A DNA stretch of 57,276 nucleotides from the NCBI GenBank assembly GCA_016286145.1, contig JAEESD010000002.1, positions 1-57,276 on the forward strand, read 5' to 3'. Below, piece after piece: positions 1-57,276 of this stretch; within the stretch, counting starts at the first letter, position 1, and every line of letters starts with the position of its first letter. The DNA comes from Bacteroidales bacterium (GTDB lineage Bacteria > Bacteroidota > Bacteroidia > Bacteroidales > UBA932). The notes below the pieces were generated by a model. The model had not been told where the DNA came from and ran no database searches. It saw nothing but the letters and a program-made list of their open reading frames with translations. The position numbers and the translations under genes were made by a program.

Positions 1-1
1 G

Positions 2-571
2 TGGGGCCTCGACCCTAAGGTCCCTCGCGAGTATCAGCCCGGTATTTTCCGCGGCTTCAAGGGCGGGGATGACCGTGGACATCAGCTCCCTTCGGCCGAC
101 CGCCTGACTCCCGGGGCTAACGAGATGACCTTCTATGGGACGAATATGACCCCGCAGAGGGGCGAGCTGAACCAGAGAGCGTGGGCTACCCTCGAGGGAA
201 AAGTCCGTACCTGGTCAAATCAGTTCGATACGCTCTATGTAGTTACCGGCTGCGATATCAGGGGCTACTATACGACATCCTACGACAACGACGGTAAGGA
301 AATTCCCGTCCCCGTAGGTTACTTCAAGGCCCTGCTGGGCTTCAAGAAGGGAGGTACGGTAGGTAATACCGCCAAGCAGGGCGGCTATACCGCAATCGGC
401 TTCTACTTCGATCACCACGCCTACGCGGATTCCGAGATTATGGGTCAGTCGATGACTATCGACGAACTCGAAGAGATGATGGATATCGATTTCTTCCCCA
501 ATCTCGAGGCTAAGGTAGGTGCAGACCTTTACAATAAAGTTGAATCGACCGGCGACAGCTGGTGGAAATAA
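2..571 (+). CDS. DNA/RNA non-specific endonuclease (NUC1 family), C-terminal part; truncated by the window start
   Basis: The frame is open from nt 2, upstream of the listed ATG at 125. It reads WGLDPKVPREYQPGIFRGFKGGDDRGHQLPSADR..., containing the DRGH active-site motif of NUC1 nucleases. Confidence 0.85.
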   Translation, partial: WGLDPKVPREYQPGIFRGFKGGDDRGHQLPSADRLTPGANEMTFYGTNMTPQRGELNQRAWATLEGKVRTWSNQFDTLYVVTGCDIRGYYTTSYDNDGKEIPVPVGYFKALLGFKKGGTVGNTAKQGGYTAIGFYFDHHAYADSEIMGQSMTIDELEEMMDIDFFPNLEAKVGADLYNKVESTGDSWWK

Positions 572-576
572 ACCAA

Positions 577-1635
577 ATGATGAAAAGAATCCTTTACGCC
601 GTCGCGGCGCTTCTCCTTCTTGCGTTTACCGCAAGCGCCCAGACCCACATCATCGGCTTCTACAACCTGGAGAACCTCTTCGACATCTACGACGATCCCG
701 CGAAGAACGACAACGAATATCTCCCGGACGGAGGCAACAAATGGACTCAGGACAAGTATGAGAAGAAAGTCCACAATATGGCCCGTGTCATCCGTGCGAT
801 GAAAGACGACAACAAGATGTGGCACACCATCCTCGGAGTGAGCGAAATCGAGAACAGACTTGTACTCGAGGACCTCGTAGCAGATCCCCAGATCGCCGAG
901 GCGAACTATCAGATAGTCCACTACGACGGCCCGGATCGCCGCGGTGTAGACGTAGGACTTCTGTATAACCCCAAGCGCTTCAAGTATCTGGACAGCGAAT
1001 CGATTCCCTTCGATTTCAACTCGGATATCGATTTTTCGGATGTTGATACCAGCTACTTCAAGACCCGTGATATCCTGATGGTCCACGGCCTGATCGGCGA
1101 GGAACACTTCGCCTTCTATGTAGCTCACCTCCCTTCCCGTATCGGCGGTAAGGGCGGCAACCTCCGCAGCAGGGGAGCAGAGATTATCTACAACCACTCC
1201 CGCCTGATGGAACAGAAGTATCCCGGAATCAAGATCGCCGTGATGGGTGATATGAACGACAACCCTACAGACGACAGCCAGGCAGTGTTCCTTCGCGGAC
1301 GCGAGAAGCCCGAGGAGGTAGCTCCGGAAGATTTCTTCGATCCTTTCATCAAGCTTCTTAAAGACGGCTACGGCTCGCTCGCATACCAGGGCGTCTGGAA
1401 CATCTACGATATCGTTCAGGTCAACTACAACCTGCTCAACGCTCCGGACGGCGGCTTCAAGCTCCAGCCTATAAAGCTCAACAGGAAGCGCTACTACGGA
1501 CGCGTGTTCCACAAAGACTTCATGACCCAGCAGACCGGCCAGTACAAGGGAACTCCGTTCCGTACTTTCTCCGGCGGCTCCTTCATCGGAGGCTACTCTG
1601 ACCACTATCCTACGTATATAGTAATCAAGAAATAA
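577..1635 (+). CDS. Secreted endonuclease/exonuclease/phosphatase (EEP) family protein
   Basis: Signal peptide MMKRILYAVAALLLLAFTASA; EEP motifs (GFYNLENLFD, GVSEIENR, GDMNDNP, SDHYP). The ATG at 577/580 is more likely than 562, which overlaps the upstream gene. Confidence 0.85.
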   Translation: MMKRILYAVAALLLLAFTASAQTHIIGFYNLENLFDIYDDPAKNDNEYLPDGGNKWTQDKYEKKVHNMARVIRAMKDDNKMWHTILGVSEIENRLVLEDLVADPQIAEANYQIVHYDGPDRRGVDVGLLYNPKRFKYLDSESIPFDFNSDIDFSDVDTSYFKTRDILMVHGLIGEEHFAFYVAHLPSRIGGKGGNLRSRGAEIIYNHSRLMEQKYPGIKIAVMGDMNDNPTDDSQAVFLRGREKPEEVAPEDFFDPFIKLLKDGYGSLAYQGVWNIYDIVQVNYNLLNAPDGGFKLQPIKLNRKRYYGRVFHKDFMTQQTGQYKGTPFRTFSGGSFIGGYSDHYPTYIVIKK

Positions 1636-1639
1636 CACA

Positions 1640-4588
1640 ATGAAAAAACTGTTAACAGTTGCAGCGGCGCTGCTTTTCTCCGTCCTCGTTTTCGCCCAGG
1701 CCTATACCGGCGGAATCAAGGGTACGGTAGTAAGCCGTGCGGGCAGGGTCCCGGTCTCAGGTGCTGAGATGGTCCTCTCGCAGGATGGCAGGCTGCTCGC
1801 GGAAATTACTTCCGGTTCCGAGGGACAATTCCTCATCGAGGGCCTTGCAGACGGTGTATACCAGCTCAAGGTTACCGCAGACGAGTTCTCCGACCTCACC
1901 GTCTTCGTAACAGTCGACAAAGGCTTTGTCAAGGACCTCATCTTCGTCTCCCTGACCCCTTCGGCCAGCATCCAGGAGGCAGACGAGAGCAACTATGCCG
2001 AGTTCGATATGGAAGATTCCGGTTACTCGGATGCCCCGACCCTCCTTCTGGGCTCGAACGACGTTTATACCAACATCGCCGGTTTCGGTTTCAGCTCGAT
2101 CCGTTTCAAAAACAGAGGTTACAATTCCGAAACTCAGGACGTCTACCTCGCGGGTGTGAAGATGAATGACGCGATTACCGGCTATTCTCCCTTCTCGCTC
2201 TGGAGCGGCCTGAACGAGGCCATGCGCTCGAAGGACACGACCATCGGCCTTGAGACGGCAGACGGCGGCCTGGGCGGCTTCAACGGCGTTACCGACATCC
2301 ACGCCGTCCCGCTGAGCGTCCGTACCGGCTGGCGTTTCTCCGTCCTTAGCAACAGCGCCCTCTACCGTATGCGTCTGATGGCGTCCTATGCTTCCGGCGA
2401 GAACAACGGCTGGAGCTACGCGTTCAACGCCTCGCTCCGCGCCGGTGGAAACGACTGGATCGAGGGAGTCTACTACCGCTCGCTGGCCTACTACTTCGGA
2501 GTTACGAAGAGGCTCGACGACGCCAGTAAGCTCACCCTCTTTACCTTCGCAACCCCCGGTCAGAGGGGCGCTCAGAACGCTTCGACCCAGGAAGTCTACG
2601 ACCTCATGGGCGACAATATGTACAACAGCAACTGGGGTTATCAGGACGGAAAGGTCCGCAACTCCCGCGTGCGCCACACCTTCGAGCCCGTTACGGTCCT
2701 GAAGTATGAGTATGCCCCCGAGGATATTCCCCTGACCGCTAACGCTACCCTCCTTTGGAGGACCGGTTACAACGGTTATACCGCCCTCGACTGGTACGAT
2801 GCGATGGACCCCCGTCCGGACTACTACCGCAACCTCCCGAGTTACTACTATATGGAGGATGAGGACTACAACCGTGTAAACCAGGACAAATACGACTGGA
2901 CATATTACGCCTGGACCCATAGAGGCCCTGAGTACAACAACTACCAGCACCTCAACTGGGACCGCCTCTACAACGTTAACTACAACAACCCCGACGGCCG
3001 CAGCAAGTACGCTCTCGAAGAGCGCCACGTAGACCAGAACGACCTTCAGTTCGCCGCCAACGCGAAGTACAAGGTCAGCGAAGATCTTACCGTCAAGGGC
3101 GGCGTCAATCTCCGCGCCAACAGGACCGAGAACTACAAGAAGATGAACGATCTTCTCGGAGGTCAGTACTTCTTGAATATCGATAGCTTCGCCGAGCGCG
3201 ACTTCGCGGCGAACGAGGCTCTCCTTCAGAACGACCTCAACTACTATCTCGCCCACGGAACGGCGGAGAAGATCAAGAAGGGCGGCAAGTACGGCTACGA
3301 CTACCTCGCCCAGATCCGCGTTGCGGACCTGTGGGGCAATGCCTCCTACAAGCTCGGCAGCCTTACCGCCAGCGCCGGAGCTAAAGTCGGCGTTACCGCT
3401 TTCTGGCGCGACGGCCTCGTCCGCAAGGGCCTCTTCGCCGGCGCTAATCCCGACGGCTCACACATATACGCTACCGATATCAACGGCCTTCTGATCGACC
3501 TTACTAACATCTCGAACGGCCAGACATCCTATGGCAAGTCCGAGAAGGCGAAGTTCCTTACCTATGCGGCGAAAGCGAGCGTAGCGTACGATCTGTTCGG
3601 CAACAGCCGCGTAAGCGCTAACGTAGGCTTCTTCAACGACGCTCCTACCTTCAACAACAGCTTCATCTCGCCCCGTACACGCAATACGATCGTTGGTAAC
3701 CTGACTACCCAGAAGACTTTCTCGGCCGATGTCAACTATCAGATCGCATCGGAGTGGGTGAGCGCCCGCGTTACCGGTTTCTACACTAAGATCATGGACC
3801 AGACGGATGTAATGAGCTTCTACGACGACTCCCAGCAGAGCTTCACCAACTTCGCAATGACCGGCATCGACCAGCGCCATATGGGAGTTGAGCTCGGCGT
3901 TAAGGTCCCTCTCCCTCTGAAGGGCCTCAGCGTCAGCGGAGTTGTCAGCCTCGGCGAGTACATCTACACCTCTACCCCTCATATGGTCCAGACAGTGGAT
4001 AACAGCGCAGAAGTCGTACGTGACGACGAAGTCACCTACTGGCAGCAGCATCCCGTCTATGTCCCGGCATCCTATACCGCAGACGGAGTTCCGGTATTCG
4101 ACGAGAATCTCGACGGAAGCTTCAAGGTAGACCACTACCAGAAACACTACGTCCCGAGTACTCCTCAGTTTGCCAGCGAGCTCGCCTTGAACTACCGTAC
4201 AAACAGCTACTGGTTCTTCGAGCTCAACGGTCAGTACTTCGACAGGGCTTATCTCGATATGAACCCTCTCTACCGCACAACCTTCGCGGCCAGGGGCAGT
4301 GAGTCCAACCCTGCAGTCATCGACTACCTCGCAGGCCAGGAGAAATTCGCTCCCGCGTTCCTTCTCAACGCCTCTGCAGGAAAGAGCTGGTCTATCCAGC
4401 GCAAGTACTATCTGGGATTCTCCCTCAACGTCAATAACATCCTGAACAACAGGAATGTAAAGACCGGAGGTTACGAGCAGACCCGCCTTATCAGCAGTGT
4501 CGGCAAGGACCGTTACTACAGGTTCGATCCTAAATACTTCTACATGCAGGGAGCAAACTATATGTTGAACATTTACTTCAGATTCTAA
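1640..4588 (+). CDS. TonB-dependent receptor with N-terminal carboxypeptidase-regulatory-like domain
   Basis: Signal peptide, CarboxypepD_reg-like N-terminus (GGIKGTVVSRAGRVPVSGAEMVL), plug plus long beta-barrel, C-terminal aromatic residue (NIYFRF). Confidence 0.88.
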   Translation: MKKLLTVAAALLFSVLVFAQAYTGGIKGTVVSRAGRVPVSGAEMVLSQDGRLLAEITSGSEGQFLIEGLADGVYQLKVTADEFSDLTVFVTVDKGFVKDLIFVSLTPSASIQEADESNYAEFDMEDSGYSDAPTLLLGSNDVYTNIAGFGFSSIRFKNRGYNSETQDVYLAGVKMNDAITGYSPFSLWSGLNEAMRSKDTTIGLETADGGLGGFNGVTDIHAVPLSVRTGWRFSVLSNSALYRMRLMASYASGENNGWSYAFNASLRAGGNDWIEGVYYRSLAYYFGVTKRLDDASKLTLFTFATPGQRGAQNASTQEVYDLMGDNMYNSNWGYQDGKVRNSRVRHTFEPVTVLKYEYAPEDIPLTANATLLWRTGYNGYTALDWYDAMDPRPDYYRNLPSYYYMEDEDYNRVNQDKYDWTYYAWTHRGPEYNNYQHLNWDRLYNVNYNNPDGRSKYALEERHVDQNDLQFAANAKYKVSEDLTVKGGVNLRANRTENYKKMNDLLGGQYFLNIDSFAERDFAANEALLQNDLNYYLAHGTAEKIKKGGKYGYDYLAQIRVADLWGNASYKLGSLTASAGAKVGVTAFWRDGLVRKGLFAGANPDGSHIYATDINGLLIDLTNISNGQTSYGKSEKAKFLTYAAKASVAYDLFGNSRVSANVGFFNDAPTFNNSFISPRTRNTIVGNLTTQKTFSADVNYQIASEWVSARVTGFYTKIMDQTDVMSFYDDSQQSFTNFAMTGIDQRHMGVELGVKVPLPLKGLSVSGVVSLGEYIYTSTPHMVQTVDNSAEVVRDDEVTYWQQHPVYVPASYTADGVPVFDENLDGSFKVDHYQKHYVPSTPQFASELALNYRTNSYWFFELNGQYFDRAYLDMNPLYRTTFAARGSESNPAVIDYLAGQEKFAPAFLLNASAGKSWSIQRKYYLGFSLNVNNILNNRNVKTGGYEQTRLISSVGKDRYYRFDPKYFYMQGANYMLNIYFRF

Positions 4589-4592
4589 GCAT

Positions 4593-5723
4593 ATGAAAAA
4601 GACAATTATTGCACTTTTCGCCCTTGCGGTGCTCGTTTCCTGCCAGTCTCTGAAGGAAGAGTTCCAGCCGGTATTTACCGTCAAGTATTCCAATCCTCCG
4701 GCATACGAGAGGACCGTTCCGGCTACTACCCACACTATCGCCCAGCTCGTATCGAAGTACATCCCCGAGAAGCCGATGGTCATCAATGAAGACATCGTCA
4801 TCTCAGGTATAGTCAGTACTACCGACCAGCCCGGCAACTTCTACAAGAGTTTCTTCATCCAGGATGAAACCGGAGGTATCGAAATCAAAGTCGGAAAGAA
4901 CAGTCTTTACAACGACTACCTTCCCGGACAGAGAGTATCAGTATTCTGCCGCGACCTCACCCTCGGAATGTATGGTTACAAAACCGGAAATTACGGTGGA
5001 ATGGGTATGGCCCAGATCGGCTTCGCAGATCCTTCCGGAACTTATGAGACCTCGTATCTCGAGTCCCAGATGATTATCAACGACCACATCTTCCGCGGAG
5101 AAGTAGAAGGTTTGGTAACACCTCAGGTCGTTACTGCCGCAAGCCAGCTCCCCGACCCGAAGACCGCTACTCAGGCAACACATCCTCTCGTAGGAAGTCT
5201 CGTTACCATCAAGGGCCTCAAGTATGCAGGCGAAACCTTCGTCCTCCTCTATCTTGATTCAACCAAGGACAAGAAGTCCGGAACCAACCGAGTGTTCCTT
5301 TCAGACAGCAACGGCCTCGGAAAGTTCGGCAAGACCCACGGCATCACCACCTGGGCAATGTCTGAGAACAAGATGAAGGAACACCTCCTCGCAGGTGACT
5401 GGGACGACGCCGAAGTAGCCAGCGGTTCCGAATACCTCCTCGATGAAGACGGCAAACACGTAACCCTCGGACATCCGATGCTTAAGGGCGACGGCAGCTA
5501 TCCGGGAGTCGAGAAGGCAGCCTACAGCGTAAGCCAGTACTTTACCCTCGGCGGAACTTCCGTCCAGGTTCGTACCAGCGGTTTCTGCAAGTTCGCCGAC
5601 GTGGAGATCGATCCCGCAGTCCTCAAGGGCGAAAAGACCATCTCCGTTACCGGTGTAATCAACCTCTATCAGGGAAGCATCCAGATAACCGTCAACTCAC
5701 TCGACGATTTCGTAGTAGAATAG
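4593..5723 (+). CDS. DUF5689 domain-containing lipoprotein (OB-fold-like)
   Basis: Lipobox LVSC; TIAQLVSKYIPEKPMVINEDIVISGIVSTTDQPGNFYKSFFIQDETGGIEIKV matches the DUF5689 pattern. Confidence 0.75.
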   Translation: MKKTIIALFALAVLVSCQSLKEEFQPVFTVKYSNPPAYERTVPATTHTIAQLVSKYIPEKPMVINEDIVISGIVSTTDQPGNFYKSFFIQDETGGIEIKVGKNSLYNDYLPGQRVSVFCRDLTLGMYGYKTGNYGGMGMAQIGFADPSGTYETSYLESQMIINDHIFRGEVEGLVTPQVVTAASQLPDPKTATQATHPLVGSLVTIKGLKYAGETFVLLYLDSTKDKKSGTNRVFLSDSNGLGKFGKTHGITTWAMSENKMKEHLLAGDWDDAEVASGSEYLLDEDGKHVTLGHPMLKGDGSYPGVEKAAYSVSQYFTLGGTSVQVRTSGFCKFADVEIDPAVLKGEKTISVTGVINLYQGSIQITVNSLDDFVVE

Positions 5724-5724
5724 T

Positions 5725-7722
5725 ATGAAAAAAACGATAGCACTTTTGATAATGGCAGCAGCCCTTACAGCTTGTCATCAGAATCCCTTCCTCCAGGAAT
5801 GGGACACTCCGTACGGCATCCCTCCGTTCGATAAGATCAAGACAACCGATTATATCCCCGCGATCAAGGCGGGAATCGAGCAGCAGCAGGCGGAGATCGA
5901 CGCCATAGTCGCCAACCCCGAAGCCCCGACTTTCGAGAACACTATCGCAGCGCTGGAACTCAGCGGCAACATCCTTTCGAAGGTTGTCGGCGTCCTGTAC
6001 AATGTTTCGGAGACCGATCAGACTCCGGAGCTCGACGCCGTTCTTGACGAGGCGATTCCCCTGATGACCGAACACGAATCGGCGATGTCATTCAACAAAG
6101 GGCTCTATCAGAGGGTGGCGGCGGTCTACAACGCAGACCAGAGCGGCCTTACCCGCGAGCAGCAGATGGTCCTGAAAAAACACTTCGACGGCTTCGAGCG
6201 CGAGGGTATCGGCCTGCCCGAAGACCTCCAGGCGGAGCTTAAGGCGATCGATAGCGAGCTTGCGGTCAAGACCCAGAAAATCGGCAACAACATCCTCGCG
6301 GAGAGCAACGCGTTCAAGGAGAAGTTCGGCATCAGCGTCAGCGAATACCCGACCGCGATGACGACCACCGAAGACCGTGAGCTTCGCAAGGCCATGTTCG
6401 AGGCCTATACTACCCGCGGCCACCACGGCAACGAAAACGACAACTGCGCCCTGCTTCTGGACGTCCTTCGTCTTCGTGCCCGCAAGGCCGCTATCCTCGG
6501 ATACGGCAATTTTGCCGAGTACCAGCTCGCGAACAAGATGGCCGGCAATCCCGAGACCGTGGACAACTTCCTCGCCGACATTATGAAGGCGGCGGTAAAG
6601 AGCGCCAAGGTCGAGATCTACGATATGGAGAAGGTCGCCGGACACGCTATCGAGCCTTGGGATTGGTGGTACTACGCAGAGAAGGTACGTAAAGCAAAAT
6701 ACGACCTCGACGACGATCAGATCCGCCCGTACTTCAAGATCGACAACGTAGTGAAGGGTATCTTCACTGCAGCCCATACTTTGTACGGCATCAATGCTGA
6801 ACTTCTCGAGGGGGTTCCTTCCTACAATCCTGCAGTCGTCAAGACCTACAAGATCACAGACGCCGAGGGTGCGCTGGTCGGAATCTTTACTACCGACTAT
6901 CATCCCCGCAGCTCGAAGCGCGGCGGAGCGTGGATGAACAACGTTCGCGAACAGTACTTTGACGCCGAGGGAAATGAGGTCCGCCCGATCATCGTCAATG
7001 TAGGCAACCTTGCCCAGAACCTTTCTGTAGACGAGGTCCAGACCGTTTTCCACGAGTTCGGCCACGCCCTCCACGGCCTTCTTACCAAGTGTCATTATGC
7101 GAGCGTTTCGGGAACCAGCGTAACTCGCGATTTTGTAGAGATGTTCTCGCAGTTCAATGAGAACTGGGCCTTCCAGCCCTGGCTGCTCAAGCAGTATGCT
7201 GTCAACGACAAGGGCGAGGTTATCCCCGACGAACTGGTCGCAAAGATCAACGGCGCCCTTAAGTTCAATCAGGGCTTCATGACCACCGAGCTCGCTGCAG
7301 CTTCTATCCTCGACATGAAATGGCACGAACTGAAGGACATCCCCGCAGATGTAGATCCTTCGGCTTTTGTGGACCAGTTCGAGGCCAGAGCCTGCAAGGA
7401 GATGGGTCTTATCAAGGAGATCGTCCCCCGTTACCGTACAACTTACTTCAACCACATCTTCTCCAGCGGCTACAGCGCCGGCTACTACGGCTATCTGTGG
7501 TCTGAGGTGCTCGACAAAGATGCGTTCAGCATCTTCGAGAAAGAGTGCGTCGGTCCGGACGGAGAGTGGGATATGGACAAGACCGTTGCGCTTGCCCGCA
7601 AATTTAAAGAAACCTTCCTCGAAAGAGGAGGCGGCGAAGAGCCGATGGTCCTTTACAAGACTTTCGCAGGCCGTGAGCCTGATTCGAAGGCTATGCTCAG
7701 AGGACGCGGACTTCTTAACTAG
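5725..7722 (+). CDS. M3 family metallopeptidase (peptidyl-dipeptidase Dcp-like)
   Basis: HEFGHALHGLLT zinc motif; full-length M3 architecture; lipoprotein signal. Confidence 0.9.
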   Translation: MKKTIALLIMAAALTACHQNPFLQEWDTPYGIPPFDKIKTTDYIPAIKAGIEQQQAEIDAIVANPEAPTFENTIAALELSGNILSKVVGVLYNVSETDQTPELDAVLDEAIPLMTEHESAMSFNKGLYQRVAAVYNADQSGLTREQQMVLKKHFDGFEREGIGLPEDLQAELKAIDSELAVKTQKIGNNILAESNAFKEKFGISVSEYPTAMTTTEDRELRKAMFEAYTTRGHHGNENDNCALLLDVLRLRARKAAILGYGNFAEYQLANKMAGNPETVDNFLADIMKAAVKSAKVEIYDMEKVAGHAIEPWDWWYYAEKVRKAKYDLDDDQIRPYFKIDNVVKGIFTAAHTLYGINAELLEGVPSYNPAVVKTYKITDAEGALVGIFTTDYHPRSSKRGGAWMNNVREQYFDAEGNEVRPIIVNVGNLAQNLSVDEVQTVFHEFGHALHGLLTKCHYASVSGTSVTRDFVEMFSQFNENWAFQPWLLKQYAVNDKGEVIPDELVAKINGALKFNQGFMTTELAAASILDMKWHELKDIPADVDPSAFVDQFEARACKEMGLIKEIVPRYRTTYFNHIFSSGYSAGYYGYLWSEVLDKDAFSIFEKECVGPDGEWDMDKTVALARKFKETFLERGGGEEPMVLYKTFAGREPDSKAMLRGRGLLN

Positions 7723-7730
7723 CTTAACAA

Positions 7731-9251
7731 ATGAACAGAAAAGTACTTTTAATGATTCTCGACGGCTGGGGCGAAGGCCGTCACGACTACTCTAACGCCA
7801 TTTGGACAAAGGGAACTCCCAATATCGACGCTCTGCGCGCCAAGTATCCCTTCTCCCACCTTCAGGCTTGCGGCGAATACGTAGGTCTGCCGGATGGCCA
7901 GATGGGAAACTCCGAGGTAGGACATATGAACCTCGGCGCAGGTAGGGTGGTATATCAGGATCTGGTGAAGATCAACATCGCCTGCCGTGAACATAAACTT
8001 CTGGAAAACAAGGAGATCAAAGCCGCGTTCGACTATGTAAAGTCTTCCGGTAAGAAGCTCCACCTGATGGGCCTCACCTCCCACGGCGGAGTCCACAGCT
8101 CGCTGACCCACGTCTACGAGTTCCTTCGCGTCGCTGCCGAGCAGGGTCTTGACAAGGTCTATGTCCACGCATTTATGGACGGCCGCGACACCGACCCCCG
8201 CAGCGGTCTGGGCTTCGTAGCCGAGCTCGAGGAGAAGATGAAGGAGACCACCGGCAAGGTGGCGTCGGTCTGCGGCCGTTTCTATGCGATGGACCGCGAC
8301 AAACGCTGGAACCGAGTGAAGGAAGCCTACGACCTTCTGGTCGAAGGCAAGGGCGCCGCTTTCGAGAGCGCCCAGGCCGGTATTCAGGCCTCGTACGACG
8401 CCGATGTTACCGATGAGTTCATCAAGCCTATAGTAGTTACCGAGGGCGGAAAGCCCGTTGCCACTATCGAAGGGGGCGACGCTGTCATCTTCTACAACTT
8501 CCGTAACGACCGTGCCCGCGAGCTTACCGCAGCGCTTACTCAGAAAGATATGCCGGAAGAAGGTATGCATACTATTCCTTTGTATTATTGCTGCCTTACT
8601 CCCTACGACGCTTCGTTTACCGGAGTCCATATCCTCTTCGACAAAGAGCTCGTCCAGGACACCCTCGGAGAGACCGTCTCCAAGGCCGGCAAGCATCAGC
8701 TCCGTATAGCTGAGACTGAGAAATATGCCCACGTTACGTTCTTCTTCAACGGCGGCCGTGAGACCGTCTTCGAGAACGAAGACCGTATCCTGGTAAATTC
8801 CCCGAAGGTCCCCACCTACGACCTCCTGCCTCAGATGAGCGCTCCCGAGGTTGCGGAGAAACTGATTGACCAGATCCGCAGCGGAAAGCAGGATATGATT
8901 ATCCTGAACTTCGCAAACGGCGATATGGTAGGCCACACCGGAGTCTACAATTCCATCACCCAGGCTGTCGAGTGTATCGACAAACTCGTGAAGAAGGTGA
9001 TCGACGAGGCTATCGCGAAGGACTATGTCGTTCTGCTTACCGCAGACCACGGCAATGCAGACTTTGCGGTCAATGCAGACGGAACCCCGAACACGGCCCA
9101 CTCCCTGAACACCGTTCAGTTTATAGTGATCAACGCCGGCGACGAGGTAAAGACCGTAAAAGACGGAGCTCTCTGCAATGTCGCTCCTACCATCCTCAAG
9201 CTGATGGGTATCCCTCAGCCTGCAGCGATGACCGCGGAACCGCTTATCTAG
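7731..9251 (+). CDS. gpmI: 2,3-bisphosphoglycerate-independent phosphoglycerate mutase
   Basis: [16 protein letters not shown]..., [40 protein letters not shown] motifs. Confidence 0.97.
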
Positions 9252-9258
9252 GACAGGA

Positions 9259-10128
9259 ATGTACAAGTTCCAACCTATACTCAAAACTCTCGTCTGGGGG
9301 ACGGAGAGCTGGGTCCTCTCAGGATGGCCCGGCGACGAATCCGTCGTGGCGGAAGGTCCTGAGGCAGGGAAGAAGATAACTGATATCTACGAGGGTCAGT
9401 TCCCTCTGCTGATAAAGTTCATCGACTCCAACCGCGACCTCTCTATCCAGGTCCATCCCGGCGACGAGATGGCCGCCAGGCTCCACGGCTGCAAGGGCAA
9501 GACCGAGATGTGGTATGTCATCGGCACCAGGCCCGGCGCCCATCTTCTTAGCGGACTCAGCAAGGAAATCACTCCGGATCAGTACGAAGAACTCGTAAAG
9601 AAAGACGAGATAGTATCCGTGCTGGCTTCCTACGATGTCAATCCCGGCGATGTGTTCTTCCTTCCCGCCGGCCGTATCCACGGCCTTGGGGGCGGAGTCT
9701 ACCTCGCCGAGATTCAGGAGACATCTGACATTACTTACCGTATTTATGACTACGGCAGACTGGGTCTCGACGGCAAACCCCGCAAGCTCCATATCGAGGA
9801 GGCTAAAGAGGCTATAGACTATCGCGTTCTTCCCGACTACAGGACCCACTACAAGCCCGTAGAGAACGCTCCGGTCAATCTTGCATCCTGCAGTCATTTC
9901 AGTACTGACCTGCTGGATCTGACAAAACCTCTGGAACTGAAACTCGATAACTGCGGCGATTTCCTTATTGTAATAGCTACAGAAGGCAATGTCACTCTTA
10001 AGACAGAAAATGACAAATGTTCTCTGATTCCGGGAGAGTGTGCCCTTGTCCCTTCGTCTGAAAAAGCCCTTACTATTACTCCTTCGGGAACAGCTAAATT
10101 ACTCACCACATTCGTCCCCAAAGCATGA
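9259..10128 (+). CDS. manA: Mannose-6-phosphate isomerase, type I-like
   Basis: PILKTLVWGTESWVLSG, LSIQVHPGDEMA, GKTEMWYVI, FFLPAGRIHGLGGGVYLAEIQETSDITYRIYDYGR. Confidence 0.92.
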   Translation: MYKFQPILKTLVWGTESWVLSGWPGDESVVAEGPEAGKKITDIYEGQFPLLIKFIDSNRDLSIQVHPGDEMAARLHGCKGKTEMWYVIGTRPGAHLLSGLSKEITPDQYEELVKKDEIVSVLASYDVNPGDVFFLPAGRIHGLGGGVYLAEIQETSDITYRIYDYGRLGLDGKPRKLHIEEAKEAIDYRVLPDYRTHYKPVENAPVNLASCSHFSTDLLDLTKPLELKLDNCGDFLIVIATEGNVTLKTENDKCSLIPGECALVPSSEKALTITPSGTAKLLTTFVPKA

Positions 10129-12218
10129 AACCCCAGAGACGAGGCAGAAAGACAGTTCAGAAACGCAGAAGAAAGGCGGGAAAAACCGTCTTTCCGCAAT
10201 TCGTCGGCAAGGTTCAGATGACCCGTGAGGGCTATGTGTTCGTAGTCATCGACGGGGAAGACGACGATGTGTTTGTCCGCGCGGCGAAGACGCGCGGGGC
10301 GCTCAACGGCGACACGGTGCGTGTCGCCGTCACCAAAGCCCCGCGCGCGGGGGGCCGCGCGAAAGCGCTCGCCGGCCAGGCGGCCAGAGGCGAGCGTCGC
10401 GAAGGCGAGATTGTAGAGATCATCAAACGCTCCGAAAAACCTTTCGTAGGAGTATTCCATATGGTCGGAGCCCACGCCTGGGTCCTGATGCAGAGCCGCT
10501 TTATGCCCTACGACATCGAGGTCGACGGGCAGGAGGCTTTGGCTCTCGGCGCCCAGACCGGCTACAAGGTTGCCGCGCGGGTAGAAGGCTGGAACCGCGG
10601 TGAGAACTGTCCGTATGGCCACGTAGTCGACGTACTTGGCGCCCCCGGCGCGAACGAGACCGAGATGCACGCGATCCTGGCCGAGTTCAACCTCCCGTAC
10701 CGCTTCGAAAAGGAGGTGGAGAATGCGGCAGACAAGATTTCCGAAAAGATTACCGCTGAGGACCTTGCCGAGAGAAAGGACTTCCGCAATACTTTCACCT
10801 TTACTATAGACCCGGCAGACGCGAAGGACTTCGACGATGCGCTTTCGTTCCGCCCGCTGGAGAATGGGAACTATGAGGTGGGCGTCCATATCGCGGACGT
10901 GTCCTATTATGTAAAGCCCGGCTCGCCCGTGGACAAGGAGGCCCAGGACAGGGGAACCTCTGTGTATCTGGTAGACCGCACGGTCCCGATGCTCCCGGAG
11001 AAGCTCTGCAACAAGCTCTGCTCGCTCCGTCCCCACGAAGACAAGCTCACCTTCTCGGCCGTGTTCGAGATGACCGCAGACGCGAAAGTCCGCAAGCGCT
11101 GGTTCGGCCGTACTGTCATCAACTCCGACTTCCGCCTGGACTACAATCAGGCGCAGGCGATAATCAAGACCCCCGATCAGGTCGGGGGTGACGGTCCTGT
11201 CATGGTAGATCAGGTCGTGGGTGACGATCCTGTCATGCCCGACTCCGATCGGGCATCTTCCGAGCTCGCGACCGCGCTCCGCACCCTCATGTCCATGGCC
11301 CTGATCCTGAAATCCCGCCGCCAGAAGGCCGGTGCGATCGATTTCGACCGCCCGGAGATGAAGGTGAAGTGCGACGAGTTCGGCAAGCCGCTCGAGATAT
11401 ATCAGGTCCACTCCTTCGAGGCTAACTGGCTGATCGAGGAGTTTATGTTGCTGGCGAACCGCAGCGTCGCGGAATTCGTCTCCGGGAAGGGCAAGACCTT
11501 CGTCTATCGCGTCCACGACACCCCGAACGAAGCGAAGCTCGATAGCCTGCGCGTGTTCGCGAAGAGTATGGGCTATAAGATGGACGGCGCCCTCGAGGGT
11601 AAGGCGGTCTCTTCGACTCTCAACGACCTTCTCACCCGCTCAGACGGCAAACCGGAAGGCTCGGCTTTCCGCGAAATCGCCCTCCGGGCTATGGCCAAGG
11701 CCAAATACAGTGTCGACAACATCGGCCATTTCGGCCTCGCGTTCGCCGATTACACCCATTTCACCTCGCCAATCCGCCGCTACCCGGACCTGATGGTCCA
11801 CCGCCTGCTCGCGATCTACCTCGCGAACGGCAAGAGCCAGGACAAGGACTACTACGCCGCCCAGTGTGACCACGCCTCCGAACGCGAGGCTATCGCTACT
11901 GACGCCGAGCGCACCTCGATAAAGTACAAGCTCGTCGAGTATATGCAGGACCACATCGGCGAAGAGTACGACGGCCACGTCTCCGGAGTCACCGAGTGGG
12001 GCATGTACGTCGAGATCGAACCTACCCACATCGAGGGCATGGTCCCTCTCCGCGAAATCAAGGGCGATTTCTTCGAATTCGAGGAAGACAAGTACCGCCT
12101 GCGCGGCCGCCGTACCCGCAAGATCTACCGCCTGGGCGACTCCGTCCGCATCCGCGTCTCCTCCGCCAACCTCGAGCAGCGCCTCCTGGATTTCGAACTC
12201 CTCGATTCGGAAGAATAA
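10125..12218 (+). CDS. rnr: Ribonuclease R (contains an in-frame palindromic insertion, see findings)
   Basis: RNB catalytic motif TIDPADAKDFDDALS, HIADVSYYV, THFTSPIRRYPDLMVHRLL, C-terminal S1 domain. Overlaps manA by ATGA. Confidence 0.95.
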   Translation: MKPQRRGRKTVQKRRRKAGKTVFPQFVGKVQMTREGYVFVVIDGEDDDVFVRAAKTRGALNGDTVRVAVTKAPRAGGRAKALAGQAARGERREGEIVEIIKRSEKPFVGVFHMVGAHAWVLMQSRFMPYDIEVDGQEALALGAQTGYKVAARVEGWNRGENCPYGHVVDVLGAPGANETEMHAILAEFNLPYRFEKEVENAADKISEKITAEDLAERKDFRNTFTFTIDPADAKDFDDALSFRPLENGNYEVGVHIADVSYYVKPGSPVDKEAQDRGTSVYLVDRTVPMLPEKLCNKLCSLRPHEDKLTFSAVFEMTADAKVRKRWFGRTVINSDFRLDYNQAQAIIKTPDQVGGDGPVMVDQVVGDDPVMPDSDRASSELATALRTLMSMALILKSRRQKAGAIDFDRPEMKVKCDEFGKPLEIYQVHSFEANWLIEEFMLLANRSVAEFVSGKGKTFVYRVHDTPNEAKLDSLRVFAKSMGYKMDGALEGKAVSSTLNDLLTRSDGKPEGSAFREIALRAMAKAKYSVDNIGHFGLAFADYTHFTSPIRRYPDLMVHRLLAIYLANGKSQDKDYYAAQCDHASEREAIATDAERTSIKYKLVEYMQDHIGEEYDGHVSGVTEWGMYVEIEPTHIEGMVPLREIKGDFFEFEEDKYRLRGRRTRKIYRLGDSVRIRVSSANLEQRLLDFELLDSEE
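11168..11257 (+). repeat. Composite palindromic repeat array inside rnr (two 33-bp tandem units plus palindrome), translated in frame
   Basis: Read directly: ACCCCCGA-tcagg-TCGGGGGT (11169-11189); 33-bp direct repeat 11175-11207 / 11208-11240; GTCATGCCCGACTCCGATCGGGCATC (11232-11257). Confidence 0.85.
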
Positions 12219-12272
12219 TCTTTTCTGCAACGAAAGCGGTGCGGGTCGCATCTATATTGCAGTTTTTGCAAT

Positions 12273-13547
12273 ATGGATATGAAAAAAGCAATAAATAAGA
12301 TTTTGGCCGTTGCGGCGGGAGCCGTGATGGCTTTTTCGTGTTCCGCTGATATGGAGGGAATATTTGATGGATGGGCAGCGAAGGACGGAGGGTATGATTA
12401 TGATGGCGCAGAGGGGATGTCAGAGCCCTCTGGAGCGGGAGAAGGAGAGAATAACGGAAACACAAATGCCGGATTGCTGACTGCCGGCGAGTGGAATGAT
12501 CTCGACAACTGGCAGTTCTGGGGACAGCTGATGCTCAGCCAGGGCGATGGTAAGACAGAGGAGGTAGAAGACGGCGAGTGGTACGAAGGAGACGGATCGT
12601 TCTATCAGTACTGTCCTCATTGGGGATTCTATACGAATAACAGAGTCGCTGTTAAAGTCACTAACGAAGGCGCTCCCGCAGCGGGAGTGAATGTCATTCT
12701 CAGCGTAGACAATACTCCTGTCTGGACAGCCGTTACCGATAATCTGGGAATGGCGAACTGCTGGATTAATCTTTATACTGAAGGTGGCCTTTCCGAAACA
12801 GCGAAATTATCTATCAAAGTCGGTGGAATTGACCAACCGGAGGCGCCAGTGGTTACAAAATGGTCTTCCGAGGAGACAGTATACAATGAATATGAAGTGC
12901 CGAACAGCTTTACGGCCCGTACGGCAGACATCGCATTCTTTGTCGACGCTACCGGTTCGATGGGAGATGAGATCGACTTCCTCAAGAGCGATCTGATCGA
13001 CATCTTCAAGAAGGTGGAAAAACTTCAGAGCGGAACTGAAATCCGTACTGCCGCCCTCTTCTATCGCGACGATGGAGATGAGTATGTTACAAAACAGAAA
13101 GACTTCACAAAAGATATCAAGTCGGTATCAGACTATGTAGGAAAGCAGTCTGCCTCCGGTGGCGGAGACTTCCCGGAGGCGGTACATTCCGCTCTTGAGG
13201 CAGGACTTCAGAATCTTTCCTGGAACGAAGGAGCGCGCAGCAAGATAGCCTTTATGCTTCTTGATGCTCCCGCCCACCACAATCTCAATGTGATCAACTC
13301 CCTTCATAAGAGCATTGAAATGTATGCGAAGAAGGGTATCAAGATTATCCCGGTGGCGGCCAGCGGTGTAGACAAGAACACCGAATTCATGCTCCGTTTC
13401 TTCGCGATCGCTACAGGCGGAACCTATGTGTTCCTTACCAACGACAGCGGTATCGGCGGAGACCACATCCAGGCTTCGGTCGGAGAGTACGAGGTTGAGC
13501 AACTAAACGATCTTATCGTCCGCCTGATTGACAAGTATCTTGAATAA
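12273..13547 (+). CDS. VWA domain-containing lipoprotein
   Basis: Lipobox AFSC; MIDAS-type DATGSMGDE; vWA fold. Start at 12273 or 12279 (MKKAINKILAVAAGAVMAFSC). Confidence 0.8.
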   Translation: MDMKKAINKILAVAAGAVMAFSCSADMEGIFDGWAAKDGGYDYDGAEGMSEPSGAGEGENNGNTNAGLLTAGEWNDLDNWQFWGQLMLSQGDGKTEEVEDGEWYEGDGSFYQYCPHWGFYTNNRVAVKVTNEGAPAAGVNVILSVDNTPVWTAVTDNLGMANCWINLYTEGGLSETAKLSIKVGGIDQPEAPVVTKWSSEETVYNEYEVPNSFTARTADIAFFVDATGSMGDEIDFLKSDLIDIFKKVEKLQSGTEIRTAALFYRDDGDEYVTKQKDFTKDIKSVSDYVGKQSASGGGDFPEAVHSALEAGLQNLSWNEGARSKIAFMLLDAPAHHNLNVINSLHKSIEMYAKKGIKIIPVAASGVDKNTEFMLRFFAIATGGTYVFLTNDSGIGGDHIQASVGEYEVEQLNDLIVRLIDKYLE

Positions 13548-13568
13548 AATGCGTATCTTCGCTACCGT

Positions 13569-14513
13569 ATGAAAAGCGGAATCGCTACGGTAGTCAAGAA
13601 CGCGGGCAGTCACTTCCTTCTGAGTGAACTTCCCCAGTGGCGTCTTTTCCCTGCAGTATTGCGGGGAAAAGTGCGTTTGGAGGCAGGTACATCTACTAAT
13701 CCTGTAGCTGTAGGCGATCGCGTACGTTACGAATTTGAAACAGAACCGGACGCCGAACATCCCGCCGTAATTACCGAAATCCTCGACAGAAAGAACCATC
13801 TTGTCCGAAAGTCGGCCAATCTTTCGCGTCAGTCCCACGTCATCGCCGCCAATCTCGATATGGCCTTGCTGGTGGTGTCGCTCTATTTTCCGGAAGTGAA
13901 ACTGCCGTTCCTGGACAGGCAGCTCGTCACCTGCGAGATGTTCAAGATCCCCGCTACGATAGTCCTCAACAAGGTAGATCTTTACCGCGAAGAGGCTTCT
14001 GAGGAATTTGAAAACTTCAAGTCTATCTATGCTAGGGCCGGCTATAGGGTACTGGAAACTTCGGCGAAAACCGGTGAAGGAGTAGACGAACTACGCCAGC
14101 TTTGTAAAGATCACCTCTGTCTTATAAGCGGTGAGTCGGGAGTCGGAAAATCCTCCCTCATCAAGGCCCTCGACCCGTCTCTTGATCCTAAAGTAGGAAA
14201 GATCAGCGCCGCTCATCTTCAGGGTAAACATACTACCTCCCTTTATGAGATGTATCCTCTCCGCAGTGGAGGTTACGTAATTGATACTCCCGGTCTTCGC
14301 GGCTTCGGCCTCTATGGGCTGGAGAAAGAGGAAATAGCGAAGTATTTCCCTGAGATGCTGCGTCTGGCAGACAACTGCAAGTTCATCCCTTGTACCCATA
14401 CCCACGAACCCGACTGCGCAATTAAAGCCGCGGTCGAAGCCGGCGAAATAGCCCCCGAACGATATAACTCTTACCTCGGGATGCTTGAAGACGACAGTAA
14501 GTTCCGTAAATAA
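13569..14513 (+). CDS. rsgA: Ribosome small subunit-dependent GTPase A
   Basis: GESGVGKSSLIKAL, DTPGLRGFGL, permuted G motifs, C-terminal Zn-type CKFIPCTHTHEPDCAIK. Confidence 0.95.
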   Translation: MKSGIATVVKNAGSHFLLSELPQWRLFPAVLRGKVRLEAGTSTNPVAVGDRVRYEFETEPDAEHPAVITEILDRKNHLVRKSANLSRQSHVIAANLDMALLVVSLYFPEVKLPFLDRQLVTCEMFKIPATIVLNKVDLYREEASEEFENFKSIYARAGYRVLETSAKTGEGVDELRQLCKDHLCLISGESGVGKSSLIKALDPSLDPKVGKISAAHLQGKHTTSLYEMYPLRSGGYVIDTPGLRGFGLYGLEKEEIAKYFPEMLRLADNCKFIPCTHTHEPDCAIKAAVEAGEIAPERYNSYLGMLEDDSKFRK

Positions 14514-15883
14514 TGAACACCCTGAACAAGGAAATACTCCGGCTGGCGCTTCCGAGCATACTCGCGAATATAACGGTGCCGCTGGTTGGTATCGTAGACA
14601 CCGCCGTGGCCGGTCATCTGGTTGGGACGGAGGCGGCCGTGGCTATAGGCGCGATCTCCGTGGGGGCGATGTTTTTCTCGCTGCTCTATTGGAACTTCAG
14701 CTTCCTGAGGACGGGGACTGGCGGGCTCACTGCCCAGGCTTATGGGGCCGGAGATAACCATGAGGTGGCGAAGATCTTCTGGCGCGGGATGGCGCTGTCT
14801 GCCCTTATTGCGCTGGTGATTCTCGCGCTTCAGTGGCCGTTTCTTAAACTGGCCGTCTTCTGTACCCAGGCTACCGCGGAGGTGGAATCGCTCGCCTCGC
14901 AGTATTTCCTCATCCGAATCTGGGCTGCGCCGGCGACTATCGCGCTGATGACCTTCAGCGGCTGGTTTGTGGGGATGCAGGATTCGATGAGCTCGATGTG
15001 GAAGGACCTTATCGTCAACGGGGTGAACATAGTCGCGAGCATCATCCTTGGCCGCGGGATCGGCAGCTGGCCGGGGCTTGGCTTTGCCGGCATCGCGCTC
15101 GGAACGGTAATCGCGCAGTACTGCGGCCTGCTGTTCTGCGTCCTCGTCTGCCTCGTCAAGTATGGCCATATCCTCGGCTCGTTCAAGCTCGGCGAACTTG
15201 GCCATGCTCTCAGCCGCAGCGAACTCGGCCCGTATATGAGGATGAACGGCAACCTGTTCCTGCGCTCGCTCTCGATGCTCGGCGTCTACATCGGCTATAC
15301 GCTCATCGCGACCACGATGGGTGATATGCTGCTCGCCTGCTCTTCCGTAATGATGCAGCTGCTGATGTTGTTCTCCTACTTCACGGACGGCTTCGCCTAC
15401 GCTGGCGAGGCGCTTGTCGGGCGCTTCATCGGTGCGCGCGACGCGGATTCGATGCGCCGCTCGGTGCGTTACGTGTTCGAATGGAGCATGGCGATAGCCG
15501 TGGGCTTTATCGGGCTCTATTGGGTCGGGGGAGTGCCGGTCCTGCGGCTGCTGACCTCCGATCCCGCGGTCGTGGAGGCATGTACGGCCTTTCTACCATG
15601 GCTGATTCTGATGCCGCCGGTCGGATGTGCGGCCTTTACCTGGGACGGTGTTTTTCTCGGGGCCACCGCCTCGCGCCCCCTTCGCGACTCCTGCCTCTGG
15701 GCTTTCGTCGCTTTCATCGCGGTCTGGTTCGCGCTGAAATGGTTCGCGCTCGGCGGCCCGTCCGTCATGCCCGACCCCGATCGGGCATCCTTGCCCCTTC
15801 ACCTTTTGATGGTCGCCTATTTCGCCCATCTGCTGGTCCGCACCCTCTGGCTTAGCTTCAAGTGGAAGGACTATCGTCGTTGA
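14513..15883 (+). CDS. MATE family efflux transporter
   Basis: About 12 hydrophobic segments, LPSILANITVPLVGIVDTAVAGHLG-like N-terminus typical of MATE/DinF. TAATG overlap with rsgA. Confidence 0.9.
   Translation: MNTLNKEILRLALPSILANITVPLVGIVDTAVAGHLVGTEAAVAIGAISVGAMFFSLLYWNFSFLRTGTGGLTAQAYGAGDNHEVAKIFWRGMALSALIALVILALQWPFLKLAVFCTQATAEVESLASQYFLIRIWAAPATIALMTFSGWFVGMQDSMSSMWKDLIVNGVNIVASIILGRGIGSWPGLGFAGIALGTVIAQYCGLLFCVLVCLVKYGHILGSFKLGELGHALSRSELGPYMRMNGNLFLRSLSMLGVYIGYTLIATTMGDMLLACSSVMMQLLMLFSYFTDGFAYAGEALVGRFIGARDADSMRRSVRYVFEWSMAIAVGFIGLYWVGGVPVLRLLTSDPAVVEACTAFLPWLILMPPVGCAAFTWDGVFLGATASRPLRDSCLWAFVAFIAVWFALKWFALGGPSVMPDPDRASLPLHLLMVAYFAHLLVRTLWLSFKWKDYRR
15764..15789 (+). repeat. 26-bp palindromic element inside the MATE gene, 25/26 identical to rnr 11232-11257
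   Basis: GTCATGCCCGACCCCGATCGGGCATC; arms TGCCCGA/TCGGGCA with a 6-nt loop; translated in the same frame as in rnr. Confidence 0.85.
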
Positions 15884-15904
15884 CTTAATTTGTAATATTA
15901 TATC

Positions 15905-15912
15905 TATCTTTG
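15905..15912 (+). promoter_or_regulatory. Bacteroidota-type -7 box TATCTTTG, flanked by a 10-bp inverted repeat (15890-15899 / 15924-15933)
   Basis: Exact TAnnTTTG match 21 nt before ATG 15933. Confidence 0.65.
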
Positions 15913-15932
15913 ACAAATAGCGAAATATTACA

Positions 15933-16490
15933 ATGCGACGATTAATACTCTTATTATTTCCTCTAGTGTTATTTGGCTGCACTATACCTGATCCGACCAA
16001 TGAAATGCCGGACCAGACAGGAGGAGATGACGTGTCAAATATCGAGCGTACCCCGCAAGAAATTGTGGATGAATTCAATGGGAAAGGGTACGACTTTTCC
16101 CTTATGTATCAGGATGGTCATTATTCTGTAGCTCCTAATGTAACAATATCGGGGGAAGAGATTAAGAATATATTAGAGGGTTATAGTTGGCGAGAGAGAC
16201 CTGATGGCGTCATCAATTTAGATGGCTTGCTTCTCGATTCGTCTTTTGCCGGCGATGCTGCTGTGACATATTCTTTTTTTGACAATAAGGTATCGATTTA
16301 TATTAAAGTAGTAGTCCCAGGAATAGAAGATACGGAAGAGGAAAAGAAGGTGACTTTTGAGGATAACATGATCAAAATAGGAAAGGATGTTTTTCTCGTT
16401 TGTTCTATTGAAGAGAGTATCATTCATTACATATTAAAAACAAACTATGAGAATCGGTGGCTTTACATGAGCCTGCGACGCGTACAATAG
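15933..16490 (+). CDS. Small putative lipoprotein, unknown function
   Basis: Lipobox LFGC; AT-rich relative to neighbours. Confidence 0.65.
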   Translation: MRRLILLLFPLVLFGCTIPDPTNEMPDQTGGDDVSNIERTPQEIVDEFNGKGYDFSLMYQDGHYSVAPNVTISGEEIKNILEGYSWRERPDGVINLDGLLLDSSFAGDAAVTYSFFDNKVSIYIKVVVPGIEDTEEEKKVTFEDNMIKIGKDVFLVCSIEESIIHYILKTNYENRWLYMSLRRVQ

Positions 16491-16505
16491 TTTTATTTGA
16501 AGAAT

Positions 16506-17462
16506 ATGATCGACATAAAAGATATTGTATCCAAGCTTTTCGCTGATATTCAATTTGAGAAGGAGCCAGCGGGGCTGTATGATCCGCTGAGGTATATGAT
16601 TTCGATAGGGGGGAAGAGGATACGCCCGACGCTGTGTCTGCTGACTTATCTTCTCTATCGCGACGATATCGATGAGGCGATTCTGGAGCCGGCGGCGGCC
16701 CTGGAGGTGTTCCACTCCTTTACCCTTATCCACGACGACATTATGGACAAGTCGCCCCTTCGCCGCGGTCAGGATACCGTGTGGAAGAAATGGAACGAGG
16801 ATACGGCGATACTCAGCGGAGACGTGATGCAGATAGATGCTTATAAGAGGCTGGCGAAAGCTCCGGCAGACAAGGTCGGCGCTGCGCTGGACCTCTTTTC
16901 GAAGACGGCCGCCCAGGTCTGCGAGGGTCAGCAGTACGATATGGAGTTTGAAAACCGGGCCGAGGTGAAGATGGAGGACTATGCGAAGATGATAGGCCTG
17001 AAGACGGCGGTCTTGATTGCGTGTTCGGCGAAGATGGGCGCGCTGATCGCAGGGGCTCCGGATAAGGATTGCGAGGCACTGTATAGGTATGGATATGAGT
17101 TGGGAATGGCCTTCCAGGTGGCGGACGATTATCTCGACGCCTTCGGCGACGAAAAGGTGTTCGGAAAGCCTATCGGCGGCGATATAGTTAATAAGAAGAA
17201 GAGTTGGCTGACAGTAAGGACTCTCGAAAAGACTTCAGACAAGAAGGCTTTTCTCGAAGCGATGGAACTGCCAGCCGATACTCCCGAGCAGAAGGCGGCT
17301 AAGATCGCGAAAGTCAAGGCGATTTATGTCGCTTGCGGAGTAGATAAAGACGCCAAGGCGGAGATAGTCCGCTACAGCGAGAGAGCGATGGAGGCAGTGA
17401 AGGATTTCCAGGCGGAGTCGCTCAGGGTTTTTGCGGAAAAACTGGTAGGACGTGCAAAGTAA
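16506..17462 (+). CDS. Polyprenyl (prenyl) synthetase family protein
   Basis: GGKRIRPTLCLL, FTLIHDDIMDKSPLRRG, FQVADDYLDAFGD: both Asp-rich motifs. Listed start 16497 is TTG; ATG at 16506 preferred. Confidence 0.93.
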   Translation: MIDIKDIVSKLFADIQFEKEPAGLYDPLRYMISIGGKRIRPTLCLLTYLLYRDDIDEAILEPAAALEVFHSFTLIHDDIMDKSPLRRGQDTVWKKWNEDTAILSGDVMQIDAYKRLAKAPADKVGAALDLFSKTAAQVCEGQQYDMEFENRAEVKMEDYAKMIGLKTAVLIACSAKMGALIAGAPDKDCEALYRYGYELGMAFQVADDYLDAFGDEKVFGKPIGGDIVNKKKSWLTVRTLEKTSDKKAFLEAMELPADTPEQKAAKIAKVKAIYVACGVDKDAKAEIVRYSERAMEAVKDFQAESLRVFAEKLVGRAK

Positions 17463-18690
17463 GGACCTCGAAATAATGTGTCCTGCGGGCAATTTCGAAT
17501 GTCTGCAGGCGGCGATTCAGGGAGGTGCTGATTCCGTGTATTTCGGAGTCGGCAACCTCAATATGAGAAGCCGTTCGGCGAATAATTTTGCGGCGGAGGA
17601 TCTGAGCGAGGTTGTCCGCATTTGTCGCGGAGCCGGGGTGAAAACATATCTGACGCTGAATATTTGTCTCTATCCGGAAGATCTGGACGAAATGCGCCGC
17701 ACTCTGGACCTGGCTAAGGAAGCTGGTGTGACTGCGATCATCGCTTCGGACATTGCGGCGATACAGTATTGTCGTGCGAAAGATATGGAGGTTCATATCT
17801 CAACTCAATTGTCTATCTCCAATGTCGAAGCGCTGAAGTTCTATGCTCAGTTTGCAGACGTAGTAGTTCTGGCGCGCGAACTGAATCTCGGCCAGGTGCG
17901 CGAGATTTGCGATGCGATTCAGGCCGAGCAGATCAAGGGCCCCTCGGGGGAGCTCGTCAGGGTGGAGATGTTTGCCCACGGCGCTCTCTGCATGGCCATC
18001 AGCGGGAAGTGCTACCTGAGCCTCCACACCTACGGCGCCTCCGCGAACCGCGGCGCGTGTCTGCAGGTCTGCCGCCGGGGCTATGAGGTTACCGATCTCG
18101 AAACCGGCAGTCAGCTGAATATTGACAACAAATACATAATGTCTCCGAAGGACCTCTGCACCATCGAGTTTATGGACAAGATGGTAGAGGCTGGGGTGAA
18201 GGTCTTCAAAATAGAGGGGCGGGCGCGCAGCGCGGAGTACGTGCGCCGCTGTGCGGAGTGTTACCGCCAGGCCGCGGATGCCGTCTGCGGCGGGTCGTTC
18301 ACGCCCGAACTCGCCTCCGCGCTCAAGGCCCGCCTCGCCGAGGTATTCAACCGCGGATTCTGGGACGGATACTATCAGGGAGCCTTCCTCGGGGAGTGGA
18401 GCGATGTCTATGGCAGCCATGCTACCCGTCGCAAGGTCTATCTCGGCAAGGTCACCAACTGGTTCGACCGGATAGGCGTCGCGGAGATTACGGTCGAGAC
18501 GACCGACCTTAAGAGCGGCGAAACGCTGATGGTGATCGGCCGGACTACCGGAGTCGAAGAGTTTACAGCCGAGGACATCCGCCTGGAATTTGAGCCGGTG
18601 GCCGTGGTCCCGAAGGGGAACCGCTGCTCGGTGGCCGTGCCCCATAAAGTCCACCGTGGAGACAAAGTCTACAAATGGGAAGAAGTATGA
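17452..18690 (+). CDS. Peptidase U32 family protein
   Basis: EIMCPAGNFECLQAAIQGGADSVYFG, KCYLSLHTYGASANRGACLQVCRRGYEV, FKIEGRARSAEYV. Starts GTG, overlapping upstream gene. Confidence 0.9.
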   Translation: MQSKDLEIMCPAGNFECLQAAIQGGADSVYFGVGNLNMRSRSANNFAAEDLSEVVRICRGAGVKTYLTLNICLYPEDLDEMRRTLDLAKEAGVTAIIASDIAAIQYCRAKDMEVHISTQLSISNVEALKFYAQFADVVVLARELNLGQVREICDAIQAEQIKGPSGELVRVEMFAHGALCMAISGKCYLSLHTYGASANRGACLQVCRRGYEVTDLETGSQLNIDNKYIMSPKDLCTIEFMDKMVEAGVKVFKIEGRARSAEYVRRCAECYRQAADAVCGGSFTPELASALKARLAEVFNRGFWDGYYQGAFLGEWSDVYGSHATRRKVYLGKVTNWFDRIGVAEITVETTDLKSGETLMVIGRTTGVEEFTAEDIRLEFEPVAVVPKGNRCSVAVPHKVHRGDKVYKWEEV

Positions 18691-20183
18691 AACGTATCAT
18701 AATCATAATCGCGCTGGCGGCCCTTTCGCTTACGGCCGGCGCTGAATCGAAGAATTTCAAGCTCGGGAAGTGGGTGGAGATCCATAACGCCATCCTCAAG
18801 GAACTCGGGCGCTCGTACGTAGACACCCTCCCCATCGATAAGATGGAGCGAGCGGCAATCGATGCGATGCTCGCTGAGCTCGACCCGTATACCGTTTTCG
18901 TCCCGGCCGAGGACCAGGAAGACTTCCAGCTCCAGATCGGCAAGGTCTACGGCGGAGTCGGCGCCATCATCTATAAGCCCACGCCCGAAAGCAACGTCGT
19001 CATCAACGAGCCGTATGCCGGTTCACCCGCCGTCAAGGCCGGTCTCCATGCCGGCGACGAAATCCTCGAAATCGACGGCGCGACTGTCCATGGCCTCGAC
19101 AGCAAATCCTGCTCGGATAAGATGCGCGGCGCCCCCGGCACGGACGTTAATTTCCTCGTGAAAAAGGTCTGGACCGGCGATACCGTGAGCGTGGTCGTTA
19201 CCCGCGAGAAGATCCACCTTCCGGACGTCGAATACTCGGGAATGTTGGATGCGACTACCGGCTACATAGCCCAGAGCGGCTTTACCGAGGGCGTGTCGGA
19301 CGAGATTCGCTCTTGTGTCACTGCGCTGAAAAAGCAGGGAATGAAGCGGCTGGTCCTCGATCTTCGCGGCAACGGCGGCGGCCTGATGCAGGAGGCGATA
19401 AGGATCGTTTCGATCTTCGTGCCGCGCGGGTCGGTGGTCGTGACCTCGAAGGGCCGTGACCCGAAGGATGTAGAAGTTTACAGAACCTACGAGGCCCCGC
19501 TGGACACTAAGCTCCCGCTCATCGTCCTCGTCGACTCGGGTACCGCCTCGTCGTCCGAGATCGTGAGCGGAGCGCTGCAGGACCTCGACAGGGCTACCAT
19601 TATGGGCCGAAGGACCTTCGGCAAGGGCCTGATCCAGAGTCTCAAACCTCTCCCTTACGGCGGCCAGCTCAAGGTCACGGTCGGCAAGTACTATACCCCC
19701 TCCGGCCGCTGCGTCCAAGCGATCGATTACTCGCATCGCAACCCGGACGGCAGTGTAAGCCAGATTCCCGATTCGCTGACCCACGAATTCAGGACCAAGG
19801 CCGGCCGTATCGTTCGCGACGGCGGCGGAATTACCCCTGACGTGGAGCTCGAGGCTCCCGAGTATGGAGACATAGTGTATTCGCTCGTGATGAGAGGTAT
19901 TGTAGAGCAGTATGCGCTTTATTATCTGAGAAATCATCAGAGCATCGCTCCTGCCGAGTCGTTTGCTCTCAGCGAGGCCGATTACGAGGGATTCGTAGCA
20001 TATGCGAGAGAGCTTCTTCCGGCGAAGGAAAAGCCTTTGATGGAATCTCTCGAGAGGCTTCAGATAATTCCGTTTATCGAGGAGGAAATAGTTGTAAGGT
20101 ATTACTATCAGGCGGCAGGTGTCAAACTGCGTCTGCGTTACGATAATGCTCTGAAAACTGCTCTGGTAAGTCCGACAATATGA
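18687..20183 (+). CDS. S41 family C-terminal processing peptidase with PDZ domain
   Basis: PDZ region followed by TGYIAQSGFTEG, DLRGNGGGLMQEAI, VLVDSGTASSSEIVSGALQDLDRATIMGRRTFGKG. ATGA overlap at 18687. Confidence 0.93.
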   Translation: MKRIIIIIALAALSLTAGAESKNFKLGKWVEIHNAILKELGRSYVDTLPIDKMERAAIDAMLAELDPYTVFVPAEDQEDFQLQIGKVYGGVGAIIYKPTPESNVVINEPYAGSPAVKAGLHAGDEILEIDGATVHGLDSKSCSDKMRGAPGTDVNFLVKKVWTGDTVSVVVTREKIHLPDVEYSGMLDATTGYIAQSGFTEGVSDEIRSCVTALKKQGMKRLVLDLRGNGGGLMQEAIRIVSIFVPRGSVVVTSKGRDPKDVEVYRTYEAPLDTKLPLIVLVDSGTASSSEIVSGALQDLDRATIMGRRTFGKGLIQSLKPLPYGGQLKVTVGKYYTPSGRCVQAIDYSHRNPDGSVSQIPDSLTHEFRTKAGRIVRDGGGITPDVELEAPEYGDIVYSLVMRGIVEQYALYYLRNHQSIAPAESFALSEADYEGFVAYARELLPAKEKPLMESLERLQIIPFIEEEIVVRYYYQAAGVKLRLRYDNALKTALVSPTI

Positions 20184-20788
20184 GATTAGTTTTTGCAACA
20201 GGCAACAAAGGGAAGCTTCGCGAGGCTTCCGAAATACTTGGCGACGAGTTTGAACTTCTGAGCTCGGCTCAGGCCGGCGTTACTGAAGATGTCGAAGAGA
20301 CAGGTCTGACATTAAAAGACAACAGCATCATCAAGGCGGAGTACATTTTCTCGAAGACCGGGCTTGACTGCTTCGCAGACGACACCGGTCTGGAAGTTGA
20401 CGCGCTCGGCGGCGCGCCGGGCGTTTTTACCGCCCGCTATGCCGGCGAGGGCTGCAACTTCGATGACAACATCCGCAAGCTCCTTGCTGAACTCGCTGCT
20501 CTCGACGCCGCTTCGGCTGGGACGCCAGTTCCCCGAACCGCGCGATTCCGCAGTGTCGTTACCCTCATTATCGGCGGGGAGAAACATTTCTTCGAAGGAG
20601 TGATGGAAGGAAAGATTGCGCTGGAGAAGGCCGGATGCGGCGGCTTCGGCTACGACCCGGTGTTCATCGCCGATGAGTATCCCGACCAGACTGTCGCAGA
20701 ACTCCCCGAGGAGACCAAGAACGCCATCTCCCACCGCGGCCGTGCCCTCCGCGCCATGGCCGCCTGGCTCCGCACCTCAGCAAAGTAG
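20180..20788 (+). CDS. rdgB: RdgB/HAM1 family non-canonical purine NTP pyrophosphatase
   Basis: LVFATGNKGKLREASEIL, FADDTGLEVDALGGAPGVFTARYAGE, GFGYDPVFI, SHRGRALRAM. Confidence 0.95.
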   Translation: MRLVFATGNKGKLREASEILGDEFELLSSAQAGVTEDVEETGLTLKDNSIIKAEYIFSKTGLDCFADDTGLEVDALGGAPGVFTARYAGEGCNFDDNIRKLLAELAALDAASAGTPVPRTARFRSVVTLIIGGEKHFFEGVMEGKIALEKAGCGGFGYDPVFIADEYPDQTVAELPEETKNAISHRGRALRAMAAWLRTSAK

Positions 20789-20834
20789 CGCCACGGGGTA
20801 CCCCCTACAGAGTGGCTTTTTGGGAAGGGGGTTA

Positions 20835-20854
20835 GGGGGAAGGACGCTTCCCCC
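20835..20854. terminator. Hairpin between convergent rdgB and recO
   Basis: GGGGGAAG-gacg-CTTCCCCC, perfect 8-bp stem. No strong U-tract, so terminator role is tentative. Confidence 0.4.
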
Positions 20855-20857
20855 GTA

Positions 20858-21520
20858 TTAAAAGAGTTCGCGGAGGACGGGGAGGGAGCGTATGTTCAGG
20901 CGGGAGTCCAGATGGAAGGAGAGATATTCCAGGAGGATTTCGGCGATTTCGCTGCGGCGAGCTCCGGAAAGGGGGAGCAGCAGGGCCTGGTCGTAGGGGA
21001 GGGCCAGAAGGGAACTGATGTCTTCCAGGCGCTCGCCGGCGAAGGGCATCAGGTCTTCAGTTCTGGGGCTGAAGCCTAGGACTGAGCTGAGTTCGAGCAG
21101 GAACAGAAGGTGGAAGTTCGCGTAGTCTGCGCCCAGCCCATCGAGGGTGAGGATGCTGCTGCGGGCCCAGGCGTAGAGTTCCTCGGAGTATTCGCCATCG
21201 CGAAGGACGCGATACAGGACTTCGCTTATAAATAGGCAGACTGAATTCTTGGGGATGGAGCCTCGGATGCCGTTCAGGGGGTATTCCGCGCGAAGACCGG
21301 ATACGCGCCAAAGATCTGAAAGGTGATTGTCGCTGACTTCGCCGCTCAAAATATTCAGGGGCAGGAAGAGAGCCATCGAGGAGGATTTCGAGACGCTTAC
21401 TATGAAGCTGCGGCGGCCATACTCCGAGCTGAGAGTATGGAGTACCAGCGATTTTTCGCCCACTTTGGTGGTCCCGAGAATGATGAACTCGATAGCCTGC
21501 TTCATATTACTGGTTTCCAA
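20858..21520 (-). CDS. recO: DNA repair protein RecO
   Basis: AIEFIILGTTKVGEKSLVLHTLSSEYGRRSFIV, OB-fold N-terminus and helical domain typical of Bacteroidota RecO. Confidence 0.85.
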   Translation of the reverse strand: METSNMKQAIEFIILGTTKVGEKSLVLHTLSSEYGRRSFIVSVSKSSSMALFLPLNILSGEVSDNHLSDLWRVSGLRAEYPLNGIRGSIPKNSVCLFISEVLYRVLRDGEYSEELYAWARSSILTLDGLGADYANFHLLFLLELSSVLGFSPRTEDLMPFAGERLEDISSLLALPYDQALLLPLSGARRSEIAEILLEYLSFHLDSRLNIRSLPVLRELF

Positions 21521-22358
21521 GCATCAGGCAGACCATACCCGCCAGCAGAATGAGAAGCGCCAGGGACTTGCCGCGAAGATTTTTCTCCTTGAAGATAAGG
21601 GCACCGAAAACGAAGGTGATGATTACGGAGCAACGGCGGACGATAGAGATGACAGACAGCAGGGCGCCTTCGCTTCCGAGGGCGAAGAAATAGGCCATAT
21701 CGGCGCCGGTGATAATGACCGCAGTCAGAAGCAGCATCCAGTCCCAACGCAAAGGCGCATTGTCGCTGGAGATTCCGCGGGCTATGAGGAGGTAGACACC
21801 TACAATAACAGTAATGTAAAGATTGGTCCAGCTCTGGACGAACAGGGGCTCCATCGAAGCCATTATGTGTTTGTCGTAGAGCGCGCTCGCGACGCCGGCC
21901 GCGATTGAGACGGCGATAGCGACGTAGCCGGAGCGGCTGCCGGACCCGGAGGCCTCCTTTCGCCCGGACAGGCTCATAATCGCGACCGAGGCCAGGGCGA
22001 GCGCGACTCCCGCGTACTGAAGGGCATTCAGTCTTTCGCCGAAGATCAGAAGCGACAGAAGGACCACGAAAAACGGACGTGTAGCCTTAAGCGGAGAGAC
22101 GGTCGTAATCGGAAGGAGTTTTAGGGCGAACATACCGCTGATCCACGAAGCGCTGACAAGGACAGCCTTAGCCATCAACATCAGATGATGCATCCACGGA
22201 CCGCTGTAGAGAACCAAACAAGGGGAGAGCAGAAGAGTACTGATGGCGGTTGCGGCGAACAGAACTTCGATAGGACCGTTCTTCGCGAGAGCCTTTTTCT
22301 TAGTTATGTCGTAGAACCCAAGAAGAAAGGCGGAAAGGAGCGCTAGCCAAAGCCACAT
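21507..22358 (-). CDS. EamA/DMT family transporter
   Basis: About 10 hydrophobic segments; ATTVSPLKATRPFFVVLLSLLIFGERL and ...VFGALIFKEKNLRGKSLALLILLAG typical of EamA repeats. Confidence 0.85.
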   Translation of the reverse strand: MWLWLALLSAFLLGFYDITKKKALAKNGPIEVLFAATAISTLLLSPCLVLYSGPWMHHLMLMAKAVLVSASWISGMFALKLLPITTVSPLKATRPFFVVLLSLLIFGERLNALQYAGVALALASVAIMSLSGRKEASGSGSRSGYVAIAVSIAAGVASALYDKHIMASMEPLFVQSWTNLYITVIVGVYLLIARGISSDNAPLRWDWMLLLTAVIITGADMAYFFALGSEGALLSVISIVRRCSVIITFVFGALIFKEKNLRGKSLALLILLAGMVCLMLGNQ

Positions 22359-22426
22359 ACCTGCTTAGAATTTTATCCAAAGTAAGCCAAAAAATCACTA
22401 TCTTGCAACTCCATATACACTTGGAA

Positions 22427-24076
22427 ATGAAAAGATTTTTATACATAGTGGCCGCTGCAGCGCTTCTGCTCGTATCCTGTCAGGCGAAGGAGCAGTTGAT
22501 TGAACAGATCAAGCCTCAGCCCTCCGGTTTCGCCGACTTCCTCGCCGCTTATAAGACCGGACATTCTTATTATGAGAAAACTGTAACTTCTTCGGAATTG
22601 CGCCTGACACTGGACGATGAGCGCAAGATCAATGTGAATGTTTCAGAATTGATATTCGAGGATTGTACGAACTCATCTCCGAAGGTGGTGGCTTTCGATC
22701 GCGAAGACAAATACCTGGTCGGCGGAGAACCTATAGGAATTACCCGCAACGTTGCCCTGAAAGACGAGGATGCGTATCCTTTCTACATCTATCTCAGTAA
22801 AGACGGAGTCCACGCCCGCCTGAGCAACGGCAATCATATCATCCTACCTTATAAGGAAAAGACCATAGAACCGGAACCCCCGGGACCGGAACCCCCGGGA
22901 CCGGAGCCTACTTTCAAGGAACTTCCGAAGGTCTACCTTAGAACGGACGACGGAAAGACCATTACCAGCAAGGTAGACTACAAGCCCGGAACTATCGAGA
23001 TCAAGGATCCTGACCATAAATTCTGGGACACGGAATACTTCTCCGGAAAGATGCAGATCAGGGGCAGGGGAAACAGTACCTGGGACCCCTGGGGAAAGCC
23101 CAAGCTGCCTTTTATGATCAAACTCGAGGAGAAGGCAAATCTCTTCAATCTGTCTAACGACAAATCCTGGAACCTCCTGGCAAACTGGGTGGACAAGTCC
23201 CTGCTGAGAAACAGGGTTTGCTTCGAACTCTCGAAGATAGTAGGTATGTCGTGGACCCCGAGGTCGGTTCCTGTTGAGGTATATCTGAACGGAACATACT
23301 TCGGAGTGTACGATTTCATCGAGCATAAGAAGGTCTCGAAGGAAAGGGTAAACATCAATGTAGACGCCGGAGATATGTACTTCGAGATTGAATCCAACCT
23401 CGATGAGCCCGTCTGCTGGACTACAGCCCACGGACACCCAATAATGTTCAAGGATCCGGAGCTTCCTACAGACGCCCAGCAGAAAGAGGCGAAGCAGTTC
23501 TTCAAGGATTTTGAAGACGCTCTCTGGGCAGGAGAGTATCAGGACGTCTACCAGCAGTATATAGACGTAGATTCATTCATCAATTACTTCATAGTCGAGG
23601 AGTTCTCCAAGGACGTCGACGGAAACCTCAGAAAGAGCACCTTCCTTACCCTTCCTAAGGGCGGAAAGCTCGAGATGTATCATCTCTGGGATTTCGACAT
23701 TTCTTTCGGAAACTGCGATTACTATGGAGACGGAAAGCAGCCATGGGAAGGCTGGTGGGTAAAGAACCAGAATATGAACGGCCGCAACCACGGCTGGTAC
23801 TACCGTCTCTTTATGGATCCCGAGTTCAACAAGATGGTGAAGAAACGCTGGAACGAGGTCTATCCTGAGTTCCAGAAGTTCTACAACAAGATTGATGAGA
23901 TGGTCGAGGAGATGGGAGACGCTCCAGCTCGCAACCACCAGAAATGGAACAGGCTCAATACCTACGACTGGCCTCAGTACAAGGTTACCGGCTCATATCA
24001 GGGCGAGGTAGACTGGCTTAAGGAGAACTACCGCAAGCGCCTCGAGTGGATGAACACCAATATCAATAAGCTCTAA
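22427..24076 (+). CDS. CotH kinase family lipoprotein with [13 protein letters not shown] linker
   Basis: Lipobox [64 protein letters not shown] typical of CotH. ATG 22427 preferred over TTG 22403. Confidence 0.88.
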
Positions 24077-26790
24077 TGGCTGACAGGCCGGATTTCATAC
24101 GAATCAAAGGGGCTCGTGCAAACAACCTCAAGGATATCGACGTGGATATACCGCGCCGTAAGCTGGTTGTTATCACCGGCCTCAGCGGCTCCGGCAAGTC
24201 TTCGCTCGCCTTCGACACCATCTACGCCGAGGGCCAGAGGCGCTACCTGAACACCCTCTCTCCCTACGCCAAACATTTCATTGGTATACTCGAAAAACCG
24301 GCGGTCGAGAGCATCGAGGGCCTCAGTCCCATTATCGCCATAGGCCAAAAAACTACCGGCACCAACCCCCGCTCCACGGTCGGCACCATCACCGAAATCT
24401 ACGATTTCCTGCGCCTCCTCTATGCGCGGGCCAGCACCGCATATTCGCCGGTTACCGGCGAGGAGATGGTCAGCTATACTGACTCCCAGATAGTCGATCT
24501 GATATTGAAAGAGTACGAGGGTAGGAAGTGCATACTTCTATCTCCCCTAGTCCGCGGCCGTAAAGGCCACTACCGCGACCTTTTCGAGAACCTGCGCCGC
24601 AAAGGCTTCCAGCAGGTTCGCATAGACGGCGAAATCCAGGAACTCAACGACGTAGATGAGCTGGACCGTTACAAGAATCACTTCGTAGAGCTGGTGGTAG
24701 ATAAGCTCAAGCCGGGCGAGGGCGACCTGCAGCGGGTCCGCGCTTCGGTCCAGACCGCGCTGAGTATGGGCAAGGGCTCGGTCGCCGTGCTCGACTACGA
24801 AACGGGCGAGCTCAGGCATTTCTCCCGCCATCTGGTGGATCCGAAGAGCGGAATCTCGCTCCAGGAACCGGCGCCCCATACCTTCTCGTTCAACTCGCCC
24901 GAGGGCTGCTGCCCCCATTGCAAGGGCCTTGGGGTAGTGGTAGACGTGAACATGGACACGATAATCCCCGATAAGACGGTCAGCGTTGCCGAAGGGGCGA
25001 TCGTGCCGCTCGGCAAGGTCCGGGAAAACCGCAAGTTCGACGTAGTCCGTTCGGTTGCGAGGAAGATGGGCTTCTCGCTCTACGATCCGATAGGGACTAT
25101 TCCGGACGAGGCGGTATCGACGCTGGTCTATGGGTCCGAGGAGTACTTCCGAATCGGGGAGGGCAGTCTGGCCGAAAGCGTGACGTGGCCGGGCGTGCTG
25201 GGCGATATAGACGAAAAGATCGAGTGCCCCGTCTGCCATGGGACCCGCCTTCGCGAGGAGACGAACTACTTCAAGATAGACGGCAAGACGATTGCAGAGG
25301 TCGGAGCGATGGAGATAAGCGAGCTGCAGAAATGGCTCGCGACCCTGCCCGGCAAGCTCAAGGGCAAGGCGAAGGCCGTGTCCCACGATATCCTGAAGGA
25401 GCTCAACGACCGCGTGGGCTTTCTGGTGGACGTGGGGCTGGAGTATCTGACGCTTGAGCGTGCGACCTCTTCGCTCTCGGGCGGCGAATCCCAGCGAATC
25501 AGGCTGGCGACCCAGATCGGCTCGCGCCTTGTCAATGTAATCTATATCCTCGATGAGCCGTCGATCGGGCTCCATCAGAGGGATAACCGTAAGCTGATCG
25601 CATCGCTCAAAAAGCTGCGCGACGAGGGAAATACCGTCCTGGTAGTGGAACACGACGAAGAGACTATGCGCTCGGCGGATTGGATAGTGGACGTAGGCCC
25701 GGGGGCGGGCGAAGAAGGCGGTCGGATATGTTACAGCGGCCCTGCGCGGGAGACCCATAGCGCGGTCGAGACCCCGGCGTGGCGCCGAAAAGGCAACGGG
25801 ATGACCCTCGAACTCCAGGGCGCTGTGGGCAACAACCTCAAGAACGTAGACGCCCGTTTCCCGCTCGGGACTATGATCGGTATCAGCGGCGTGTCCGGTT
25901 CGGGCAAGTCCTCGCTCGTCATCGAGACCCTGATGCCCATTCTCAAAGGCAAGCTCAACCACCTCGCCCAGAAGCCCCTGCCGTATACGAGGCTTATCGG
26001 GGCGGAACACATAGACAAGGTAATAGAGATAGACCAGGCCCCGATCGGCCACAGCCCGCGGTCGAATCCCGCGACCTTTACCGGCGTCTTCGGCGATATC
26101 CGCGCGCTCTTCGAGCAGACGCCGGACGCCAAGGTCCGCGGATTCAAGGCGGGCCGCTTCTCCTTCAACGTAGAAGGCGGAAGATGCGAAGCCTGCAAGG
26201 GCGCCGGAGTTAAGATAATAGAGATGAACTTCCTCCCGCCGGTAGCGGTAGTCTGCGACGAATGCGCCGGAAAGCGTTATAAGGAAGACACTCTGGCGGT
26301 TAACTATAAAGGAAAGAATATCAACGACATACTTGAGATGCCGGTCAGCGAGGCGTATGAATTCTTCAAGGCCAACCCTAAGATAGCGCCTAAGCTCAAG
26401 GCTTTGCTCGATGTGGGCCTCGGCTACATCCGCCTCGGCCAGTCGAGCCTCACCCTTTCGGGCGGCGAGTCCCAGCGAATGAAACTGGCGGCGGAGCTGT
26501 ACCGGAAGTCTACCGGCAATACTCTGTATATGCTCGACGAACCGACTACCGGCCTTCATTCCGAGGACATCAAAACCCTGATGGGAGTGCTCCAAAAGCT
26601 GGTTGACCAGGGCAATACGGTAATCATTATCGAACACAACCTCGACGTTCTGAGAAGTGTCGACTGGATAATCGATATGGGACCGGACGGGGGCCGCAAA
26701 GGCGGCTTCATAGTAGCCCAGGGAACTCCGGAGGATCTGGCTGAAGATCCTTCTTCGGTGACGGGCAAGTATTTAAAGGAAGTATTATGA
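24076..26790 (+). CDS. uvrA: Excinuclease ABC subunit A
   Basis: Two ABC cassettes ([28 protein letters not shown]), ABC signatures [16 protein letters not shown] and [15 protein letters not shown], Zn motif CEACKGAG...CDECAG. Confidence 0.95.
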
Positions 26791-28274
26791 TCAGTACACT
26801 TGTTATCCTGGCAGCCCTCGCGGGCTTCGATATCGCCGCGGATTTGACTCAACTCGATGAGACTCTCGAAAGGGCTTCTGTCTATCAGGCCGCCCACGAG
26901 CGCCGCATCCAGAGCTTTGAACACGATCTCGCTACGGGGAAGGCTTCTACCGATGCTGAGCGTTATGAGGTCTACGGGTCTATCTATGAGCTGGCGTATC
27001 CCTTTAAGTACGATTTGGCTATCGATGCCATCGAGAGTCAGGAGAAACTGGCTCTGAAGATGGGGCGCAATGACATGTTGACTGAGACCCGTCTTCGAAA
27101 AGCTATCCTTTATTGTACTGCCGGTCTTTATGTCGAGTGTAGCGAGATCGCCGAAAAAATTGATACAACCTCTTTCACTTCTGATACGCAAAAATTTCTT
27201 TACTACGAGTATCAGCAGCGTTTCTGCCGCGATTTCCGCGAATATAGAGAGCCTGGAAAGGGCGGAGAACTGGACGAAAGAGCGGGATATTACCGTGGCC
27301 GCCTGATCGAGTACCTGCCGGAAACCAACTTCCTCCGCCAGACCATGCTCCTTACCGAGCTCATCGAGCAGGGGAATTTTATCGGAGCGGAAGAGGTCGG
27401 CCTGGGGATGCTGTCCCGTTACCCTGAGGATTCCCACGAATACGCCATCGCTGCATATTACTACGGTGTTCTCTGCCACGAACAGGGAAATCCCGAGGGT
27501 GAGATTCACTGGTACATTCGTTCCGCAATCGCTGACATTTGCAGCGCAACTAAAGACAATGCGTCGCTGTACTGCGTTGCCATCAGTATAATGGATCAGG
27601 ACATAGCGCGCTCGTTCCGCTATACTCAGGTGGCGCTCGACGATGCCCTCTTCTACAATTCGAAGATCAGGCCTTTCCAGATTGCGAAGAACCTTCCCGC
27701 TATCGAGAAGGCCTACACAGCGATGATACGCAAGGAAGTCAACCGCCGGAATATCCTCCTTATTCTGATCTCCCTTCTTGCCGTCTTCCTCATTATCATA
27801 GTCCTTATGATGCTGAGCTATCACCGCAGACTCCAGAGGGCGGTAGCAGCTCTTTCTGAGGCCAATGCCGCTAAAGAAGAGTTTCTCGCTCTCTTCCTTT
27901 CGATGAGTTCATCTTATCTAGACAAACTCCGCCACCACCTCAGCCGCGATCAGATGGAAGAAGAGCTGAAATCCTTCTATGCCGCTTTCGACAATGCTTT
28001 CCTCGAACTGTATCCTTCCTTTGTCGAGGACTTCAACGAGCTGCTGGTCCCTGAAGCGAGGGTGGAACTGAAGAGGGGAGAGAAACTCAACACCGAACTT
28101 CGCATCTTCGCACTCATCAGACTGGGAGTCGATCAGTCTTCCCACATAGCGTCGCTTCTCCGTTACTCGGTAAACACTATATATAATTACCGCGCGCAGG
28201 TGAAAGCCTCCGCTCTCAGCGGCAGAGACGACTTCGAAGAGAGGGTGAAAGTAATCGGAACCCGCCACAAATAG
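26787..28274 (+). CDS. DUF6377 domain-containing membrane regulator, putative C-terminal HTH
   Basis: TPR-like N-terminus, one TM segment (ILLILISLLAVFLIIIVLMML), coiled linker, C-terminal region HIASLLRYSVNTIYNYRAQVKA. ATGA overlap with uvrA. Confidence 0.75.
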   Translation: MISTLVILAALAGFDIAADLTQLDETLERASVYQAAHERRIQSFEHDLATGKASTDAERYEVYGSIYELAYPFKYDLAIDAIESQEKLALKMGRNDMLTETRLRKAILYCTAGLYVECSEIAEKIDTTSFTSDTQKFLYYEYQQRFCRDFREYREPGKGGELDERAGYYRGRLIEYLPETNFLRQTMLLTELIEQGNFIGAEEVGLGMLSRYPEDSHEYAIAAYYYGVLCHEQGNPEGEIHWYIRSAIADICSATKDNASLYCVAISIMDQDIARSFRYTQVALDDALFYNSKIRPFQIAKNLPAIEKAYTAMIRKEVNRRNILLILISLLAVFLIIIVLMMLSYHRRLQRAVAALSEANAAKEEFLALFLSMSSSYLDKLRHHLSRDQMEEELKSFYAAFDNAFLELYPSFVEDFNELLVPEARVELKRGEKLNTELRIFALIRLGVDQSSHIASLLRYSVNTIYNYRAQVKASALSGRDDFEERVKVIGTRHK

Positions 28275-28310
28275 TCCACTTTTTTACTTGCCCAATCAGT
28301 TGATTATCAG

Positions 28311-28340
28311 GCGCCTGAGTTTTCAGGCGTCTACTTTTTC
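28311..28340 (+). terminator. Putative intrinsic terminator after DUF6377 gene
   Basis: GCGCCTGA-gttt-TCAGGCGT followed by ctacTTTTT. Confidence 0.6.
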
Positions 28341-28385
28341 GCTCCCGCGCGTATTTATAATGTTCGGCAGCAATTTTTAATTCCT

Positions 28386-28393
28386 TAATTTTG
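28386..28393 (+). promoter_or_regulatory. Putative -7 box TAATTTTG upstream of susC-like gene
   Basis: Matches TAnnTTTG 30 nt before ATG 28423. Confidence 0.6.
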
Positions 28394-28422
28394 CACCACA
28401 TTATTTCGTAAATTTTTTAGAA

Positions 28423-31400
28423 ATGAAGAACCTGTTCAATCGAATCGCCCTCGTCCTTGTGACACTGCTTCTGAGCGTGGCCCCCGCCTTCGCCCAGCAG
28501 GTCAAGGGAATTGTACAGGATCAGGACGGACTGCCGGTAATCGGCGCGGCCGTGATGGTCCAGGGCACTTCAATCGGTACCGTTACCGGAGTGGACGGAG
28601 ACTGGATTCTCCCTTCTGTTCCGGAAGGCGCCATCCTCGAAATCTCTTCGATCGGCTACATCACCAAGACCGTCGCCCTCGCAGACGCCGCCCTCGTAAT
28701 TCTTGAGGAAGACAGCATAATGCTCGAGGACGTCGTGGTCGTCGGTTATGGCGTTCAGAAGAAGAGTGTCGTTACCGCGGCTATCGCCAAGGTCGGCTCA
28801 GACGAGCTCGGCAAGACCGCTCCCGTCCGAGTAGACAACGCCCTTAAGGGCCTGGCCGCCGGCGTGAACGTTACCTCTTCATCCGGTCAGCCCGGCGCAG
28901 CGGCCCGAATCAGGGTCCGTGGAACCGGAACCATCAATAACTCCGACCCTCTCTACATCGTAGACGGAATGCCTATCGAAGGCGGTATCGACTATCTGAA
29001 TCCTTCCGATATCGAGTCTATCGAAGTCCTCAAGGACGCAGCTTCGGGCGCAGTTTACGGAGCCCGTGCGGCAAACGGCGTTATCCTGGTTACTACCAAG
29101 AAAGGAACCAAGGGCGACGCCCGAGTCAACTATGAGTTCTCCTACGGCCTGTCGAGCCCCTGGAAGAAACTCGACGTCCTGAACGCTTCCCAGTACGCGA
29201 TGATGATCAACGAAGGTATGATGAACTCCGGCCAGGCTCCCAAGTATGCGGATCCTACAAGCTACGGAGTCGGAACCGACTGGCAGGACGAGATCTTCTA
29301 TTACAACGCCCCCCAGAGCCAGCACGAACTCAGCGTCAGCGGCGCTTCTGACAAGGTCAATTACTACCTCTCGTTGGGCTACCTCAGCCAGGACGGTATC
29401 ATCGGAGGAAATGTAGGCCGTTCCAACTACGACCGCCTTACCCTCCGTTCGAACACTACCTACGAAGTGATGGACAAGACCTCCGAGCGCAGCTTCCTCA
29501 ACAAGTTCACCCTCGGCAGCAACCTCTCCTACGCATACATTACCTCTACCGGAATTGCGACCAACTCAACCTGGGGCTCGCCCCTCGGATCGGCAGTCGC
29601 CCTTTCTCCTATTCTTAATGTATACGCGACAGATGACGAAGCTGCAACCCAGATCTCGACCTACGGCGCAGCGGGTATGATCTACGGCACCAACGGCCGC
29701 ATGTTCACCGTCCCCGGCGGCTCATACAACGAGATGGTCAACCCCGTCGCGGCCCTGTCGCTGCCCGGCAGCAAGGGCTGGAGCCACAAATTCGTAGGCG
29801 GATTCAGCGGCGAACTCCAGATCATCGAGGGCCTCAAGCTGCGCAACGCGATCGGCCTCGACCTCTCCTTCTGGGGCGACAACGGCTATACGGACGTCTT
29901 CTACCTGAGCAGCAGCCAGCAGGCTACGGAATCCTCCGCCTCCGGCTCGGCTTGCAACTCCCTCGTCTGGCAGGTTGAAAACACCCTCACCTATACCAAG
30001 ACCTTTGGAGAACATAGCATCACCGCCCTGCTCGGCCAGTCTGCCAAAGCCTCGAACGGCCAGTATCTCGGTGCATCATCGAAGTTCCTCAAGGACATCA
30101 ACAAGCCTTATATCGACTATACCAACGGCCTCCAGGCCGACGGCGACCGCAACGGTTGGGGCGCACCCTACGCCCAGGCAAAGCTCGCCTCCTACTTCGC
30201 CCGACTCAGCTACAACTACGCTGAGCGCTATATGGCCGAGGTTACAGTTCGTCGCGACGGTTCATCCCGCTTCGGCGCCAACAACCACTGGGCAACCTTC
30301 CCATCTGTCTCCCTGGGCTGGAACCTCTTCAAGGAAGAGTTTATGCAGGGCGTCATCCCCGAACTGAGCAACGCAAAGCTCCGCGCCTCCTGGGGCCAGA
30401 ACGGTAACGAAAACATCGGTAACTTCCGTTACACCGTCCTTACCGAAGGCAACAACAACTACTTCTTCGGCACCGGCGCTACCGAGGCTATCGGCGTAAA
30501 GGCCAGCGGCCTTGCGAACCAGAGCCTCCGCTGGGAGACCTCGACCCAGACCGACCTCGGTCTCGACCTCGGTTTCTTCGCAAACAAGCTCACCTTTACC
30601 GTAGACTATTACAACAAGCTTACCGAGGGTATGCTTATGACCATGCCTATCCCTTCATACGTAGGCGAGAGCAAGCCTATCGGCAATGTCGGCCTCATGA
30701 GCAACAGGGGCGTCGAGTTCGAGCTTGGCTACAAATACTCGGTCGGTGACTGGAACTTCCGCATTAACGGAAACGCCACCTACCTCAAGAACGAGCTCAT
30801 CAAGCTCGGCAACGACACCGGCTGGGCCAACTACGACAGCTTCCAGGGAACCGGAACTATTTCCCGTGCCGAAAACGGCATGCCTTTCCCTTACTTCTAT
30901 GGTTACAAGACAGACGGCATCTTCCAGAACGTCGCCCAGATCGACTCCTATACCTGGACCGATCCTGAGACCGGAGAAGTCAAGAAGATTCAGCCCAAGG
31001 CCAACCCCGGCGATGTCCGTTTCCAGGACATCAACAACGACGGAGTGATCGACGACAACGACCGCACCTATATCGGAAAGGGAACTCCTGACTGGACCTT
31101 CGGTCTGAACTTCCAGGCAAGCTGGAAGGGCTTCGACTTCTCGATGCTTATCCAGGGTGTTGCCGGAGTACAGGTGTTCGACTGTACCCGCCGTACCGAC
31201 ATCCGTGCCGTCAACCTTCCTTCCTATATGCTTGACCGCTGGACCGGAGAGGGTACTTCGAACCACTATCCCCGTTTCGTCATCGGCGACAAGTTCAACT
31301 GGGTCTCTTCAGACCTCTACGTCTACGACGGATCCTATGCACGCATCAAGAACGTTCAGCTGGGCTACACTCTTCCCGAGTCACTCGTAAGGAAGGCCCT

Positions 31401-31566
31401 CATCTCCAATGTCCGCGTCTATGTAGCCGCCGAGAACCTTCTCACCCTTACCGGCTACCACGGTTTCGATCCTGAAATCGCATCCGGCGGTACTTCTCTG
31501 GGAATCGACTACGGTGTTTACCCTCAGGCACGCACCTTCACCGCAGGCGTAAGCGTAGCATTTTAA
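28423..31566 (+). CDS. SusC/RagA family TonB-linked outer membrane protein
   Basis: CarboxypepD-like domain, plug (VVVVGYGVQKKSVVTAAIA, PLYIVDGMPI, IESIEVLKDAASGAVYGARAANGVILVTTKKG), barrel ending FTAGVSVAF. Confidence 0.96.
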   Translation: MKNLFNRIALVLVTLLLSVAPAFAQQVKGIVQDQDGLPVIGAAVMVQGTSIGTVTGVDGDWILPSVPEGAILEISSIGYITKTVALADAALVILEEDSIMLEDVVVVGYGVQKKSVVTAAIAKVGSDELGKTAPVRVDNALKGLAAGVNVTSSSGQPGAAARIRVRGTGTINNSDPLYIVDGMPIEGGIDYLNPSDIESIEVLKDAASGAVYGARAANGVILVTTKKGTKGDARVNYEFSYGLSSPWKKLDVLNASQYAMMINEGMMNSGQAPKYADPTSYGVGTDWQDEIFYYNAPQSQHELSVSGASDKVNYYLSLGYLSQDGIIGGNVGRSNYDRLTLRSNTTYEVMDKTSERSFLNKFTLGSNLSYAYITSTGIATNSTWGSPLGSAVALSPILNVYATDDEAATQISTYGAAGMIYGTNGRMFTVPGGSYNEMVNPVAALSLPGSKGWSHKFVGGFSGELQIIEGLKLRNAIGLDLSFWGDNGYTDVFYLSSSQQATESSASGSACNSLVWQVENTLTYTKTFGEHSITALLGQSAKASNGQYLGASSKFLKDINKPYIDYTNGLQADGDRNGWGAPYAQAKLASYFARLSYNYAERYMAEVTVRRDGSSRFGANNHWATFPSVSLGWNLFKEEFMQGVIPELSNAKLRASWGQNGNENIGNFRYTVLTEGNNNYFFGTGATEAIGVKASGLANQSLRWETSTQTDLGLDLGFFANKLTFTVDYYNKLTEGMLMTMPIPSYVGESKPIGNVGLMSNRGVEFELGYKYSVGDWNFRINGNATYLKNELIKLGNDTGWANYDSFQGTGTISRAENGMPFPYFYGYKTDGIFQNVAQIDSYTWTDPETGEVKKIQPKANPGDVRFQDINNDGVIDDNDRTYIGKGTPDWTFGLNFQASWKGFDFSMLIQGVAGVQVFDCTRRTDIRAVNLPSYMLDRWTGEGTSNHYPRFVIGDKFNWVSSDLYVYDGSYARIKNVQLGYTLPESLVRKALISNVRVYVAAENLLTLTGYHGFDPEIASGGTSLGIDYGVYPQARTFTAGVSVAF

Positions 31567-31584
31567 TGACAGGAGGACACAGTT

Positions 31585-33099
31585 ATGAAACTTAACAAGA
31601 TAATTTCAGTAATAGCTCTCGGCTCTGTTATCTTCGCTTCCTGCGGAGACGACTTCCTTACGGTCGAGAACCCTACCGCTCAGCCTATCGAAGAGTACTT
31701 CACTACCGCTGACCACCTCCAGGAAGCCCTCGTAGCGGCTTACGCTCCGCTCCACTGGACAGACTGGTCAAACGGTCAGTACAACCCGCTTCCGATAATG
31801 AGCGACATAATGGCTGATCAGATCTGGGTCGGTGGCGAAAGCAAGACCGACAACCAGTTCTGGCACCTTATGATGAACTTCGAGGCTCTTCCTACCAACT
31901 GTATGACCTCTATCTGGGTTTGCGGTTACTCGGGAGTCAAGAGGTGCAACGACCTTATCCTCTATACCGGATGGACTAAGGCAGCCGGCAACATCGATGC
32001 TCAGGAAGAGACTCTGATGCTCGAGCAGGCCCGCCTTCTCAGGGTCTACTACTATAGCTGGCTCTGGAAGTTCTGGGGCAACATCGTCTACTACGAGAAG
32101 AACCTCGAGGATCCTTATCTCGGAACTCAGTTCTCTGCAGACGAGGTCTACGCGAAGATGATCGCCGACCTCGAAGGCGCGATCGCGCTTGGCGCTCTTC
32201 CTATGCGCCAGCCGGACGATAAGGCAGGTTACCTTACAAAGGCCTTCGCATACATGCTCTACGCCGAGCTCGTAATGTATCAGAAGGACGAGTCCCGTTA
32301 CGCTACAGCCCTCGGTTATATGAAGGAGATCATCGAAGACTCGGCCGAATACGATCTGGTCGACGACTACGGCACCATCTTCAAGCCCGCGGGCGAGTGG
32401 AGCAAGGAATCCATCTTCGAGATTACCTACAGGGCAGACGCTCAGGTCCGTTCATACGACAACGTCCTCGGCGCGGGCGGCACTATCCTCCCTCAGCTTA
32501 TCGGCCCTTACAATATGGTCGAGGGCGCCGATGACCACAAAGCCGGCTGGGGCTTCGCTCCCGTCCGCAAGGAAACCTACGATATGTACGCAGTAGGCGA
32601 CGCGCGTCGCGATGCTACCTGCTACGATGCGACCGTAAACGCCTACGAGGCCCGCTATGAGGATACCGGCTACTTCCTCGAGAAGTACCAGGGTCTCCAG
32701 AGCGAGTACAATACCGGCGACGGCGCGCCCGATATGCGCTTTGGCAACAACTACCGTATCTACCGCTTCGCAGAGACTCTGCTCAATGCGGCAGAGCTCG
32801 CCCTTACCAGCGATCCGACCAATGCCAAGACCTGGCTCAACAAGGTCCACAACCGCGCAGGCCTTACCGATACGGTGGATGCCACCCTTGCCAACATCAA
32901 GGAGGAGCGCAAGCTCGAATTCGTTGGCGAAGGAAAACGCTACTGGGATCTTGTTCGCTGGGGCGACGCTCCTACCGTCCTCGTACCGGACACCTATGGC
33001 TTCCGTACTAACACCTGGAGCGAGAGCAAGAAGTATCTCCCCATCCCTCAGAGCGAGATTGACGCCGCCCTCGGAACCCTTAAACAGAACAATTATTAA
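31585..33099 (+). CDS. RagB/SusD family nutrient-binding lipoprotein
   Basis: Lipobox FASC; RLLRVYYYSWLWKFWGNIVYYEK, LEFVGEGKRYWDLVRWGDA, LPIPQSEIDA. Confidence 0.95.
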   Translation: MKLNKIISVIALGSVIFASCGDDFLTVENPTAQPIEEYFTTADHLQEALVAAYAPLHWTDWSNGQYNPLPIMSDIMADQIWVGGESKTDNQFWHLMMNFEALPTNCMTSIWVCGYSGVKRCNDLILYTGWTKAAGNIDAQEETLMLEQARLLRVYYYSWLWKFWGNIVYYEKNLEDPYLGTQFSADEVYAKMIADLEGAIALGALPMRQPDDKAGYLTKAFAYMLYAELVMYQKDESRYATALGYMKEIIEDSAEYDLVDDYGTIFKPAGEWSKESIFEITYRADAQVRSYDNVLGAGGTILPQLIGPYNMVEGADDHKAGWGFAPVRKETYDMYAVGDARRDATCYDATVNAYEARYEDTGYFLEKYQGLQSEYNTGDGAPDMRFGNNYRIYRFAETLLNAAELALTSDPTNAKTWLNKVHNRAGLTDTVDATLANIKEERKLEFVGEGKRYWDLVRWGDAPTVLVPDTYGFRTNTWSESKKYLPIPQSEIDAALGTLKQNNY

Positions 33100-33119
33100 C
33101 AACCATTAATATTAACACA

Positions 33120-34556
33120 ATGAAAAAGTTTTTTGCACTTTTGAGCATTGCAGCTCTTGCATTTGCAACCGTAGCCTGCAATCCCGATGATCAGAAGGAT
33201 CAGCCTCAGCTTCCTTCAGCCGCCGGCATCACCCCCGTTGTGACCGTTGACGGTACTGTAGTTACTTTCGCTCTCCCTGAGGGAACGACAGGTCTTATTC
33301 CTATCTGGTACACCAACGAGTCCGGAGATTTCGCTTTCGCAGGACAGGGCAACCCCTTCCAGAAGACCTTCTTCGACGCAGGTACCTTCAAAGTACGTAT
33401 GTATGTCAGCAACTCGGTAGGTCAGTCTGCAGACTATGCAGAGGCTGAGTTCACCGTTGAGGGACAGGAAGGCTGGAACGGCTACAACTACAACTCACAG
33501 TTCAACATCTGGAAGGCTGGTGAGGATGCAGGTATGGATGCCAGCTACACCTGGTGCAGCCCGGGTTGGGCCGGTGAGGTTTCAGTTCCTTTCACCACCA
33601 ATCCTTACACCCTTACCGTTCCCGGCGCTTGCTCGGATCGTTGGCAGTGCCAGTTCCACCTTGTTCCGGGCGCAGATGTTGCTCTCTCTTCCGAGAAGAA
33701 CTACGACTTCTCCTGCATTATCGAACTCAGCAAGCCCGCTGGTGTGACCGTTAAGGTTACCGATGTTGCTAGCGACGACAACTTCCTCTTCGTCACCCTC
33801 GACGATATGCCTGCTGGCGAGAACATCTACTGGATGAAGAACGTCAAGGGTATCGATGCTTCCGCAGTCAAGATCGTCTTCGACTTCGGTTACAGCGAGG
33901 CCGGCAATGAGGTTAAGATCACCCGCATCACCCTTAAGGACCATGCCAACGACGACGGCACCAACGCTCCCGACAAGGAAGAGCCTGTAACTCCCGAACC
34001 TCCGGTAGACGACAGCGAGTATCCTGCAGACAGCTATGTATTCGATGTAAACGGCGAGGGCAACCTCTGGAAAGCCGCTCTCGGAAACGAGATGTTCTTC
34101 TACTATTTCTGCAACGGTGGCGACTGGAACGGTGTTGAGACCGAGACAGCAGAGCCTTCCTTCCTCGTAAAGAGCGGCAACTCTTATGCTATCACTCTCG
34201 AGAATGGAACCAACTCACAGTGGCAGGATCAGTTCTTCGTATGGCCTGGCGCAGGCAGCTATATCGCTCTGTCCGACTCTAAGAAGTACGCTCTCCAGCT
34301 CAAGCTTACCGCAACCGTAGACACCCCTGCATTCTTCAAGATCGAGCAGTGGGCAGAAGGTGGCCCCAAACACGAAGGTGCTAACATCTGGGAGAAGGGT
34401 GCAGTTTCGATCAAGGCAGGTGAAGACCTCGTCATTACCTCCAAGATCATCTCCGGTGTCGCTTGCGACAACGTCAACCTTATCTTCGACTTCGGCGGTT
34501 GTACCGCAGGCGCAGTTGTCACCATCAAGGACATCTGCCTCCAGGAGTACAAATAG
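33120..34556 (+). CDS. Surface glycan-binding lipoprotein (SusE/F-like position), PKD-like domain plus two carbohydrate-binding-like repeats
   Basis: Lipobox TVAC; located 3' of SusD; two similar domains each with a WxxxF + PGA + sandwich pattern (WQCQFHLVPGADVALSSEKNY / WQDQFFVWPGAGSYIALSDSKKY). Confidence 0.7.
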   Translation: MKKFFALLSIAALAFATVACNPDDQKDQPQLPSAAGITPVVTVDGTVVTFALPEGTTGLIPIWYTNESGDFAFAGQGNPFQKTFFDAGTFKVRMYVSNSVGQSADYAEAEFTVEGQEGWNGYNYNSQFNIWKAGEDAGMDASYTWCSPGWAGEVSVPFTTNPYTLTVPGACSDRWQCQFHLVPGADVALSSEKNYDFSCIIELSKPAGVTVKVTDVASDDNFLFVTLDDMPAGENIYWMKNVKGIDASAVKIVFDFGYSEAGNEVKITRITLKDHANDDGTNAPDKEEPVTPEPPVDDSEYPADSYVFDVNGEGNLWKAALGNEMFFYYFCNGGDWNGVETETAEPSFLVKSGNSYAITLENGTNSQWQDQFFVWPGAGSYIALSDSKKYALQLKLTATVDTPAFFKIEQWAEGGPKHEGANIWEKGAVSIKAGEDLVITSKIISGVACDNVNLIFDFGGCTAGAVVTIKDICLQEYK

Positions 34557-34563
34557 TTAAAAT

Positions 34564-35658
34564 ATGAAACCCATCCGCATTTTGTCTTTACTTCCCCTCA
34601 TACTATTCGCCCTGTGCTGCAGACCGCAGCCGGTCGAGGTCCCGCAGAACAGTATCGCCTTCACTCCCGATTCGCTCATTTTCGAGCAGCAGGGAGGAGA
34701 GCAGACGTTCTTTGTGACCGCTTCCGCCCCCGGAATCGCTCTCTATAGCGATCAGGATTGGGTGACAAGCATCGAACCTCCGTACTGCGCCCAGCAGGAA
34801 GGATCCTTCACCGTGAAGGTAAAACCCAACTCCACTACCGCTACCCGCGAAGGAGCTGTAGTGATAAAGGTCGGACAGACGAGGACACAACTGCCCATCC
34901 GTCAGCCCGGTCTGGATCCCGAGGAGGTTGGAATCGAAACGCCTGAGGGCTATACCCTTGTCTGGCACGACGAGTTCGATTATGACGGACTGCCGGCTTC
35001 GACCGACTGGAAGTATCAGACGGGAGACGGCGGATGGGGTAACCATGAACTTCAGGACTACGTGTCCGGCGAGTACAACGGCGTAAAGATCGCCGAGGTC
35101 TCGGACGGCACCCTGAAGGTATGGGCTAAAAAATTGGACGGCAAGGTCCGGTCCGTACGTCTGAATACTCGCAAGAGCTGGACGTACGGCTGGATCGAGG
35201 CGTCCCTTAAGCTCCCCAAGGGCAAGGGCACATGGCCCGCATTCTGGATGATGCCTTCTCAGTTTACCGGCTGGCCGAAAGACGGCGAGATCGATATTAT
35301 GGAGGAGGTAGGCTATCATGCAAATTACTGCAGTTCCTCTATCCATTGCAACCGCTACAACAACAGCGGATCTACGATCGAACACGCTGAGAGATATATT
35401 CCTACCGCTCAGACCGAGTTCCATGTCTACGGACTTGAGTGGACAGCAGACTATATGACTTTCTATCAGGACGGCAAGGCGATTCTAACCTACAAGAATA
35501 ACGGAGGCGGCCACGACAGCTGGCCCTTTTACAAGCCGTTCTACATCATCCTCAATCTCGCCTGGGGAGGCGACTGGGGCGGCGCTCAGGGCGTCGACGA
35601 GTCGTGCCTGCCCACCGCGATGGAGGTGGACTGGGTAAGAGTGTTCCAGAAAATGTAA
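34564..35658 (+). CDS. Glycoside hydrolase family 16 (beta-1,3/1,4-glucanase-like) with N-terminal BACON-like domain
   Basis: GH16 catalytic motif GEIDIMEEVGY, WHDEFDYDG, FYIILNLAWGGDWGG; N-terminal SLIFEQQGGEQTFFVTAS... BACON-like. Confidence 0.92.
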   Translation: MKPIRILSLLPLILFALCCRPQPVEVPQNSIAFTPDSLIFEQQGGEQTFFVTASAPGIALYSDQDWVTSIEPPYCAQQEGSFTVKVKPNSTTATREGAVVIKVGQTRTQLPIRQPGLDPEEVGIETPEGYTLVWHDEFDYDGLPASTDWKYQTGDGGWGNHELQDYVSGEYNGVKIAEVSDGTLKVWAKKLDGKVRSVRLNTRKSWTYGWIEASLKLPKGKGTWPAFWMMPSQFTGWPKDGEIDIMEEVGYHANYCSSSIHCNRYNNSGSTIEHAERYIPTAQTEFHVYGLEWTADYMTFYQDGKAILTYKNNGGGHDSWPFYKPFYIILNLAWGGDWGGAQGVDESCLPTAMEVDWVRVFQKM

Positions 35659-35662
35659 TTTA

Positions 35663-36298
35663 TTAATCGATTGAATCGATCCCTTCCCAAGGCTCGTTAA
35701 AGGGCTGAAGGAAGGGATTGTTCGTTCTCTCGTCCGAGATAGTAGAGGACGAACCGTGTCCGGGGAAGATCTGGACGTCTCCGTCCAGCCCCATCACCTT
35801 GTCCATTATCGAGACAATCAGGTCGTCGTATTCGCCGCCCTTGAGGTCCGTGCGGCCGATAGTCCCGCGAAAGAGGGTGTCTCCGGTCATCAGCGCTTTA
35901 TCCGCGGGGAGGTAGTAGCAGACTCCGCCGGGGGTGTGGCCGGGGGTAGTGATAACCTCGAAATGGAGCCCGCCGAGATCCAGCTTCTGTCCGTCTTCCA
36001 GCGGGGTGGTATCGAAATCGATATTGAACACCGTTTTCTCCGCCTCACACATATAGACCGGCACCCCGAACTTGTCCTGGATGGCTTTCGCGCCCGAACG
36101 GTGGTCCGGGTGGGCATGGGTCAGCAGAACGGCGACCGGGCGAAGGCGCTGGGTCTCGAGCCAGCCGAAAAAGGATTCCTGCTCCCTGCCGGGATCGCAG
36201 CCGGGATCGACTATTACTGCTTCGGAGGAATTTCCTTCAGAGAGGACATATGTATTTTCCTGAAAGGGGTTGAAGACGAAATGGCGGATGTTCAGCAT
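35663..36298 (-). CDS. MBL fold metallo-hydrolase (glyoxalase II-like)
   Basis: LLTHAHPDHRSGAKAI, PGHTPGGVCYYLP, GDTLFRGTIGRTD, FPGHGSSSTI. Start MLNIRHFVFNPFQENTYVL at 36298. Confidence 0.92.
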   Translation of the reverse strand: MLNIRHFVFNPFQENTYVLSEGNSSEAVIVDPGCDPGREQESFFGWLETQRLRPVAVLLTHAHPDHRSGAKAIQDKFGVPVYMCEAEKTVFNIDFDTTPLEDGQKLDLGGLHFEVITTPGHTPGGVCYYLPADKALMTGDTLFRGTIGRTDLKGGEYDDLIVSIMDKVMGLDGDVQIFPGHGSSSTISDERTNNPFLQPFNEPWEGIDSID

Positions 36299-36348
36299 TT
36301 GTTCATAACTCTGGGTTACCGTGGGCAAAATTAACAAAACTTATCGTA

Positions 36349-36356
36349 AATTTGTG
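36349..36356 (+). promoter_or_regulatory. Putative -7 box TAAATTTG
   Basis: TAnnTTTG match 23 nt before ATG 36380. Confidence 0.55.
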
Positions 36357-36379
36357 AGATTGCAAACCACGGACATCTT

Positions 36380-36991
36380 ATGCACATCGGAATAGCAGGA
36401 AACATCGGCTGCGGTAAGACTACCCTGACCCGCAAACTCGCCGAGTATTACGGCTGGACTCCCCGCTTCGAGTCGGTCACCTACAATCCCTATCTTGAAG
36501 ACTATTACTCGGATATCCAGCGCTGGTCGTTCAATCTGGAAGTATATTTCCTCGCCCAGCGGTTCAGGGATACGCTCGAGATCGCAAAGAACAAGGGCGT
36601 CATTATCCAGGACAGGACCATCCTTGAGGGCGTGCAGATTTTCGTCCAGAACAACTATCGTATGGGTAACCTGTCGGAGCGCGATTTCGCCACCTATATG
36701 GATCTGTTCGATTTGATGATGTCGCTGGTAAAACTGCCGGACCTCCTTATCTATATCCGTTCGAGTGTGCCTCATCTCGTATCCCAGATCCAGAAGCGCG
36801 GGCGGGAGTACGAACAGACTATCAGCCTCGAGTACCTCGGAGGACTCAACGAACTTTACGAAAAGTGGATAGGGGAGTATAAGGGCCGCCTGCTGATAAT
36901 AGACGGTGACAACCTTGACTATGAAAACCGTCCGGAGGATTTTGCGCTCGTGACGGACAAAATAGACGCTGAAATGTACGGACTTTTTTAA
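36380..36991 (+). CDS. Deoxynucleoside kinase (copy 1 of tandem pair)
   Basis: P-loop GNIGCGKTTL, DRTILEG, RSSVPHLVSQIQKRGREYE. Confidence 0.92.
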   Translation: MHIGIAGNIGCGKTTLTRKLAEYYGWTPRFESVTYNPYLEDYYSDIQRWSFNLEVYFLAQRFRDTLEIAKNKGVIIQDRTILEGVQIFVQNNYRMGNLSERDFATYMDLFDLMMSLVKLPDLLIYIRSSVPHLVSQIQKRGREYEQTISLEYLGGLNELYEKWIGEYKGRLLIIDGDNLDYENRPEDFALVTDKIDAEMYGLF

Positions 36992-37006
36992 TCGCGACTA
37001 ATTGAT

Positions 37007-37014
37007 TATATTTG
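37007..37014 (+). promoter_or_regulatory. Putative -7 box TATATTTG between the two kinases
   Basis: TAnnTTTG match 22 nt before ATG 37037. Confidence 0.55.
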
Positions 37015-37036
37015 TGGACTTTTAAAAGAGAATACT

Positions 37037-37660
37037 ATGCATATAGCTATTGCGGGAAACATCGGAAGCGGTAAGACTACTCTTACCAAGATGCTTGCAG
37101 CACACTATGGCTGGACTCCCAAATTCGAGTCGGTAGACTTCAATCCCTATCTGTCAGACTTCTACGAGGATATGGAGCGTTGGTCGTTCAACCTCCAGAT
37201 CTACTTCCTGAACAAACGCTTCAAGGACGTAGTGGATATCAGCAGGACAGATGACATAATCATTCAGGACAGAACTATCTACGAAGACGCCAAGATCTTC
37301 GCCCCCAACCTCCACGACATGGGCCTGATGAGTACCAGGGATTTTGACAATTACTCGGACCTCTTCAACCTCATGATGTCTCTGGTCGGAAATCCGGATC
37401 TCATGATCTATCTCCGCTCCAGCATCCCCAATCTGGTCGCCCAGATTCAGAAACGCGGACGCGAGTACGAGAAGGGTATCCGTATCGATTACCTTACCGG
37501 CCTGAACGAAAAGTATGAAAACTGGATCAAGGACTACGACGGCAATCTCCTGATTGTCGATGCAGATAATATCAAATTTGGCAATAATCCCGAAGACTTC
37601 GCGAAGATTACGGATATGATCGACGCCCAGATGTTCGGACTATTCTCAGCGAAAAAATAA
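37037..37660 (+). CDS. Deoxynucleoside kinase (copy 2 of tandem pair)
   Basis: P-loop GNIGSGKTTL; collinear with 36380..36991 over full length. Confidence 0.92.
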   Translation: MHIAIAGNIGSGKTTLTKMLAAHYGWTPKFESVDFNPYLSDFYEDMERWSFNLQIYFLNKRFKDVVDISRTDDIIIQDRTIYEDAKIFAPNLHDMGLMSTRDFDNYSDLFNLMMSLVGNPDLMIYLRSSIPNLVAQIQKRGREYEKGIRIDYLTGLNEKYENWIKDYDGNLLIVDADNIKFGNNPEDFAKITDMIDAQMFGLFSAKK

Positions 37661-37672
37661 ACTTATTCAGAT

Positions 37673-39598
37673 ATGGCAGAAAAACGAATTACTATCATCG
37701 ACTTCGTCGAGAAGTACACTCACCAATTCCCCAACAACGTATACCTCCGCGAGAAGGTAGACGGAGAGTGGAAAGAAATCACCCAGGAACAAACCCGGCA
37801 AACAGCATACAAGATCGGTGCAGGCCTTATGGCTCTCGGCCTTGAGAAAGGCGACAAGATTGCCCTTCTTTCAGAGAGCCGCTCCATGTGGATCCTCGCA
37901 GAGCTCGGCGCAATGTACGCCGGCGCAACCGATATTCCTCTTTCAGTAAATCTCGGCAGTACGGCAGACATTGTCTTCCGTATCAAGCACTCTGAAAGCA
38001 AGTGGGTTCTTGTATCAGCAAACCATCTCAACAGAATCCGTGAGGCTCTCCCCGAGTGTCCGGATATCAAGAAAGTGATCGTCTTCGACGACACTGCTTT
38101 CTTCGTAGACAGCCTCCAGGAGCCTGAAATCAGGATGTCCGAGGTTATGAAGATGGGCGAAGAGTTCCTCGCAAAGAACGAGAAGGCCTTCGTGAACCGT
38201 TATCAGTCCGTAGGACCGGACGACTACGCAAATATCAGCTACACTTCCGGTACTACCGCAGACCCGAAGGGTATCCTTCTTACACACCGTAACTATACAG
38301 CAAACGTAGCCCAGGGCTCGAGCGTCATCAACATCGGCGAGAACCACGTCATGCTGATCATCCTCCCTCTGGACCACTGCTTCGCCCACGTAGCAGGTAT
38401 GTATACCATGATGTCCTACGGCGGAAGCATCGCCTTCGTTCCTATCGGAAAGAACGCCCTCGCTACCCTGAAGAACGTCCCTATGGCAATCAAGGAGACC
38501 AGGCCCCACGTAATGCTTTCAGTTCCGGCTCTTGCCCGTAACTTCAAGAAGAACATCGAGTCCGGTATCAAGGCCAAAGGCCCTACCGCCGAGAAGCTCT
38601 TCAACTTTGCAGTCAAGAACGCAATCACCTACAATAAGGAATACTACAACCGCGGAACCGGTGGAACCTTCTGGCGTAAGCCTCTTATGTGGCTCTTCGA
38701 CAAGATCCTCTTCAAGAAAGTCCGCGAGAGCTTCGGCGGCCGTATGCAGTTCTTCGTAGGCGGCGGCGCCCTTCTGGACATCGAGCTCCAGCGCTTCTTC
38801 TGCGCGGTCGGAATGCCTATGTTCCAGGGCTATGGACTTACCGAGGCTACCCCGATTATCTGCGCCAACTCTCCCGGCCACGCCATCTTCGGATCGTCTG
38901 GCCGTATCGTAAAGCCTATGGATTGCAAGATCTGCGACGATAAGGGCGAGGAAGTTCCTATCGGAACGAAGGGCGAGATCGTCATCCGCGGCGAGAACGT
39001 CATGGCCGGTTACTGGAAGAACCCTAAGGCTACAGCCGAGACCGTCGTAGACGGCTGGCTCCATACCGGAGATATGGGTTACATCTGCCCTTGGGACACC
39101 GACTTCCTCTATGTTGTCGGCCGCTTCAAGAGCCTGCTTATCTCTGCAGACGGTGAGAAGTACTCTCCCGAAGCATTCGAGGATAGCCTCCCTGAGGTTT
39201 CCAAGTATGTCGAGGCTGCAGTTCTCCACAACAACCAGAGCCCTTATACTATCGCTCTCATCGTCCCCAACAAGGACAATCTTGCCGAGTTCGCAAAATC
39301 TCAGGGTCTCGATCCTAAGAGCCGCGAAGGCCGCGAGGCTATGCTTAACAAGATCCAGGCCGAGATCGATACCTATAAGACCGGCGGAGTACACGAATCC
39401 CTCTTCCCTGACCGCTGGCTGCCTACAGCAGTCGTGATCTGCGACGAAGGCTTCACTATCGCAAACGGAATGCTCAACTCTACCATGAAGATGGTCCGCC
39501 GCAAGGTCGAGGAACACTACGCAGCCCGTATGGAATTCGCCTACACCCCTGAGGGAAGGCCCATCGTCAACGAGCAGAACCTCAAGGCTCTCGAGTAG
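37673..39598 (+). CDS. Long-chain acyl-CoA synthetase / AMP-binding protein
   Basis: ISYTSGTTADPKGILLTHRN, GYGLTEATPI, GWLHTGDMGYI. Confidence 0.93.
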   Translation: MAEKRITIIDFVEKYTHQFPNNVYLREKVDGEWKEITQEQTRQTAYKIGAGLMALGLEKGDKIALLSESRSMWILAELGAMYAGATDIPLSVNLGSTADIVFRIKHSESKWVLVSANHLNRIREALPECPDIKKVIVFDDTAFFVDSLQEPEIRMSEVMKMGEEFLAKNEKAFVNRYQSVGPDDYANISYTSGTTADPKGILLTHRNYTANVAQGSSVINIGENHVMLIILPLDHCFAHVAGMYTMMSYGGSIAFVPIGKNALATLKNVPMAIKETRPHVMLSVPALARNFKKNIESGIKAKGPTAEKLFNFAVKNAITYNKEYYNRGTGGTFWRKPLMWLFDKILFKKVRESFGGRMQFFVGGGALLDIELQRFFCAVGMPMFQGYGLTEATPIICANSPGHAIFGSSGRIVKPMDCKICDDKGEEVPIGTKGEIVIRGENVMAGYWKNPKATAETVVDGWLHTGDMGYICPWDTDFLYVVGRFKSLLISADGEKYSPEAFEDSLPEVSKYVEAAVLHNNQSPYTIALIVPNKDNLAEFAKSQGLDPKSREGREAMLNKIQAEIDTYKTGGVHESLFPDRWLPTAVVICDEGFTIANGMLNSTMKMVRRKVEEHYAARMEFAYTPEGRPIVNEQNLKALE

Positions 39599-39625
39599 AA
39601 TATCAAATAACAAAATAACACAACT

Positions 39626-40897
39626 ATGGCTAATGTAGAAAAGAAACAGAACTACACCCCGGCTATCGTGGTGATGTTCGCACTGTTCTTCATGATCGCG
39701 TTCGTGACGAACCTAGCAGGTTCGATGGGCGTGGTCGTTACAAACCAGTTCGGCGCATCGAAGGCTCTTTCGCAGCTCGGTACTCTTGCCAACTTCATCG
39801 CCTATGCCTGTATGGGTATCCCTGCGGGTCTGATCCTTCGTCGTAAGGGTTACAAATTCACCGCTCTTACCGCCGTTATAGTCGGTCTGGTCGGTGTGGC
39901 GATCCAGTTCCTCTCCGGCTATGCCGAGAGCTTCTTCGTCTATGTCCTCGGCGCTTTCGTCGCAGGCTTCTCGATGTGTATGCTCAACATCGTCGTCAAC
40001 CCGATGCTCAACACCCTCGGCGGCGGCGGTAACAAGGGTAATCAGCTTATCCAGTGGGGCGGCTCCTGCAACTCTATCGGAGGTACTATCGCTCCTATCC
40101 TCGTAGGTTGGCTCGTCGGCGGCTCGATCGAGAACGCTACCGTAGCTAAGGCGGCCCCCGTGATGATCATTGCCATGGCGATTTTCGCTATCGCTTTCGT
40201 CGTCATCAGGCTCACTGCTATCCCCGAGCCTCATATGGAGACTCCTGAGGAGAAGGCAGCACGTCTGGCAGGCGGAAAAGAGAAAGATCCCCACAGCGCT
40301 CTTTCCTTCCGTCACTTCGTCCTCGGCGCTATCGCAATCTTCTTCTATGTAGGTATCGAGGTCGGAATTCCGAACACCGCGAACGTATACTTCAGCTCTC
40401 TGCCCGACGTAGGTCCGGCCATCACCGGTACCATGATCGGCGCATACTGGTTCTGCATGCTCATTGGCCGTCTTATCGGAGCTCCCGTAAGCGCGAAGGT
40501 CAGCAGCAAGACTATGCTTGCCGTTATGTCTTCGGTAGCAATCGTCTTCCTCGTCTGCGCTATCTTCATCCCTGAGAGCATTCAGATTACCCTCGGATCG
40601 AAGGTATTCCCGCTCGCTCTCGGCTTCCTCGTACTCTGCGGCCTCTGCACCTCCATTATGTGGGGCGCTATCTTCAACCTTTCCGTTGAGGGCCTCGGCA
40701 AGTACACTGCAGCAGCTTCCGGTATCTTCATGACCCTGGTTTGCGGCGGCGGTATCATCCCGTTCCTTCAGAACCTGCTCGCAGACAAGATCGGCTCGAT
40801 GCAGAGCTACTGGCTCATCATCGCCTGCCTCGCATTCCTCGTATTCTACGCTCTTGTAGGCTCGAAGAACGTCAATAAAGACATCAAGGTCGACTAA
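39626..40897 (+). CDS. MFS transporter, sugar (FucP-like) family
   Basis: 12-TM pattern; VVTNQFGASKALSQLGTLANFIAYACMGIPAGLILRRKGYK. Confidence 0.85.
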   Translation: MANVEKKQNYTPAIVVMFALFFMIAFVTNLAGSMGVVVTNQFGASKALSQLGTLANFIAYACMGIPAGLILRRKGYKFTALTAVIVGLVGVAIQFLSGYAESFFVYVLGAFVAGFSMCMLNIVVNPMLNTLGGGGNKGNQLIQWGGSCNSIGGTIAPILVGWLVGGSIENATVAKAAPVMIIAMAIFAIAFVVIRLTAIPEPHMETPEEKAARLAGGKEKDPHSALSFRHFVLGAIAIFFYVGIEVGIPNTANVYFSSLPDVGPAITGTMIGAYWFCMLIGRLIGAPVSAKVSSKTMLAVMSSVAIVFLVCAIFIPESIQITLGSKVFPLALGFLVLCGLCTSIMWGAIFNLSVEGLGKYTAAASGIFMTLVCGGGIIPFLQNLLADKIGSMQSYWLIIACLAFLVFYALVGSKNVNKDIKVD

Positions 40898-40902
40898 GCG
40901 AA

Positions 40903-41865
40903 ATGGATAAGAATTACGTAGTCGGAGTCGATGTAGGTGGTCAGACCTCCAAGATCGGCGTAGTCGATATCCACGGTACAGTCCTCGAACAGACTGTTAT
41001 CAGGACAGATAACGACGAAGACCCCCAGGCTTTCGTCGATACTCTGGCCGCAGCCATCAAGGATCTTATCAAGAAATCCGGCAAAGAAGGCCAGATCCGT
41101 GGAATCGGAGTCGGCGCTCCCAACGGTAATTACTATACCGGAGAGATCGCCTTCGCACCCAACCTCGTTTGGGCGGCAAAATGCTCCGTCCCTTTCTCCA
41201 AGATGCTTTCGAAGGCCCTTGACGGCCTGAAGGTCGCTCTCACTAACGATGCAAACGCAGCAGCAGTCGGTGAGATGGCCTATGGAGCTGCAAAGGGAAT
41301 GAAAGATTTCATCATGATCACCCTCGGAACTGGCGTGGGCAGCGGTATCGTCATCGGCGGTAATGTTGTCTATGGCCATGACGGTTTCGCGGGCGAGCTG
41401 GGCCACACCGCCGCCGTGCGTCACAACGGACGCCTCTGCGGCTGCGGTAAGACCGGCTGCCTCGAGGCTTATTGCTCCGCAATGGGTGTGGCCCGTACGG
41501 CCCGCGAGTGGCTCGAGATGTCTCCTGAAACCCCCAGCGTTCTTCGCAACCTTGACAACATTACCTCCAAGGATGTCTATGAGGCCGCTACTCAGGGAGA
41601 CAAGCTCGCGATCGAGATCTTCAACTACACAGGACGTATCCTCGGAGCTTCGCTCGCAGACTTCGTGGAGTTCTCCGCTCCTGAGGCGATCGTTCTCTTC
41701 GGAGGCCTCGCCCGTGCGAAGGAGTTCATCTACCAGCCTACCTTCGATTCTCTCAACGAGAACGTCCTTCCTCTGTGGAGGAATAAAGTTAAACTCCTGT
41801 TCTCAAAGCTTCCGGCTTCGGATGCCGCTATCCTCGGCGCCTCGGCCCTTGCTTGGGAACTTTAA
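40903..41865 (+). CDS. ROK family protein, likely glucokinase
   Basis: GVDVGGQTSKIGVVD, TLGTGVGSGIVIGG, GELGHTAAVRHNGRLCGCGKTGCLEAYCS (CxCGxxGCxE). Confidence 0.92.
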   Translation: MDKNYVVGVDVGGQTSKIGVVDIHGTVLEQTVIRTDNDEDPQAFVDTLAAAIKDLIKKSGKEGQIRGIGVGAPNGNYYTGEIAFAPNLVWAAKCSVPFSKMLSKALDGLKVALTNDANAAAVGEMAYGAAKGMKDFIMITLGTGVGSGIVIGGNVVYGHDGFAGELGHTAAVRHNGRLCGCGKTGCLEAYCSAMGVARTAREWLEMSPETPSVLRNLDNITSKDVYEAATQGDKLAIEIFNYTGRILGASLADFVEFSAPEAIVLFGGLARAKEFIYQPTFDSLNENVLPLWRNKVKLLFSKLPASDAAILGASALAWEL

Positions 41866-41894
41866 CAGAAAATTATTAGTTAGTTTTTAAGAAT

Positions 41895-42677
41895 ATGAAA
41901 TTCAACAAATGGTTTGTGGCCCTTGCAATGGGTCTTGCAGTAGCCGCTTGCGCTCCTAAAGCAGAGGAGGCAGCAGCAGAGGGAGAAGATGTCGATCAGG
42001 CTCCCGTAGAGAAGACAGCTAAAGATTTTGTTCCTTCACGTCAGACCGTCAAGGATGTCAGCTATCTCGTAGGTATTAACTTCGGTTCCTTCATCAAGGG
42101 ATACAACTTCGGTGATCTTGACTATGCTCAGATCCGTAAGGGTATGGAGGACTTCATCCACGCTAAGGGCAACCAGCGTGATCCTGAGTTCACCGATCAG
42201 TTCCGTGTTGATCCCAACACTATGAACGAACTCTTCAACCAGTTCCTTTCAGACCGTCGCAACTTCATCCTCTATACCAATAAGGAGAAGGAGGACAAGT
42301 TCCTTGCATCCAACGCAAAGAAAGCCGGTGTTGAGGTTTCCGCTTCCGGTCTTCAGTACAAGATCATCTCCGAGGGTAATGATGTAAAGCCCGTCGGACA
42401 GGATACCGTCTATGTAAGGTATCAGGGTAAGCTCCTCGACGGAACCGTATTCGATGAGACTAAGCCCGACGGAGATGCTGCAAAGCTCTTCCTCCACCGT
42501 GTTGTCAAGGGTTGGCAGGAAGGCCTCGGCCTCATCGGTGAAGGTGGCGAGATCGAGCTCTACGTTCCCGCTAAGCTCGGTTACGGCGACAACGGCCAGC
42601 CTCAGGGCGGCATCGAGCCCGGCGCAACCCTCATCTTCAACGTCACCCTCGAGAAGGTTGGCAAGAAAGCTGAGTAA
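41895..42677 (+). CDS. FKBP-type peptidyl-prolyl cis-trans isomerase lipoprotein
   Basis: Lipobox VAAC; VRYQGKLLDGTVFDET, GWQEGLGLIGEGGEIELYVPAKLGYGDNG. Confidence 0.93.
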   Translation: MKFNKWFVALAMGLAVAACAPKAEEAAAEGEDVDQAPVEKTAKDFVPSRQTVKDVSYLVGINFGSFIKGYNFGDLDYAQIRKGMEDFIHAKGNQRDPEFTDQFRVDPNTMNELFNQFLSDRRNFILYTNKEKEDKFLASNAKKAGVEVSASGLQYKIISEGNDVKPVGQDTVYVRYQGKLLDGTVFDETKPDGDAAKLFLHRVVKGWQEGLGLIGEGGEIELYVPAKLGYGDNGQPQGGIEPGATLIFNVTLEKVGKKAE

Positions 42678-42700
42678 TCTCTAGTCCAATAAAAACCGTG

Positions 42701-42740
42701 CATACCCTCTCCATTTTTTGGGGAGGGTATGTTCGTTTTT
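42701..42740 (+). terminator. Intrinsic terminator after FKBP gene
   Basis: CATACCCTCTCC-attttttG...GGGGAGGGTATG (12-bp stem with one G-T) then ttcgTTTTT. Confidence 0.75.
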
Positions 42741-42757
42741 GCCTTGCCGCCTGCTGC

Positions 42758-43585
42758 CTATTTCAGCCGATCGGTGAGGGATTTCTTCATGTCAGCCGAT
42801 ACTTTGAGTTGAACCGAGGAATAAGGGCCCTTTAGTGTCAGGACCAATGCGCGACCCTTCCCTGGTGAGACGCTTGCAACTTCGCTGAGGTTGACGATGG
42901 CTTGCCGGCTGATTCTGAAGAATCGGTCTTCAGGCAGAGTCTCGGAGACTTTCAGTAGGGAAGTATATGAATCGCCCCAGCGGCCATCCTTTAGATAGAC
43001 TCGCGTGGAGCCGGCGGAGTAGACAATATAGCTGATATCCGTGGCGTCGCAGAAGATAGTTTCTATTCCGCGTACAAGAGTGAGCCTGCTGCCTGTGCCT
43101 TCACGATACCTGCCGGCTTCCTCCAAGATTTCTTTGTGGCGGTTCATCAGGAACACCACAAGCCAGGCCGTAGTAAGCACGGAGAGGTCGAGGTAATCTG
43201 TGAATACGATTTTAGAGAAGATATCTGCTTTGCCAGGATAGATGCAGTGGTAGGCATAAGCGACGAGGACTGAAGAAATGCCGTTGAGCACCGCAAGCAG
43301 CATCACTTGTAGAAGGATGTTGCGGATGCTGTGTTCCTTGTTCCAGAATGCCTTGACTATCATCCTGATGTAGAGCAGCGACAGTTCCAGCAGCAATGTT
43401 GTCTCGACCACCTGCTCCCCGAATTCCTTGAGGATTTCGAGTACCAGCGGCCAGCCGCTTATCTGCCTGAAGACGTCGAAATTCACGATGCTCCATAGCA
43501 CCCAGCTGAACGCTATGGCGATCCCGAGCATCGTCCAATGCCCGAGATGCATCTCTCTCTCCGTCTGTTTTTTCTGTTTCGGCAT
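42758..43585 (-). CDS. LytTR DNA-binding domain protein with N-terminal transmembrane region
   Basis: Four hydrophobic segments; C-terminal VYLKDGRWGDSYTSLLKVSETLPEDRFFRISRQAIVNLSEVASVSPG typical of LytTR. Confidence 0.85.
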   Translation of the reverse strand: MPKQKKQTEREMHLGHWTMLGIAIAFSWVLWSIVNFDVFRQISGWPLVLEILKEFGEQVVETTLLLELSLLYIRMIVKAFWNKEHSIRNILLQVMLLAVLNGISSVLVAYAYHCIYPGKADIFSKIVFTDYLDLSVLTTAWLVVFLMNRHKEILEEAGRYREGTGSRLTLVRGIETIFCDATDISYIVYSAGSTRVYLKDGRWGDSYTSLLKVSETLPEDRFFRISRQAIVNLSEVASVSPGKGRALVLTLKGPYSSVQLKVSADMKKSLTDRLK

Positions 43586-43604
43586 TTCTTTTTGAATCTT
43601 GCTG

Positions 43605-43612
43605 CAAAGATA
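43605..43612 (-). promoter_or_regulatory. Putative -7 box TATCTTTG for the LytTR gene
   Basis: CAAAGATA on + strand; exact TAnnTTTG on - strand. Confidence 0.6.
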
Positions 43613-43702
43613 CTAATTTTTCCTTCAGCCCCTGAAATGTGCCGTTCAGCGGCCAAAATGTCGGCTTCGACCACCTTTATTATGATAATTGCCCCCCCCG
43701 GC

Positions 43703-43710
43703 TATCTTTG
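43703..43710 (+). promoter_or_regulatory. Putative -7 box TATCTTTG with C8 tract (43692-43699) immediately upstream
   Basis: Exact TAnnTTTG match 23 nt before ATG 43734; poly-C lies in spacer. Confidence 0.65.
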
Positions 43711-43733
43711 CATTTGTTCTAATAAATAATAGT

Positions 43734-44351
43734 ATGAAAATTCGTTTTATCGCTGCAGCTGCCATACTGCTTTTCGGCGCTGCATTGAGCGCAAATGCGC
43801 AGGATAAGATTTATTCTCTTTGGGGAAATCCGATTGAGGCTAGAGTTACGGAAATCGGCGACAATAGTCTTTACTACAAGGCGTTCGACAATCTTGACGG
43901 TCCTGAATATAAGATGTCACTTGAGTTTGTGACTAAAATAGTTTATGAAAACGGGAAGGTGGAGACTTTCGTTGCTCCTGATGGCCGTCTTTCAAAGCGC
44001 GAATTGACAGACTATATAGGATTCTCAGTGTACGGTAGCGATTACCGTAAGGCGCGTGCCCAGCAGAAAACAGGTAGATGGGTGACTGCAGTTGGAGGTG
44101 TCACGCTCGCGGCCGCAGCCGTGGCAACAGTAGCTGAGCGCGATGACTATCTTGCCCCTGTTATTGCAGGACTTGTTGGGGTCGCAGGCCTCAGCATTGG
44201 TATTCCGCTTCAGCTGAAAGCGAACAGAAAGCTCGACGCTATGTTGGACGACTATACCAAGAACTACGCCGGAAGCCGCTCGGCAAGTTACAATCCGACC
44301 TTTTCGCTGGGAGCAACAAACAGCGGAGTAGGACTTTCGTTTAACTTTTAA
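43734..44351 (+). CDS. Secreted/membrane hypothetical protein, paralog of 47124..47852
   Basis: Signal peptide; DKIYSLWGNPIEARVTEIGDNSLYYKAFDNLDGPEYKMSLEFVTKIVYENGKVETF; ATG at 43734 preferred. Confidence 0.75.
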   Translation: MKIRFIAAAAILLFGAALSANAQDKIYSLWGNPIEARVTEIGDNSLYYKAFDNLDGPEYKMSLEFVTKIVYENGKVETFVAPDGRLSKRELTDYIGFSVYGSDYRKARAQQKTGRWVTAVGGVTLAAAAVATVAERDDYLAPVIAGLVGVAGLSIGIPLQLKANRKLDAMLDDYTKNYAGSRSASYNPTFSLGATNSGVGLSFNF

Positions 44352-44362
44352 TTATATTGATC

Positions 44363-44935
44363 ATGAAAACATCAGTCAAGTTTCTTCTTGCATTTGCAAT
44401 GATTATGGTGCCTTCAGTTGCATCTGCTCAAGTCTATGTCGGGGGCTCCGTCAGCGGTTCGTACTCTGACAGACCAAGTAGCGGCACAAATGCAAAGGCA
44501 TTTGATTTTCGTCCGGAGGTGGGATATATTCTTAACAGCGACTGGGCTTTCGGCGCAAGGCTTTCTTATGGAAAATCCCAGACAGTCGTAGACACCCCTA
44601 CTGTCCACAATGAGACAACCAATGTCAATCTTTTTACTGTATCCCCTTATGCGTCATATTCAGTGCTCTCTTTCGCAGGTCTTTCCTTGTGGGCTGAAGC
44701 AGGTCTGAACCTGGCGCCTAAGCAGGATGGTAGCGAAGGGGCTTTCGGTGCATATTTTGCGCCGGTGCTCACATACGACCTAAGCAGGCATTTCCTACTG
44801 AGAACGTCCATCAATATCTTGGGCGCATCGGTGATGTGGGCCGACGGTGGCTTCGCCTTTTCTGCAGGAGTCGATTCAAACGATATTATTACCGTCGGTA
44901 ACGGCCTCTCCGTCGGATTCGTCTACAAGTTCTGA
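44363..44935 (+). CDS. Outer membrane beta-barrel protein
   Basis: Signal peptide ending ASA; alternating amphipathic strands; terminal ...GLSVGFVYKF. Confidence 0.75.
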   Translation: MKTSVKFLLAFAMIMVPSVASAQVYVGGSVSGSYSDRPSSGTNAKAFDFRPEVGYILNSDWAFGARLSYGKSQTVVDTPTVHNETTNVNLFTVSPYASYSVLSFAGLSLWAEAGLNLAPKQDGSEGAFGAYFAPVLTYDLSRHFLLRTSINILGASVMWADGGFAFSAGVDSNDIITVGNGLSVGFVYKF

Positions 44936-44952
44936 CGGTTTCAGGGGGCTTC

Positions 44953-45015
44953 CTACAGCGCCTTGAGGATGATGCTTTCCATCACCTCGTAACCGGGAAG
45001 AGTAGGGTGAATCCC
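44953..45015 (-). pseudogene. 3'-terminal fragment (20 codons + stop) of a GDSL hydrolase, inverted relative to 46408..47073
   Basis: Minus strand reads GIHPTLPGYEVMESIILKAL*, identical to the C-terminus of the downstream GDSL protein; nucleotide differences are synonymous. Confidence 0.85.
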
Positions 45016-45039
45016 TTCCGCGGACGTCTCCTGCCCTTA

Positions 45040-45413
45040 TTTGCGGAAGGTTACCCACGCGTTTGCGGAAGGTCCCCGCTGTTTTTGCACAAGGTGGAAT
45101 TCTAACACGGGGACCTTGCGCGCAAAACCCCATCACATGCCATCTAGCGCACAAGGTGTCGCCCCTTTTCTTCCACCTTGCGCGCCCTGGTGTGTAAAAC
45201 CACCCAAATCACACACCACCCCCTTCAAAATCACCCCTTGGTGTGTGGAGAAGCCTAAATCCCACACCAACCCCGCCGAAATGCAGCATTTTGCGGAAGG
45301 TCCCTGTCTATTCGCTCGCTGGGTGTGGCTATCGCCCTCCGCAATTCGGGTGATAGCCACGTTTTGGGCCTTTTTCGCTCCCATCACCTCCTTCGCAGGG
45401 GGTGATAGCCACG
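45040..45413. repeat. Array of at least six consecutive imperfect hairpins with differing stems and recurring spacers
   Basis: Stems read directly: 45065-45078/45108-45121; 45147-45158/45174-45185; 45188-45195/45211-45218; 45239-45246/45263-45270; 45325-45337/45348-45360; 45383-45391/45398-45406. Confidence 0.75.
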
Positions 45414-45447
45414 CTTATGACCTTTATCCACCAATGTCCAACCCTCG

Positions 45448-45747
45448 ATCGCGCTGCGCCGAGCCTTGGATGGGGCTCAGCTTGCGCGATGGGTACTTTA
45501 CTCTACGGTCATTTCCAACTGAAGAATGGAGTCGGGGCTCGGCAACCCCGAAGCCGAGCCCCTCTCAGTACCGGCCGCTCGCCACCTCGCGGCCTGTATA
45601 TGACGGACCAAAGGGTCGGAAGCCCCGCGCCAAGACGCAGCCCTCCGCCCCCTTTGGCTTATCTGGTAAGAGTTAGAGGAGCGAAGCGACGAAGTCGGCA
45701 TCAGCCAGCCGGTCGGCCGGGTATTTTGGCGCGAAGCGAGAAAATAC
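45448..45747. other. Further structured non-coding DNA (hairpins 45448-45490, 45534-45562, 45573-45594, 45721-45747)
   Basis: Perfect complementary arms: ATCGCGC/GCGCGAT with nested GAGCC/GGCTC; GGGGCTCGGC/GCCGAGCCCC; GGCCGC/GCGGCC; GTATTTT/AAAATAC. Confidence 0.6.
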
Positions 45748-45807
45748 GTACGGGGGAGCGAATCTCTCATTTTTAGCAAAAATGAATCGTGTTTGACTTT
45801 TCTTTGC

Positions 45808-45815
45808 TATCTTCG
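45808..45815 (+). promoter_or_regulatory. Putative -7 box TATCTTCG immediately before ATG 45820
   Basis: Near match to TAnnTTTG; only 4 nt to the start codon. Confidence 0.45.
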
Positions 45816-45819
45816 TGTT

Positions 45820-46398
45820 ATGATTTATCAGTTCCGCGTCACACTACCCGGCATCAAGGGTTTCTACAGAATCTACAAGGTTAATTCTGCCAACACACTG
45901 TACAGCTTCCACAAGCAGTTGCAGGCCGACCTGGAGTTTCCCGCCGACCAGCCTATTCTTTTCAAGGCGATGGACGGCGAGACTGTCCTCGCCCGCTATG
46001 CCCTCGTCAATCTTGGCTTCGGTGTGGTAGATGAGGTCTCCCTCGCGAAGGCCCTGAAGGAAGGAGCGGATCACTTCGAGTACTTCTACGATACTAAAGC
46101 GAAGAAGAAAGTTATCATTACCCTCGAAGGACAGGAACCCGGAAATGAAGTCTCTGTCCCTACCCTGATGAACGATATGAAGGGCCCGCTCCCTATCGAG
46201 TTCGAAAACGGTTATGTAGCCTTCGAAGACCTCCCTCAGGAAAAGCGTAAGCTTCCAGGCGAGAAGAGCGCTCTCGAGATGCTCCTCGGCGGAGATGACG
46301 ATGAAGACGACGAGGATCTTGAAGACGAGGAAGATGAAGATGACGATGATGAAGAAGGAGACGACGAAACTGAGGAGATCTACGACGAAAACGAATAA
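45820..46398 (+). CDS. Plasmid pRiA4b ORF-3-like family protein with long acidic C-terminal tail
   Basis: MIYQFRVTLPGIKGFYRIYKVNSANTLYSFHKQLQADLEF; tail DDDEDDEDLEDEEDEDDDDEEGDDETEE. ATG 45820 preferred over 45793. Confidence 0.7.
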   Translation: MIYQFRVTLPGIKGFYRIYKVNSANTLYSFHKQLQADLEFPADQPILFKAMDGETVLARYALVNLGFGVVDEVSLAKALKEGADHFEYFYDTKAKKKVIITLEGQEPGNEVSVPTLMNDMKGPLPIEFENGYVAFEDLPQEKRKLPGEKSALEMLLGGDDDEDDEDLEDEEDEDDDDEEGDDETEEIYDENE

Positions 46399-46407
46399 CC
46401 ATCAACT

Positions 46408-47073
46408 ATGCGTAAACTAATAATCACCATCGCGGCAGCGATGCTGTCCGTCATCGGCCTTTCGGCCCAGAATTTCGTCCACTATCATTGGTTCGACGGC
46501 GAGAATTCCACCGTCCCCGCAGGAACCCGCGGCCGCGTCGTTTTCATGGGCGACTCCATCACCGAAGGCTGGGGAACGAAGGGAACTCCGGGCTTTTTCG
46601 ACAACGACAAGATGGTCGAGCGCGGCATCAGCGGCGAGGTGACAGCCCAGATGGTTCTCCGCTTCAGGCGTGACGTTATCGACCTTAAGCCCAAGACGGT
46701 CGTGATCCTCTGCGGATGCAACGATATCGCCCTCAATCAGGGCGAGTACAACGAAGACTATACCTTCGGAAACATAGTGACCATGGTCCAGCTCGCCAAG
46801 GCCAATAAGATCAAGCCCATAGTCTGTTCGGTCCTCCCGGCCGCCGCTTTCCCCTGGCGCCCGGAAGTCAAGGACTCATCCGAAAAAGTCGCGTCTCTCA
46901 ACGCCCGCCTGCGCGCCTACTGCGCTGAGAATCACATCAAGTACGTCGATTACTTCCCCGCGATGGTCGCCGAAGACGGCGTCTCTCTGAATCCCAACTA
47001 CACTAACGACGGAATTCACCCCACCCTTCCCGGTTACGAGGTGATGGAGAGCATCATCCTCAAGGCGCTGTAG
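46408..47073 (+). CDS. GDSL/SGNH-type esterase/lipase
   Basis: VVFMGDSITEGWG, CGCNDIALN, YTNDGIHPTLPGYEVM. Confidence 0.92.
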   Translation: MRKLIITIAAAMLSVIGLSAQNFVHYHWFDGENSTVPAGTRGRVVFMGDSITEGWGTKGTPGFFDNDKMVERGISGEVTAQMVLRFRRDVIDLKPKTVVILCGCNDIALNQGEYNEDYTFGNIVTMVQLAKANKIKPIVCSVLPAAAFPWRPEVKDSSEKVASLNARLRAYCAENHIKYVDYFPAMVAEDGVSLNPNYTNDGIHPTLPGYEVMESIILKAL

Positions 47074-47123
47074 GAAGCCCCGTGGGCATATAATTTGCAG
47101 GGACATAGTGAAAAAATATCACT

Positions 47124-47852
47124 ATGAAATCGAAACTTGCATTAACTGTATTGATGATGGCTTTGTGTGTCAGTAGTTATGCGCAGGACATCATTCACAC
47201 TTTTGACGGTAAGTCTATCGAGGCGAAGATACTCGAAATCTCAGACGACGATATACTTTACAAGACCTTCGACAACCAGGAAGGCCCGGATTACCGGATG
47301 TCGGTTAATAAGGTCGCCAGGATAGTGTTCGCGAACGGCACCGAAAAGGTCTTTGCCCCTGCCGACATATTCAGGTCCGCGCCCGTTGCTCCTAGGTACA
47401 ACAATCCGGATTTCGGCCCTTATGGCCCGATAGTTTACCGACACGGACGCTTCTATGATGGCTACGGTCGCATCTATGACGATGAGTTTCGCGACTACCT
47501 GGGCGTTTCTCTCTATGGTAGTGATTACTTGAAAGCAAGGAATCAGATTACTAGTGGCTGCCTGCTCACTTTTGCCGGCGGCGCTGCAGTGTCGTTTTCC
47601 CTCATCGCGTCTTTGATTATAAGCGATCATAACAAAGGAGACAATCCTTTCGGAAAAATCAGCCAGACCGGTCCGACTATCGGGGGCCTTGTCGGTGTGG
47701 CCTGTCTGGCTGGAGGAATTCCGTTGTGGGTCAAAGGAGGCCGTAAGATGAAAGCCTTCGCGGACGACTACAATCAGCGTTATGGCGCCGGAAAGACCAA
47801 TCTCTCCCTCGGCTCAGCCCCTTCGGGCCTTGGACTTACATTGAACTTCTAA
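47124..47852 (+). CDS. Secreted/membrane hypothetical protein, paralog of 43734..44351
   Basis: QDIIHTFDGKSIEAKILEISDDDILYKTFDNQEGPDYRMSVNKVARIVFANGTEKVF; shared C-terminal ...GLVGVACLAGGIPLWVKGGRKMKAFADDYNQRY. Confidence 0.75.
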   Translation: MKSKLALTVLMMALCVSSYAQDIIHTFDGKSIEAKILEISDDDILYKTFDNQEGPDYRMSVNKVARIVFANGTEKVFAPADIFRSAPVAPRYNNPDFGPYGPIVYRHGRFYDGYGRIYDDEFRDYLGVSLYGSDYLKARNQITSGCLLTFAGGAAVSFSLIASLIISDHNKGDNPFGKISQTGPTIGGLVGVACLAGGIPLWVKGGRKMKAFADDYNQRYGAGKTNLSLGSAPSGLGLTLNF

Positions 47853-47870
47853 AACGATTTTCCTGTCAGC

Positions 47871-47906
47871 GTGCGTACCCTCGGCAAAATTGCTGGGGGT
47901 AAGCAC
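47871..47906 (+). terminator. Hairpin 1 of a tandem pair, putative terminator
   Basis: GTGCGTACCCTCGGC-aaaatt-GCTGGGGGTAAGCAC then gTTTTgg. Confidence 0.55.
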
Positions 47907-47924
47907 GTTTTGGCGCCTTTTCGA

Positions 47925-47956
47925 GCGTACCCTCGGTGAAAAAGCCGGGGGTACGC
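47925..47956 (+). terminator. Hairpin 2 of the tandem pair
   Basis: GCGTACCCTCGG-tgaaaaag-CCGGGGGTACGC, 12-bp stem with one G-T. Confidence 0.55.
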
Positions 47957-47979
47957 GCGCTTTCGTCAGGAATTTTTGT

Positions 47980-47987
47980 TAAATTTG
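47980..47987 (+). promoter_or_regulatory. Putative -7 box TAAATTTG, 6 nt before ATG 47994
   Basis: Exact TAnnTTTG. Confidence 0.5.
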
Positions 47988-47993
47988 AGAAGA

Positions 47994-48602
47994 ATGGGCG
48001 AACTGAAAGACACATACAACAGCATCGCGGCTCCTTCCGAAGGTCTTTTCAAGGACCAGGGCAGCCGCTTCATCGCTCTCGCGTACCCGGTAGAGAGCGA
48101 GGAAGAGGTGAAGTTGCTTCTGGAAAAAGCCCGCAAGGAGTACCACGACGCAAGACATCACTGCGTGGCCTACAGAATCGGGCTGAAGGGCGAAGTCTGG
48201 CGCGCGAGCGACGACGGCGAGCCTGCCGGATCCGCCGGACGCCCGATTCTGGGCCAGATAGACAGCGCAGGACTGAGCGATATTGTGGTGATCGTCGTCC
48301 GCTACTTCGGCGGAATAAAACTGGGAATACCCGGCCTTATCAGAGCCTACAAATCCTCTACGGCAGACGCTATCAATAACGCTCAAATAATAGAAAAAGT
48401 AGCGGGGAAGTGGTACGAACTCAGCTTCGACTACGCTCAGATGCCCGAGGTGATGAAAGTAGTCAAGGACCTGGGCCTTCCGAGCCGCGAACAGCGCTTC
48501 GAGGCGAGCTGCAGCATGCAGGTCAGGGTAAGGCTGACTCAGGAGGAGGATTTCTTGGAAAGAACTAAAAATATCACTAACTTTAACTATCGGAACATTT
48601 AA
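47994..48602 (+). CDS. YigZ/IMPACT family protein
   Basis: SRFIALAYPVESEEEVKLLLEKARKEYHDARHHCVAYRIG, DDGEPAGSAGRPILGQI, VRYFGGIKLGIPGLIRAYK. Confidence 0.93.
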   Translation: MGELKDTYNSIAAPSEGLFKDQGSRFIALAYPVESEEEVKLLLEKARKEYHDARHHCVAYRIGLKGEVWRASDDGEPAGSAGRPILGQIDSAGLSDIVVIVVRYFGGIKLGIPGLIRAYKSSTADAINNAQIIEKVAGKWYELSFDYAQMPEVMKVVKDLGLPSREQRFEASCSMQVRVRLTQEEDFLERTKNITNFNYRNI

Positions 48603-48617
48603 CCTCTAACTATAATC

Positions 48618-49691
48618 ATGAGTAAAAAACACGTATTCAACGCAGGCCCTTGTCTGCTGCCCCAGGAGGCTCTGGACGCGACAATCGACGCTATTAAAGA
48701 CTTCGCGGGGACCGGTGTGTCCCTGCTTTGCATCTCTCACCGTACTAAGGAGTGGGATGCGGTAATGGATGAAACAAGAGCTCTCTGGAAGGAGATCCTC
48801 AATATCCCCGAGGGCTACGAAGTTGTTTTCCTCCCAGGAGGAGCATCAATGGAGTTCCTCTTCGTGGCGCTCAACTACCTGGAGAAGAAGGCGGCATACC
48901 TCGAGACCGGTGTCTGGGCTAAGAAAGCGCTCAAGGAAGCTAAGGCTTACGGCGATGCCTATGCCCTCGCCAGCTCCGCAGACAGGAATTACTGCTATAT
49001 CCCGAAGGGTTTCGAGATCCCCAAGGACGTGGATTACTTCCATATTACAACCAACAACACTATCTACGGTACTGAGATCAAGACTGATTTCTACAGCCCC
49101 GTTCCCCTTATCGCGGATATGTCTTCTGACATCATGAGCCGTCCGGTAGACGTCTCTAAATATGCGATGATCTACGGCGGAGCTCAGAAAAACGTAGGCC
49201 CTGCCGGCTGTACCTTCGCTATCATTAAGCTGGATACCCTCGGGAAGGTCAGCAGGTATATCCCTACCATGCTCGATCTCCACACACATATCGACAAACT
49301 CTCGATGTTCAACACCCCCGCCGTCCTTCCTCTGTACGTTATGAACAGAACGCTCCACTGGATCAAGGACCAGGGCGGAGTCGCCGCAATGAAAGTGCGC
49401 AACCAGGCCAAGGCAGACGCCCTGTACGCGGAAATCGACCGCAACCCTCTGTTTGTCGGTACGGCCGAGAAGGAAGACCGCTCGATTATGAACGTATGCT
49501 TCGTGATGGCTCCCGGCTATGAGAATCTCCAGGACGAGTTCCTCGCCTTCGCGAAGGAGCACGATATGGTAGGCCTTAAAGGACACCGCAGCGTGGGCGG
49601 ATTCCGCGCATCGATCTACAACGCCTGTACCCTCGAGGATGTAAACGCCCTCGTAGCCTGCATGCAGGAGTTTGAAAAGCTTCACGCATAA
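48618..49691 (+). CDS. serC: 3-phosphoserine/phosphohydroxythreonine transaminase
   Basis: [64 protein letters not shown]. Confidence 0.96.
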
Positions 49692-49692
49692 T

Positions 49693-50613
49693 ATGAAAGT
49701 TCTTCTCGCAACTCAGAAACCCTTCGCGGCGGCAGCCGTCAAAGGTATTACCGATATCCTTGAGGCCGCTGGCCATCAGGTAGTCAAGCTTGAGAAATAC
49801 GAGGCCCAGGCGGATCTCGTTAAGGCCGTCGCAGACGCTGAGGCGATGATCATCCGCTCGGATAAGGTGACCGCCGAGGTTATCGCTGCCGCCCCGAAGC
49901 TCAAGATTGTCGTTCGCGCTGGCGCAGGCTACGACAATGTCGACCTCGCGGCCGCGACTCAGGCCGGCGTCGTGGTTATGAACACCCCCGGCCAGAATTC
50001 GAACGCTGTAGCCGAGCTCGCGATAGCGATGATGATCTTCATGGCCAGGACCCAGTTCACCCCCGCGACCGGATCGGAGGTCCAGGGCAAGACCCTCGGA
50101 ATCCAGGCTTTCGGAAACGTAGGCCGCCTCGTGGGCGCGAAAGCCAAGGCCCTCGGAATGAAGGTCAAGGCCCTCGACCCGTTCCTTTCAGACGAACAGA
50201 TCGCAGCGGGCGGCGCCGAGCCTGTCCATACCCTGGACGAGCTCTACGAAGGCAGCGACTACCTCAGCCTCCATATCCCCGCCCTTCCGAGCACGATCGG
50301 CAGTATCAATTACGAGCTGATTACCAAGATGCCGAAGGGCGCCACCCTAGTCAACACCGCCCGCAAGGAGGTCATAGACGAAGCCGGCCTCGAGAAGGCT
50401 CTCGAAGATCGCCCCGACCTTAAGTATGTAACAGACGTGGCGCCGGATAACCTCGAAACATTAAAGGAGAAGTTCGGCCTTCGCGTCTTCGCGACCCCTA
50501 AGAAGATGGGCGCACAAACCGCCGAGGCCAATGTAAACGCCGGTCTTGCCGCAGCGCGCCAGATAGTAGATTTCGCCCTTACGGGAAACACAAAATTCCA
50601 GGTAAACAAATGA
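49693..50613 (+). CDS. serA: D-3-phosphoglycerate dehydrogenase (short form)
   Basis: VVRAGAGYDNVDLAAATQAGVVVMNTPGQNSNAVAELAI, LGIQAFGNVGRLV, LHIPALPSTIGSI. ATG 49693 preferred over 49672. Confidence 0.92.
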   Translation: MKVLLATQKPFAAAAVKGITDILEAAGHQVVKLEKYEAQADLVKAVADAEAMIIRSDKVTAEVIAAAPKLKIVVRAGAGYDNVDLAAATQAGVVVMNTPGQNSNAVAELAIAMMIFMARTQFTPATGSEVQGKTLGIQAFGNVGRLVGAKAKALGMKVKALDPFLSDEQIAAGGAEPVHTLDELYEGSDYLSLHIPALPSTIGSINYELITKMPKGATLVNTARKEVIDEAGLEKALEDRPDLKYVTDVAPDNLETLKEKFGLRVFATPKKMGAQTAEANVNAGLAAARQIVDFALTGNTKFQVNK

Positions 50614-51845
50614 AAGTAAGACCCTTTGCGGCAGTGCGTCCGCCCAGAAATCTCGTTACCGAGGTAGCAGCTCCCCCGTACGATGTTCTCGATTCGGAGG
50701 AGGCCCGTAAGATGGCAGGCGAGAAATCGCTCCTTCATATTACGAAGCCCGAGATTGATTTCGATCCGATGCCCGAGGAACACGACCCTAAGGTCTACGC
50801 CAAGGCGGTCGAGAACTTCAAGAAATGGCAGGAAAAGGGCTGGCTCGTTCGCGACAGTAAGCCTTGTTACTATATCTACGCTCAGACTATGGGCTCACGT
50901 ACCCAGTACGGCTATGTCCTCTGCGCGAATTCTCAGGACTATGTAGAGGGCCGTATCAAGAAACACGAACTCACCCGTAAGGACAAGGAAGACGACCGTA
51001 TGAAACATGTCGAAATCCAGAGCGCCAACATCGAGCCTGTGTTCTTCGCCTTCAAACACCAGCCGGAACTCGAGCAGATTATCGCTGATACCGTAAAGAA
51101 ACCCTCGGAGTATAAGTTTACAGACGAGAATAATTTCGGCCACGAATTCTGGGTAATCGACGACGACGCCCTTATCGCCGAGATTACTAAGCTCTTCACT
51201 AATAAGATCGACGCCTTCTATATTGCCGACGGACATCACCGCAGCGCTGCGGCCGCCCGGGTGGGCGCAGAGCGCGCGAAGAAGAATCCGAACCACACCG
51301 GCGAGGAGGAGTATAACTACTTTATGGCGGTTTGTTTCCCCGAGGATCAGCTTAAGGTTCTGGACTACAACCGCGTCCTGAAGGATCTCAACGGTCTTAC
51401 TCCCAGCCAGGTAATCGGAATTCTCGGCGAGACTTTCGACGTTACCTGCAGAGGAACGGAGATTTTTACTCCAGACGAGCTCCACACCTTCTCGATGTAT
51501 CTCGAGGGGAAATGGTACGAGCTCAGGGCCCGTCCGGGAACCTATAATGACCACGACCCTATCGGGGTGCTTGACGTAACTATCCTCTCCGAGAGGGTGC
51601 TCGGTCCCGTTTTCGGAATCAAGGACCTCAGGACAGACTCCAGAATAGACTTCGTTGGCGGAATCAGAGGCCTTGGAGAGCTCAAGCGCAGGGTAGACAG
51701 CGGCGAGATGAAGATAGCCTTCGCCCTTTATCCGGTCAGCATGAAGCAGATTACAGATATCGCAGACAGCGGTAATATAATGCCTCCAAAGACTACCTGG
51801 TTCGAGCCTAAGCTCAGGTCCGGCCTCGCAATCCACACATTTTAA
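50610..51845 (+). CDS. DUF1015 family protein
   Basis: VRPFAAVRPPRNLVTEVAAPPYDVLDSEEARKMA, DGHHRSAAAARVG, FALYPVSMKQITDIADSGNIMPPKTTWFEPKLRSGLAIH. Confidence 0.92.
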   Translation: MKVRPFAAVRPPRNLVTEVAAPPYDVLDSEEARKMAGEKSLLHITKPEIDFDPMPEEHDPKVYAKAVENFKKWQEKGWLVRDSKPCYYIYAQTMGSRTQYGYVLCANSQDYVEGRIKKHELTRKDKEDDRMKHVEIQSANIEPVFFAFKHQPELEQIIADTVKKPSEYKFTDENNFGHEFWVIDDDALIAEITKLFTNKIDAFYIADGHHRSAAAARVGAERAKKNPNHTGEEEYNYFMAVCFPEDQLKVLDYNRVLKDLNGLTPSQVIGILGETFDVTCRGTEIFTPDELHTFSMYLEGKWYELRARPGTYNDHDPIGVLDVTILSERVLGPVFGIKDLRTDSRIDFVGGIRGLGELKRRVDSGEMKIAFALYPVSMKQITDIADSGNIMPPKTTWFEPKLRSGLAIHTF

Positions 51846-51853
51846 TTAGAACT

Positions 51854-54070
51854 ATGTCAGTTACATCAGCAGACATCCGCAAAACACTCAAGGAGTTCTT
51901 CGGTTACGACGGGTTCAAGGGTGATCAGGAAGAGATCATCAAGGACCTGACAGACGGAAAGGACTGTTTCGTGCTTATGCCTACGGGCGGCGGCAAATCC
52001 CTTTGTTACCAACTGCCCGCGCTGCTGATGGATGGTACCGCGATAGTGATTTCCCCTCTTATCGCCCTGATGAAAAATCAGGTAGACGCAATCAGGGGTT
52101 TCGTATCCGGCAACGAAAGCATAGCACACTTCCTGAATTCGTCTCTTTCGCGCCCTCAGATCGAGGAGGTGAAGAACGACATCAAGGAAGGCAAAACAAA
52201 GATTCTTTATGTCGCGCCCGAATCGCTGACTAAGGGAGAAAATGTCGCTTTCCTAAGGACGATCAAGATTTCGTTCTACGCAGTAGACGAAGCCCACTGT
52301 ATTTCCGAATGGGGCCACGACTTCCGTCCGGAGTACCGCAGAATCCGCCCTATCGTTGATACTATCGGCAGGGCTCCGATTATCGCCCTTACTGCAACCG
52401 CGACTCCTAAGGTCCAGAGCGACATCCTCAAGACTCTCGCAATTCCGGACGCCGTAGTCTATAAGTCTTCCTTCAACCGCCCGAACCTTTATTACGAGGT
52501 AAGGGATAAGGTAGACGCAGACAAAGACATCGTCCGTTTCATCCGCCAACACCCCGGAAAGTCCGGCATCGTCTATTGCCTCAGCCGTAGAAAGGTTGAG
52601 GAGATGGCCGAGTTCCTTCAGATCAACGGAATCAAGGCCCTCCCGTACCACGCCGGTCTGGACGCCAAGGTCCGCGCCGAGAATCAGGACAAATTCCTGA
52701 TGGAGGATGTCAATGTAATAGTTGCGACTATCGCCTTCGGAATGGGTATCGACAAACCGGACATCCGTTTTGTAATCCACTACGATATCCCGAAGAGCGT
52801 CGAGAGCTACTATCAGGAAACAGGACGCGCCGGCCGCGACGGAGGGGAAGGTCTCTGCATTACCTACTACAGCTACAAAGACATCCAGAAACTGGAGAAG
52901 TTTATGCGCGGAAAGCCCGTTTCCGAGCAGGAAATCAACAAACAGCTCCTGAATGAGGTGGTAGCCTATGCCGAGTCCAGCGACTGCCGCAGAAGGCTCC
53001 TTCTGGGCTACTTCGGCGAGGACTATCCCAATGACAACTGCGGACTCTGCGACAACTGTCTGCACCCCAGGAAGGTATTCGACGGCCGCGCGGAGATGAA
53101 GCTCGTCATCAAGCTCATCCTCTCGCTGAAAGAACACTTCAAGCTCGAACATCTCGCCGCGATTCTCTCCGGAAACGATACCGCTCTCGTAAAGAGCTAC
53201 AACCACGACAAAATCCAGTACTTCGGAGCCGGGGAAGAGCATACAGACAAATTCTGGGCGACCGTTATTCACCAGGGCCTCATCATGCATCTCCTGGACA
53301 AGGAGATCGAGACCTATGGCCTGATCTACGTCACCCCGCTCGGAAAACAGTTCCTCGAGAATCCATGGCAGCTCAATCTCGTCGAAGACCGCGTCTTCAC
53401 GGGCGATGGCTCGCCGGACGATGAAGACGACGAAGAGGATGCAGCAGCCAACGCCGCAGCGATGAAGGGCGGCGGGGGAGACCCCGTCCTGCTCGCCATG
53501 CTCAAGGACCTCCGTAAGGACATGGCCCACAAACTGGATCTCCAGCCGTGGATCCTGTTCGGCGATCCCGCCCTTGACGATATGAGTATCCTCTATCCTA
53601 TTACCCTTGATGAGCTTAAGAACTGCCAGGGAGTAGGCGAGGGGAAGGCGAAGAAATACGGCCAGCCGTTTGTCGATCTTATCGCTAAATACGTTGAGGA
53701 AAACGAGATAGAGCGTCCGCAGGACCTGATAGTCAAGAGTACCGCCAGCAAGTCCGCCGTAAAGATCCAGATTATCGGTATGATAGACCGCCGTCTGCCT
53801 TTCGACGACATCGCGAAGGGTCTGGATATGCCTATGTGTGACCTTCTGACCGAGGTCGAGACTATAGTCTCCGCAGGTACTAAACTCAATATCAACTATT
53901 ACGTCAATCAAGAAGTGGAGCCCGATGTCGTAGCCGAGCTGATGGATTATTTCCGCCACGAAGCCGCTTCGGACTCGCTGGACGATGCTATCCGCGCTCT
54001 CGAGAACGACTATTCCGAGATGGAGATCCGCCTTACCCGTATTAAATTCATTTGTGAAGTAGCCTCGTAG
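51854..54070 (+). CDS. recQ: ATP-dependent DNA helicase RecQ
   Basis: LMPTGGGKSLCYQLPAL, DEAHCISEWGHDFRPEY, ALTATATPKV, QETGRAGRDGG, RQC and HRDC regions. Confidence 0.95.
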   Translation: MSVTSADIRKTLKEFFGYDGFKGDQEEIIKDLTDGKDCFVLMPTGGGKSLCYQLPALLMDGTAIVISPLIALMKNQVDAIRGFVSGNESIAHFLNSSLSRPQIEEVKNDIKEGKTKILYVAPESLTKGENVAFLRTIKISFYAVDEAHCISEWGHDFRPEYRRIRPIVDTIGRAPIIALTATATPKVQSDILKTLAIPDAVVYKSSFNRPNLYYEVRDKVDADKDIVRFIRQHPGKSGIVYCLSRRKVEEMAEFLQINGIKALPYHAGLDAKVRAENQDKFLMEDVNVIVATIAFGMGIDKPDIRFVIHYDIPKSVESYYQETGRAGRDGGEGLCITYYSYKDIQKLEKFMRGKPVSEQEINKQLLNEVVAYAESSDCRRRLLLGYFGEDYPNDNCGLCDNCLHPRKVFDGRAEMKLVIKLILSLKEHFKLEHLAAILSGNDTALVKSYNHDKIQYFGAGEEHTDKFWATVIHQGLIMHLLDKEIETYGLIYVTPLGKQFLENPWQLNLVEDRVFTGDGSPDDEDDEEDAAANAAAMKGGGGDPVLLAMLKDLRKDMAHKLDLQPWILFGDPALDDMSILYPITLDELKNCQGVGEGKAKKYGQPFVDLIAKYVEENEIERPQDLIVKSTASKSAVKIQIIGMIDRRLPFDDIAKGLDMPMCDLLTEVETIVSAGTKLNINYYVNQEVEPDVVAELMDYFRHEAASDSLDDAIRALENDYSEMEIRLTRIKFICEVAS

Positions 54071-54071
54071 A

Positions 54072-56054
54072 ATGATTCCTCAGGAGACAGTAAACCTAAT
54101 CCTTGAGACGGCCCGAGTAGAAGAGGTCGTCGGCGACTTCGTCTCGCTGAAGCGTCGCGGAGCCAGCCTGGTGGCTTGCTGTCCCTTCCACAACGAGAAA
54201 ACCCCGTCGTTCTACGTTACTCCCTCGAAGGGTATATACAAATGTTTCGGCTGCGGAAAGGCCGGAGATTCGGTGCGTTTCCTGATGGACTACGAACATC
54301 TGGATTATCCGGACGCCCTGCGCTATCTCGCTAAAAAGTATCATATAGAGATACAGGAAGAAGAGATGTCGGCGGAAGAAATCGCAGGCCGCCAGCGCAG
54401 GGAAAGTATCCTGCTTGCCAGCGAATTTGCCCACAAATTCTTCAACGAACAGCTCCAGACCCCCGAGGGAAAGAGCGTGGGCCTGGCCTACTACCGCTCG
54501 CGCGGGATTGAGGATGAAACGATAGCGAAATGGGGCCTTGGCTGGGCGCCGTCCGGCCGTTCGGCCCTTACTGATGCGGCAGTCGCGGCCGGTTACAAGC
54601 CCGAGTACCTGATTGCCGCCGGCCTTACCGTCCAACACGAAGACGGCTCGCTGGCAGACCGCTTCCGCGAGAGGATTATGTTCCCTATCCATTCCCTCGC
54701 CGGGCGCGTAATCGCGTTCTCGGGCCGTACGCTGAAGAGCGACAATCCTGCCAAGTACGTAAACTCTCCCGAGACGGAGATCTACGTCAAGAGCAAGGCC
54801 CTGCTCGGAATCTACTTCGCCAAATCGGAGATTATGCGCCAGGACAAATGTATCCTGGTCGAGGGCAATGTAGACGTCATCACGATGCAGCAGCTCGGGG
54901 TCGCGAACGTAGTCGCCTCTTGCGGAACGTCCCTTACGGCCGAGCAGGTCCGGCTGATACACCGCTTTACGAACAATGTGACGATAATGTACGACGGCGA
55001 TTCGGCCGGAATCCACGCCGCCGAAAAAGGCACGGCCCTGGCCCTGCCCGAGGGCATGAACGTCCGCATCGTGGTCCTGCCAGACGGCGAGGACCCGGAC
55101 AGTTTCGGTCGCACCCACAGCCTGCAGGAGGTCCAGGACTACATCGCTGCGAACGAGCGTGATTTCATCTCCTTCAAGACCGATCTGCTGCTCGCAGAGG
55201 CGGCGGGAGACCCCTACAAGAAATCCGGCCTTATCAACGATATAGCCGACACTATCGCCCTTATCCCCGACGCCGTCCAGCGCTCGGTCTATGTCCAGGA
55301 AACGGCGGCGAAGTTCGGCATCGAAGCCCAGATCATCTTCGATAGGATAGTAAAGACGCGTAAGGCGGCACGCGAAGAGGAAGACAAGGCCCGTGAGAGG
55401 GATGCCCGCCGCGCCGCACGCGACGAGGGCCTGCAGGAGATGGCCCCGGTAGAAGAGGCGGAGGCTCCGGAGTTCGCGCCCGTTCGCCCTCAGGAAATGG
55501 AGCTCGAGAACCAGTCGCTGGCTCCGCTCGAGGCCGATATCCTCAGTTTCCTGCTTCGCTTCGGCGACCGCCCGATGAAGTTCGAGACCGATTCGGAGTA
55601 TTATACTCCCGATGTCTGTAATGTAACGGATTTTATTCGCGGAGCTATCGAAGAAGACGGGTCAGAACTTCAGAATTCCGTCTACCGTAAGACATATGAC
55701 GCTTATGTAGACGCCTATTGCGACGGTCTGGACCACGACACTATCATCCGCAGGCTCCTCGGTAATCCGGATTCAGATGTAGCGAAGGTAGCGTCCGAAC
55801 TCTCGTTTGAAAAGTATTTGATAACAGTTCAGAATTTTACTGACTCGATGATGAGCGTAGAGTCCTGGCTGGTCAATTATGTGCCTAAAACTATTCTGAT
55901 GTATGCAGAGCGTCGCGTACAGCAGAAGATAGATTTCCTCAAGGATTCGCTTTCAAAGTCCGAAGACTCGGGGGAGCAGATGAAGATAATGCAGGCGCTC
56001 GTAAAGTTCCAGAAGTTCCAGAGAGAACTGACTAAGAAAATAAAGAAACAATAG
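54072..56054 (+). CDS. dnaG: DNA primase
   Basis: CHC2 zinc finger ([33 protein letters not shown]), Toprim ([14 protein letters not shown]). Confidence 0.96.
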
Positions 56055-56059
56055 ACAAT

Positions 56060-57276
56060 ATGAGTTATAAAAGAACACTCGTTACAGCGGCCTTGCCCTA
56101 TGCCAACGGCCCCGTCCACATTGGACATCTCGCAGGAGTTTATGTTCCTGCAGATATTTATGTCCGTTATCTGAGGATGAGGGGCAGGGATGTCCTTTTC
56201 GTCTGCGGAAGCGATGAACACGGAGTGCCTATTACTATCAAAGCACGTCAGCAGGGTTGCTCCCCTCAGGATATAGTAGATAAGTACGACAAGATTATTT
56301 CGGAATCCTTCAAAGGCTTCGGTATCAATTTCGATGTCTACGGACGTACCTCCTCGAAGATCCACGAACAGACCGCTTCCGAGTTCTTCAAGAAACTCTA
56401 TGATTCAGGGAAGTTCATCACAAAGACTACCGAGCAGTACTACGACCCGGAGGCGAAGACTTTCCTGGCAGACCGCTACATAGTAGGAACTTGTCCTAAG
56501 TGTGGAAATCCCGATGCATATGGCGATCAGTGTGAGAAGTGCGGAAGTACGCTCAGCCCGGAGGAACTCATCAACCCCAAGAGCAAGCTCAGCGGCGCCG
56601 AGCCTATTAAGAAGGAGACGACCCACTGGTATCTTCCTCTCCAGGACTACGAGCAGTGGCTGCGCGAGTGGATACTCGAAGGCCACAAAGAGTGGCGCTC
56701 CAATGTCTACGGCCAGGTAAAGAGCTGGCTCGACGGCGGCCTGCAGCCCCGTGCGGTCACCCGTGACCTTGACTGGGGTGTGCCCGTGCCCGTTGAGGGA
56801 GCCGAAGGTAAGGTCCTTTATGTCTGGTTCGATGCTCCCATCGGATATATCAGCAACACTAAGCAGTTGCTCCCGAATGACTGGGAGAAGTGGTGGAAGA
56901 GCGAAGATACTAAGCTCGTCCACTTCATCGGTAAGGATAATATAGTCTTCCACTGCATAGTGTTCCCTTCGATGCTAAAGGCCTACGGCGACGGCTATAT
57001 CCTTCCGGACAACGTTCCTTCGAACGAGTTCCTGAACCTCGAGGGAGACAAGATCTCGACTTCTCGCGGCTGGGCTGTCTGGGCCCACGAATATCTCGAG
57101 GATTTCCCCGGAAAACAGGATGTCCTCCGTTATGTACTTACCGCCAACGCCCCCGAGACTAAAGACAACGACTTCAGCTGGAAAGATTTCCAGCCCCGCA
57201 ACAACTCCGAACTTGTCGCTATTTTCGGCAACATCGTTCACCGCGCGGTAGTCCTGACCCACAAATATTTCGACGG
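56060..57276 (+). CDS. metG: Methionine--tRNA ligase, N-terminal part (runs off window end; absent from the ORF track)
   Basis: Translated from ATG 56060: [62 protein letters not shown]... Confidence 0.93.

Follow-up and report, generated by a model that had tools for sequence, protein, structure and literature searches.

CGTC-tagged palindromic repeats inside conserved proteins of a rumen Bacteroidales clade, and site sharing between two repeat families

The CGTC-tagged REP super-family, which includes Rickettsia RPE-4 and RPE-6, has been described as lacking a dedicated transposase. Two Xanthomonas species carry different REPs at nearly the same position of recB, and it has been suggested that CGTC families may be dying out (Di Nocera et al. 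2013, PMC3733652). Other Rickettsia palindromic elements, such as RPE-1, were reported by Ogata and Claverie and are reviewed in PMC2229807. REP classes can also turn over: in the orthoswitch, related strains differ in REP class, and a new class spreads as the old one declines (Nunvar et al. 2013, PMC3686654). In the REPIN/RAYT systems of gamma-proteobacteria, an inverted pair of REPs is the likely moving unit (PMC3116915, PMC8266576).

We analyzed a 57,276-nt stretch (the window) from a rumen Bacteroidales genome in which a 26-nt palindrome occurs in two unrelated genes. The palindrome belongs, as one unit, to a CGTC-tagged REP family here termed type A (GTCATnCCCGAcctGATCGGGn'ATC). Type A resembles the described CGTC REPs in its GTC tag, 8-bp stem, 5-nt loop and inverted pairs, in having in-frame copies, 20-30 residues long, within conserved genes, and in having no transposase gene flanked by repeats (PMC3733652). 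CGTC REPs are defined by a stem of 8-9 bp that starts with A-T pairs and a loop of 4-5 nt; the type A 25-mers have an 8-bp stem and a 5-nt loop. By description, Rickettsia palindromic elements are likewise palindromic repeats in frame in conserved proteins, but the reviewed ones measure 105-146 bp and are larger than the short tagged hairpins studied here (PMC2229807). The original prediction had noted a resemblance to REP and Rickettsia elements, and a tagged hairpin family with in-frame copies in conserved proteins agrees with it. CGTC repeats were, however, already known in Bacteroidetes and coding ones in Rickettsia and other bacteria (PMC3733652). Compared with that work, the present data concern a rumen Bacteroidales genus, quantify the frame bias, and show two REP families sharing 11 of 19 sites across sister species. 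Intragenic REPs and REP-class switching are already known; what is new, as far as the literature shows, is the lineage, a frame bias quantified for two REP families, and same-site turnover inside conserved proteins.

All genomes compared were metagenome-assembled (MAGs). The source genome, G000, comprises 1.79 Mb in 193 contigs, with estimated completeness of 91% and contamination of 7.5%. Its close clade, chosen by a genus-wide rnr search of 400 genomes together with a named collection, consists of G391 (probably RUG489), G387, and MAGs that are probably from red deer (G236), yak (G266) and water buffalo (G006).

Structure and dispersal of the type A element

REP copies in G000 were gathered by a pattern search and from the stretches around matches. 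The whole-genome search proposed with the original prediction showed an element dispersed across G000, intergenic copies included: about 35 units in 25 clusters, 10 of which were inverted pairs. Roughly half of the units lay inside conserved genes. Aligned copies shared an unpaired GTC tag, an 8-bp stem, a short loop (5 nt in 25-mers, 6 nt in 26-mers) and an ATC tail. GTC was present in 31/31 distinct 25-nt units aligned, starting with GTC being a requirement for inclusion. The third stem pair was C-G, G-C or T-A, depending on the copy. Stem changes were compensatory: among the 31 distinct 25-mers, 24 cells had both sides of a pair changed, vs 6.7 in shuffles (0/500 reached the observed value), and 95.2% of stem cells were paired, vs at most 50% in slid controls.

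The base before GTC in type A (n=35) was C in 14 units, T in 10, A in 9 and G in 2, so that a leading C is a minority; the defining 5' tag of CGTC REPs is unpaired CGTC, with TGTC and CCTC as variants. ATC was followed by T in 31/35 type A units, giving a tail of CT where the CGTC-REP consensus has CCA. An inverted pair of 54 nt, GTCATGGCC...GGGGGTGAC (GTCATGGCCGACTCCGATCGGCCATCTAAGACCCCCGATCAGGTCGGGGGTGAC), was identical at three unrelated G000 loci (L017, L031 and L032), which suggests that such a pair can move as one unit. Searches of plasmid records yielded weak partial matches alone, in alpha-proteobacteria.

Elsewhere in the window, positions 44942-45018 and 47008-47084 form a 77-nt inverted repeat, 92% complementary, with arms 2 kb apart.

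Insertions in rnr, MATE and other genes

The two 26-mers predicted in rnr and in a MATE efflux gene were located to the nucleotide (Table 1), and they are read in the same frame in the two unrelated hosts, differing in one residue. The 20-bp core pattern had 2 exact matches in the window, vs 0.06 expected from shuffles with up to 3 mismatches. Ordinary direct repeats were considered as a source and rejected, since those present in the window leave the 26-mers unexplained. The rnr copy, predicted as a lone palindrome, is a genuine 26-mer but proved to close a 90-bp array of three units. The array begins with an inverted 25-nt unit (GACCCCCGATCAGGTCGGGGGTGAC), the exact core of which is dispersed in G000. 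Its middle unit probably arose by duplication of the left unit together with its linker, followed by decay; GATCAGGTCGGGGGTGACGGTCCT and GATCAGGTCGTGGGTGACGATCCT differ at 2/24 positions. The in-frame insert amounts to about 30 residues (TPDQVGGDGPVMVDQVVGDDPVMPDSDRAS).

Table 1. Genes and REP units of the window (positions refer to the window)
Feature	Position	Strand	Basis or remark
rnr (RNase R), 697 aa	10125..12218	+	Pfam RNB, E 1.7e-109; CSD2, OB_RNB and S1 domains
Whole rnr REP array	11168..11257	+	Ortholog comparison; between two helices
Type A 25-nt REP unit, inverted	11168..11192	-	GTCACCCCCGACCTGATCGGGGGTC on minus strand; read xTPDQVGGD
Degenerate middle unit	11199..11225		GTCATGGTAGATCAGGTCGTGGGTGAC; seen directly in sequence
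Type A 26-nt REP unit	11232..11257	+	Right end of rnr array; read VMPDSDRAS
MATE efflux family gene, 456 aa	14513..15883	+	Pfam MatE, E 1.3e-35
Type A 26-nt REP unit	15764..15789	+	MATE loop between last two predicted TM helices; read VMPDPDRAS

AF2 models, which cover the rnr and MATE hosts and rest on shallow alignments (19 and 7 sequences), showed both inserts in disordered or inter-helix loops. Residues 352-376 of RNase R had pLDDT below 50 and lay between helices 340-348 and 375-401, and the MATE insert lay between helices 388-413 and 427-454. Other genes carrying in-gene copies include those for DnaX (after domain III), FtsK (before the alpha domain), urocanase, TldD, an amino-acid kinase, GH92, zinc-ribbon proteins, FHA proteins and a hybrid sensor; an ABC transporter gene carries a copy in G006.

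rnr orthologues were found in 388/400 genomes of the genus. A 97%-identical relative had an empty rnr site, indicating that the array is an insertion that replaced the native loop. This loop, AEPDQPAGESFGCTP (KAEPDQPAGESFGC, KAEPDQPAGESFGCTPEL), is kept in G391 and G387, and G266 has nearly the same one (KAEPDQPAGESFGCTAEL). The site is filled by type A in G000, by a type A pair in G236 and by a different, type B REP pair in G006. A decayed REP was considered as the origin of PDQ in the native loop (AEPDQPAGES) and rejected because outgroup loops (KAEGTDEQIASS) can be aligned with this loop. In MATE, the type A unit is present in G000 and RUG489, both reading VMPDPDRAS; G236 has a decayed type A copy that is read in a different frame, G266 what may be a short remnant, and G387 an unrelated long loop. 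G006 carries a type B unit there (GTCATTCCGAGCGCAGCGAAGGAATC, VIPSAAKES) of the same length and frame as type A. The outgroups have no insert. In the empty/filled pairs, a target-site duplication or clean footprint was sought, and none was readable, the flanks having diverged or been replaced.

The ortholog alignment that the original prediction called for, with native or empty rnr sites in close relatives and no MATE insert in outgroups, indicates that both inserts are derived. A peptide ancestral to each protein, which would have refuted the original prediction by leaving orthologues without any gap at these positions, is not what the comparison shows. That the two peptides are ancestral and alike by convergence or chance is consistent with the variable length of the rnr loop across the genus; the empty sites and the nucleotide-level dispersal of the repeat, intergenic copies included, make this account highly implausible.

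The rnr loop of two more distant genomes, G009 and G015 (L050 and L049), holds another, longer palindromic repeat of about 110 nt, multi-stem and ending in CCG[A/C]GGGTGGCACG, which is dispersed elsewhere in both genomes as well (L329-L337).

A different REP family fills many type A sites in a sister species

In G006, a second palindrome, type B (GTCATTCCGAGCGAAGCGAAGGAATC), was found in 55 units; in G000 none appeared even when 3 mismatches were allowed. Type A had a single close match in G006 and was present in sampled stretches of G391, G236, G387 and G266, so that type A is probably ancestral in the clade. T preceded GTC in 55/55 type B units and followed ATC in 51/55. In a flank-anchored comparison, 11/19 alignable G000 type A sites held a G006-type REP. 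G006-type REPs numbered 11 in 4.06 kb of site sequence vs 1 in 27.7 kb of flank, a comparison in which some G006 loci had been chosen for carrying type B and the flank control drew on those same stretches. Additional G006 sites correspond to type A sites of G236, G391, G387 or G266. These findings show that a different REP family fills many type A sites in G006, in the same frame.

The reading frame of each unit was assigned by choosing the overlying ORF from codon usage computed without the unit. Although all three frames of type B are open, 17/19 sense units were read in the GTC-first frame as VIPS[E/A]AKES (binomial probability with 1/3, about 6e-7). The GTC-first frame was also used by 15/16 sense type A 26-mers (VM[P/A]DxDR[A/P]S), and 19/20 antisense 25-mers read xPDQVGxD. 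The exceptions in these two type A classes come from one G391 locus, and the ORF called there is probably not the right one. Some orthologous sites are counted here, as are pairs with both of their members, so that not all events are independent; the type B series consists mostly of distinct genes. True exceptions occurred in other classes (L009, L015 and L023). The single translational phase originally proposed thus stands as a strong bias towards one frame, but not as the only phase.

Frame conservation across two REP families with different cores might reflect a host function of the hairpins in mRNA stability, termination or an encoded acidic peptide, and the compensated stems and intergenic copies could be read the same way. 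However, close relatives have empty orthologues with native loops, the host proteins are unrelated, the peptide sequence differs by REP family, and positions 11000-16000 matched none of the Rfam 15 covariance models at E 1 or better. We therefore regard maintenance for host function as very unlikely.

As in the orthoswitch, related genomes here carry different REP classes. In that model, however, old REPs stay and decay, whereas the old type is almost absent from G006, where the new type sits at many of the same places; moreover, each class in the model has a cognate RAYT, while none was found here (PMC3686654).

One way to obtain the G006 pattern is rewriting in place: the sites were filled once in an ancestor, and the G006 stems were overwritten by type B, through conversion or excise-and-replace at the GTC/ATC ends, with position, frame and length kept. 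The 26-nt MATE unit is swapped with exact boundaries, and the site L027/L110 holds type A in three species and type B in G006. Dimer orientation is equal at sites 8, 17 (rnr), 18, 22 and L140, and unit orientation is equal also at MATE, L027/L110, L028/L155 and L035/L158; at the last of these the linker CTTCTGTCAT is shared as well. In contrast, the A and B dimers are reversed at sites 14, 15, 16, 19, L117 and L163, the nearest relative, G391, is empty at sites 5, 14, 15, 16 and 17, and three clade members keep the native rnr loop. Rewriting in place is unlikely on this evidence. The reversed pairs, together with the empty nearest relatives, argue for independent insertions into the same permissive place, and the comparison points to independent refilling of many sites. 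Our preferred reading is therefore that REPs inserted recurrently at sites that were permissive or already marked, accompanied by some recombination. That a newly active REP family prefers, or overwrites, sites marked by an older REP, keeping the loop frame and swapping the sequence, is put forward more tentatively.

Recombination itself could yield a patchy distribution if REP-carrying and REP-free alleles were exchanged between species. In the G387 rnr gene (L186/L165), the 3' half is about 95% identical to G000 and the 5' half about 80%, a mosaic that suggests recent homologous recombination between species. Beside the array, G000 reads AIIK, like G236 and G006 (SIIK), and G391 reads EVIK; L027 shows about 95% identity with G391 as well as with G236. 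Such mosaics in rnr indicate that part of the REP distribution may come from homologous recombination. As the main source of patchiness in place of transposition, however, recombination leaves unexplained both the different REP family at the same G006 sites and the identical 54-nt pairs at three unrelated G000 loci, and we consider it improbable. The same places, empty in some sister species and filled by a different palindrome in others, point to protein loops that mobile DNA fills again and again.

Additional tagged palindromes were seen in G006: GTCATTTCGAGC...GAGAAATC, GTCATCTCGACC...GAGAGATC and GTCATCCCGAGGAGCG...GACGAAGGGATC (L145, L297 and L155). They form the left partner of many type B pairs. 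Tandem half-REPs of about 21 nt, e.g. GTCATGCCCGACTCCTCTTCT or GTCATTCCGAGCTCCTCTCCT, lie in frame upstream of a full unit at L035, L158, L115, L134, L255 and L026, and their 5' half agrees with the REP type of their own genome.

Movement of REP copies and candidate mobilizers

The original prediction suggested looking for a RAYT-like transposase. Y1_Tnp (HUH) genes were present in 6/6 genomes, at 24 loci, but flanking by the element was not seen: none of the 24 loci in the six genomes had a transposase flanked by type A or type B REPs. At 3/24 loci, a type A-like unit lay within flanks of roughly 1.5 kb, on one side only in each case. REPIN/RAYT systems share with this clade the inverted pairs and the Y1/HUH genes; they differ in having a GTAG/GTRG tag, as opposed to GTC, and a RAYT gene flanked by cognate REPs, whereas the Y1_Tnp genes here are unflanked (PMC3116915, PMC8266576).

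We infer that a Y1/HUH transposase acts in trans as the REP mobilizer. Type A REPs would move as single units or inverted pairs; copies would spread as single-stranded hairpins through an unlinked, RAYT-like Y1/HUH enzyme, insertions that break proteins or are read in a bad frame would be lost, and permissive sites or existing REPs would be re-used once a new REP family becomes active. Taken as a whole, a CGTC-tagged REP family that has moved recently in this rumen Bacteroidales clade, served in trans by an unlinked Y1 transposase and re-using its sites, is the explanation we hold to be likely.

Presence/absence differences between near relatives suggest recent activity and bear on the published suggestion that CGTC families are going extinct (PMC3733652). 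With sites in RNase R, MATE, DnaX, FtsK and further proteins that are empty or filled by either palindrome, the clade constitutes a natural multi-species insertion experiment. It allows tests of how CGTC REPs move without a known transposase, of why a single frame survives, and of a possible guiding role of old copies for new insertions.

A Y1_Tnp gene of G000 adjoins an FAD-oxidoreductase gene (L043). The orthologous G006 locus (L150) aligns on both sides without the Y1_Tnp gene and carries a type B REP in the region coding for the oxidoreductase's C-terminal part.
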